Assembly (NCBI GenBank): GCA_008933995.1
Contig: WARS01000052.1
Location: 744,001 to 808,000, forward strand
DNA from: Datnioides undecimradiatus
Lineage: Eukaryota > Chordata > Actinopteri > Lobotiformes > Datnioididae
DNA length: 64,000 bases
Direction: 5' to 3'
Shown here in pieces: positions 1 through 64,000 of this stretch. A program made the translations under genes and the position numbers. The notes beneath the pieces were generated by a model. That model was not told where the DNA came from, did not search any database, and saw nothing but the letters and a program-made list of their open reading frames with translations. Position 1 is the stretch's first letter, and the number at the start of each line of letters is the position of its first letter.

Positions 1-232
1 TAACAACCCTCCTGTCCCACGCAGTGCATAAAACCGCCCCGCGCCGTCGCTGTGCATCCTCGGGCCCTACCCGAGCGTCCCCTGCGGCTGTCCGTCACAT
101 TAAGTGGCATTTACAGTGTCTGGGACAGTAGCTGTCAGAGGCAAGACTGGTGTAGGTGGAGGAGGCTCGGGCTGCCTCGGCAGACTTGACAGTGATGGAT
201 GTGGTCATTTTAGAAGGCTATTCCTGGACTCC

Positions 233-264
<32 letters not shown>

Positions 265-3200
265 CAGCTGATGCTCTGTATTCTGACTGTTCACCTCGAT
301 CTGACTCTATTTATTCTCAGGCAAATAGCCGCGGCCGGGAAAGTAAACAAACACGTTGCCTGATTAGGTTTGGCAGCAGGCGTGTTGTTGCTCAAGGCCG
401 TTTGATTTCCTGAGTTTTCCCTTCATCGCAGAGAGGCCCGAGGAAGTTGATGCGAAGGTTTTTAGGCGTTCACCGGTGGGAGTGCTCCACCGGGAACCAG
501 ATAGGAACGTGAAGGTTATGCGAGTGTACGGGGGGGGGTTAAATGTGTAATAGTTTTGAGTTGTGTATGCAGACGCCTCGGGGAGGCACTGAGTGTACAG
601 ACTGAAAGGCTCATCCACAGCTACTCCTCCAGCCAAGGGAGGAGCTAAATCGCCAAAACAGCTCGCCAGCGCACATGGCGCCATTAATGTAAAGTACAGT
701 CAGTCGCCTCGGGTGGAGCGGGCTGCACAAAATCGTTAGCCCCCAAAGTCCAAATGGCGTTGACAAGCCCGGCGCTGCGGGACGCACTAAAACAGATTTA
801 ATACAGTAGACTGCAAACAGCACGGCCGCACTCCGAAGGTCGTGTATTACAGAGTTTACTCCTGACGCTTGGATGAGCAGCACCAGCTTATCTGTTTATT
901 GATCATGAGATGAAAAGCCACTGCCAACGGTTTTATATTGTAATAAAGCAACAGTGAAGGCTAAAATAAGCCTGAACAGTTTGAAGATGTAGAGTTGTCT
1001 GTTCATTACAACATCGCTCGGCTTGGCTCGAAGGTTTAAAAGCCGAATGCAGCGTATTGTATGAAGTAATGCGTGGATGTACAACATGCGCAGTAGCCCT
1101 GAACGCAGCAGAGCGTAGCTTTGTGCCTCCAAGGTCTCGGTGAAAGTGTGACGGACCCTCTGGCCAGAGAAGAAAACAGCGCGTGCGTTGAGAAGCTCGT
1201 CTGTTTGTGCCACTACAAAGGCGCAGATTGATCCGTGTGTGGCGGCGATCAGCGCCTGCCTGATTTGACCCGTTGTAACCAGCAGTCGGCCTTCTCTCGT
1301 GGCCGTTGTCATGCGGTGCCATGGGAAGCTTATGTTGAAACAAAGTCTGGCTTCCGTGAAGCACTAAGCTGTGGAAACGACCCATAACACCAGCTTATAC
1401 AAACGCTAAAGAGGAAAATTCCATATTGATATAATGGGACCGCTCCGTTAAACCCCATGCTCGACCGGCCCACCAAGTAGCTGCTGAACATAATTTGCAT
1501 TGTAATAAAGACGATGTTGAGGCTGCAGTGCTGCTGCAGAACTGCTCTGCTACAGTGGACTGTGAATCACAGGCTGCAGATGCTTAAGCAGCCGGTGATG
1601 AATGGAATAAATTAATAAAGTTCTTGGTTTTGCGTGGTCGACAGGAAATTTCATAGTGCGCGCACACACTCGCGCGCACACACACACACACACACACACG
1701 CACGAGCCTTGTGTACAGGGCGGCACGGAAAGATTAAAACCATCTCACAGCCGCTCTGGTGATCCGTCCAAATGCTTCCCACTTCCCAGCACCATGGTGG
1801 AAACACATCTGTGCTGGAGATTGATTGGAGGGGTTGTGTGCTGCGCTGCGTAGCTGTTAGTTTGTCAACAGGGCTGGTCTGTACGGCGTGCGTGCGCTGA
1901 CTGAAATCTGCCGGCGTGCAGAGTTTGTGCCTGACGCATCTTTAGGCTCAGAGTTGAGTCTTTCTGATGGCGGCGGCTTCTTTTCCAACCTAACAACAAG
2001 CTGTTCAGCGCCTTTCTCTACAAAATGATATTCTGATAGAAGTAATGAGCACTGGGGCGTGACCCAGCACACATGTAACACAGCTCAGGCTGCACAAGTT
2101 ACATGCCCATAGGTGTAAACTGGGTTAGCAACAAATGACAGATCTCCCCTAAACGCCTCACATGCAGATTTTCAGTGGACACTGTAGTTTACCAAAGTTC
2201 GTAAACGCCTCATGTGCAGGCTTCTGCTGCTCAACTCAGGAAACTGATATATCCTAACTCCAGCAGCTAACTGTCTGATGTGCACGCTAACGCTCAGTGT
2301 TTAAGCAACGTTATTGCTAATCCCACTGCTGGTGGCTAGCAAGGGCCTCTGTTAGCGATCAGTGCTTGTGTTTTGAACAAGGAGCTCGTCTAAGGGCACA
2401 GCAGCCAGTTCACACCGAGGCACGGCACGCTGTTTGTGTGGGGAGTTAATTTTAGTAGGGGCGTCACACACACACACACACACACACACCCACACCCCAG
2501 GGAGTCCATGGCACTGGCAGTTTGGCCGTAGTAGTAAGTCCTGCCCTCATTAATGTGAGCTAACTGTTGGATTTACGATGGCTGCGACGTGGTGAGGCAC
2601 CTTCAGCGTGCTGGGTTTTAACTTCCTGAATTGCCCATAAAGTAATATCACCCCGTTGGTGTTTGGTCTGTTTATGATATGTGCACACACATATCACACA
2701 TTCGGTTTTTCCCCAACCCAGCCCGCGAACCGTCACAGTTGACTTTTAGAGCAGCCCACAAACGAACCCTCGAACTGTGTGAACCGCTGCCTGCACATAG
2801 CAGCTGTGAATAAGCAGCAGCGGCCTGGCGTTGGCAGCTGAGATGAGCTTATTATAGACTTTAATGTAGCGGCTGTACGTCCTCTTCCCTGTCAGCTGTG
2901 TTAGCAGTGATCGTTGCTGTCAGTGCGGTCAGTTACTCCTGATAGTAAAGTGCCACCAGACCAAATGTTTTCCTGCTGTATCACTGTTTAAGCTCTCACA
3001 CACACACACACACACACACACATGCACGCCACTGACTCTCCTTCTGAACCATTCACTCACTCTGCTCACCTTCCCCCAGACACACACCTTCTCTCCCCGC
3101 CTCCCACCCACCGCCGTGTCTCCATCAGCCGCAGGGAAAACAATAAACACACACACACACCTCCTCTCCGGAGAGCTGCTGTACGAGGCCGGCGGCACGC

Positions 3201-4500
3201 TGCCTTGTTGACAGACTGCCTGCCAGTGGCTCGGCGCCCAGCTCCGGGGCCAAGAGGCTCCGCTACTACGACTGACTGACTGGGACGGCTCAGACAAGCA
3301 GCCCGCCAGCAAACCAGTTAGTCAGCCGTCCAGCCTGTCTGCCTTCCTCCAGCCCCCCCCCCCCCCCGCAGGCTTGGCAGCGGCAGGCTCTCGTCACACT
3401 TGTGGCGGGTAGATAAGACCAACTGACTGAGCGTCGGAGACAAAAGCAGTGTCAGGTTTTCCCTCTGTGCTTCTGCTCCAGAGATGATAGTGATTGGATG
3501 TCAGGTTCAGATTTGTCTCCGTATCAGCCCCGGCCCGGCCACTAATCTCTTTATAAATGCATGCGTGGCGTGTAGTCAGGTTCCGCTTGACCCGGCGGGC
3601 CTGTTTGTTCCTGTACGGGCTGTTTTCTCAGAGACTGTCGTGTTGTCTGGATGCCAAATGTTGCTCAACGTGTAACTGGATAATCGTCAGCTTCTTCCCA
3701 CAGCTCAGTTTGCAGGCGTACATTTAGCTTGTGTCTACATGAGTCATCGTGTTACCACCCCCCATCGCGCCGCACGGCAGAGTTTACCTGGCTCGATGTT
3801 ACGCTGCGTGTTGTTGGTCTCACGTGTGAACTGTTGGCGTGAACGAACGGCTTTGGGTCTTCAGTTCACAGGCCGGCGTTTGTTTTCACTGCATCGCAGG
3901 TGAAGTACGAACGGATGGAACCTCCAGCCGATCAGCTTCAGCCGTTTCATTCGTGCCGCAGATCTCACTTAATCATTCAAAGCTGACCGGCCCCACATGC
4001 TGCATCTGTGCAGGTCTGCAGCCGGAGCCGCGCTGGAGTCTTTCATTTTAATCTAACCCATAATGTTTGATTGTTTCCAAATGAACACGCGATGCAAACA
4101 AACAGTCATGATTCCCTGTTTTGATTTGAGTTGTTGTTTTTGTTCTGTGGGTGCTGTGGTGCATCTGTGCTGCAGCATCTTGTTGCTCTTTGACCAGAAT
4201 ACACTGACACAACATGTCTGAAATAAGCTTTTTACTGTTTGTGTTGTTTGAGAGTCCTTTTCTTTAAATGGTGCGAGTCTATCTGAGTAAACCCAGCCTG
4301 TGCACCCTCTCACACCTCTCTATAAACTCTTATTTCCTTCATATTGTTTCTTGCAGCTTTTCATATTACTTTTTCATATTACTTGAGGTTTCAAGTTAAA
4401 TCCCCCCCCGTTGCATTTTAAATTCCAGTTGCCCTTCCACACCGGTGCTGTGAATAGCACCTGTAGCTCAGGCGCCTCACCCCCGTCTCTGTCTCCGCAG
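1..4500 (+). other. epc1: epc1 upstream intron (no exon seen)
   Basis: Non-coding stretch ending in a clear acceptor (tctccgcag) at 4500 that opens the first epc1 exon in the window. I searched for the two N-terminal blocks of EPC1 (the MSKLSFRARA start and the region around VPQMPTGMEKEEES) and found neither, so the first coding exon or exons lie to the left of the window. It holds (GT)n at 233-260, (CA)n at 1677-1699, 2465-2489 and 2997-3022, and a C run near 3351-3367. The small ORFs here look like chance. Confidence 0.7.
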
Positions 4501-7500
4501 GAACACCATCTCCAGCGGGCCATCTCGGCGCAGCAGGTCTACGGCGAGAAGCGGGACAACATGGTCATCCCGGTCCCCGAGGCAGAGAGCAACATCACCT
4601 ACTACGAATCCCTCTACCCTGGGGACTACAAGATGCCAAAGCAGCTAATTCACATACAGCGTAAGTGGGCCTCTCTAATGGTGAATATGTGGTGCGGAAA
4701 GCAGCGGAGATGAGTCTGATGTGGCAGATTAGGGCCCTCGGTTGTTTCATTAGGGCGTAATAGTGTTTCCCTCAATTATGGCGAACGCATCGAGTGACAC
4801 GTGGGGGCTGTTGATCAAAATTAAGTGGCAATTAGCAGAATATTCCACACAATGCAGCGCTTTTCTGTTTGTAAACATCGCTTTAGAGCTGACTGCGTTT
4901 CATCAGCGACATTATACTCCTGCAGAACTCTCATTACCCGAAGAAAAGGTGACCGGCAACGACATTGTGTGAATACAGGTGCTGCGTGTGGCGGCGGAGC
5001 GGCTTATAGAACACAGAGTCTACCCAGCGGCCGACAAGCTTACGGGCATTAACGGGGCCATTCATCCATTTAATGGCATCAGGCATGTTTGTGTGGAGCC
5101 GTTACCCAGTTGTCATATGTTCCTCAAAGTAAATGAGTCCATGTAGTCGAGCTGCGGTGTCCGCGTCACAAGCGTTTGCCGTGATTGTTTCTCGGAGCGA
5201 AGCAATTTGCTGCAACAGAGACGGCGTTATCAGCTGGAAGCTGAAATGACAATTCCTGGTCGGGGAAATGTAGTGCTTGGTGCTGAAACATCGAGAGAAC
5301 CGTAACAAATATTTGTCCGCCTGGTTTGAGGAGGCGCTTTGTTTTGTTTCACGTTACAGAGCGACAGTTGGTGAAGCTCAAAATCTGCAAATCCAGCAAC
5401 GAAACAGGTCTCAGCGCAATAATGTCGAGGTTTAAAATGGGAAAACTCGCCTAAGCCTCGTGTAACTGCTGCGGTGAGCTCGCCGTCGCAGCCATTCAGC
5501 ACCCGTACGCCCCATCTGTCGCGCCCGGTCGCCTTGATAGCAGCGCGACACGAAAGCGATTTGCTTTAATTAAATCTGAGGCGATCGTTTCAGAGACGAG
5601 GCAGCGCACACTTTGCCCCGTGGCTGCCGGTTTGTCGGTACAGTACGAGCCCGGATGAAGCCAGGGTTAATGAAGTTGTGACACACGTGGCTCCGTTATT
5701 GCTCGGAGTTGCCGCTGACTTCCAGCAACAGGGGAGCGAGAGATGATGGGGTCTGACACGACTGTCTGACCAGCCGCTGAGGGCGGAGGCAGTGTGGAAG
5801 TCTTACAGTGAGTTCATAGCTTTTGAATTCGTCTGTCTCTTGAGGAGGGATGTATAGATGTTTAACGTTTCGGTGTGAGTGTGGTCGCTCTGCAGCGTCT
5901 CTGCAGCTCCCTGCATCAGGACGGAGCTCCAGCTGTAATGTTAATGCAAGTGTATTAGAACCTCAGCCAGCAAAGGGCCAGGAATGTTTCTTACTGACAT
6001 TTTACATTTGTTTCCAGATTACTGAGCTTTATATTGACTTTGCTGCTGGAACCGTTGCCACTGCTGCTCCACAGATATTTAGTCATATTAACATATATAG
6101 TACAGCTCCTAACCCACCAGGACCCATCTGTACCCCCCAGTCAGAAATATGCTGTGCTAAGATTAGACCGATGCATGTTTGGCCTGCAGACGTGCTCAGA
6201 GTGCGTTATTTATCCTTCACACACACGTGAATGCAGATGGTATGAAACTGTTAAACTGCGCAGCCGGATGATTTCAGCCGTCCGGAGGGGGGAACATCAC
6301 GCGCGGTTGTGTTTAGCTGGAGCTGGCCCGGCTGTACTCTCAAAGCGCGTCTTTAGTCCAGTTTCCTGTGGGCCAGTCGTGCTGTGTCTGTGATGTTTTC
6401 CACAGAAGGGAACTGCGGCAGCTCTCTGTCAGTTTCCACGTTCGAGGTCGACATTAAGCTGTTGTCTTGGTTCGTTTGGGACGCTACAGTTTGTAATAGT
6501 GCGACTGATTCCTCTTCGCTGTGTCTGTACTCTTCAAATGTGAGCAGCTCTCCCTTGTTGTGGCTGTGTGTCTGCAGGTTTATACTGTGTGGGTCTTGAT
6601 TGTGCAGTAGCTCAACAGTTCGGTCAGTTAGCAGTCGAGCAGTTCATGATATAATTTGATGCTTGGACGTGGTTTATTTTGTAGCCCAGGACAAATCTCT
6701 TTTCACGCGGCAGCACCGTGTCGCTAAGCTCCCCAGTTATTAGCGCTGTGTGGGTGGCGACCTTGCCCTGGCAGCGGGCGCAGCGCACATCTCTTAGTAA
6801 ACGCTCTGGAGGTGTAGCGTGGCATTGACGGTCATTCTGTCTGTATCAGTATCTGACACAACACCTTCAGTCTGAACTCAGCAGCCTTCAGTTGGTGGAT
6901 GTAACTGACCTGTGAACACATGAAGTGCTTTTTGCGCGCTCCGCTGTGAGTCACAGTTCGCAGAAAGTCTGCTTTTTGCAGTTTCACAGTGATTGTCCCG
7001 CAGTAACGTTGAGTGAGCTTGGCTGGAAAGAGGCTAGAGACGGTTTCTGTAATGCTGCACGCAGCGCCTTCAGTCACCGCCGCACCAGTTAAGCTGAACC
7101 CGCTGCAGAGTCAGAGCAGAGAGGTCAGGTTCGCCCCCTCCCCCGGTCACAGACAGCTGAATGGCCTCGTGCAAGTGTGCAAAACAAGTTCCACACATGA
7201 GCACAGTGGCACCAGATGCTCCTCTGAATGGGGAGAACAAGAGAGGGAAGAGGACCTGAAGGAAATACAGTAATAAAATGTGATTTCAACAGAGAAGAGG
7301 TGTGAACGTCTGTTTCTGTTTCTCCCTGCAGCTTTCAGCTTGGACACAGAGCAGCCCGACTACGACCTGGACTCGGACGACGACATGTTTGTCAACAAGC
7401 TGAAAAAGAAGATGGAGATCAGCTTCCTGCAGTTCGAGGAGATGATCGACCGGCTGGAGAAAGGCAGCGGACAGCAGGTCGGCACCCCAACACGCAGCCA

Positions 7501-10500
7501 GCTGTAACCACAGGCCCATGAAGTACCTAACAGACCAGCATGCAATGAGCTTTTGAAAAACCCGCTTTAAACAGTTTGTAGAACATATTAGAAACAAGGC
7601 AGCCTGAGCAAAGGGAGCCAGCCGTAACAGATTCGGCGCCCGTTGCTGCCGTCGGTGCGTCTCGTTTACCCAGGTGTAACTGTGCTCTGTGTCCCGCAGC
7701 TGGTGAGCCTTCCGGAGGCCAAACTGCTGCTGAAGGAGGACGACGAGCTCATCAAGGAGGTCTTCGACTACTGGAGCCGCAAGAGGAAAAACAGCAAGGC
7801 CAACTCTCTCATCCCCACCGTCAAGCAGGAGAAGCGGGACGGCTCCAGCACCAGTGACCCATACGTGGCCTTCCGGCGGCGCACCGAGAAGATGCAAACC
7901 AGGAAGGTGGGTCCTCTTTACACTGTTCTGAGGGCAGTTTGGATGTGACAGTGTTCTTGTTTCGACCCAGCACAAAGAAACTAAACTGCTCTGTCATACG
8001 TTGATGCAGGAACGATTGAGTCACGCTGGGGGAACTTCCTCCTCGCACTCTTTAATTTCACTGTGTCGCCGTCTTTTGTGAAACTCGGCCACGTCAGCTC
8101 CGTCCGGTTTTTGCCGTATTGTGAACGCCGTGCGTGCCGGATTCCCAGAACCTGTCAGTGACGGGGCCGGAGGAATGAGCAGCATGTTGCTTCGCCGAGA
8201 GAACGCTGCAGCTCACAGAGGCGCGGCAGAATGAGTTAAAGAGCAAAGTGTGCTTATAAATCATCCATTTGTCTGCTCAGCAGCTGGAGCGTTCCTGTGA
8301 GGGGATGTTGGTGCAGTGGATCATTGACTTACGGCTCATTTAGAAAGAGAAAGTCCTCCACTGTGGGAACGAAGCATGTCAGACTTCAGATAAAAGAAAC
8401 TCTTGAATAAAGTGGCCACAGACTCTGAGAAACTCTGCGCCCCTGCAGAACAGAGCTTTATTACTTTCGCAGACTGCAGTGGATTATTAGTTTTATTCAA
8501 CATGTCTCTTAAATTGGTGATACAGTCTGCTGAACTCCGTGCAAACTCCATCAAGCTGTGGTTTCCCTTCAGCTCTTTTAAAGGCCGTATGTGCCACCAA
8601 GTGGTCATGTGAAGAACTCGGCCTGGATGCTGACTCTGGTTCTTCAGCAGCCTGTTTGCTTTCATCCCAACAGAAATCAGTGCAGCTGCAAAGTTTAGTT
8701 TGGTCATTTCTTGCCAGGTTTCTAATAAATTAGAGTTTTACCGTGTAAAGTTGAAACTGAGGTTATCGTCTAATCAGAGATTATTTGTTCTATACGTTGC
8801 TTCACGCCGCGTGCTTCCTTCCTCCAACCCTCAGAACCGTAAGAACGACGAGGCGTCCTATGAGAAGATGCTGAAGCTGCGCAGGGATCTGAGCCGAGCC
8901 GTCACCATCCTGGAAATGATCAAGAGGAGGGAGAAGAGCAAGAGGGAGCTGCTGCATCTCACACTGGAGATCTTTGAGAAGAGGTGAGCCCGGCGGCAGA
9001 CAGCAGGGGGATGATGGGAGATCACCTGTGGGGCACTGCGCTGTAAGTTTGGTTCTTCTCTGTCGCAGGAACGCCATGTCAGACTTCGGTGGCGAGGTGA
9101 TGGCGGAGGTGCTGGCTGAGCGGGCGCTGGTGAGGCCGCAGATCATTCCCCTGGTGCCCCTCACCAACCAGTACCGACACCAGGACCACATGGACCTCAA
9201 GGACTACAAGTCCAAGGTGAAGCTCACAGGATCCTCACAGTGAACTGGATTATTTGTACAAATTGTGACACGTTTGCCTCGACAGATCTGAGAACAGCTG
9301 CAGTTTCTCACGAGCTTCAGTCTCACGAGTTTGCTCTCCTTTCCCGCTTTAGCCCGAGAAGACGGAAGTTCCCCGGCAGAAGAGGAAATACGAGAAGAAG
9401 CAGAAGTTGCTGCCTCTCTCGTCGGGCGCCCCCCACCATCCGGGTCCTGTCGTCTTCAACGCCAAGGACCTCAACCAGTACGACTTCCCCAGCTCGGACG
9501 ACGAGCCCTTCTCCCAGGTACGCACCGTGCCGATGGAGCACAGTGGCTCGTTTTGCTTTGCTCGTTCGTCAGTCGGCTGCAGGTGGTCCTTTCTCCACGT
9601 GTCTGTTAGTCTGAGGCAGATCAGATGGTGATGAGTGAAATAAAACTTTTAAAAAGGGATTTAGTCTCCACGTGGAGCTCCACCTCTGCCCTTTTCCTGA
9701 TAAATTCCCTCCCAATTGCGAAACCACTTGAGCCGAGCGGCTGTGAAATGCATTTAAGCTGGAACCTTCAGGTTTTCGGCCTTTAGAACTCCTGCTGCTG
9801 CCTCCGTGACCTCGGGCTGACCTCTGACCTCTGCGTCCACAGCTGCACTCAGGCTCTTCAGAAGCAGAGGAGGAGAACGACCCAGATGGTGCCTACGCCT
9901 TTCGCAGGAAGGCGGGCTGCCAGTACTACGCTGTAAGTACCGCGACGGCATATTAAAGCTTCACTTTGGGCGGCGTAACGTCCCGGCGGGGCTGCCCCGA
10001 GGTTAGAGGTGCTTTTAAATGCAATTATCCGCGTTGAGTTGTTGTATTATAACACACGGTGAAAGGTTTTAGGTGGTTTTCATGGCATTTGGATGTAACA
10101 TGGAGTTGGCTGGATAAAGTTTTACAGTTTTTAGTTCATTTATGTTTTCTACCACGTCACGATGAAGACGGCAGATTGCTTTGTGTTTGTGTATCGATGC
10201 TGTCGACACCTCTACTCCACCGTCGCCTGAGAGTGTTACCTCGTGTCAGTAAACGCTAGACGATGGCAAAGCCTCGGGTGACGTTCAGCTCCCTGTCTGC
10301 TCTCAGGCTCGTCAGGACCGCGTGGGCAGCTGGCCGTGGTGTGGACCCTGGGACGACGGTTTGGCAGAAGCTCGCTTTCGCTACAGTCTCACGACGCTCA
10401 CGGTGCCGCGGCGTTGCCTCGGCATGGCTCGACGACGCGTGGGCCGAGGCGGCAGGTTCGTTGAAATTCAGATTTCCTGATTGGCGCCGGTTGATTTCTC

Positions 10501-13500
10501 TGTTTACGGCACCAGGTGTTATCTAAGCCGTTTGTCTGAGACCTGACCTCTTCTCTCCCCCCGCAGGGTGTTGCTGGACAGGGCGCACACGGACTACGAC
10601 AACATTTTCCACGGACTGGATCCAGAGATGCTCGACCTGCCTCTTCCCCCCTCTCCCCCTCCTCCTCCACCGACTCCTCCTACAACTACTTCACGCTCGC
10701 CGGCCGCCAACAAGTTCGCCAGTACCTCAGAAACAAATACCTCAGACAGAAGCTCCTCCTCCCACCACACCTCTCTGTCCTCCCCCTCTTCCACGGACCT
10801 CAGTCAGATACTGTTGAATATAAAGTCGTGCCGATGGAGGCACTTCAGACCACGGACACTACCACTACACGAGCTGGACAATGCCCACCCATTATTCAGG
10901 AAGCTGAGTCGAGGCCTGAAGCGGCCGGGCTCCGCCTCCACAGCTCGGGGACAGCCCTTCGGCTCCCAGCGCCCGGCGAGGGTTGTCCCCGCGCCCCCAC
11001 CCTTTGCTGGTGAGTTGATCGGTTCAGACACACGCAGCAACACGTGTCTTCTGCCTGTGAGCTTCATTCATCAGCCTCAGTGATTTTAGTTTTAGTAACC
11101 TGGCCCTCACTTCAGAGAGGCGACTTCTACTGTTTGAGCAGCAGAATGAGCGGCTGACTCCTTCCTCGTTGACACATTTCACTTTGTGGTTTCATTCTGC
11201 TGCGTCATGATACCGTGACATCAGAGCCGGATGCACAGTGCTGATTGTACGCTTTGACACTGAAGACAGAAGCCAGACGTCAGCAGGTGTTGGTGGGCTG
11301 TTGTGCAGCGTGAAGGGGCTTCACTCGCCCGTGAGAACAATCAGGATTCACATTGATCCCCAGCTCTTTAGTACCCAGATCGTGGCGATGACGGTTCCTT
11401 AGTCTGCAGTGTTTGATGACAGAACCGGCGCCCGTCCCGTCCTCCAGCTGCCTCCTTTACCTTTTGTTGTTCGTCAGGTGCAGCTGTTGCTTGGCATTCT
11501 GTCTGCGTCACCTCCCACCCCACCCAGTCCACGAGGTGTCAATTAAGACCCGGTTTGATAAACAGATTCATGAGATGCACAGGATTTGTCAGGGTGTGTT
11601 CACACAGTGGAGCGGCGCGCTGAATGCAAACGAAGCGCCACAGGCCCCCGGTGGTATTACTGCGAGGGCAGTGAGCCGCTGGGTGTCTTGATGTTGTTAC
11701 AAGCACTTTACAGGAGCTGAGCATGTTTCTTGATTTGCATGAAAAACAACTGCCTATTGATTTTAATCCAAACAAAACAACCACTGCCACAAAGAAACGG
11801 GAGGAGATATAATGAACGCGCCGTCATTGTCGTGATGCGCAGATGTTTGACGAGAGCAGCCGTAAGAGGTGGGTTGTAATTAATAGGTGCAGTGTTTTGA
11901 TTAAATCAGACAGCGTCAGATTGAACGAGGCGGGCCTGACAGGTGTTCCAGATGGAGGCGGCGCCGGAGTACGAGCCGTGACTTTGAAATGAGGAGTCCT
12001 GGGTCACGTGAGGTGGAGAACTGAAAGGCAGCAAGGAAATCAATGTTGCGCCGAGGCACGAGGCCACGTAGTACCTTGAAATGTGGGGATGGGACCTGAT
12101 GATCAACAGAAAGCCAGTAAAGAAAGATTGAGGCTCTGTTGTTCATGGGACTGATGCAGGGATGCAGATAAGACCCACGGGCGAACTGAAACATGCACAC
12201 AAGAAACCACATTTCAGAATTAGCTTACCTGTGTTGACGCGCAGCTCCTAACGTAACACCGGTGGGTGAGCGATGGCGTCGCAGGAACAGACAGAACACA
12301 CTTCCTTTTCATTTCCAGGCCGCAGGTTTGACGACGACGCTGCTGCTGCGTTCGTCTAGTAGACGGATCGTTTGTTAGCAGGTGCGCAGCAACGCCTCCG
12401 GCCTGATGCTGAGGCGGCAGTTTGAGCCACAGCAGATTCCCCCGGCAACTGATGTCTGAGAGGCTGGTTGTGTTGTCTTCTGTTTCCATGGCAACCGCCT
12501 TATCAGTGAGAGCAGCGCTGGGATGGTTGATGAGGGTGCCGCTGCATTACTGCGTGGATTACAACCAAAACTCTGACAGTGCTGCAGAGGGAAGCAGGGC
12601 CATGTGACGTGGTCTCACAGGATATCATCATCAATTCAAATGTCCTCGTGTGTCCTCGCCGATGTGATTTGGGTGTGAAGTTGAGTTTCAAATGGAGCTG
12701 ATGCCTCTGGGCTGCAGCCGGTGTGACCAGTCTGAGCAATAAGAGCCAGCACTAGCCACGCTGCGTTCAAGGGCCACCTCGAATCACACAACCGCAGCGT
12801 GCAGCGTGATTGGTCTGTCTGGCTCAGCGCTCACACATTTTGTTTGGTGGAGGTGGGATTGTCTGTGTCTTCTCCTTGGTTGTGGGTTTGGTATCTAAAG
12901 CAGTATTGTAACCGTGCAGGTGGCACCATGAATCTGTTTCCAGATGAGTAACCCGCTCCCGTCTCTCTCAGCTTTCACAGCCGAACAGTACCAGCAGCAT
13001 CAGGAGCAGCTGGCCCTGATGCAGAAACAGCAGCTGGAGCAGGTCCAGCAGCAACAGCAAGCCAACAGCACCGCCACTGCAAACAGCACACACGTGAGTG
13101 TCCCACCGCCGCCGCCGCCGCCGCCGCCGCCTCTGGTGCTCTGACGCAGACCGGACGTGGCTTTGATCAGTTCTTTCAGTTTTTCGTGATCGTGTCAGTG
13201 ACTTAGTCGTTTTCGTCTCCCCCCAGCAGGGCCTGGCGAATACTTTGGACCAGGCCAGCGCCCAGTTCGCCGCCTCGGCTCTCATCTCCGCCGACCAACT
13301 GCTGGCTCTTAAAACCAAGGAGGAGCTGGCCCTGGGAGGCGGAGTCAATGGCGTCCTCTCCCCCTCAGGTATGACGGCCGCTCCAAGCGTCCACCAGCTC
13401 AGGCAGTGGAGTAATTAACGAAGACAGCTTTGGAAAACGCTTCGCAGTTATAAACAAAGCGACTTGTTGTCGTTGAGCGCGACCCTGAGCGTAAAGACAA

Positions 13501-15450
13501 AACATCGCGTTAACACAACGGTCTCTGACGACCATCCTCGCTGTTCGCAGCCACAGGCAGCCCAGGGGAATGTGTCATCACAAAAAGATAGGACTCCTTT
13601 TCAAGAATAATGCACCCGCAAACTTATAAACACTAAAAGCAATTCAGAGTGAGAGCGCGCTTCAGCCAAGTGCTGCAGTACAGTGACACCGAGCAGACAA
13701 AGCAAACAATGAGGGTAAAGTAATTACAGTCCGAAAAAGCCAGAGTGGAGTGCAGTGAGGGAGCAGATAACGGCGCCCGAACAAAACCTGCAGCGCTAAA
13801 CCCCCCAACAGCAGCTGCTGCTTCAGGCGGCGGGGTCCAAGAGATAACCGCGGAAAAAGTGACAAAACGGAATTTCCATGTGCGATTACTCTGCAGATGA
13901 AAACCAAGGATCTGTCCCCGCCTGATAAAACTACTCAGAACTCGGTCAGATAAAGACTTTTTGGACTAACGCCGACGTTTCTTTGCAAAAAGAAATGAAT
14001 CCAGCTCACGAACGACCTCAGCGGCGTGAAGCGAACACAAAGGTTTAAACAACAGACGACGGCGCGCAGACGATCGGGCGCCAAGGGAAAACAGTCGCAC
14101 GCTAAAAACTTAAAAATGTCTGACTTATGATGAATTCAATGACAATGAACAACATATAATTGTATTTTAATATTAAACCCTCCACCCCTAAACCCCCAAC
14201 CCCACCCTCACCAACCATCCACCCTCCCCCACCACCGCCTCGCCTTGACCCCACCCCCTCCCTCAGGTGTCTACAAGGGCTTGCACCTCTCGAGCACAGC
14301 GTCCCCTTCCCCCGCTGCCCCGGCTCCTCCCACCACCACCCCGACACCGGCCCTGCTCCACCCCTGCACCACCACCAGCTCCACCTCCGCCACCAGTAAC
14401 AACAACGGCACCGCCCACCCCGCCAACACCACTACCACTACCGCCACCACTCAGGTCCTGCTGGGAAACAACAACAGCAACAGCCTCCGTCTGGGTGTTC
14501 CCACCGGCAAGCGGGTCCACACCCCACGGACGCTGAGCGCCACCATGTCAACATCCGCCTTAAAGCTCGCCCATGCAGCCGCCGCCACCGCCAACTGTCA
14601 GAAACCCAAGGTCACTACGGCTTCAGCCTCGCCGCTGGACATAGTGCCCAGGTGAGGAAAACCAGTTGGTGACAACATGCGGTCACATGACCTACGTTTG
14701 TGTTTATTACAGAGCTCTAACGAGTCTGATTGACTGACTCACTTCCGTACTCGCCGGCGCGCCAAGTACAGTATCCTGTTTACATCGTCCACAGACAGAC
14801 TTTGAAGTGAACGGTTCCAGCAAACACAATGTCACAAAAGAAACTGTGTTGCGCTCTGGGCGCTATATTTAGCTCAGCGCTGTGCTTTTGTACTGAGGCG
14901 AGTTTAACCAGATTTACAGCCGCTGGAGGTACTGAACAGGCGAGAAGACGCCTTCTGTTTTATTGCCCTGAAACCCGTAAATATCACCTCGCTCTGAGGG
15001 CGTAGGTATTCCAAACAGCATGAGACTGATTTCCGTATTGCGCAAGAGTAGCGGAGTTCATTGCTTTTGCGTTTTCTGTAAAAGAAAGGGTAGCAAGAGG
15101 CAGTTAAAGCCCCTTCCCTCTGCAGGAACCTGAGGAACAGGAGCACGAGCAAACAGTCCAGAGGGAAATATGAATTATATAGCCTCTAACTGAATTAGCT
15201 AGTTTTCAGAGAATCAAACATGTAGCATAGACTTCTGTCACGTACTACATTTATGCTAGATGTTAGCATATATAGATTTTATGTTGTTCCTGCAGTGGAA
15301 GGTGGGAATTGCATCAGTTAAAAGGTTTGAATTGTTTGCTGTGTCTTCACCGGCGTTCGTCTGTTTTCTGTCCACAGGGAGAATCACGATCAAGACAAGC
15401 CAGCACTGAACAGTCTATCAGAGAACACAATGGCCATGGAGGTTACGTAG
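4501..15450 (+). CDS. epc1: Enhancer of polycomb homolog 1 (EPC1), N-terminus missing
   Basis: EPC1 is a scaffold subunit of the nuclear NuA4/TIP60 histone acetyltransferase complex; its N-terminal EPcA region joins the catalytic subunit and ING-type subunits. Exons: 4501-4660, 7332-7477, 7700-7906, 8835-8983, 9069-9216, 9353-9517, 9843-9932, 10307-10455, 10567-11009, 12972-13093, 13227-13368, 14267-14651, 15378-15450. All phases agree (2379 nt, 792 residues plus stop). Diagnostic stretches are HHLQRAISAQQVYGEKR, VNKLKKKMEI, DPYVAFRRRTEKMQTRKNRK, FNAKDLNQYDFPSSD, FAFTAEQYQQHQ-like, SGVYKGLHLSS, and the C-terminus ending MAMEVT. YESLYPGDYKMPKQ and VNKLKKKM resemble human EPC1 rather than EPC2. 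Human EPC1 is about 836 residues, so roughly 50 N-terminal residues are missing. Whether this is the a or b teleost copy cannot be decided. Fish-specific expansions: a Pro-rich run in the exon at 10567 and a Thr/Pro/Ala/Asn-rich run in the exon at 14267. Confidence 0.96.
13106..13131 (+). repeat. (CCG)n just after an epc1 donor site
   Basis: A run of about eight CCG triplets starts 13 bases into the intron after the exon ending at 13093. It follows the Gln-rich CAG-repeat coding stretch of that exon, so a triplet-rich block straddles the exon end. Reading through the donor would add a polyproline tail. Confidence 0.8.
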
Positions 15451-17970
15451 CCTCCCGTTTGCAGCGCGGGGGAAGCGTAACTTCTTCGTTGTTGTTGGGT
15501 TTTTTGTTTTGTTTTTTTTTTTTAAGGTGCTATGCATCATTGGTTAGTCGTGAAAGCAAGTGGTGGCGGAATCAAGAGCACCTCGCTGCAGACAAAGCGG
15601 CGGCCCTCAACAAGAGGCACCTGCGCAAGAACGCACGCAAGATGCACCTCTGCAGTCGACAGGAAACACAGCTTTAGAACTTCAAACGCTGATTTCGGTA
15701 AAAGCAGCGACGTGGGCCACTGAATTCGATGAATTGACTGTTATACATATGAGACAAGCTGGCGTCTGAGCAGAGGGTGTGTTGTGGCCAGACTTCACTG
15801 ATTCATGCACAAAAACACAGTGTCAAGGCTTCCAGCTAGTTAGCTCTGTTAGCCGTGCAGCTCGCAGTCCTATTGGCTGACTCAGCCGGAACCAAAGCAC
15901 AGCCTCTGAGACCCGTGAGGCTAGTTTGACAGCAGCGGTCCAAGATGCTATGCTAGCAGTGTAAGCAATAACACTGTTCATACGAACCACGCTGACAGCT
16001 GCTACATTGAGCGGCAGTTAGCGGTTGCTTTAGCAACAGGTCGAGGCAGAGCAGCAGCAGGACCGCAGAGGTAGAACGTGCTCTCCATGAAATACGATCC
16101 CGTTTCTCCCAAATCAGTGTCATACATCAGTGAGGCCTGGCCGCCGTCTTCTCCTCTGGAGCTCCTGGACCAAGTGGACTGTGCGCCCGCTCAGCGCAGA
16201 TGTTCGCCCGAAAACAATCCACAGCACAACAACCACCACCTCCGCTTCTGAGATCACATGATTTCCTGTCAGCCCGTGAGGCGCCTCTTGCCCGTGCTCT
16301 TGCCGCAGGTCCGTCGTCATGTCTGCATCCAGGTCCCTCTCGGCGGAATGAGCGCAGCAAAGCTGGGTTTCCATGGTAACCGTTCTGGGACTTAATTGCA
16401 ATGCTCGTCTCGTACAATTTTTTTCTCTCTCTCTCTCTTTCCCCCATTTCCCTATTTGTTACTGTTAATAAGAGATCGTCTGTAAATTCTTAATATGGCA
16501 ATTATATGTACAGTACTGCATATTTGTAATACCCCCCTCCCTCATCCCCTGTTCTTGTATATAACATTACTTGAATACAGAATTGTTCATTTGTGATGTT
16601 TTGCACTCGAGATATTAAAAAAAAAAAAAAATCAAAATTAAAAAGAGAAAACGACAAACTGCAACTGGTGCGAGTATGAGGTGTGAAAGTTGTACCACAG
16701 AAAAATGTATGTCATCACATGCATGGTGCGGAACCTGCTGTTTGATCTATTTATTGTGCCGTGTTTACAAAGGGTTGTTTTTTTTTTTGTTTTTGTTTTT
16801 TCCTCCGTTCATGGTTTTTTTTTTTTTTGTTTTTGTTTTTTTTTTTAAACCCATTTTCTTTTTTTTTTTATGCACTGTACCCCTCACCGGTTCCCCGTGC
16901 TGTAGTCAGTGTTTAGCTAGATTTTTAGAAAACAACAAAAAAAAAACACTCTGTATTTTTTTGGGATGTTGTGAACATGGCCGGGGGCTCGCCCGCGTGC
17001 GTCCTTCCACGATGTTCCCATGTGTCATGTTGAACCCATGGAGACACGCATTCATACAGACTTCAGGCGCAGGGCAGTAGAAGAAGACGACAGGTGTGAA
17101 TTTGTTTGTTGTAGGCATCAGTTTGTCAGTGGGTTAATCAGTTTCCACAAAGCTCTTCCATACATATATTATTCCCGAGACAAGTAACAAAACAATGGGG
17201 ATGAAGACTCTTTCCCAGAAGACTTTGCTGCTTCTGATGTATCTAAGCACTATATAATTTGTTTTTTGTTTTAATTGATGCTGCTTTTGTATGATTTCAG
17301 GTCTCTGGTTTGCACCACAGGCCCTTTATTTACTTTTTGTTTTCTCTAAAGGATATTCCCCCACCTCTCATCATTTTTTAAAATAAATATTTTTGTATCC
17401 CACTTTTTTTTTTTTTTTTTTTTTTTTAATTTTAATTTTCCTCACAAAGACTTCATTCTTTTGTTACTTGTTTGGAAAAAAAACAACAACAAAAAAACTA
17501 AGGGAGTTTTAAAAAAGATGCAGTAACTGACATTTATTATCATTCCAGCTTCTACATAAGGAAGAAAACATGTATTGTAATTGAAAAAAAAAAGAAAAAA
17601 AGACAGTTTTCTCTACTTTTAAAAACTCTCCAGAAGGCTACAAGGCCATGAACCACAAGTTATCGGGTGCCTTCATTTGGGAAAAAAAATAAAAAACCTT
17701 TAAAAAAATATATATTATTAAAAAAAAAAATCGCTCTCTTCTGTGAAGAGTTTGGTACTGAACAAGGCTACTTGTAGTTTTTCTTTGTCTGTACCACAAT
17801 CCCAATGCCCATTCCAGTGGCCCAGTTGATTCATGAGTTTTTGTTTTTGTTTTTGTAGACCCTTCCTCCACACACACATGCACACACACCACACACACCA
17901 CACACACACGGGAAAGACTAAAAGTCCTCTTGAATTGTCACAAAATGAAATAAAAATCCAGGGCATTATG
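15451..17970 (+). other. epc1: epc1 3' UTR
   Basis: Sequence after the epc1 stop codon is AT-rich with long homopolymer runs: T runs around 16772-16870 and 17404-17428, and A runs around 16617-16631 and 17582-17600. I see no coding potential and read it as the long 3' UTR typical of this gene. Candidate poly(A) signals are ATTAAA at 16614, AATAAA at 17382 and AATAAA at 17949. The last is followed by a GT/T-rich stretch and is the preferred end. A (CA)-rich patch lies at 17871-17910. The exact end is inferred. Confidence 0.6.
17949..17954 (+). promoter_or_regulatory. epc1: Candidate distal poly(A) signal of epc1
   Basis: AATAAA followed within about 40 bases by a T/GT-rich element (the run of T at 17992-17999). 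Earlier candidates are AATAAA at 17382-17387 and ATTAAA at 16614-16619, so alternative polyadenylation is possible. Signal choice is inferred from motif and context only. Confidence 0.45.
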
Positions 17971-20579
17971 TGTTTTGACCAGCATGTCTCGTTTTTTTTG
18001 TCCTCATGTCTCGAAACTCGATTACGTTGTGCGTCTCGTGAGAAAACCGGTGCCGAACAGCTTCCCTCGATCCCTTTGTGTTGTAGCAAAACCACCTGCA
18101 ATGCTGTGATCTATTTTGGGGTTTTGTTGTTTCATGCGTGTCTATATTCAGGTACGGACGTGGATGAGTGTCTGCCAGCAACTTTGGCAGCAAACCAACA
18201 TATCATTTGATACTCTTGCTCTAAAATGGTGGAGTTGGCTCGGTTTTGAAAGCTCTTAGGCTAAAAAAAAGCTGTTTTGGCCTTTACTTAAAGTCGTCCC
18301 AGGGTTGAGTCGACGAACTGTGGGCTCTTTATTTAAAAAGGCCTGATATCTGTTCTTAAGTGGAGGGAAAGGGAAATGAAATGTAATTATTCAAATCAGG
18401 CGTTGGGTTAATTTCCATTCTTGAAGACGATTTAAACCTGCACTCTGCAGCTCGTCATCCTCCCTGGCTCTTCGCTTCACAAAGCCGTTGCCTACATGCT
18501 GCACAAGTTGCGAAGCTGCTGTTGTTCAGAAAAGAAAAGCAGCTTCTGTGTTTGAAGCCGTGCAGACCGAATGTAGGTCATGAGATGAAAAGGATTCAGT
18601 GTGTTTTTCACAGGTTTTTCTGTAAAAGCACATTTTGCCGACATCAAGGTGGTTCAGGACTAAATGAGGCGTATGTACAAAAGCAGGGCAACCAAAGAAT
18701 CTTTTATCGCACGCTGCTGCACTGCAGTATAACCTTTAGTTCATTAAAAGAAAGTTTAGAAAAACATAAATTTGTTCAGGCTTCCTCTCGGCTCCTGAAA
18801 GAAGCTAGGAAGGAACACTGTAGCTGTTTACCTGTGCCTCTTATTCAGTGGAGTAAACACAAATTGGGAAGGATAAGGGATGACATTTAAATGTAAATTC
18901 TGCTTCTTAGAGGAGGAAAAGAGGAAAGTCGATAAGAGCTGGAAAATAAATGAGCAGAGTGGCGTCAAACTCCCAAAGAGAGATTGCGTTTGCCGCGCAT
19001 CTGACTTGATCGTATTCGGATCTTTGCCTGTAATCGCTTGTTGTGAAAAAGCTCGGAGAAGAAAACTGTTGATGCTCCAAAGTTTTTAGAGGTGTTAAAG
19101 AAGCAGACATCAGTTTTTGGGAAAGTGCACATCTCAAGGCAACAGTCAGGCCTGTGGTCAAGTCCTGGTTTTAATGAAGTGATAGGCTACAGCAAGAAGT
19201 GAACGCACATCTTTGCAAAGAAGGAAAGGCGCTGGGCTGTTTGTATCAGACTCAACATGTACGTATCTCAGCTGCTTTATAAAGGTTTGCACACTGTTTA
19301 AAAGCTTCAACGTTATTTCAGCTTACAAATACAACTGACAGGGCTGTCTAAAGACTGGTTAATGGGCCCGGTCCTGAACAGTCAGTGTGGTTTCTAATTT
19401 AAACAGTGTTAGATGTGTGGATCTCTCAGGAAGTTGTTACATCAGCTGGCCAATCAAGACTAAAAAATCCTCAACAATCTCTGCATAGTTTCCAGAAAAA
19501 TCGGTTTGTCAGTGCCGAAACCTACTGATGATGCAAAGGTGCCCGTGCAAACTTTTTCCTTAAAGGTCCAAAACTGGCACCTGTTGTGTTGATACCGGGT
19601 TCCCTTAATTGGCTCACTTCCTTCTTCTTTCCTTCTGCCAAATTGTACCTGAAGAGTCGTCAGCTTCGGTCCACGGGCCCCACTTTGGTCAAGGATCCAG
19701 TTTGACTAAACATCTTCAGAACTGACATCCAATCTGCATCACCTTCCTTCTATTAAATGCTGATGTGCAAAACTGCAGTAGTCAGTATAACAAACATAAG
19801 CGTGATCGAATCATGTTGGTTAGCATTTAGCTCAAAACAACAGTGGTGAATTATGCTTCTTTAAAGTTAATGTGGCAAACTTAGTAGTCCAGCAGTCGTC
19901 TTCCCTCCATCTCCAACAACTCCTGAGGGAAACATCTGGACCTTAAGCTTCAAAATGGTCCACTTTGTTCCCAAGGTAGTCTCTAACGTGTCTGTTTATT
20001 GGATGTTCCATGTAAAATCAACAAAAAACACAGCAGCTAGTGTTTATCAAGATGTCCGTCAAACACAGCTCCAAAATGTTTGAAGACCACAGATGATGAC
20101 CTGTGGATACCTTGCCAAGTGTGGCACTGCAAACCCTCACGGACAAAATGTGTAGAAAGCTCTAGATTACTGTTGCTATGACAGCACCAGCCTTTATTCT
20201 GTACAGACATCTGTTGCAACAACTAGACGTATAACAAGCTCAGACATTGATCCCGTTCACCTTTTGTTGCTGCGGAGGTCCGGCTTTTATGAGCTGTCGT
20301 CACCTCCATGTCAGCGATGTTTCAGTCAGTGTTAAATTCCCACGCACACGTCTGAGTTTTCAGAAAATTTCTATTTGATCAAGTAAAAATAATTTATTTG
20401 CTGCACTGCATTGCATCTTTTATTTGTACATTTAATAAGTTAATTAATAGCTTTATTAATGGTGAATGGTGGTCTTTGTTCGCCCCCAACATAACAACTG
20501 CTTTGACCTTTTCACTTATAGCTCTGATTTAGCACTGCGAATGTGATGGATTGCTGTTGCAAGCCATCATTTGACCTGC

Positions 20580-21345
20580 TAGGGGCTAAAAAGGGGGGAG
20601 AATAAAAACCCCAGCCAAAGGGATTTGTCACAATCCGGCAAGGTTGTCGAGGGCAAAAGGCCCCGTTAAGGTCTTGCTGGGCAAATTGGTCCCATGGGAG
20701 GGTCTAGGCAAAGAATTCACACACCCTATTTGAATTGGCTGAGACTGAGCTGCAGCACCTCATATGGAAAAGGGAAACCAGGACCACCATCTGGAACCAA
20801 ACCGGGCAGGGGAGCTCCCTAGTGAAGGTCTGCTGGCCGGACCAGATGTGGCCTGTAAGAACAACATGCTTCCCAAGTGTATCCACCACCCACAGGGACA
20901 GGCATTTGGGTCAAGGGCTTTGTAAGCCCTACTGGAGGCAAAGGCACGGGCCCCCTGGCCTCGCAGACTGGTCTCAGGAACAAGGATTGTCAGTTTTGTT
21001 GTGTGTAAGGAACTGGAGCTAGAATTTGAACTGGGGTGAAGCAGTCCCAACGAGCTATAGATATTAGGCCCTACTCTAAACACAGCACTGTGTCTTGAAC
21101 CAACCACCTTGAGGGGTTCTGGACTCTCATTTGTCAGAGTTACCCAGGGTAAGAGGCTCCAAGGTGTCCTTAGTATTGGAGCACCATGCACCGAAAGATC
21201 AATGACGGATATCTGGCCTGGCCCTCTCTATGTCTTAGACCCTCAGGTGAAGAGAACAGTAGAGCTGTCAACTAACTGATTAAACCTGGATACGAGCTGA
21301 ATCAGATGGTCTGGAGGCTGCAGGATAGATGCAGTAAACTCAAGT
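20580..21345 (+). mobile_element. Decayed non-LTR retrotransposon (LINE) 5'/endonuclease fragment
   Basis: The segment resembles the 5' leader and endonuclease part of a LINE widespread in teleosts. Landmarks in order: the GGCAAGGTTGTCGAGGGCAA-type leader at about 20637, GCTGGGCAAATTGGTCCCAT near 20678, the CTTGAGGGGTTCTGGACTCT-type block near 21109, and AGGTGAAGAGAACAGTAGAG with AGCTGTCAAC near 21244-21273. Order matches the family as I remember it, but large internal pieces are missing and no frame is open, so it is inactive. I cannot assign the clade with certainty, and both boundaries are approximate. Confidence 0.65.
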
Positions 21346-24300
21346 CCTCTGTGAGGACGAACTGAACTACACAGTGTTTAAAAATAAACCATAAAATGAT
21401 CACTGATAAGCCCAATTTAAATGGTATAAGACCCGTCTTGACACCACCTGCAGTGTTCAATTTATCTTTTTGAACAAGCTCCAAAAACCAGCTGAACATT
21501 TGCCAGGACCTTTCCCTTCACCGCTGACCTGGTATCCATTTAAACTTCAGACATATTTAGTTTGCTGCTGCTAACCAATGAGCAATTTGACATTTTGTGT
21601 AGAAAGTCAGCCCGACCTGAGCTCAGTTATTGTTGGCAGAGAAAGGATGTATTATTCACCACCCACATCCATATTTCCTCAGATGGTCTGGGATTCAAAG
21701 CATTTGTATGAAATGAATTAAACAGCTTGCGATTCCTTCGACCTCCAGACCTTCAGTGGTTCCGCAGCACCTGAGACAAAGCTAGTGCTTCTTTCCTCTT
21801 TCTGCACACTTACATACAGCATGACATTGATCAGATAGAACCAAGTGTACTCAGCAAAACCAATACTTTCTATGTATCTAAGTAGGTTTTTTGTGCCATA
21901 GAGCTCCATTGTCCAAAACCTGAACACCTCATGAAGCCACATCATTACTGGGCGACATGTTCCTTCGTTACCATGAGCACACACTGCAGTTGTTGTTGGG
22001 TTGCATTTGACTGAAAGCTGCAGCTGTTGGAGGAAATGGCCGAGCCTTTTTTGATGCTTTTGAAGTGCAGACGAAACAGCGTTTTTGAGAGTATGTAGTT
22101 TCCATATTGTGACGAATTTCCAAATTTGGCGGGATTTAGATGTTGAGAACTGGGCGAGTCAGAACAAAGGTGGAGACGTACAGTGATTCACAGTTTGATG
22201 CTAGCCTCCTTTCTATTGTACGTATTCAATCCTTTAAAGTGCAGTGGATGCAGAAAACCAAGATTTGCCATGCTGTTGCTCGCCAGTTAACTAATGAATC
22301 CCAGTCCTGTGCCGCTAATAGTTAAAGATTGATTGATGGGTTGATGTCGTGATTCTATTGCTTGAATCTGGTTGCTTCAAGCTGTCGTATTTCGTTTAGC
22401 AGGGACAAAACATCATTGGATTCTGGGATTTGAACAGATTTTTTTGTAATTTGGTCCATACTGGTGACTTTAAAGGGCTATGGGTGTCTCAGACTGATTA
22501 GGGATGTTTGATATTTTGTATTAATAATGAGTCTAACACATAGTTTGGTAACCAGCCTTACATTTCATCATTTTTTGATAGTAAGCCTGTCAAAAAGGGT
22601 AAGTTTAAAAGGAACACAGGGTAATTTGTCACCTTTAATTCCCTTTTTATGTACAGAATGCTGGTGTTTTGAGATTTGTAGTTTGCATTGACTTTCCTAC
22701 TGTATAAGCTCGTGGTAAATGAGAGTTTGGTGACGCCCGTAGGTGCTTTGAGCGTGCTGATTTTCTATAGCGCTCAATCAAAGCCGAAGAGAGCGAGGCA
22801 CAAAGGAGCTTTCACACCCCCGGCCTCATTATCTGTGCTCTTGGCTTGCATGTCCACTGACTTTATCTCTCCCAGCCACCTTCGCATCTTCATCTGCAGT
22901 CATGGCTTTCAATTACCAGGGGCCCTAATGAACAGCAGACGTACTCAGTGGAGACATTGTGGACTGGCAGGCTCATTAAGGCTAATGAGCCAGAGGGCAA
23001 ATAGGGATGATCAAGGTTGTCTGCAAAGGCCTGATCAGGTTGACCAAATAACTGTCTGGTTTCTGAGCTCGCTCAGAGTGCGGAGCATCTCAGTCTTTGT
23101 TGCTGGAGTATCCGTCGGCGTCCAGCTGTCGCCCCAATAACGCTGCATCACATTCAGGTGCCAGCTTGCGCGCTTTGGATTGTGTGTTTCTGAATTAAAT
23201 TAGTTCTTCGTTACCCCCCTCGTTTTCCTCAAGTCCTCCAATGTTTTATAATTTAATCAGTAAACCAAAGGATCATTTGCAATATGCTGTAACACCACAG
23301 TCGATAGCCGCGCCTGATTAATCTCAATATGCTTGCGCCGTAGGGTTCTTGAATACACAGTTAAAAGTTTGTACAAAGAAATGGCTCCCAGTTCTCTAGC
23401 TGAAAGAAGTCAAGATGCCAGATAATGTCTTTACCTTCACAGGTCTGAGAAAGATGGTTCGGTACTACTCTCTAATAAGAAAGCCCATACAAAATCATAT
23501 TAATGCTCTTATTAAGTACTAATAAATATCTAATAATGCTTTATAGATAAGTTAGAAGCTATTAATACGTACTAAGTTGTGTAAATTTGAAAAAAAAACC
23601 CAAACCTTTGGCTGTATTTATTCTCTTTCTAAACCGTCCAATAATTCAGTTTAGGTCTGTCATTAAAAACTGTAACTGAGAACTGGCATCATTAAATGAT
23701 TTATTAGTCATTTATTGAACAAAGCCATTATTTGAAGAAGAAGCCAACATCATGGATAACGTAAAACTGAGCTACAAACACGTGTCGTCTTGTTGAGTCA
23801 ACATCAGCTGGACTTGCTGCTGCTCTTCTTTTCAGTCCAGCTGTCGTTGGATCCCCAACCCTGGATCTATCCTTCTATCCAGGTTCCTCCTAGGTATACA
23901 TACCGAGACATGACCAGTTCCCATGACTCGCTGTCTGGTCTAAAAGTGTTTGCAGCTGTTCCACACGGCCAGATGCTGAGGCGGAGTGAGATGTCGCAAA
24001 ACAGTTTTTCCACTTGGTAGAAGAGAAAAACAAGAAAACACAGTGCTCACCTTCACTTTTAGTGGCAGTAAAGCTTATTGCAGATACAGCTTTTCACTCT
24101 TCACAGGACGTCGTCTCTCAAGCTTCTTCTCTGTTGAAGAGAATGAAAATAGCAGCAGATGAACATCAGATCTGTGTAGAGCGGTGCAGGGGTTGTGGCG
24201 TTCCTCAAAACAAACACAAATATATGAAACAAACATCAACCTTTCCCACCGTTTGAGGTTTGACTTTAGCTCTTTCAGCTGCATCATCTTGCTGCACCCT

Positions 24301-25223
24301 GTTCTGTTTGCAATGATTCAGTGGCCTCCAGGGGAAACGTTAGCAGCACCATCAGTATCAGATGTAAACGTGCATCTAGTTGTGTTTTCTTTTTGCTGAT
24401 TTTCTCTGAATTTGGTGCAGTTCTGGGCTCCATGTGGGGCGCACTTTCAGACAGTCTCGTGCAGAAGGTGTTCGTGGTGTTGCGCATTGTCTTTCACACG
24501 GAAAGCGACAGAAAAAGTTGTGAAAGAAAGAGAAAAAAACGAGATCTTGTGAGAGAAGTTCAGTTCTCACCTCCCACACAAACTGTTAAAGGCAGCCCCC
24601 CTCCAATTCCAGCGTCGGAAAGGTGTGGGGGACCCTCCCACGAGCATTTCTGATGCAGTGTGCTGGCGTCTTTAGGAGGTCAGAATGGTTCAGAGGCAGG
24701 AACCGCAATATTGTTCGTGAGAGACGCCGTAAAACAGATGAGAAATGAGATGGAGCTCACAGGCAACCTGGGTCATCGTGGGCCAAATGAGACGGCACAA
24801 GTCATTTAAATGATAATGGATGTAAACATTAGGCGAGTTGTATTGTGCAAATGTCAGGAGCAGCAGCCAAACGTTCATCCGAACAGAAAAAAGAAAGTAA
24901 GACTTTTATCTTTCTGCTTCTCGGCGTGTGATGAAAACGGCTGAAATCTCAAAGACGGCGAGCCAAGAAAGGGATGAAGCTGAGAGCGAGGAGGCTGAAA
25001 GACGAGACGGGGGCTTTGTGAGAAGGTGTGACAGGTCCCAGAGGGAGGGCGGAGAAGTGTCAGTGTTATACACCAGTTTATACAACCAGTAGTGGTCTGG
25101 TGTCAGACTGGTCTGACTGGGACACACCTGCAGCACGGGTCTTGTGTTGAGGTTAATGTGTCTTCAGTTCAGATTTAGACTCACAGAGCATGTGACCTCA
25201 CAGGGGGAACATTTTTAGATTTG

Positions 25224-25258
<35 letters not shown>

Positions 25259-25653
25259 AATCTAGTACAAACTGAGGCCGGTGGGTGTCGGTGCGACCAC
25301 AGGACAGAACTCAATTACGAGTTTTTGATTGTGTCAGCAGAATCCGTCCAAAAAGCTGCACCGAGCTGAGGGAATCCTAATTTCACAGCCGCCCACGTGC
25401 TCCGGTTCTGTAGATCTCATATTCCCCTGGTTCCCTGGAGGGGAGGCGGGATGGAGGCAGGATTATTGGTTACACGATTGCATTATGTCTGCGTGTGTGT
25501 GTGTGTGTGAGGGAGGGTGTGACAGAGAGGGGTGAGATGGGAGATATTTCTATGTAAACTTGTTAATTCAAGGTGTGAGAAATGAGAGAGAGCGTGACTG
25601 CGTGCGAGTGAAATTAGTGCGTTATTTATGTATGAGTTTGTTCAAGCTGTGAG

Positions 25654-25655
<2 letters not shown>

Positions 25656-25693
<38 letters not shown>
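25656..25693. repeat. (TG)n microsatellite
   Basis: About 19 uninterrupted TG units in intergenic DNA. Comparable runs are at 25226-25255 and 26489-26525, so three long TG arrays occur within 1.3 kb. Confidence 0.9.
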
Positions 25694-25697
<4 letters not shown>

Positions 25698-25801
25698 GCT
25701 GGAAGTTTTTTAACAAAGGGATTCAGGTCAGGTTGTCTTCCTTGTTTTTCCATCTTTATGCACATCTGCAGACACATCCCAGCCTTCAGAACAAACCAGG
25801 C

Positions 25802-25841
25802 AATAATAATAATAATAATAATGATAATAATAATAATGATT
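25802..25841. repeat. (AAT)n microsatellite
   Basis: A run of AAT/GAT triplets with two interruptions (ATAATGATAATAA pattern), 110 bases downstream of the (GT)n run at 25656-25693. Intergenic. Confidence 0.85.
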
Positions 25842-26486
25842 TGCATGACAGAGCCTCCCCCACAGTGATATTTTTATGTTTATTAATGTCTACACCTCCT
25901 AATAATCGATCAAAACCAACATTTTCATCTTACTAACAGCTTTGAGTTCATCAAACCCTGTTTTCAGACTGACGTGGACATTGAAGTGGTCTTTAAAGTG
26001 TCAATTTTCCAATGCTTTTCAATGCACCACTAATTAAATTTCCATCATTTACATTGTATTGGCAGAAGTATGAGACAAACATATTAAAACCTCTGCAGAT
26101 TGAACCAAATCCGTCTGCACGGCTGCAAACAACAAGAGGAAAATACGTAATATTATACATATTGTAATTTAAGTGAACTGGTCCTTTAACTCACTTCCTG
26201 CTGTTGCATTTGGATTTGAGTGAATTTCAGTTTGTATCCATTATTTATCTAATGTTTGCACCACGGCCTGTAGAGTGCAGCTACTTCTGTCAGTGGGGAT
26301 CAAAGCAGCGGCCTCTCAGCAGCATCAGGAGCCAATCAGCTTCCTGAATCATTAGAGTTTAATCCCAGAGGACGACGCGATGCCGCCTGTGTTCAGGGAT
26401 AAAAGCAGATCCTGGTTCCTCAGCGGAAAAAGTAGGAAAGTGACAGAAAAACGTTTAAAGTCTTTTTATAGCCCAGGTCTGAGTGA

Positions 26487-26527
<41 letters not shown>

Positions 26528-27749
26528 AAGGTTTGCTGATGTAGACCCTGGAGCTGCCAGTCTTCAGGGGATTGTTTGATATCTGGCTCCACCTAGTGGT
26601 TGAACCCAATGCGTGCAGCAACCTTCTATCTTCTACTTTAAATAGTTTTTATGATCATATTGGATAAAATATAAATAGATTCATTTCAACCAGAGCTGGT
26701 ACTGTGATTCAGACTTAAGTTACAAAATGAGGACTGTGATACTAACTTGAAATATGTCCCCAGTGCCCAGTTTGGACCTGGTGACGTCCCGCTGTAATAA
26801 ACAGCCACAGGTCCACGTTTTCTCAGCTGTGTGCATTGAACGGACTTAAACGCTGTTCCTCAAACAGCTTTGAAAGGTGTCCAGATGCTGAATCTTTTGC
26901 AGTTTAGTTGAAATTTAACCTAAAGTACCTGAAAAACCTAAATACCAGTGCGGTTTTATGACATAAAAGAACAGGGTCTCGGTTATTTCACCTTTATTTA
27001 CTCAGGGTGGAGAAATCAAGCGTCCCTTTAAACCGTTTCTCGGGAGCACTCTGCTGCACGCCGTCCTGCCCCTCAGCAGCCGGGCTGCGGCAGCCACACT
27101 TGTGTTTTGCGAGCTTTTGAGCAAATACACAGAAATATTTAGAGGGTTGGTGTCCTGCTCAAACGGAGAAAGCAGACGTCTTCCTTCAAAGAGGCGCCAA
27201 AACATTCGCCGTGATGCGTTTTTACTTCCTCCGTCCTGTTTTTCTGCGAGGTGATTCGTGTGTTTTCATTGGACGCCAGAGATCAACACGCAGGGGGAGA
27301 AACAACCTGATGTACCGCTTTGTTTTAGGTTCAAATGCTGTTCACAGTAGCGTGGAGTGAATTAACAACTCACAATGCAAATTTAATATTTGCAGTGGGT
27401 GACAAAATACGTTTGCCACTGGCAGTACATTCAAACAGCCACAGTACCCAGAGGCCCGTCTCAGACGTATTAATACATTAAGAAAACCAACCAAGTGTTT
27501 GCAACAGACATGTCTTGTCGTGTTCTGCTGCGTATGAAGGAAAACAAACAAATAAACTGAACAAACAGAGAAATAATCATCACGGTCGTGGACTTTCACT
27601 GTAAACATCCACTCAGGACATTAAAGTGTGAGCTGCTGGTGCAAACATGCATCAAACCCGCCCAAGCCCTCGTTTCAGGAACTCTGTGTTGTAAGTGACA
27701 CAATGAGAAACACCTCACAGTCAGAGGAGCTGGCTATTTAAAGGGTCAA

Positions 27750-28290
27750 GTCGCTCAAATCACCAAAACGTGTCCCTGCCTCATTATCTTCACACGCATG
27801 GCTTCACATTCTTCTGCTGAGGTTTTCTTCCCGTAGCCTGAAGACAGAAGTGGACGGAGCCGCTGAGACGTCACCCGTCGGTTTGTGGCCTCACGTTTGC
27901 ATTTTGGCCGTCGCCCTCTTGGTTTTTTTAGGAACCACGACTGAGCACTGACCACATGGATGAGATGGTGGAGCTGCCACTGGGTGCACACTACTCTGCC
28001 TCTAGCCTGATATATGGTCGCCATGGTAGCGGCATGTCAGTCACAAAGTAGCCACGCCCCTAAATCATACCCTGATTTATTGTCTATTCTCGTCTAAATG
28101 GGATCGTAATTTAGAAAAATGAACATTGTGATGTACTGAAGAAGACTTTAAACTAGTGATTAAGCCGTAAAGTTTAACTGAGGTAATAAATTAAAATAAA
28201 GAGTCGGAATAAACGTCCATAAAATTCGACATATTCCTGCAACAAAAGGAGTCGCCCCCTGCTGGTCGTCAGGGAGATGACAGGATCAAG
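27750..28290. repeat. Decayed dispersed fish repeat
   Basis: The segment includes phrases I recognise from abundant teleost interspersed repeats: GAGACGTCACCCGTCGGTTT near 27867, CATTTTGGCCGTCGCCCTCT near 27900, GTAGCCACGCCCCTAAATCA near 28048, and GTCGCCCCCTGCTGG near 28251. It is probably one or two old copies next to each other. The family name and exact ends cannot be given from sequence alone. It lies just past the arsi 3' end and may supply its poly(A) signal. Confidence 0.45.
28076..28081 (-). promoter_or_regulatory. arsi: Candidate arsi poly(A) signal
   Basis: TTTATT on the plus strand gives AATAAA on the minus strand, about 490 bases past the arsi stop codon. I found no nearer canonical signal. 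It lies inside a decayed dispersed repeat, so assignment is weak. Confidence 0.3.
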
Positions 28291-28571
28291 GCACTTCATC
28301 ACTAACGCTGCACAAGGAGCAACAGTTTCTACCAAACAACTGTTCTGAAATAACTAACAGACTGAAGCTACAGTAAGACGATACACTGCGATTTGAGTGA
28401 ACTGACCCTTTAAAGGTCAACCAATGGCCTGAACTGAGTGCTGACATGTAGAAAAGTGAAGCCAGTGAAAGGTTTTAGCGAGTTTCTGAAAGACGTTTGT
28501 GTTTTCACTGGTTTAAGGTGTTGAAGTAAATAAAAACAACAAGCAACGTTTCAAAGGGTTGAAGTCCCAGC

Positions 28572-31500
28572 TCAGATCCGATTGGACATCATCCTGGTGT
28601 TCAGTTTCATAAAGAACGACTGCAGCTTGCACAGCCGGCACTTCTTCTTCTTCTTCTTCTTCTTGCTGTTCCGGCCTCTCTTGTACACGCCGTGATATTT
28701 CCCCTCCTCGTCCTCCTCCTCGTCCACCCACGGCACCCAGGCCCCGCCGTGCTGGCTGGGGTTGGCCCGAGGGTCGTCTGGCGGAAAGTACACCTGCACG
28801 GCCGTTTGGTTGTAGTAGGCGAGCCGTGCCAGCAGCCGTTGGACCACGTCTGGTCGCTGGTCCGCCAGGTCCCGGCGCTCGCACGGGTCGGCCGTGATGT
28901 TGAACAGCCAGACGTTTTTGTGGGTTGAGGTTTTCTGGAACGACGTGACGGCACGTTCAAGGTTCCACCAGGGACCCGGGAGAGTTGGAAGAACCTGAGG
29001 GTCAAAGGTCGCAGTTATTTGTGTTTCTCATGATCAATCTGAGACAGAGGAGTAAACACGATCCAACTCAAAGGTCTAAATGTGTTGCAGTACCTGCGGG
29101 GGGACCCAGTCTCCATGGCCTGGGTCTCCTGTCAGCAGCTTCCAGTCTCCAACTCTGATGGCAGCCTGGACTGATGTGTCCCACACTGGCTGGGACGACT
29201 GCAGACTCAGCTGGGGGGCCGGCTGGGGTTTCAGCTGCTGTGTCGCTGGCCGGGACATGTTCTGGTACTGGGATAATGTCCGTGTGGGGTCTGACCTTAA
29301 AAGTAATTTTAGCTGCATCTTGGATTTTGGTTGAGGTGGTCTGGACAGTGACGGGTTCTGGTTTTGGGATGTGGTGCGCCTGGATTTTGACTTGAAGCGC
29401 AGCTGGATCTGAGGCTGAGCTTGAGGGCGGGATGTTCCTGACGCTGACGGGGAGCCGCCGGAGTGAGACTTCAGGTGTGGTCTGTAATGCGACCGTCTCT
29501 GCTTCTGAGTGAAGACGTTCGCCTTGAGTTTGGGTTTTAGTTTTGATTTTGGGAGGGTCTTAAGCTTGGGTTTGGGAAGGGGCCTGGATTTAGGTTTAGG
29601 CTTAGACTTCTTGGTCGTCTTCAGCTTGAACTCTGACTTCTGCTTCGTTTGATGCCTCAGGATCTTCTTCTTGTTTGGCTTCTTAAAGGGCGGACGCAGG
29701 TCGTCTGAGTTGCTGATTGCTTACAAAGAAAGTTTAACAGGTGAGAGAGAGGTGACGTAAGCTCTGCAGGTATTTAGTCACAGAGCAAAGTATTGGAGAA
29801 GCGTTACTGGAGAGGAAGGACGATGTTAGCGTGGCTAAAACCAGAATTCACTACAAAATATAAGAACCTGCTGTTGAATGACAAGGGTTTCCACTGAAAA
29901 TGCACATATTTACATAACATTTATCACCATTCATAGAAGTTTAGTGAACAACTAGCCAACTAACTAATGTAACTGTTGATCTCTCTCTTGATTTCGGGGG
30001 CTACCTGAGGCTTCCTCCGCGTCGTCTTCCCACGTCACGATTCGACCAGCGGGTTTGTGCAGGGGGTCGATGTTGTGCAGGATCTCCTGACGAGGCGAGT
30101 CCTTCCCTTCGCTGATGGTGGGCCAAACATCAAACCCATCCAGACCCCGGCTCTGAGAGGGAAACATTACAGCGTGTGTGAGCAGGTACTGGGAGTCCGT
30201 GATCACTGTTTAGCATTCATGTTGCTGGAAGAAACACTCATTACCTCACAGGAGTAAATAATAATACAATAGTGGCTATCGAGTGTCTGGATTAGTCAGA
30301 TTTGTCTTGACTAGAGCCAGGATAGCGTTTCTTATCTGCTTTGCAATGGAAACCTACTTGAATACCAAGCCAACAAAGCTCTTTGGTGCACAGACCTGCC
30401 AGTGAAGTGAATTTACATCTGAAGTTAAAGACAAAAAGGTCTCTGAGGCCGGTGCTGAGAACTGCTGCACTTATCCTGATCGGTCAGGAGCACATTTATC
30501 GGCATGATGGTGAACGACGGTTTTATGGTAGCGCTGAAACTGAACTTTAGCCTGGTGCCAAAAGGGATTCATGTAGCCGGAGCTGCACATTCAGCTCGAA
30601 CCGTGACAACAAATAAACTTGCGCATTAATGAAATCATTGGGAGACACTGAGCGGGTCGAGTTACAGCAGAGGAAACTGTAGCCGAGTCCAGTTTCTGGC
30701 ACAACATGTAGAAAAAACATACAGAAGCTAAATCCAGCGTGCTCCGACAGTGAAGTGATCGCCCGTATCTGTAGCTCGGGTGGCCGCGGTGAAAGCCACA
30801 GCCCTAAATCTGCACAATAAAACAGTCACCAGTCCACTTTTTTATGGTACTGAACCTTTTCTGTCCCGCGTTCACCGAGGCTGCAAAGATATGAGCAGCA
30901 AGCAACATGCAACCAATCGCAAAAGAGTTTAAAAGCAATGCAGCGACAATCGTTCTCTATATGTTGGTGTTCTAAGAAGGTTCTGAGCTCCTCTGACCTG
31001 GCTGATGTTCCCCCCGGCCAGGCTCACCAGCGTGGGGAACCAGTCGGTGATGTGCAGCAGAGCTTTGGAGACCCGTCTCCGTTTTCTCAACAGCGGGCTG
31101 TGAACGAACGCCACTCCACGGACTCCGCCCTCCCAGTATGTACCCTGGAAGCACAGTCGGGAAGCTTATTTAGGATTATCACGATTCTTAAGAAAGCAGT
31201 GTGTGGACGCAGGATGTGCTGCAGGGGAGAGCTGCTGCTAACGTTTGCTCAGCTTGTTTCTCTGATAACTTCAGATCCAGACGTCCGACGACTCACAGAC
31301 AGGAGACCGAACAAGGCTGATTACAGACCAGCGAAACAGTGATCAGAGTCGTTTCTACCTTGCGGCCTCGTAGCGGCCAGTTGCTCCCTCCTGTGAAAGG
31401 CTGGGCGCCGTTGTCCGTGGAGTAGATGATGACGCTGTTCCGGTAGTATCCGTACTTCCTCAGGGCGTAGGTGACGTTTCGGACCGCCTCGTCCACTGTG

Positions 31501-34098
31501 GACACCATGGCGGCGAACTTTCTCCTGGCGACGTTGGCCATGTCACGGTATGGGTAGATGTAGGACTTAGGAGTCTGTAGAGGAGTGTGAACCGCCTGCA
31601 GGGGAACATTAACGCATTAACGCCGTGTGTTCGGACATTTCAAAGATACACGGGCGGCTTTTTAGAGTAAATACACAAAGGTGTTCTCTGATTTCGCTGA
31701 GTTAACGCCCCTCAGCACCTACTCGTAGGGCACACGCCTACCATGGGAAAGCCAAATGAAACGGCCCTTTGGTTTTGTTTTTCCATTCCCAGTGGGTGCA
31801 GCAGCTCAGTCTTCACCAAGCCCTCAGCTCAGAGCGCGTCAGATGAACGTGGCTGCCCACAAACGTTAAACAATAAACAGTCAGTGAACAACAGTCGAGT
31901 AACCTCGAACATAAACTTTCTGTGTGGCCTGTTTTTAATCAAATCCTCTGAAATAAGTCGCCGATGCTCTTAGACAAACAAACACTTTCATGCGGCCTCA
32001 GTGTTGTTCCAACATGTCAGGGTCCTCACATCCAGACATAAACCAACGCAGCATCAGAACACGCGGCCGCCTGGGTCTGACCTATTTTCGGCGACTGTAC
32101 GACAGTTTTGCGCCTGTGTGTTTGGCTCTGATTGTGAGAGAAACATGAATCATGTTTCAAACCCGCCACCAAGCCTCAAACTGAGCCTCGCACCTGGAGG
32201 GAGAGCAGCAGGAAGAGCGGCTTGTCCGTGGGGTCGTGGCTCTCGAGGATCTTGCGAGCTCTCTGCGTGAAGAGCGTGGTCGAGTACTTCCCTTCCTGGC
32301 CCCACGCAACGCCCTCGTCGTCATGGAGATCATACCCACACAGCCCCGGGCCATCGCAGGACCCATAACTGGAAACAGATGGAGAAATGTAAGTTACAAA
32401 CACACAAGGAATTAAAGTTATTCAAGGTTAATTCGGGCTTCACCTGTAGTAATCCACACTTCCTGTTAACGAACCAAAGAAACTGTCAAAACCCTTTCTG
32501 GTGGGCAGACACGCCTTCCTGGAGAAGACAAAGATCAGACTTCAGATCAGATACTGCTACGCACATCCATCCTGATACCTGCGACGTCTCCACCTCACCT
32601 GTAGAAGCCCAGGTGCCACTTGCCGACCATGTGCGTGGTGTAGCCGGCCTGGCGGAGCCTCTCGGGCAGAGTGTCCATGTGTGCGGGCAGACAGCTGGGC
32701 TGGCTGGGTCTGATAATGGAGTGCTGCAGTCCCGTGTGGATCTGATATCTGCAGGTAAAAACACGCTCACCGCTGACTCAGGATCTGCTGTTGGGCCTCG
32801 CAGAACAACAAGGGGCTCATTTGTCTTCAGTGCAGTAATCTGATTATTCACAGCAGCTGCCAGAGCCTCCGAATCAGTGACTGTCCTGCTTTTACATCAG
32901 ATGTATTAAACTATATGCCATAAACTGAAAGCGAAGAGGCGTCTGTACCTGCCCGTCATGAGCTGGCTGCGTGACGGCGTGCAGATGGGCTGAACGTAGT
33001 AGTTCTCCAGCCTCACGCCCTCAGCCGCCAGTTTGTCCAGAGTCGGAGTCTTGATGGTCGGGTTGTGGTAACCGATGTCGTTGAAACCCTGTTTTCATGG
33101 AGGCACAGAAGAGCTCTGCTGAGTGTTTCAGATTTAGATAATCGGATCCATCTGTGCTGTGACAAAACTCACTGAAAACACAGATTGATGGTTTAACAGC
33201 GCGCTCTCCTCATGTGAAACTTGTCTCCCAGATGGTCTGAACAAAGGTTACACACACTCTGTGTGTGCGCAGGAGCTGTTTCCAGCTTCAGTATAGAATC
33301 AGAAAACACGTACAATGAATTTATCTTGTGAACGGTGTGTGTGTGTTTGTGTTTACACCCCGACCGCCACCTGGACCATCTGTCTTTTCAGATGACTGAT
33401 GGAGGTTTAGTTGCAGGAGGTGGATTTAATCGGGTTCAGGTGCGCGGCCGCGTGAGAGAGACGTGCCCGCTTTGATCATAAACCAGTGTCTTTGTGCCCT
33501 TTTATGGAACGTTTGAGAGCAACAACAACCAAAGTGCACAGAGTGAACTGGTCACTTTACTGGAAACACCATCAGCACTAAACCTGGCAGGCAACAGCTT
33601 CTAACACCCGCAGACAGTCCATTATCGGCCGACTGATGGACATTTGAAGGTTTACTGAGCTGATCTTTTAATCAGTTTGTTCAGAGCTGTGACTGACTTA
33701 TCTCTCAGGCTTATAATCTATATTATACCTGCAGACAATGACCGATGTTTAAGTCTATCTGGTCTTATCTGTTCATAAAAGTGAAATATGGATGGTGCTA
33801 CAGTACCGAGCGCTCACAAATGTGTAAATATGCATGAAATCATCTTTTCTTATGTAAACATGGTCATTTATTAAACTGTATTGAATGGCTCTTACACACA
33901 CACACACACACACACCTGGTCGTCTGTGAGGATGAACAGGATGTGCGGCTGGCTCTTCCTCTTCACTCTCGCCTCATCATCGTTAGTGCTTCTGTCGTCC
34001 CGGTCCTGTGTCTGGTTTGGTTTGGACCGCTGCGCAGCCGCACAGTCCAGGGCAAAGAAAACACTGAGCGCAGTCAGAGCCGCAGCGGCAGCCTGCAT
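28572..34098 (-). CDS. arsi: Arylsulfatase I (ARSI), ten coding exons, with large basic insertion
   Basis: A secretory-pathway sulfatase that hydrolyses sulfate esters; the natural substrate of ARSI is unclear to me. Exons in transcript order: 34098-33916, 33088-32949, 32748-32599, 32518-32444, 32368-32194, 31595-31359, 31144-30998, 30152-30005, 29719-29094, 28994-28572; phases agree (2304 nt, about 767 residues). The Met at 34098 opens a hydrophobic signal peptide (about residues 1-22). Metal ligands DDQ are at 59-61. The sulfatase signature [11 protein letters not shown] begins at Cys97, the residue converted to formylglycine. [15 protein letters not shown] and NWPLRGRK follow. [21 protein letters not shown] and the Cys/Lys-rich C-terminus ending [11 protein letters not shown] point to ARSI rather than ARSJ or ARSB. 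Adjacency to tcof1 supports this. Human ARSI is about 569 residues; most of the excess is a Lys/Pro/Gln-rich block at about 420-595. An in-frame upstream Met at 34248 is less likely because a good acceptor ends at 34115. Confidence 0.93.
29094..29719 (-). other. arsi: arsi exon 9: basic low-complexity insertion
   Basis: A 626-nt exon entered through a TTTGTAAG acceptor in the phase required by the previous exon (TCA G / CA). It stays open for 208 codons. The first about 175 residues are very rich in Lys, Pro, Gln and Ser (for example [38 protein letters not shown]). The last about 31 residues return to the conserved sulfatase sequence ([30 protein letters not shown]). In human ARSI the flanking conserved blocks are separated by only a short linker. 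Confidence 0.8.
32949..33088 (-). other. arsi: arsi exon 2: sulfatase active-site signature
   Basis: Encodes about residues 62-108, from [15 protein letters not shown] to [11 protein letters not shown]. The C-x-P-S-R-x3-L-x2-G pattern is the formylglycine-forming motif of type I sulfatases and is fully intact here, so the enzyme should be matured by the formylglycine-generating enzyme. The exon starts after aaaacag and ends at a gtacag donor, phase 2. Confidence 0.93.
33895..33915 (-). repeat. (GT)n at the arsi exon 1 donor
   Basis: The conserved coding sequence ends ...LTDDQ and the very next bases on the minus strand are a run of about ten GT units, so the homology-defined donor is CAG followed by gtgtgt. 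A stronger-looking GTAAGA lies 20 nt further at the repeat's end. Confidence 0.8.
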
Positions 34099-34113
34099 CT
34101 TTACTGCAGGAGC

Positions 34114-34122
34114 CCTGCAGAG

Positions 34123-34153
<31 letters not shown>

Positions 34154-34154
34154 G
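34114..34154 (-). repeat. (GTT)n tract forming the acceptor upstream of the arsi start codon
   Basis: On the minus strand about ten GTT units are followed by GTTCTCTGCAG, then 16 bases before the ATG at 34098. The triplet repeat supplies the pyrimidine-containing tract of a plausible 3' splice site. This implies a 5' UTR exon further upstream. Confidence 0.55.
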
Positions 34155-35190
34155 CAACCTCAAAATATATCAGCGAGGCAGGAGCTTCTACGAGCAAAAC
34201 ACCAGGAGAACACGGCGCCTGAAAATGTTTGAGTCGGCACAAATTCACACAAGCGTGCCATCAGCGGCGGACTCACTGTAGATCATAAAACCACATTTGA
34301 GATGGACTCGCCAACTTGGCTGTAACTGCGATCTGAAACACATCCATCTGGTGGACAGAGGGAGCTGAAACTCAGAGGAGGTCGTTTTAACCGTTCGCAA
34401 TCCTCGGAGCCCGAATAATAAAGAGTGATGAAAACATTAGACGTGCTTCAGAGAGCGGCGACAGACCGGGGGGCCTCGCTTTAATGGGGCCTCTTACATT
34501 TATGCAGCGTAGGAGTGAGAGAACACATACGACTCACTGAGTGACGGACACAAAGACCTTCTGCTCACTTAGGATAATATATATATGACAATATGCAACA
34601 TGCAGGTTTGGAAGCATTTCATTAAACTGTAATTTGTGTCAAAACACACACGTGTATATAAATGTTTAATCTTCTGTGCTTTCTAATTAAATCTCACATT
34701 ACACTTCTGATGTCATCCAACTTAAAACACTCAGCCTTTGTTGAGATTGTTTCCAGATTCTGATGAGGAAGCAGCATATGACGATGTTTAACACTGAAAA
34801 CTTAATGTTAATGTCACTCTTGACCGACCTGTCAATTAGATATTCAATCAATCGGCCGATCCTCTCGTTAATCAGGGCGAAAAATAACCCCGATGCCTTC
34901 AGGTGACACGCTCAAACCTGCTTCTGTCGCCAGACCAAAGATATTTAAATAACAATGTCATAAAACAGATAAAAGCAACGTGAATCATGTTACGACGTGT
35001 TTGAGAAGATGGAAGCAGAAAACCGTGGGTTGGTTTCATGTTTTTGTTTGATACACTGGTGGACATGATTCAATCCAACACCACAAAGTTCCCACAGTGT
35101 CATCAAAAACACTAAATAGAGTTTAAGTTGAGTCTCTCGGTGATGGTGGATGTGTTCAGGGCTGCTGACCTGCGTCTCTTTGGTTCTTAC

Positions 35191-35360
35191 AGACACTTTT
35201 TATCGTCTTTAACCCTTTGTTTCCTCTGAGGACGCTGCACTTTGGCACGCAGCTCGCTGCTGTCAAGGGACAGGAAAGAGCAGATTGCCTGAAAGTCTGC
35301 ATCATCTACAACGTGTTTACAAACGTCAAAGCCAAGAGCCGCACGCAATGTTGATTTTAT
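35191..35360 (-). other. Isolated exon-like open stretch upstream of arsi
   Basis: On the minus strand an acceptor-like CGTCTTACAG precedes 170 nt of open frame ending at GTGTCT followed by GTAAGAACC, a good donor. The peptide (IKSTLRAALGFDVCKHVVDD, then AICSFLSLDSSELRAK, then a basic end) is not low-complexity. Its end phase would join in frame to the arsi exon starting at 34114. I do not recognise the peptide. It could be an alternative 5' exon, a relic of another gene or element, or chance. Confidence 0.25.
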
Positions 35361-36049
35361 CTGTAAGACGTGACTGAGAGCAGCTGTCGTGGCTCGAATG
35401 GTCACAAAGCTGCTGTCTGAGATGGCTTCCCATTAGGTGGGACACTGGTGCTCATGGCCACGGCACAGGACCAACACACACACACACACACACCTTTCCC
35501 TCTGCTTTTGTGGGAGTGTGTGTGTGACAGCCTGTTAGTTCAGACTATGCAAGCACAGACTGGTCCTGTATATATATAATTTATTCTGATGAAGTCTACA
35601 GTCTGTATCAAGTTACAAATTGACTGAACCCTGGCATAAATACAGTATTTATCAATATCAGATTACATATTGATTTTAATGCCTGCTGACATCACAGTTT
35701 CCTCCACGTGCAAATAAACCATCCAGCTCCCATGTTGTGTTTAAAATCAGGACATTTCCAATTGAATGGACATCTTTTCCCCACAACAGCTGTAATATTT
35801 CAAAGCCAGGCCTCAATCAATACCTCGATTATGGATCAATGGCAGTGAACGGCTCTTCTCCTCCTCCTCTCCTCTTCCTCTGCGGGACTCCTCAGTTCAT
35901 TCTCCACGCGTCGGGCTCTTTCCTTCAGCTCGCGCAAAAGTTTGGTTTGAGTAAAGTTTGCAGGAGACGCCGCATGTCCTCAAGTTTTCACTAAACCTTC
36001 CTCCCTCCAGTCTGAGCGTCCGCACTCCCAATGAAATACGACCACAGTT

Positions 36050-36100
36050 AAGTCCGTTACGGCACCACGCGGAGACTTCCGGTCTGACCTGTCAAAATAA
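36050..36100 (-). promoter_or_regulatory. Possible arsi promoter area with ETS site
   Basis: ACTTCCGG at 36075-36082 reads CCGGAAGT on the minus strand, the consensus core for GABP/ETS factors, in a locally CG-richer patch about 2 kb upstream of the arsi start codon. A second ETS-like site, ACATCCGG, is at 36903-36910. The actual transcription start cannot be read from the sequence. Confidence 0.25.
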
Positions 36101-36179
36101 AACTGTAAGTGACAAAACACGGACACGCTTTCAAGACAACCAAATAGGATTAATGAATGGAAATTAAAGAATAAGGTGT

Positions 36180-39100
36180 GTAGATAAACTAATATTAATT
36201 AAAATAATAACTATTATCCACATGTAAAAGTGACCGCTAGTTTGCTAATAATGCAAGTTTAAGCGTTAACAGCCGTCTGCTGACTGTTACCATGACTTAA
36301 AATATATTTCAACGGTAAGGAGAAGCAGCCTGTGTGACACACAACCAAGTATTTCTGAAAAAATAGAAATGCAAACATGCAGGGAAATTAAAGTCCCCCG
36401 TCTTTAATTTTAGTATATTACAGCTTACTATCTACCTAGCTTACCTACCGTGCTCGCTTGGCGCGGGCTAGCTCCACTTCACAATTAATGTTTTTTTATA
36501 ATATATTTCAGGCTTTAACACGCAAAGTGGTTATATTTGATTTGCAGCTGGGTCTCATCAAAGAAATTGTGTGAGAGAATAAATTATGTGAGGAAATGAC
36601 GTCTTGGCAGATGCTTCCAGCTATCGGCTAAAGCTGGATAGCAACAGTATTAGCTAGGAGGCTAATGTAGATTATACTAAACGCGCGTTGACGTTTGTGC
36701 TAAACTTAGCTAGTGCTAGCTACTTAGCTAGTTTAAGCTAATTAGCAAACTTGAACTTTTCATGTTGAAACCAGTAATCGAACAGAGAAACGGACTCACT
36801 CCCCGCAGCAACTAAATGAAAAAGAAAGAAATAAGTCTAAAAGGCGCCTTTTCACTTTCCCCCCCAGTCTTTACGGCTTTACTTTGACGGGTACGTTTCA
36901 TAACATCCGGTGTACTCCATTGTATTCGTGTACCTTGACGTAGGGAAAACGGCACTGGAGCCCCCCGGCCCTTTAAACACCCCTCGTTTAACCGTTACTT
37001 TATTACGTTTCTTGGGTTGTGATCATTCCCACCATGACGGACTGTTCCCGCTTGTGGTCGAGCGACCCCACGGGCAGAGCGTGAGCCGAGCGGTGTGACT
37101 GCAGCCCGGACAGTTAGACGGGCAGAGGGAGCCAGCTGGCAAAAATCAGGAATTTCTCTCTTTACGCAACGTACAGTACAGACGCAAAACTGCATCAAGT
37201 CATCCAGAGACAAACGAGCGCGAGACCGGAAATGAGTCACATTAATCAGGAAATAAAAGCTCCAATTAGACCGCGAATTATTACACATGACCCGCAAACT
37301 AAACATTTATAACATGTTAATTAGAAAGAATAAACTATGTCTGCACCACCACGAGGAGCTGTAATCACAAAAGCCAATAGACAAAAATATTTTTAAAAAA
37401 TTATAAAAAAAAATAATACCAAAAATATTCTATATGGACAGAGGGAAGGAAATATGTTTTAAAATATGAAGACAAACATGCATTATATAACTTGCATTAA
37501 TCAGTCCACGCAGAAAATCATGTATTTTGTTTAACTTTGTTTAATTTTTATGTTTATCTTTACTTTATTTCATTATCTCCTTTTTCTCATGTTGATACAT
37601 GCTGTTTGCACAACTTATGATGCTATGATACCTGAATTTCCTTCTGGATTAATAAAGTATCTGTCTATCTATGTAAGACAAGAAATGTCTGTGTTTAAAC
37701 ATACATTATCGAAATCAAGTAGTTACATTAAGTGTAGGCTTTAAGATGTACATACAGATTATTCAGCGCAGTGTATAGAAACATTCAGTCATGAGCAGGG
37801 TTGAGCATTAGACCTTAACATAATGTTGGTATTGATCCAAATACTGGTGTCCAAACCTGAAAGCTGTATGTCTGTTCTGTGTTGTAATCTTGTGTACTCT
37901 CTGAACAATAGTTTCCAATTCAAATAGTAAAAAGCTGGCTCGTTGTGGACTAGTTTACTTTGGAACAGTTCCCACACAGCTGCTTGTTTAATTGGAATAA
38001 CTACACTTAAAACTGAAAAAACTGAAAAGAAAGTCTGAAGAAAAACATGCTCGTATCTCTTTTTGGTTTCAGAGTTTGTTAAAACCCAAGACATGCTGCA
38101 GCTTGTTCCTTAGTCTTGTGCTTTTATTTTGAAAGAGTGAACCTGAAATCCTATTTTTCCTAATTGGGCCCCATAATGATGATGGATGAGTGGATGAACT
38201 GATGGGACAGATGACTGACAGTGGTTATTCAATACGCCTCATCCTAAATTAGGCAGAAAGACTGAAAGAATGAAGACCTGCTTGTTTTTCATCCCGGTGA
38301 ACTGGGCGCTCTCTAGCACCCTTTTCAGATCTCACTGTTTCTTCTGAATGGTGCTGCTTATTTGAATAATTTGTCTCTATTAGAAAAATTAATTTAAGCA
38401 GTCTGCCGGCAGTTCATTGTGCTCCGAGTATCTAACAAACAAACCAGTGACAGAGGTGGTGTTACTATAAAAGCCTGATTTACTGGCAGTGGGCAGTACA
38501 GGAGGAATGTTGCCAGACGTTGAGCTCCTTTGGAAAAGAAACAGTTGTTCCTCCGACATAATTAAAACACACTGTTTTAACCCTTAAACATCTCCTTTAA
38601 ACCAGTGTTTAATGTTGATTTAAATGCTGAGGCTTTAACATTTCATAGTTATTGTCATGGGTTTGTTCACAGAAGACAGGGAGGCCCACTTCTGCCTGTA
38701 AAAACAGATAAAAAGTCCAAAAAAAACAATGAAGAGAACATGAAGGAGACAACGTCAAGCCTTTAACTATTCTGAGTCCAGGTTATGAGCTAGAAATCAA
38801 CCTATGTCCCAAATGTTAATTAATAATAATAACAATTTTATCTAAAAAGATAAAAAAAGGCAGTAAGTGGTTTTAAAGAGGGTGTCCAACCTCAAAAATA
38901 CAAAAATCAGCACAAAGAGGTGTCACAGCAGCAAACAGAGCAGTGCTTCTGGAGCTTTTACATTGAACCAAAATGTCACAGTTCATCATTGACACGATTA
39001 GAGACAATTAAAGCAAAGACCTGGTTCATTACAGGTGTAAAGCAGGTAACACCTACCAAATAAGGTGTAAACCCTCAGAGAGCTACACGAGACAAGTGAG

Positions 39101-39740
39101 GGGACAGAAACAGAGACTGAATAGCTGAACAAAGATATAATGTGGAGCAGAAACTGGAATATGAGAGAGCGTCAAAAAGACCCAAAGTGCTGAAAAACCC
39201 CAGACTCACAAACTCAGACACTTGTTTTATTTTTATATTATTCCATTTGTTTTGACCAGAACGTGTCTCTATACAGTGGTAATTAGTAAATTAATTTAAT
39301 GCAGAGTGCATTATTAATGTCAAATCACATGTTTCCAAAGTCTGTTGATTAAGATCTTACTGATTCTTTTTAAATTCCTAATTTTAGAACTAATGTACTT
39401 ACTCATTGTTACATTTAAATCCAGTGTTGTTCCTCCATCAGCAATGGGCAGGAGCCTCCCCCTAACCCATGAAGTGAGAAACAGGAAGATCTGAACTACA
39501 ATAATTTTAACAGGCTTTAGCATTAGTTATTAATCCTTAATGATATCTGACTTTTAATTATTAAAACGATTAAAATATTATTATAGTGTTGAATCTCTAA
39601 TATGAATCTCTAATATTCATATTTGACATTTAAATCGGCTTAATATTCCTCTAATGTGTGTCTTTGGTCAATTTTACTATTTCGTGTTCATAGACGACGC
39701 TTTTGTCATTGTGTCCACGCTGTCTAGAAAAAAACAAAAA
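36180..39740. other. AT-rich intergenic region between arsi and tcof1
   Basis: No exon supported. The segment 36400-36760 has many TAGC/GCTA repeats and no open frame. 37300-37500 and 38800-39640 are very AT-rich. A LINE-tail-like remnant lies at about 37600-37675. The right end runs into the tcof1 promoter. Confidence 0.55.
37600..37675 (+). mobile_element. 3' tail remnant of a fish LINE
   Basis: The stretch GAATTTCCTTCTGGATTAAT followed by AAAGTATCTGTCTATCTATG matches the typical 3' end of L2/Maui-type fish LINEs, in which GAATTTCC...AATAAAG is followed by short tandem repeats. Only the tail is recognisable. Confidence 0.5.
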
Positions 39741-39741
39741 C

Positions 39742-39896
39742 AAACTCCGTTTCCCATGATGCACTTCGAGGGGGGCGTCGTCAGCGCTCATGGCCGCACG
39801 CTGAATAGCGAGCGTGTACTGAACTGTGAATAACTCCAATAATATTCCAGGTTTGGTGCCGTTTCCCGGCGGTGTCAGTCGGTCCAGTCGGTCAGC
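39742..39896 (+). promoter_or_regulatory. tcof1: tcof1 promoter and 5' UTR with ZNF143-like site
   Basis: AACTCCGTTTCCCATGATGC at 39743-39762 closely resembles the long ZNF143/Staf binding element (ACTACAnTTCCCAnnATGC). GGCCGC next to ATG-like YY1 cores follows at about 39788-39796. A CG-richer leader (GTTTCCCGGCGGTGTCAGTC) precedes the start codon. No TATA box is seen, as usual for housekeeping nucleolar genes. The start site is not determined. Confidence 0.5.
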
Positions 39897-41947
39897 ATGG
39901 CCCCGGAGGAGGACGACGCTCTGCTGTTCTTGATCTACCAGCACCTGAAGGTGCGCGGCTACAAAAAAGCTGCCAAGGTGCTGGAGAAACACGTAACTCA
40001 GGTAAGAAGTTTGGGCTGAATCCGCAGCGTTTACAGCCCGATTCACCGCAGAGCTGCCCGGCTGGCTCCTGCCTCGCTGTTTTTATGCCTGTTTTCATCA
40101 TATTTATGATTTTCCTCTGTATTTCATGCGCCAACCTGCGCGTCATGCACGTTATATAAGAACCTGAATAATATATAAATGTGTTTTCAGTGCTTTATAT
40201 CTTTTATGCATCAGTGCTGGTGTGGTTGAGCTGCAGGTCACCCCCCCCGTGTGTGTGTTTGAGCACATGGCTCCTTGTTCAGGCCTCCTGGAGGAAAAGA
40301 ACATAATGTTACAGCAGCTGCATGGCCGTAAAAACAGCCCTGCTGCAGGCCTGCTGCTGCTGCACACGCACCCCGTTCAAAACCCCCTTACATTTTTGCA
40401 GCGTTTAGTGATAAAAGTTGTTGGTTTTGATCTAAATGACCCGCAGCTGCAGTGTTTCCGTGACTAATCGATTTTTTGAATGGCAGAAGACAAATCGGCA
40501 GCTTTTAGATCAGATTTAAAGCGGAAATTAAGGCTGTTCAAGGCCCTCAAATTGAAAAAAATCTGCCATAAATCTGCATTTTTAGTCCAAGATTTCAGTT
40601 TTTGGGCAGTTTGTTGGAGACGGTTCACTGTTTTCTGTTGTTTTATGGACTGAATAAGTAACTGATGAATCAAAAACATCATTGCTAGACTTTAGAGGCG
40701 ATAACTATTGTTAGTTTCAGCCCTAACGAGTCCATATTGATTATGCAAAGTCATGCTGCAACCAGACACACTCAGACAGAGTAAACCAAGGCTACACACT
40801 GCTCAGTTGATGCCTTATTTAATTTTATTCATGATATTCCATTAGTTTGAATTAAAACCTAATTAAAATGTGATGTGTCCGGTGAGCTTTCAGCTGTCCT
40901 GTGTGTTACTTCCTGCCGTCTGTGGGGAAACTTGAGCTTCGGTCAGTTTCAGGCTCTTGTGCTAAAAATATCAGTTTTTAAAGTTGCTGACAGACTTTTG
41001 TGGCCGCCACAACAAAGAAAAATGTCCTCAACAGACGCTTTTACTATCGTGAGCATCTCTTCCCGGCCAGACTTTGAATCCAGGGTCTCAGGGTCCGTGG
41101 TCGTGTGTTTGTCCCACCGCATGGATTCATTTCCGGGAGCGCGTGGCATTGAAGTGGAAGCTTTCCTGATCCACAGGAAATTTGCTCTTTCACTTTGAAC
41201 ATTTCTATCCCCGGCATCATAGCTGGGCCTCAGGAATATCGTCCAGCCGCTTGAATGTAGATGAATATAGATGTGACATTCAGGGCGTCAGTGACAAATG
41301 TGGCTGTGTTTTAATGTATCTGTGTGTGTGTGTGTGTGTGTGTGTTCTGTGAAGGTGGAGGCGCCAGAGGAGAGCTCCAACCTGCATGACATCTACACAG
41401 GCTGGATGAAGTAAGTCTGACGTGTCGCACAGCGCAGAAAGTCTCCACCTTCCTATTCAAACACGCCTTTTAGCCGTAGACGTAAAATGAAATCGAATAA
41501 AATAAATCCACATCAGTGATAATTTCATTTATCCAAACACTTGACATGTGGATATTCTGCCAGGGCATCGTCTCGGTGTCAAAGAAACACATCGTCGTGT
41601 GTGGTTTCCTCCGTATGTGCCTGTCCTAACATTACACAGCAGTAACACGTGAGATGAACTGTGGGACACTTCTCTCCACGCTCAGTCTGCACGCTGACGG
41701 TGGCCAGTAACTGTTGTCTGCTGTGGCGTCAGACTGAGCATGCTCCAACGTGAACAAGCTGCATTATTACTGTTATTATTCTTATTATTATGATGTAATA
41801 AAGATCCATCAGTCTCGATGATGCTCGAGCGTCTCACGTGTTGTAAACTTTTGACTTTTCATGGGTTTTTATTTCAATTCAACCATCATCAGACTCCAAA
41901 CTGTCTCTCTGAGCAGGAAGCTCCTGATAGTGTGTGTGTGTGTGTGT

Positions 41948-41985
<38 letters not shown>

Positions 41986-43740
41986 GAACTGCTGTCTGGC
42001 TTACTGCCCGGTGCATTCTGGGATTGACTTCAAATCCCTGCCACCCTGAAAAGGATTAAATGGGCAGCAGATAGAGGATGGAACGAGTGACCTCAGCTCA
42101 CGTCTGCGATTTCCCTTCTGCCAGGTTTTACGCTGAAACGATGCAAATCGGCCGCGATGAGCGATTGTTTTATAAAGACGGTGAAAACGTCATCGAAACA
42201 CAAAAATCCCACGTTTCTGCTTTTCGAGCTGAGCGAATCCCTCCCTCTGCTCTGCTCGCCGGTCACGTACGAACTCATTCCCCCCTCAGGCTGATTTTCT
42301 CTGGTCTCTAACACTCGTCAGACTCTCATCGTGACACTCGCACGCAGCTGTACGTCTGGGCCGTGGGACAGATGACGGATTGGTCGGCGTCTGCAGTGAG
42401 CTGAGGCTCCTGGGTCCCATCGCAGCACTGCAACCTGTTCATCACAGTGTAGTACAAAAAACACACTTAAATCCTTTGTTCCAACAGGAAGTGACACAAA
42501 CTGTATTTTAGTTTCGTTTTCCAGGATCTTGTTTGGGTCATTTTACCACCATGGCTCCATCCGTGAACCGCTCCTCAGTTTCCTGTGTGCATTGCATTCT
42601 GGGAGATCAGTGTCAGTCAGGACAGGACGTTCTCTGCACGCTGTCTGCTTCGAATTCAACTTATTGTTGCAGGACAGTTCGTGATGTTCCTGAACGCAGC
42701 GCGGGCCACGGCACGGCAGAGGAGGGGGCGTGCTGCGTTCAGGAACATCAGGCTCAGCCCTAAAACAATGTGGCTGCTGGGTGAAGGCAAATCTCGACAT
42801 CAGGAGACAACAGGCTGTGAAAGGACCCGATTACTTGTTTTTATGTTTAAGTTCCAGCTGCACGAAATCGAAATCATAGGTGTTTGCACGATCAGCGAGA
42901 AATATCATAAGCACGTGTGTGTGTGTGTGTGTGTGTGTTGCAGGCTGTGCTCTCTTGCTCAACATGCCAAGCAGGAAACGGAGGAAGACTCCTTGAAGAA
43001 GAAGAGCATCAAACCAGAACCAGCCACCAGCGAAGAAGAAGAAGAAGAAGAGGGCGTTGACTCCAAACTCCCCGACGCCACGGAGGAAAACGACGTGGAC
43101 GTTAAACCTGCGCTTGGTAGCTTTTCATCGCTTTCATCGCTTACGTTTGGACCTTTCTGAAGAACCTTTGCAGAATTTCACGTCACTTTATTTTAGTTTT
43201 TAACCCTTTTTCTCAGTTTACACCTCAAACGTGTGTTTCTTGCCCCCTGCCTCAGAGCCGACGACAGACGGCGAGCCGGCCTCGGAGCGGCTGCCGCATC
43301 TCGAGGGCGAGACCGCGAGGACGAAGTCAGACGGTGAGAGCCCCGACTCCTCTGACAGCGACGAAGAAGAAGAAGAAGAAGACGTAAAGAAAGAGGAAGA
43401 AACAAACACAGAGCACGAGGTGAGGGGAGAAGACCACGGTCGGTCGCATTAGGAGCTCTGGGAGAACCCGTAGCTGCTGCCTCATTGTTCGCATGAACCC
43501 CGGGAGATCAATTATCAAACCCCTCAGACTGGAGCATTCCTAACTGTGTGTATTTGATACATTGTAGCAGGATTATATGCATATTTACACGCTCGCCGCC
43601 TGCACAGTGGTTTTCAGCGTTTAGGTATCTGCTTCAGTGGGTTCGCCTGTCGGTCTGGAGAACACGTTTCTACTGACGTCTCTTTGGTGAATTTACATGA
43701 AGAGTAGCTCGGCTTTATTACCCCCACCCCCACCGTCTCT

Positions 43741-43771
<31 letters not shown>

Positions 43772-43899
43772 CTGTTGCCCAGTCACTGTAATAATGTGCT
43801 AGTAGATGGACAGTAGCTCCGGTGTTATTATGTCCCCCTGAAATACACACAGACACATTTCATGTCTGCCGCCCGTCCTGTATCTGTTAGTTCATTTCG

Positions 43900-43932
<33 letters not shown>

Positions 43933-44051
43933 CTGGAGCGAGCGAGTATCCAAGTCTTGTCTCTGTTCTTTTCTGTTGGCCCAGTGATGCAGCAGATAAT
44001 GCTGTTTGGACAGAAACTGTGTGTGTAACAGAATGATAATCATCAGAGACA

Positions 44052-44105
<54 letters not shown>

Positions 44106-47100
44106 ATGGCTCTCTGTGGCTGATCACTTGGCTGTGTGTCGGTCCACAGAGGACCTGCGGTGTTTCTCCGGCTGCTCCCTGAGCGCTGAGACGCGCTCGT
44201 GTTTAACAGAACAAAGATGTTTCTGCCGAGCTGAATTAAAGACAGACAATTGTTTTTTCCTTCTCAGCCCTTTTGTTCTCCAGCTGCAGCTGCTCCAATT
44301 AGAGGAGGACGAGAGCAGTACAATCTGTCAGACATCTTTGACTTCGCTCCACTTCGCCGCTGCCCAAAAACTATTAGAAACACACCGACGAGCCGCACGG
44401 TTGCACCAGCGGCCGCGAGCATGCGCCGCGCCCGCTGCAGGAAACACGGCCGCTAAACCGTTTTTTCATCCTCATCAGGGTTTTCTCCGTAAACCCAGGC
44501 GGCAGGAAGCGGTGAAAGCCGTGCTCAGACGTCTTGAACCTGACCGACTCTAACCTGCCTCTGCCTGTTTTCCAGCCCGCTCCTGCTGAAGCGTCCCCTG
44601 AGGCGCCTGACGAGGCAGAAGGCTGCAGCTCAGACTCGGAGGCAGCGGCCGAGCCCGCCCGGGTCGACCCCAGACGAGACGATCAGCCCGAGGATCAGGC
44701 CAGCGAGGAGCGCAAAGGGGGCGACGATGAGCCGGAGCAGGTCAGTGACCCGGGGCTGGATCTAAAGTACGTGTCAGATGCTTCCTCCAGTGTTGCCAAG
44801 ATTTTGGTTTCTTGATCAGCTGTGGCAGGTTTCACTGAGGTCCACCTGCCCGTTGGAGGAGTTTAACCTCCTGATCACGCGTCTCTCTGCTCCCTCTGCC
44901 CTCGAACGGGAGCGGATACCTGTCAACTGTTGCTTCGCTCGTCAGCAGGCTTGTCTGTAACACCCTCCCCGTGTATCCCCACAGAAACCTTAACGCTCTT
45001 TAACCACAGGCTCATAAAAAGCAGGAGCACTGATTGGCTCCTGGCACGGTCGGGCCTCCATTGCCTCCGCTCACCCTCCGCACATCTGAAACTTATTTTG
45101 CAGGGGATCGTGGCTGAGGTGCGTTGATTGCGCTGCTCAGCTTCCAGGAGGAAACAAAACCGGCAGCTCTCCTCCGCTGAGTCGGGAGGTTCTGAGGAGT
45201 CCTGTAGCCGGAGATGTGGGGTGAAATGTCACGGCGGTTATTGTTACATCAGCGTCAGAGTCCAGCTGTGGACTTTGGCAGAGCAGAAGCTTCTCAGAGA
45301 GACACGACCGAGCATAAATACGGTTGGATGGCTGCCTGGAGGTTCTGTCTTTCTTTAAGCTTTAATTTCATTTTGGAGAAGAAGAAGAAGAAGAAGAATG
45401 ATCAAATCCAGCAAGCGTGGAGGGACGGGAGCGACGATGAAGGAGCTCAGCGTTTTCAGCGCCATCACGAGGAACCGTGACGCCTCAGTACGGCGCAGGA
45501 GAGCAGTGGTGGACACATCCCTGCAGCTGGGTCTCCGGGTCGTAGCGCACGATGCTTTGCTTCGACCCAGACGTGCAAGAGCAGCACGAGGTGTTTCCTC
45601 TCGTGTGACCTCTTTGACGCAGCCGGTGTCACCATAGCTGATGGAACCCTAACAGTGTCTTCTCTCTGTCCACAGCAGGCAGGCGAGCCCACAGACGCCC
45701 CTGCTTCTGATCAGACGGCCGAGCCTTCCACAGCTCAGGAGCCAGAGGAGGAGGAAGTGAAGGTGAGAGCTCATGTCGCGCCTCGTTTCCCAGCTCACGA
45801 TCACGTTTTTTTAAAATCAGAATTCGAAAAACCTGCAACAAACAAGCAAAACTGAGATAAACAACAGAACAGTAAGGACAAACATCGCCCGAGGTGAAAC
45901 TCCTCACGTCTGCCGCGTCGCGCTGCTGCTGACCTGTTGATTCCTCTCGCAGACGCTCAGCCAGGTCGAGCCCGCCGCGTCTGACCCGACGGCTCAGGAG
46001 ACCAATGAGCAGCCGGCAGAGAGCGAATCCCCGCCCCCACCAGGTAGGACCAACCAATGGGCGTCTGACAAACAGGTTGTTCTTTACATGTTATGTATGG
46101 CATCCTTCCTGTCTCTTTCTCACGGCGCCGACAAGACTCGCAAGCTGTTGTGAAGGAGCCGCTCAGAGGCTCCGAGGCGGCTGCTCGTCCTTTCGCAGCC
46201 TCTGCAGCTTCCACTGCAGCTTTAACGCGTCTTCCCCCCCCCGCGACTCCGCTTGAGTCTCACTTTGGAGTCTGCTGTCCTCAAACCCAGCGAGTCGAGC
46301 AGGCAGGGAGCAACGGTTGCAGACGAGATGCTGCAAGTGGTCACGCCTTGACCTGTATCCCCGGGTCCTGATCGCGTTCGTGACGTAGCTCTGCAGTGAC
46401 CCACGGCGGTTCTAGCTGGCAGCTGCTGCATGCTCGTTACCGTTACCGAGCTGCAGGAACTCAAACCTTCTCGATGGCCCCTCCATTTGTTTTTCAGACC
46501 TCAGCTCTGACTTCAGTACGCTGGAGGTGAACAGATTTTGATTGAAGCTAAGATTCTGTCCAGAAACTGTCATAGCTTCTCTCCAAAGCGGAAGAACTCG
46601 CTGCAAACATGTCAGAATCATCATTATTATGAAGAAACATCATTTCTTCTTCTCTTTATTTTTTATTTTAACGTAATGTGCACGCACGGATCTTGAAATG
46701 CAGTTTCAAAAGTGCCGTGTCCCACAGACGCGCCGCGGTGTTTCATTTCACTCCGGACATATTTTCCTGTTTTTATTCGGGAGCAAAAGAAAAATGCTGC
46801 GCTCAGCCTCACTGGCAGCTCCTCGCCTCTCGCTGTTTTAAACGCAGGACTTTTTGGAACGTTTCGCTCAACATTTTTCGAAAAGAAAGAGACGTGGAGT
46901 TGAAGGTTTTACCTGGAGGAGCTCGGGACTCGACGCCAGAGCTTGTAAAGAGTTTGAGGGCTGGTTGCCAGAGCTCAGAGAAACGACTGCGGCAGCTCTG
47001 CTCAGACGAGTTTTCCACAACATCAGTTACACGTTGAACTCCTCAAAGAGGGTTTGTTGAGCTTGTCAGAGCTTGTTTAGCAAACTGGAGCGATGAGTAG

Positions 47101-50100
47101 TCTGACAATCACAGTACACTTCATGACTTTGGTGCAGAGTGAAGGGACGTTTGACTTCGCAGACGCTTTTGACTCGTCAGACTCAGCATCTAGCGACGGC
47201 AGTGCGTTGCAGCCATCTCTCCACCTGTGGCTGTCGGGTTTGCAGGATTCATACACAGAGATAAAACAGCACATAAAGCCGAACAGACGCCGGCTGCATC
47301 TGAAACATCAGAGCTTTTAGTGCAAAGGTTCTGGCTCAGCGTTTTATTGGCCATTTCTTCAGCGTGACATCATTTGCTGGATCTGAAGATCGTAACCTGT
47401 CCAGACATTCATGTTTCCCTCATGATGCGTCGCCGTCACCTTGCCGATCCTCTGCCTTCTCATGTCAGCGCACAGAAAAGCTATTGTTCCTGGACTTTGG
47501 TGACCAGACACCTGCAAAACCAATGCAGCAATGTTAGCATGCTGCTGTTAGCATCCAGCTCAAAGCACTGCTGAACCTCCCCCTGCGCGGCCAGACGACA
47601 TATGCTTTTTATAAGCTTTTAGCTCGTCTTCCAGCTGCCGTTGCACGAAGTATGCAGACAACTGGGACGTGCAGCGGTGTCGTAACAACTCGAGCTTTGA
47701 TGCGTTGTTTCTGCAGTTTTCTCAGGGCAAAGCTGATGAAGTTTAAAAAAGTGAAAATGCTGCAGGAAGACGTGCTTGCACATGATGTATTGGCTCTTAT
47801 TAAATGTCCCTCTGGTGCACCGTGTACTGTAAAGTGTGCTGGTATTTAAACACAGTATTTGCATGGAGTCTGATGCAGAACATGTCGATAAACTTGGTTT
47901 TTGTAGCTCTTGCCTCCAGACTTGTTACTGTGCTTTGCTGCGCCGATGAAGAGCATCTACAGGTTATAGTTAGTGTTTAATGGCGACGGTGTTTCCTTTG
48001 TTTTCAGACCCCGACTCTGAAAATCACAAGGAGGAAGAGGAGGAGGAGGAGAAACCTGAGGTACCCTGACAGGTTTTATTAACAGAGAGCAGCGTCAGAC
48101 TGGAAACACGTGCAATATGTTTGTGTTTGTGTTCACTCAGAGCGTGGAGGGCGGCGACCTCGCTCCCCCGCTGAAGCCCGAGGACCAAACAAAGACGGCT
48201 GCAGAGGACGGAGGCTCTGCTGATCTGCCCGCCGCCGACACCGGTGACTCAGGTGTGAGCTTCTAGTGCACAGTGCTTTAATAAAAAACAACCTTTTAAC
48301 AGGCTTCTTTTGTTTGCACTGTGAATGTGTTTTTCTGTTTTGCTGCAGAGAGCGGAACTGCTGCGGCGGCGGCGGCGGCTGCAGAAGAGCGAGACGACCC
48401 AGAGGTCTCCATCATCCTCAACGTCCAGGTCGAAGACGAAGACGCAGCCGAGCGAGAAACCTGCCAGCCGCTCCCAGAGGAGGCGGCCGAGACCTGCGGG
48501 GACGCCAGAACTCCCAAGAAGAAGAAGAAGAAGAACAGGAAGGACGCAGACACGCCGGCTGCAGACACGCCGAGCACAGACGCGTCCACCGTCGATACAG
48601 CCAGCGATACTCCTCCTTCCACCAAGACCGCCAGGAAGAAAAAGAAAGATAGAAAGAGAGCGGAGGAGGAGGAGCAGCAGGAGGTGGTGGAGGAGCAGGG
48701 AGTGGTGGAGGAGCAGCAGGAGGTGGTGGAGGAGCAGCAGGAGGTGGTGGAGGAGCAGCAGGAAGTGGAGGCCATGACTCAGGCCACTTCACCAGAGAAG
48801 AAGAAGGCGAAGAAAAGGAAGAGGGAGCGAGATGACGGTGACGATGGGATGGAAACTCCTTTGGAGACCAAAAAGCCCCAGATCGGAGGTGTGGAAGAGG
48901 AGCGGAGCGAAGCAGCAGAGGTGGAGGAGGAGACGAAGGTGGAGGGTCCGGCCGAGGAGAAGAAGAAGAAGAAGAAGAAGAAGAGGAGGAAAAAAGAGGG
49001 CGGACATGAGAAGGAGGAGGCGCAGTCTGTTGAGACTCCAGCAGGGGGCGACGAACACACAGAGACGAGGCTGGAGGCCGCAGGTTGGGACTTCTCTCTA
49101 ACCGTCAGCGTTACAATCTTCAGCGCTGTTTTCAGAGTTCACACGTTTTTCCCGTTTCCCAAACTCCTTTTCAGACGCAAACTCGTCCCAGCTCTCCTCG
49201 GCGAAGAAGAAGAAACGCCTGAGGAAGAAGCTCAGCCTGAAGAAGAGGCTGCGGCTCCAGAGGAAAGAGGAGAAGAAGAAGAAGGGGAAGAAGAAGAAGA
49301 GCGGCGCCGCGTCGGAGCCGGCGGCTGCAGAGAGCAAGGCGGGCAAAAAGAAGTGAGTGCAGCTCAAGTTGTTTTTGTGCTCATGCATTATGTGACTGTC
49401 ACATGATGATAAATACTACGTGTTCGGTCAAAGTGAAGTATTAAATGAACAGAAATCAGTGTTTTCACAATAACAAGTGAACGTTTCTCAGACAAAGACA
49501 GAGCGAGGAGGCAGCAGAGGAGGCGCCTCGACCGAAGCCAGCCAAAAGACCTCAGCCTGATCCGGAGGAGGACCACCACACACCAAAGAAGAAGAAGAAG
49601 CCGAACGCAGAACAGGAGGAGAGTTCCTCCAAGGAGAACCAGCCGCCAAAGACGCAGAAAGCAAAGAAGAAGAAGAAGAAACTGGTGGAGGAGGAGGAGG
49701 AGGGGGAGGAAGGAGGCGTGGCGGGCGAACGCGACGCCGACTCGTCTCCACTTTCAGAGGACGTCGGGAAGAAGAAGAGAAAGAAGAAGACGAAAGCCGG
49801 AAAGGGAGGGGAGACGACAGAGAGCTCAGCACCCATCGCCGCGAGCCCGGCGAAGAAGAAGAGTAAGAGACTCTCTGAGCGTTGGTGTTCGTCTGTCGTT
49901 GCTTCGTGTGTCTGATGTGTGACGTTTTGCGCCGCCTGTTTGCAGAGAAGAACAGACTAAAGGAGAAGCTGGCGGAGAGCGAAGCCGCCGCCGCCGCCGC
50001 CGAACGCGCTCCTGCACCTGCGTCTACGGTGAGAAGCACAGCTGAACTGGTCACATGATCAAACGTCTGTTACGCTGAGCCAGGCAGCAGTAAGACTTCC

Positions 50101-50362
50101 AGTTCACAAGCTGGAATGCTTTGTTGCGCGTTACTCGATGCACGAGTTGACTTCCTGCATCGATCGACAGACAGATTCTGCCGTGAGAGCTGCTGCAGCG
50201 TCGTTTCGTTGCTCAGCACAAATAGAAAGCGTTACTTTAACGTAAGCGGGTGCGATCCTGCAGTCGTTTTGGATCAAGATGCATCTCTGTGACTGTTTTT
50301 AACTTTTTATTTGTGTGTGTTTCCAGAAAAAGAAATCCAGAAAGCCGATCAGCTCTGATTAA
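39897..50362 (+). CDS. tcof1: Treacle ribosome biogenesis factor 1 (TCOF1)
   Basis: Treacle is a nucleolar scaffold for rDNA transcription by Pol I and for pre-rRNA modification; human TCOF1 loss causes Treacher Collins syndrome. Exons: 39897-40001, 41355-41410, 42944-43116, 43256-43419, 44576-44740, 45676-45762, 45953-46043, 48008-48060, 48141-48252, 48349-49083, 49175-49352, 49492-49862, 49946-50028, 50327-50362; phases agree (2409 nt, 802 residues). The N-terminus (ALLFLIYQHLKVRGYKKAAK, then SNLHDIYTGWMK) is a LisH-like domain resembling human treacle (LIYHHL, GY, AA, LLDIYTHW). The middle is acidic and Ser/Pro/Ala-rich. The C-terminal half alternates Lys runs (KKKKKKNRKD, GKKKRKKKTK) with Glu runs, as expected for a nuclear, nucleolus-targeted protein. 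It ends KKKSRKPISSD. NOLC1 also has a LisH domain and acidic/basic repeats, but the divergent arsi neighbour favours TCOF1. Further small exons in the 46044-48007 intron could have been missed. Confidence 0.88.
40445..40735. repeat. Decayed dispersed repeat in tcof1 intron 1
   Basis: Starts near GTGACTAATCGATTTTTTGA and ends near GTTAGTTTCAGCCCTAA, with ATGGACTGAATAAGTAACTG inside. This is the pattern of a very common teleost non-autonomous repeat whose ends carry AATCGATTA and the ...GCAGCCCTAA type terminus. Heavily mutated. A related copy is at about 50935-51215. Confidence 0.6.
41321..41345 (+). repeat. (TG)n immediately before tcof1 exon 2 acceptor
   Basis: About 12 TG units end 9 bases before the acceptor GAAG that opens exon 2 at 41355. 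The repeat sits where the polypyrimidine tract should be, so acceptor strength probably depends on UG-binding factors and repeat length. Confidence 0.85.
41930..41981. repeat. Compound (TG)n(TC)n microsatellite
   Basis: About ten TG units run straight into about fifteen TC units inside tcof1 intron 2. Confidence 0.9.
42915..42938 (+). repeat. (GT)n immediately before tcof1 exon 3 acceptor
   Basis: About 12 GT units are followed by TTGCAG, the acceptor of exon 3 at 42944. As at exon 2, the tract replaces a normal polypyrimidine tract. Confidence 0.85.
44056..44102. repeat. Long (GT)n microsatellite in tcof1 intron 4
   Basis: About 23 perfect GT units. (CA)n at 43740-43768 and (TG)n at 43902-43921 lie in the same intron. 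Confidence 0.9.
48668..48769 (+). repeat. tcof1: Coding tandem repeat in tcof1 exon 10
   Basis: Five copies of a 21-bp unit (one shortened to 18 bp) encode the heptad EEQQEVV, read as EEEEQQEVV, EEQGVV, EEQQEVV, EEQQEVV, EEQQEVE. The second copy lacks one codon. Heptad spacing with alternating Glu and Val could form a short acidic coiled coil. The units are nearly identical, which suggests recent expansion. Confidence 0.9.
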
Positions 50363-50934
50363 ACCTGGGTGAGCTGTCCTGTGTCTCTTCGTTTCAACGT
50401 GAGCGCAGACCTGTTTGGCTCCGTCTGACGAGGGTTTTCTGTTTCTCTCCTCAGCGTCTTCTCTTCTGTCCTCCGGTGGAGAGCGACCGTGTGTCGGCCC
50501 CGAATCAACAGGACAATCTAATGTGAAACGTCTGTGCCTTTGTCCCCCAGATTATTTCTGTCTCACATGGTAAAGGGTTTGTTTTTAAGCTCTGCAGGGC
50601 GACATTATTACATTATTATGTAGCTCAGCGTTTCGTAATGAGTCTGAAATATAGTTTTAGGACAGATTTGTGATGTTTGAGGTCAGAAACTCTTCTTTTT
50701 GTCTTTTTAATCTTAGCCATCTCTTTGATTTTCGACCAGGAAATGAACTAAAGTCTAAAGCCTCTTTATCATCCAGCGGCTTTCCTTCGTACCTGTAAGC
50801 TCCACCCACTGAAGCTGAACCAACCAATCAGGTGACTCTCCGGCAGGTCATTGTTTATTGCTAAATAAGACCCATTTGTCAAACTTTAACATTTGTTGTT
50901 CAACAACAGAAGCCAAAGTGTGGTTAAGATTTTT

Positions 50935-51215
50935 AATTTAAATTCAAGCACGATTAACTTTATTGATTAACAGCTGATTGCTTTTCCAATAAATCGTTTA
51001 ATTATTTGATAAAATAGTGAAATGAGACCTTGAAGACTTCCCGGATTCCAAATTTAAGTTTTCAAATGTCCCCAAAATGAAAAATAGACGTAAAAACTGA
51101 GAAAAGCAACAAATCCTCAGATCAGAGAAGCTGAAGGATGTTCTCTGTTAATTACTGAAGCAATTAGTAGTCGATCGATTAGTTTTTCCTAATCGATTGA
51201 TTGTTTCAGCTGCAA
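50935..51215. repeat. Decayed dispersed repeat in tcof1 3' UTR
   Basis: Contains ATAAATCGTTTAATTATTTG, AAAATAGTGAAATGAGACCT, AGCAACAAATCCTCAGATCA and ends TCGATTGATTGTTTCAGCTG. It is the same family as the copy in intron 1 (about 40445-40735), with AATCGATTA-rich ends. Old and mutated. Confidence 0.6.
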
Positions 51216-51526
51216 CAAGGAAACCGAGCAGTCAGTTTCAAATACTCGGATCAAATGAATTGATTATGCGTCATTAAAGCTGCAGCGTGCATCGGGGAGA
51301 ACGGTGAACGCGTCGGTGCGGCCGTGAAGCTGTGAAATTCTCCTTTTCTTTTTTTTTTAATCTGGAAATGTTTTTGTTTACAGTTGTTGTTGTTGTTGTT
51401 TACACGCTGTTTTTCCTTTGTCATCCCACGAGCTGTCAACTATGCATCTCATTAACTCTCGCTGCTCGAGGGGGGAGATCTCAACACGGGTGTTATTTGT
51501 TTGTGAGGACCAGCGTGCGTGAGAGA

Positions 51527-51532
51527 AATAAA
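51527..51532 (+). promoter_or_regulatory. tcof1: Candidate tcof1 poly(A) signal
   Basis: AATAAA in GAGAGAAATAAAACTC, followed by TGCTGTGATTTCTGTTTCTT, a suitable GT/T-rich downstream element. Confidence 0.5.
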
Positions 51533-51739
51533 ACTCTTTAACTTTGCTGTGATTTCTGTTTCTTCGCTCGCCTTCGTTCTGACCACACGCGCCGCTCGTT
51601 TCACCCGGGATTAATTAATAAAGTCAAACGAACCTGTTCACGCCTTTTAGACTTAAATCCACAGTTTTAACGTCGCTGCACAGTGTTTTTACGATGCAGA
51701 GACCCCACAGGCTGAATGTAAAGAGGGCCGACTTCATTA

Positions 51740-51835
51740 CAAGTGAAGCACACGCATCTGCGCCGCCCCCTGGTGGCTGGCTGCAGAATAGGTCGTAGGT
51801 CATAAGCCCCGCCCACCACCGCTCTGCACGTTTGC
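51740..51835. repeat. Fragment of dispersed fish repeat
   Basis: GCCGCCCCCTGGTGGCTGGC followed by TGCAGAATAGGTCGTAGGTC and ATAAGCCCCGCCCACC is a recognisable piece of an abundant teleost interspersed repeat. A related CCCCCTGCTGG motif is at 28255. Family and ends not determined. Confidence 0.5.
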
Positions 51836-54800
51836 GGATGATGTTGCATTGATTTTAAGACTTTGGCGTTGACATTTCAGGCTCTGAGGCTCAGACAGGA
51901 AGTCTTTTATTTGTCTGCAAGCCTCAGCTGGAGGTGACAGAGCTCAGGTTTCAGCACAATCACTTAAAACACTTGATTTTCTGTTTTTTATCCTGTTTAT
52001 CTCTAAAATCCTTTTAGTTTGAGGTTGATATCTTACGTGAAGCACTCTGTAACAGGTGTTTTTTAAGGAAAGTTCATATTTAAAATGAGGAACAGTAACG
52101 TTAACACTGAAAGTTACGTCTCACTTTGTTTTAAACTCATTTCCTGCGGTCGCTGAATCAAACGCCCACGCAGACGCAATTACTGAGCGACGCTGGTGTC
52201 TGGATCCGACACAGCAGAGGAGACGGCGGGCGGGACGTTCTCCAGTGCGATTATGTGTAATCACGGAGCTGAGGGAGCGGCTGTACGTGGTCAGCGGCGC
52301 TGAAGTGGCCGTAATGAAATCTGCGGCGTATTATGTTTCCGCCACACGAGCGTGTCCTCTGTGTGGAGAAGAGCCCGCTCCACAAAACCTCATCATCACA
52401 GGAGAACGAAGAGACGGAGGAAACGCGGCAGCTTAGAGCTAGACCTCGGGAAAAGATAATTGCAGGCTGTTCTTCATCACAGGCTCCCAGAAACCGAGAT
52501 GATGCCTTCAATGTCCTGTTGTGTGGGAATGAAAATGCAAAATCCAACATTATTCTTATCAGAGAAATGACAAAAAACTGCAAACGTTCACATTTTAAAG
52601 CTTCAGCCATGAGATGTTTTTTTTAAAATTTGGTTACGTTTTGACCTTTAAACCCTGTTGTCTTTGGGTTTTTCGATCGATCAGTTCATGGGATAGATAA
52701 TCAATCAGTAACTGTTTCCATTTTTTTTTGATTTTGCGACATTGAAGTTGTGTTTTTAACCAAAATCAAACGCGAAAACGTCACAAATTAAAGCGTTTTA
52801 CTGTAAAAACGAGCTGTTCTTGTATCAGTTAGTCACGACGTCGGGTTTGGCGTCGATCCGTCACATTAAGACATTTGAAGGGAACGTCTCGGGAAACAGA
52901 GACAAATCTTTTTTTGAATTTATCTTTGGTCTGAGTTCATTATTGTTTTTTTTATCTCGAAATCCTGAGATAAACCTTTATTATCTTGTTTCATCTCGAG
53001 GTGACGGACAGAGGAGTACTTAAATCATGATTTTGATGCATCAGTTTAAGAGACTCACGTGCACAGTTTATAACCTGTTATCACAAGAACACGTTTGTTT
53101 TAAATAATATTAACATGACTTAATATGTGGTATTTACATTGCACAAACAACTAAATGCATTTGGGACTGTGTGTCAGTGTGATGAACCTGAGCCCCTGGG
53201 ATATACTGTATGTGAGCTCTTCCTCACTTCAGTCTTTCACTCCACTTGCTTCAAATTGTGATTTATTGGAAACGTGATTAGTTCTGAGTCATTTGAAAAC
53301 ACTAAACCACTTTGCAGAAGCACCCGCCGCCGCCCGAAACGCGGCACGTGCGCGCTGTAAAGTACGCCGGGCTCCATCAAAGTGTGAATCTGTGTAATCT
53401 AACATTCATTTTTCTCACCGAGACAAATGAGAGATTATCCGCGTGGATGATTTTTGGTGCAGAAAAGCAATTATGTGTAATTACAGGAAGAAAAAAAAAA
53501 AAAAATTGGTGATGAGATGGGGAGGTGGGAGAGTGAGACGCAGCCAGCAGAGATAACAGCTCCTGCTGCATCAGAGCCAGGAAGGCATCTCTGCTCCACA
53601 CTGGCGGCTTGAGTCAGCGCTAAAGCAACAACATGCATGTGAGGTTATTGTCTCACCTGTGTTTCCCCTCAGGTGACCAGAAAGAGCTTTTTTAGAGAAA
53701 CGCTCCCTCTGTGGAGTCCAGGCTCATGATAAACCTTTTTACTTTTACCCAAAACAAACAGCACGAGGCACGAGTGCGCAGCGTGGGAGGGTTTTTGTGC
53801 AAACTGAAGACTTTCAGCAGCTGGTATGAATATTCATAACGCGCCGTTTCGCTGATGGCTTTGTCCAAATGCACACTCAAGCGGGGGCCTGAACACATGC
53901 GTGGTTTTACGATAAAGGATTCGAATGGAGACGGATGCACAAAGCTGTGAGCGCGCAGAGTATCTGCACGTTTGACCGAACGCTGCTGGGGAAATAAAGT
54001 GTTGCTAAGAAACTAAACTGCGATTCAAACTCAGTCTGACTCGCTTTCAGCTCAACAGCACGACTGAGCTTAAAGGTGTCAGCGTGCTTCGACGGTGCAG
54101 TGATCACGCCCACTCATGCTCAACCAATGAAGCTACCACTTCCTGTATACAGGTGCTGCCATCTTGCACTGGAGTGTAACCAGAGCTGGTGCGGTCATGA
54201 CCTCTGCATGCAGTATCAAGGCCCCGCCCACACTTGAACAAACACAACTACACTCCATTCGATGTCCAACAGAAGTCTCTGGTCGGGGTGTCGCCCAGTG
54301 ATAACGTGCACTGGGGATCAATGAGGCACGGTGCACCCGACTCTACTGCATGAACGGTGCAACGCTGTGAAAGCGAGCAACAGTATCTCCACGATCAAGT
54401 GATTTTCATGTTGCGCCGCCTGGTTTGTATCAGGTGCACTCCTCAGCGCGCTGCCGGTGCCTCTGCAGGATTATTACCTCTGTTGTGAAGCTGCGTGTTG
54501 TTGATTCGCTCTTGATTACAGAGCAATCATTGGAAACATCATCAGCGTTTAAAGAGACACAATGAAGCTGAGATATTACTGTTCAATCAAGTAAAAAAAA
54601 AATATAATAGGATCACAGAGCGAGAATAAAGACAGGCTGAGGGGTGTGAAATAAAAAAGTCAAGTCGCAGATTCGGGTTTTTGTCGCTCCAGACGACAGA
54701 ATCGCTCGATTTTCTCTAAAAGAAACAGAAATAACTTCTGTTTCTGATGGAAACGACGCGGCGAATCTCATTTTCATGCCTCACTAAAGAAGCGGTGTCA

Positions 54801-56834
54801 CGGCTTCAGGAAACCCTTTTTGCAGGCGAAGCAATCGGTAAAATTGTAAAATGATAATGATAAATAACCGTCACACAGCAGCCTTAATTAAAATATAAAG
54901 TTATTATCTCAATTTTGAGTTAAATAATATAGAAAAATATATATTTTCCAGCGTCTGAAGCTTCAAAAAGTTCAAACTCTTGCGTGAACGGCTGACTTTC
55001 AGGACGGGGCTGCAGGGGAGCGCAGGATGTACTGCTGGCATATCTTCATTGTCATGCTCTCTGAATATGAAGCCAGACTGAGACTGTTGCGTCCTGATAA
55101 AGGTATTGATGAAACGAAGCCCCGAGGCTGCCTGATACCTCGAGCTGAACACTCGATAAACTTCATACAGAAGTTTATTGTCGTGTCTGTCAGGCGGTGA
55201 AACGAAAACACCCAGTGAAAATCCACAGAGAGCGACTGTCGGCCGTGAATCTGACGAAGTTTGAATATTGCAGCGGCGTCGATGTATCAAAATCTAGTTT
55301 TAGGTTTAAGTTCAGCTGCGAAGCGTGAAAATAAGATTATCCCCTGGTGTTTTGTGCTCTTTATGCTCTCACTTTAATGGCTCTGGGCACGTGGGCAGCC
55401 ACATAAATGTCACATTTCCTTTAAATATGATGGGTTTTGCAGTGAAGCTTTGGAGCTTTGGACCTTAACAATGATTTCACAGCAAAGAAAAACACTAAAG
55501 AGCCGTAAAACCACACATCAGACACCTGAATTTAGCAGTTACGGGTACAAATGACATTGGAATATGAGTCAGGATGATAGAGACATGTACGTGCTTCTCT
55601 GTAATCTCTGCAGCAGCTGATGCATCGCCACACATCGCGCGCAGATGTTCAGAGACGCTCACCTCCAGCCGCCGCAGCCACGAACCAAAACCAGCCGCTG
55701 TCACCAACAAAGCGCGAGCGGCGCCGGAGCTGCAACAACTGGCAGTGATGAAAAGTCATTTCACGCGGCGGCGGCTTGTGACGCCGCACACACACACACA
55801 CGGGGGCTATTTGTCAAAATGTCATTTCATTATTAATAAAGTAAATCATTAGCACCTGTTATGTTTTAAACTCAACTAAACGCCTGCTCACAAACATTAC
55901 AAACGTACACATTTTACTGCATTTAGCGCTTACAATGCTAATGCATGCATACGTGGTGCAATTAACTTCCTTGTTTTGACGAATCCATGTGCACAAGTCT
56001 ACGGAAATGGGAAATGTTGATTCAGAAGATGTTGAAATCATAAGGTTAACAGATGCAGCAGACCGTGAGCTGCAGTTTCCGCCGTAAACACACCCACCTC
56101 TCCGGCTGCAGCGGTCCCTTCCTGTCCGGCCTTCTGGAAACATTCATCCAGAAGTGCTTTCAGTTAGGAGTTCGTGCATGTAGCTCATGTTTCTCATGTT
56201 TCTTGCAGGATGCTGTGCAAAATAAACTGCCTGTGACGGTGCAGGTGCAGCAGGTTGTGAGCTTTAGCTTCCTACCCAGCCTCTGTGCTCTGTTAACCCT
56301 GAAGGCAGCGCGGAGCAGCTCCAGAGGAGGAACCAAGAGGCGCAGCAGCAGGCCGGGCAGGAGGGAGGTCGGTGTGTGATTGGTGGAAACTACAGCTCCC
56401 AATCTGCAGAATCAGCAAACAAACCACACGGAGCGACGCATAATGCAGCGTCTGAGCTCGACTGGCAAACAGCTCTGATAATTAAGGCGGAATGAAGGCA
56501 GATAATGAGGCTGGTTCTCATTAGACCGAGACGACGAGCCCCACCAGCTGAAGACAACAAAACCATTAACCTGTGATGTCGAGATAAGAAAATAAACGCA
56601 AGCTCGGCCATTTTCAGCTTCTTCAGTGAGATTCTGCTTGAGGTAAACAAGTAAACAAGTAGCTCTGTGAGCCAAACAAGCACACTCACGCTCTTTAAAG
56701 CAACCTGCCACGGCTTAAAGTTAATTACAAAAGAAGAATTGTAGTTTCATCATTCAGAGGCGATGAGGTCTTCATGAAGCCGGTCTGTGTGTCCTCGTCA
56801 GTGTGTCCATGTGTATCCCCCTTTTCGGTGTGTC

Positions 56835-56888
56835 TGAGTGTGTGTTACTGTCCGAGTGTGTGTTACTGTCTGAGTGTGTGTTACTGTC
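56835..56888. repeat. 18-bp minisatellite, three units
   Basis: Three near-perfect copies of TGAGTGTGTGTTACTGTC (the second begins CGAG), followed by a short TG run. Non-coding. Confidence 0.85.
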
Positions 56889-59800
56889 TGTGTGTGTGTG
56901 TCTGCTGAGGTTTGTCCCGGCGATTTGTTTGTCCCGCTGAATGAGTTTGCCGCCTGTCATTAAAGCAGCCAAGCAGGGAGAAACAGTCTGTCTGTCACAA
57001 GCCCCTCAGCGGCCGCGCTGAGTTCAGCTCCAGCCCCCCACTCCTCCACCCGCCCGGGCCGTCTCGCTCTCTGTCTGTTTGTCTTCGTCTGTCCTCCTCC
57101 TCCGTCAGGACGCAGACAGGAGGCCTCCGTCTACATCTCAGGCATCCAGCTGACGCTCGAATGCAGAGGAGCTGCAAACACTCGCTGCAGAAACACTATT
57201 TGTATACTAATTTGTATTTATGTATAATGTATTCATTACTATTATGAACTGCAGGTACTTGTTCGCTGAAGGATGCAGTTCAATAATTAATGAAGCTGTA
57301 CATAAGCATGTGCGTACTGTTTGATCCGCATGGTGGAGCGCAATCAAGGCGTTAACTGCAAACAAACAGACTCTGGCAAACGGCGACTGACCTCCAGTGC
57401 CGTCGCCAAGTTGGTTGAAGACTAGGCCAGATATAAACATGCATTTGGTGGATACAGCAGCTAGCGTGAACACCAGGGAGAATGCACGAGCACACGATCG
57501 TGCACGTGTGCAGGAAGTGTCTATATGTCATCCTACGGCCTGCAGACGCGCTTCGACCGCCCAGCATCAGAGCTGAGAACCAGGAGGGTGCGGCTCATCA
57601 TCTCTGCAGCACGGCGACGAAGCTGTGCACTGGGACTCGCTCGGGGGCCGACGCTGAGGCGGGCAGGGCTCCATCTCTTTGCTCTGCGGTGTAAATACAC
57701 AGCGCAGGGCTCCTCGGCACAGCCTCTGTTGAAATGTGCAGATAGTGCAGTAGCCGTATCAACACGCGGCGTTCGCCCGGAGCCTGTGACAGATTACTCG
57801 CGCTGGTTTGGGAATGTGTTTGTGCGTTTTATGCACATTTCCGTACCTGTGAGCGAATGTGAGTATATATATGTATGTTATTACCCTTTATCAGAACCCC
57901 CCAGCTCTCCAGACATTTCATTTACTGTATATATGGATCTTTGTCTGACAGCCAAGTCTATATTAAACCTGTTTATTTCCATCCATCTCTGTGAATAATC
58001 CCTGAGCTGCAGCGGCGCTCTCCCGTCTGCCAACCTGAGACTCGCAGGTGGCTGAGATGAGCTCTGGGAGCCTGTCTCTGCCTTTGTGAGAAGCTAATCA
58101 ACCTGTCTGCCCGCCCCGGCGCGAGCGTTGTTGTTCGGTTGAGACTAAAATCAATTTTTGGAACAATTGCAGCAGGACAGTAAAAGCAGCGGCAGATTGC
58201 CTTGAACCCCCGGCACCGCGCAAGAGAGGAGAAATTCATCTAGTGACACAGTCGTCAAGGCCCAACTGGTCTTCTCCCTCCAGGAGCGCTGGGTGGAAGA
58301 GAAAGTGGGAGAGGCAGTGTTCGATGAAATGACGCAGAAACTGCAGTGACGCACCACAGCTGGCGAAGGCCCGTCTTAGTCCTCTTCAAGGACAAAAGAA
58401 AAGTGTTTTTATAGCAAAAAGCAGCTCCAGCAGAGGTTTATCTGCTCGGCCACAGTTGTAGGATTGTCCTTGACGGGCTGTTTACGAACGCCCTTGAACC
58501 AGGAGTGTGAATATAGGAGCTGAAAGGGAGAGCGCGCAGAGGTTTTCACGCTTTAAGATGATTTGAAGCATCTTTAAACGTGAATCCTGCGAGCGTGCGC
58601 CGCAGCGAACTGCTCATTTCCCCGTAAATGTTATCAAAGGGAGACACAAGGGCAGAAACACTGAGCTCGGGACTTTGGAAAAAAGAAAAAAAGGCGGTTG
58701 TGTCAGTTGTATTTCACAAAACGAGGGATTAAACAAGGAAAAGGGAGGCTGACCTGTAATAAAGCCGGGAAAAAACAAAATCAAAGGGTTATTTTGCAGG
58801 ACAGAAAGCTGCTTCTGATGAAATATTAAATGAATACTTACTGCGGGATATCAGGCCTGCCTTCTGTGGGCTTGGCGCTTGAATTAAAGAGTCATGGAGA
58901 GTCACAGGCCTCAGCACGCAGAGGGAAAAATCCTACAAACGTGAAGGCAACGCGACAGGGAACAACAAAGAGACAGATTTGGGTGTCTGAGGAATCGCTT
59001 TGGTGCAGAAACATCTGACTTATTGAAGCAGGAGCAAGTTAGAGTTTAAAAGCAGAGTTTAAGCACGACGACGTTGTGCTTTTGGCTCTGACTGGCTTCT
59101 CCTCCTCAGCAGCGTCGGCCGAGGCTCGTGGGTGTCGTAGTTTAGCGAGGCGGTCGATTAGAGACAACACAAACACTTAAAAATGCCGTTTACTTGAGGA
59201 GATCGTCCTCATGTTGCTGCGTTGAGGACCATCGAAAAGAAAACTTTTAGAGTCATGAAGGTGTTCCCGGGACCAGCGCTGCCACCCCGCAGCCCTGCTG
59301 GGCGTGTTAAACTGCCCCCAGCGCGGAGGTAAATTAGTAAAAGCTCATTAAAGACGAGGTTTTATTTGTGCAGACTGAGCCTTAATATCTCAGGTGAGTA
59401 CGCCTGCCACCGCGGGGACGCTTCGGGTCATCGAGGACGTTTTCACGGGGGGATGGAGAGGACCCGACCGCGCTAACTGCATCATGACGTCAGCGTGGAG
59501 ACCTGCTCGCTCGTTAACGACCTGCAACTCAGAAAGAGCTCTTTGTGTCAGCGTAAGGACGAGGAGACATGTTTCTACGGGAGCTCAGAGTGGACAAACT
59601 TTTGCATTTAGCGCTCCGTTTTGCACAAGATGCTGCCAAATCCCTGCGCGCTGCTCCTCTGATGGCTTCTCCTGCATCTGCAGCAAAGACTCTAAAGAGA
59701 CGGACACATCTGGAAACACCTGCATTCAGACGCATCGTGCAGCGTCACGGTCAAAGAGCAGCGCTCATAAGAAACAAACAAGCGAGCGGGCGACAAAGAT

Positions 59801-62800
59801 GCATCGGCCATCTGATGCGACGCCACGGCCAGATCTGGTTCCTAAAATAGTTTTGTTGTTAACGTCTGGATCGTTTAGTAAATTGAGACGCAGATATCTT
59901 CTGTCACACGCCATCGAACGCTCGCTGAGCTCTGTAATCTCCTCTTTATCCCTCATTTCCTTCCCTGCCTCCTTCGCTCCCTCGTGTCGCCTCCTCCCTC
60001 TCTCTGAAACTCTGAAGTCGGATTCATCATTCTAATGTTTTACACGACCCGCCGTCTGTCTCTCATCTAGAAGAGACTGATTTTGAATTAAATATTTCAG
60101 CGCTCACTGTTTCAACTTGTAGTGAGCTGCTGGAGAAGTGAATTATTGAAGTATTCGCTGTGTTATCCCGTCTTCTGACTCGAGGCGGAGTTGGTACAGT
60201 GGGCTGAATATTACAACAGCGCCCGAGGCGAGGGGAGACACGAGAGGAAGAAAGACAGATTGCTGCCGTCGTTGGCGTTGCAGCAATATTTAGTTCAGAG
60301 CAGCACCGACGCTTCCCGCTGTCCGTGACTTTAGCTAATAAGACTCAAGCAAACACGTCATTGGAGAGCGGAGTAAACAGGGGTGTCAGAGTAAAAGCAT
60401 CATGGCTGACAGAAAATCTGTTTTCCACCCCTCTGACCTGTCCAGAGGAAAATAAGAGTGAAAGCAGAGGGCGGACATGATGGAAACTGACCTCAGACCA
60501 GCTTCAAATCATCTGCAGTCACCACATAAATCACAGGAGACAAAAGGCTCTTTTGTTGAAGATGGACGACAGCTGCCCTCAGGACCTTTCTTAAAGCCCA
60601 GACTCAGGGTTGAAGCGGCCCAGAGGAGCGAGACCGACCCGGCTTTTCAGAGAAAAGACGTCCAAACTGTGGGAGACATGAATAAAAATAAAAAAACTTT
60701 CTGAGTGTGTTGGCTGCTCAGAAAGTTTTCCAAGACAATAAACAAATAAGAGTAAAGTGAGAGTCATAAACTGACTCTGGATCAGCTGTAAGACACATTT
60801 CTGTGCTCCTCTTTTCAGCCGCTGCTTGTTTTTAACTCTGTATCTGAAGCAGATGAAGGATTTCAGTCGTCGGACGTCTGGAGATCTGAAGTTATCAGAA
60901 GGAAACAAGCTGAGACAAGCGATGTAACAACCTTTCAGCTCGCCCGCCCTCAGGGCGTCCCGTGTCGACCCGACAAGCGTGGGAAAGCAATGTGGTTTTA
61001 AGAGTGGAACTGCTTTATTCAGTGTTCTCTGGGTTTGAATCAGCGGCTCTGTTTGTTTTGGAGAGGAGGAGACCTCTGTGGAGAATTCAGCTCCTGAACC
61101 ATCAGCACTGAGGGAAGAAGCTGACGACAGAACAACAACTCAGCATCCCACACTGCTGCAGGGCGTCACATGACTGCAGCTTTTCTTCCTGTTTTGGCTG
61201 AAAGTGGCAGAAGTCTTTTATTGCACCTTCATCGAAGCAGAATAGCGTCAGAACAGAATTTAAACCTAGAATTTAAAGTTGAATTAACGTTGGATTTGCT
61301 GGCCGTGTTGTTGACTGACCCGTTCCTGGCTCCGATCCCAGTCCTGATCCCAGTCCTGACCACCTCCTGCACCCGTGGCCTCTCGTCTTGACACCCCGTC
61401 CTGGATAGAAAACAAACCTTTCCCCGTTCCAGCCCTCTGCCCGGCCTCCTGCTTCACTCTGAGCTCCGTCTCTCACCCCTCAGCTGTCAATCACCTGCGG
61501 CTGCGGCCGAGGACCCGGCGGGCCGGTCGCTCTGTTCTCCACCTCGGGCAGCAAAACCAATTAGTGTCTCTGACAGTCGGCGCAAACTTCCTCCTCAACT
61601 TTCAAACTCTGTTTTATTTTTTCTTCTCCCTGTGACCTAACACAATCTAGATCCATTGACCCGTGTCCCAGGCGCGGGTCAGAGCGAGGGAAGGAAGCTG
61701 CAGGATACCTCGGTGTTGTTGTTGTGATTCATTACGTCCCCAGACTGTCACGAACCAGATCCACGTTCGTCCTTGTTTGTGTGTTTCAGGAGGGCTGTTT
61801 TCCAGTCTCTGATGTGGTTTAGCTTTTTCTTTCTTCTTTGCATCCACTTGACTTCATTTTCGCATAGATGAAATCCCACAGAGGGCGTAACGATCACAGC
61901 AGAATTACCAGCAGAGTCTGCGTGAGCCTCCTAAATTGAGATGAGACCAGACTCAAATGACCCTTATTGGCTGTTAGCAATTTCCTTTAAGCGCCGTATT
62001 GCCTGTTTTATTTGCATATGAAAACTGTTTTATTGTTCTCTCGTGAGCCATTCGGGCTCTGCGGCATTTAGAAAACACACGTTCCCACTTTTGGTTCCAT
62101 TTGGCAACGCGACGGGAGTAACTGGTGCGAGTGTTTCCGCTGGAGAAAGGCAGCCTTGGCGTGTCTCCGTGCAAACAGGGCGGCGTGTGCAGCGACTTAT
62201 CGAAATACCACCGTATCCATTGTCTTTCCTTTCAGCGTCTCATCAGCATTAGAAACATGGAAACACTAATTGTTGAAAGCCAGTAATTAAAAATTAGAAA
62301 ATCTGCTAAAAAACTTTACTGACAGGCGGACCCTGGAGTTTCATCACTCACACAAGAGATTTGCACTGAAAGCAAATATTGATATGAGCACAAAAACACA
62401 GAAACAACAAGTAAAAGCGAGTAACCTCGAGCAATAATCTGCAGCGCTTTCACACGTCTTGATGTCAGTTGTGCCACTCGTTGATGCAAGCAAGAGAGTT
62501 TATCACAGATCTGAATTACGATGAGACCTCTCTTTGTTTCTTCCCTCCCCTGTATATAGCTCCGTTTTGGTCTCCACCAACAACTTCTTTGCGCCGCAGC
62601 GATGCTGCTAATTGCCTTTGCTTTGCTTGAACCTCACGTGTGTGTCATGACAGCCGAGAGCAGGACGTCTAAAAGCGTGACAGAAGCGGTAAAAAGGCAG
62701 CAACAAGGTCGTGTTGTGGGGAGTCATCCGCGGCGGGCAGGTGAGTCATGATGCCAGGGGAGTTTTGTTCCACTGAGGTCAATCTGTTTTCTGACTTTCT

Positions 62801-63470
62801 GAGAGCGAGAGACAGAAAGAAGGGGAGAACAGCGAGGAGGCTGGAGGAGCAGCCTGCAAAGCGAGGAAGACAGCAAAGATGGAAAAGGAAGCGCGCTGTC
62901 ACATCCGCTCTCAGCTCGGGTTAAAGTGAACGTTGTAGGTTTTTAGCGTCTCCACGGGCTTAAAATAAATGCCAAATGACTTGGAGAGAACCGGGAGGTG
63001 GAAACATCACCGGGGAACCTCTTTTTGATGCCGAGAAAAGAGATAGAGAGGCGGGAGACAGAGGAGGAGAGATAAATGGGGATCCTCCGGGGAGCGGCAC
63101 AAAGGGAAAAGTAAAACTGTTCCCCTCCTTCACCTTGACAGTCTTTCTCCGGCTTCCTCTTCCTCCTGTCAGCGTTTCCTCCCCTCCCTCTCTGGCGTCC
63201 TCCTCTCACATCAACTCTTCGGTGTTTTTGGCTGCAGGTCTGATCGGCCGACACAAGGCCTCTTGATATCGAAACGTAATTAAACATGGTGCGGCGGTTC
63301 GAGCTGGTTAACGGACAATAAAATGTAAAAAAGCAAAAACCACCTTACTGGTGGTTTGTGCGTGTTCGCAGCAACATCTGGCGAGCTAATGATCAGACAA
63401 GCCGCTGCAGGTTGGTGAGCAGCAGCAGCTCTGATCTCCAGCTTCAACAGCAACTGGATGAAATCCCACT

Positions 63471-63500
63471 GAGGAGGAGGAGGAGGAGGAGGAGGAGGAG
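63471..63500. repeat. (AGG)n triplet repeat
   Basis: About ten AGG/GAG triplets in non-coding DNA. A second GGAGG-rich purine stretch is at about 63690-63735. Confidence 0.85.
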
Positions 63501-64000
63501 ACTCAAGGACTGTGCTGAACCTCATCAGCTGCAGAGATGCTGATGTCGACTGTAAGGCTTCACAGCTCCTGCAACTTTGAAAGAGAGACAAGAGGAATAA
63601 AACATTGTGGTGAGGAGTAAAGTTTCTACAGGAGCAGGAAGGAGTCAGACTGAGGAGACAATGTGACGCAGAGGGAAGAGCTGACAGGAGGAAAGAAGGA
63701 GGAGGTGGAGGGAGGTGGAGGAGGAGGAGGAGGGGGCTGATGTGGCTTCAGAGGCTCCAGAGACACAGCTGGAAGTTCATTCATTCATTCCGTCTGCTGA
63801 TAGAACATCACAGCTCTGTCTGTCGTCTCTGACTGAGCCTGCTATCCAGCCCGGCTGCAGCCTGCTACAGCGGCGAGGCTTATTGAAAAAAAGGAAAAAC
63901 CCAGAAGTGAAGGAGAGGAAGGAAGCTCAGCGAGAATTCGGGCAGCAGAGCTCATTATGCAGATTGGGAGTTAACATGCCTCCATTAAATGGGTCTAATT

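Follow-up and report, generated by a model that had tools for sequence, protein, structure and literature searches.

The arylsulfatase gene and its exon structure

The stretch of DNA analysed here (the window) comprises 64,000 nucleotides of Datnioides undecimradiatus (assembly GCA_008933995.1, contig WARS01000052.1, 744,001 to 808,000). On its minus strand, at 34098..28572, lies an arylsulfatase gene that we model, with exon borders set by hand, as 10 exons joined in a single open frame of 767 codons; 9/9 junctions are GT-AG. An apparent neighbour gene, placed head to head at 39933-50030 (+), has a LisH-like start (LIYQHLKVRGYKKAAKVLEKH) and many Lys-/Glu-rich exons, and we take it to resemble treacle (tcof1), the neighbour of human ARSI.

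All exons of the sulfatase gene are on the minus strand. Exon 1 (33916..34098) supplies the presumed start codon and a hydrophobic N-terminus judged by eye to be a signal peptide; exon 2 (32949..33088) contains C-x-P-S-R, which we take to be the formylglycine motif of sulfatases; exons 3 (32599..32748), 4 (32444..32518), 5 (32194..32368), 6 (31359..31595) and 7 (30998..31144) follow, the open reading frame that contains exon 6 matching the Pfam family Sulfatase at 1.6e-7; and exon 8 (30005..30152) ends in a loop segment, WEDDAEEAS. Beyond intron 8 (29720..30004; 285 nt if the insert described below is included) comes exon 9 (29094..29719; 626 nt), which consists of the insert codons (29187..29717) followed by a conserved block. 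Exon 10 (28572..28994) encodes the C-terminal domain, a basic tail and the stop, with a weak match to Sulfatase_C under the cut-off. The insert, 177 codons rich in Lys, Ser, Pro and Gln and built of degenerate 6-nt (2-residue) repeats, thus comes directly after WEDDAEEAS and separates HNIDP from the next conserved block of the predicted sulfatase.

The encoded protein aligns along its length with the solved structure of arylsulfatase B (ARSB, 1fsu; E 2.7e-162) and has the S1 sulfatase core of the ARSB/ARSI/ARSJ group. The alignment falls into two blocks, query residues 50-400 and 590-717, between which 189 residues of the window gene (query 401-589) face 18 in ARSB (chain 358-375).

Relatives of the gene and the origin of its introns

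The genome of the same fish (581 Mb, 497 contigs) was searched with the exon-9 protein, scoring only the best candidates; among these were the protein itself and three sulfatase matches, all three lying in residues 170-211 (of 214) and hence nearly confined to the conserved part. Spliced by hand, the three genes yield an arsi-like protein of 570 residues from two exons (L005), a protein of 574 residues from three exons (L006) and an arsj-like protein of 465 residues from the second exon on (L007), the fetched stretch having revealed no first exon for it; the names arsi and arsj are presumptive, resting on sequence resemblance and the tree described below. L006, at about 4724-7000, is a third gene of the ARSI/ARSJ type, with an extra intron of its own inside the sulfatase core. 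The insert is absent from all three arsi/arsj-type paralogs found in this genome, and the loop at the insert site varies in length among them (~16 residues in L005).

Without the insert, the window protein is 68% identical to L005 (387/568) and 55-56% identical to L006, L007 and ARSB. In a tree of these five sequences, L007 and ARSB fall on one side and the window gene, L005 and L006 on the other (95/97); among the latter three, L006 may be as near to the window gene as L005 is. The window gene and L005 share a phase-2 intron after TGR and the same C-terminal MSNRI, and the window gene differs in having eight further introns and a basic insert of 177 residues. The sequence-only reading had named the gene arsi; its place on the arsi rather than the arsj side of the tree upholds this in part, but it is not simply arsi, as a two-exon arsi-like gene 68% identical to it exists in the same genome. 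Because that nearest relative has two exons and the window gene eight introns more, the latter looks like a divergent arsi duplicate with gained introns. The gene might instead be a decaying duplicate, or the stretch an assembly error, and the insert would then have no product; it is indeed a duplicate with a divergent loop, on a branch longer than that of the arsi paralog (0.25 versus 0.16). The intact 767-codon frame, the intact splice sites and the fact that the core aligns with ARSB both before and after the insert argue against such decay or error, which we regard as hardly credible.

Human ARSI is described in PMC2650720 as having two exons, in contrast to the ten of the window gene. All nine exon ends that precede introns in the window gene are CAG or AAG, and its largest intron measures 845 nt. 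Eight of its introns are absent from L005; the same eight are absent from L006, which has one of its own; and the seven for which L007 allows a check are missing there too. When mapped by hand onto ARSB, at least 8/9 intron positions of the window gene miss the human ARSB introns as generally placed, four of which occur as variant names in papers; intron 8 lies in the unalignable loop and has the same phase as one ARSB intron, with which it could coincide. Since the paralogs are without these introns and the positions miss those of ARSB, the simplest reading would be that eight introns were gained in this copy; repeated mass loss of introns may be the alternative among the five sequences compared. 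The gained introns do not appear to be copies of each other, as matches between different introns of the gene, at E up to 1, do not exceed 20 nt.

A similar case is slc26a1, which according to PMC12357937 has 2 exons in human but 7 in most Eurypterygii; it is likewise a vertebrate gene with few introns that acquired several in fish. The present case differs in that the introns are in one of two arsi-type copies and adjoin a large coding insert. The presence in one genome of arsi-type copies with 2 and with 10 exons would make this a clean case for the study of intron gain in vertebrates.

Composition and repeat structure of the insert

An in-frame basic insert of about 175 residues, rich in Lys, Pro and Gln, had been claimed from the sequence alone, and is borne out: the 177 codons encode K30 S25 P24 Q20 L19 R14 T11 among others, with 44 K+R against 4 D+E and a net charge of +40. 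In the protein, Lys, Arg and Gln alternate with other residues at a period of two, giving positive autocorrelation at lags 2, 4, 6, 8 and 10 and negative autocorrelation at odd lags; in the DNA, autocorrelation peaks at 6 nt (z 6.8) and 12 nt (z 5.0). With its default threshold, Tandem Repeats Finder calls no array in the insert, which makes the repeat a degenerate and probably old one. Third codon positions of the clearest run, a Lys/Pro array of 15 hexamers, are off the mode in 16/30 cases, first and second positions in 13/60 (Fisher 0.004, indicative only, as the segment was picked after inspection); this fits an in-frame repeat of which the residues would have been kept while silent positions drifted.

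The source of the insert was sought in several directions. A dispersed repeat or transposon is rejected as tested, since the insert DNA has a single match, itself, in the 581-Mb genome (in a search that passes over simple repeats and very frequent words). Capture of an exon from another gene is also rejected: among the best candidates scored in the genome, the exon-9 protein finds, besides itself, the three sulfatase matches essentially in its conserved part, and comparison of the insert with the remaining window gave no match. Phage records did not match the insert DNA, and candidate relatives picked by pattern from viral contigs (109) and from genome contigs (252) all failed in tblastn. RNA structure is also rejected as an explanation, the folding energy of the insert RNA being ordinary (z -0.35; 8/20 shuffles as good). 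At E up to 10 the exon-9 protein has no match in Pfam, so that comparison names no binding domain.

These properties bear on whether the insert could be a neutral expansion of low complexity, translated but doing little, and tolerated because the surface loop is variable in any case. Its repeat structure, its lack of a counterpart in the three paralogs and of a Pfam family, and the varying loop lengths of the paralogs are all consistent with neutrality, whereas the 44 basic but only 4 acidic residues in 177 positions, and the greater divergence of third positions in the Lys/Pro array, which hints that residues were kept, are not readily so explained. A neutral expansion is a realistic possibility, albeit a doubtful one.

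Coding potential of the insert

The openness of the frame had been estimated, for 208 codons under equal codon use, to occur by chance only 5 times in 100,000. That figure was overstated, because it ignored base composition (T makes up only 14.7% of the insert DNA): the frame of the 177-codon insert stays open in about 1.2% of dinucleotide shuffles (1.16% and 1.32% in two runs of 20,000 each), and any of the three frames stays open across it in 3.8%. A second frame, 29068-29559, is open for 163 codons and overlaps the 3' part of the insert. With about 1% of shuffles open and this second frame open as well, the open frame alone is weak evidence of coding.

Base composition by codon position, the excess of GC at position 3, is stronger evidence. 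The GC contents of the insert at positions 1 to 3 are 0.475/0.463/0.655, in the same direction as those of the rest of the gene (0.577/0.453/0.769), and GC is highest at position 3 in 5/5 sub-segments of the insert; the introns of the gene, read in an arbitrary frame, are flat (0.465/0.458/0.439). The excess of GC3 over GC1 and GC2 in the insert is 0.186, which is matched in frame by 2/20,000 shuffles, in any frame by 3/20,000, and together with an open frame by none. Among 2293 overlapping windows of 531 bases taken from both strands outside the gene, 25 have an open frame; 7/25 of these have a GC3 excess at least as great as that of the insert, and all seven lie in 48351-49181, a coding-like part of the Lys-rich neighbouring reading frame.

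A test of synonymous codon usage gives the insert 0.099 bits per codon in frame, compared with -0.224 and -0.376 in the other sense frames; the scores of the nine other exons lie between -0.223 and 0.276, 2/9 falling below zero, so the power of this test is low. Read in antisense frame 0, the insert does as well as in the sense frame (18.9 against 17.5 bits), which we take to be a mirror effect because that antisense frame has 13 stops.

Splicing of the insert

The phase of the exon-9 acceptor had been said to fit, and the model agrees: the acceptor at 29719 is compatible with the phase-1 donor at 30005. By a simple acceptor matrix built on general background values, the acceptor at 29719 scores 0.9 and the other eight acceptors of the model -1.4 to 9.1; it ends in AAG, the other eight in CAG. 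It is the highest-scoring of the in-phase acceptors from there to the end of the exon. The best-scoring AG of the region, at 29806 (4.9), is in phase and leads, by eye, to a stop within ~10 codons.

The sequence-only reading had held that transcripts skipping the segment through an internal splice site would count against the insert. A candidate for such a site does exist, at 29184..29189, and it is weak: an exon start at 29185 would be in phase and would drop the insert exactly, leaving a loop like those of the paralogs in an enzyme of 589 residues, but the acceptor at 29185 scores -1.9, below all nine model acceptors (minimum -1.4), and an out-of-phase AG 4 nt upstream, at 29189, scores -1.6. 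The segment could then be intronic, in an intron from 30004 to 29186 of a standard ARSI of 589 residues. In keeping with this, 29185 preserves the phase and a paralog-like loop, further introns of the gene, of up to 845 nt, have no counterpart in the arsi paralog, and the open frame by itself is only a 1% event; against it stand the low score of 29185, with a better out-of-phase AG nearby, and the coding-like GC3 of the insert, which the introns do not share. We consider an intronic segment unlikely. Inclusion of the insert is the better model, and skipping by way of 29185 is possible.

Both forms might also be made, with 3' splice sites 534 nt apart toggling the basic loop and so producing soluble and matrix-bound isoforms. 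Both acceptors keep the frame (534 nt being 178 codons) and leave the flanking blocks intact, but the downstream acceptor is weak, and production of both forms seems quite improbable. For inclusion of the insert in the mRNA and its translation, the balance of codon structure and splice sites is favourable, and we think both probable.

Possible function of the insert

We propose, tentatively, that the gene, a diverged copy of arsi, encodes a secreted sulfatase of the ARSI type in which the insert is translated as a long, disordered and strongly basic loop where the large catalytic domain meets the small C-terminal one; that this loop probably arose in situ, as 6-nt (Lys/Gln-x) repeats next to a gained intron expanded in frame and diverged; and that it would serve as an electrostatic tether, holding the enzyme on sulfated glycosaminoglycans in the manner of the Sulf1/2 hydrophilic domain. 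Having 44 basic but only 4 acidic residues, the insert should be disordered and should bind polyanions, and the fold should tolerate it because its flanks are conserved and the length of the loop varies in the paralogs. Secretion of the insert-bearing enzyme is likewise presumed. Provided that the insert is translated, its binding of polyanions has an even chance or slightly less; the chain as a whole, binding included, is somewhat less probable than that. Against binding, two relaxed heparin-motif patterns have only one match each in the insert.

As described in PMC3890690, the hydrophilic domain of Sulf1/2 links the catalytic domain to the C-terminal region, has many basic residues, and is dispensable for small substrates, being needed for heparan sulfate and for location at the cell surface. 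In both Sulf1/2 and the window gene a long basic stretch separates the catalytic from the C-terminal part, and both enzymes are extracellular, the window enzyme presumably so. They differ in that the core of the window enzyme belongs to the ARSB/ARSI group; the insert is also shorter (177 residues versus ~320 in the Sulf domain) and has nearly no acidic residues, compared with the 13% indicated for the Sulf domain. The Pfam comparison of the exon-9 protein, at E up to 10, gave no sign of homology to the Sulf hydrophilic domain. The insert may function like that domain without being classed as one.

A stronger version of the proposal, in which a duplicate of an ARSB-type exosulfatase independently evolved a Sulf-like polymer-binding domain, possibly switched by in-frame acceptors, and became matrix-bound, is decidedly unlikely. 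If the insert is translated, the window gene would represent the second sulfatase, after Sulf1/2, with a long basic and probably disordered segment between its catalytic and C-terminal parts, and comparison of insert-bearing with insert-free enzyme would directly test whether such a segment suffices as a matrix tether. PMC2650720 cites an earlier report in which no activity of human ARSI or ARSJ was detected in HeLa cells, and states that the physiological substrate of ARSI was still to be determined in 2009. Among the titles and abstract openings listed from open-licence literature, none reports this insert, and arsi or arsj do not occur in the searched passages of a paper on zebrafish sulfatases (PMC13199485).

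Other features of the window

Ten neighbouring reading frames, the LisH-like frame not among them, gave no Pfam match above the cut-off. Exons at 7277-11080 (+) resemble enhancer-of-polycomb (EPC1/2) by eye, the frames tried from them having no Pfam match above the cut-off. In the Lys/Glu-rich frame of the treacle-like neighbour, a tandem array whose unit is 18 or 21 nt long (GGAGGAGCAGCAGGAGGTGGT) occupies 48662-48771 (+).
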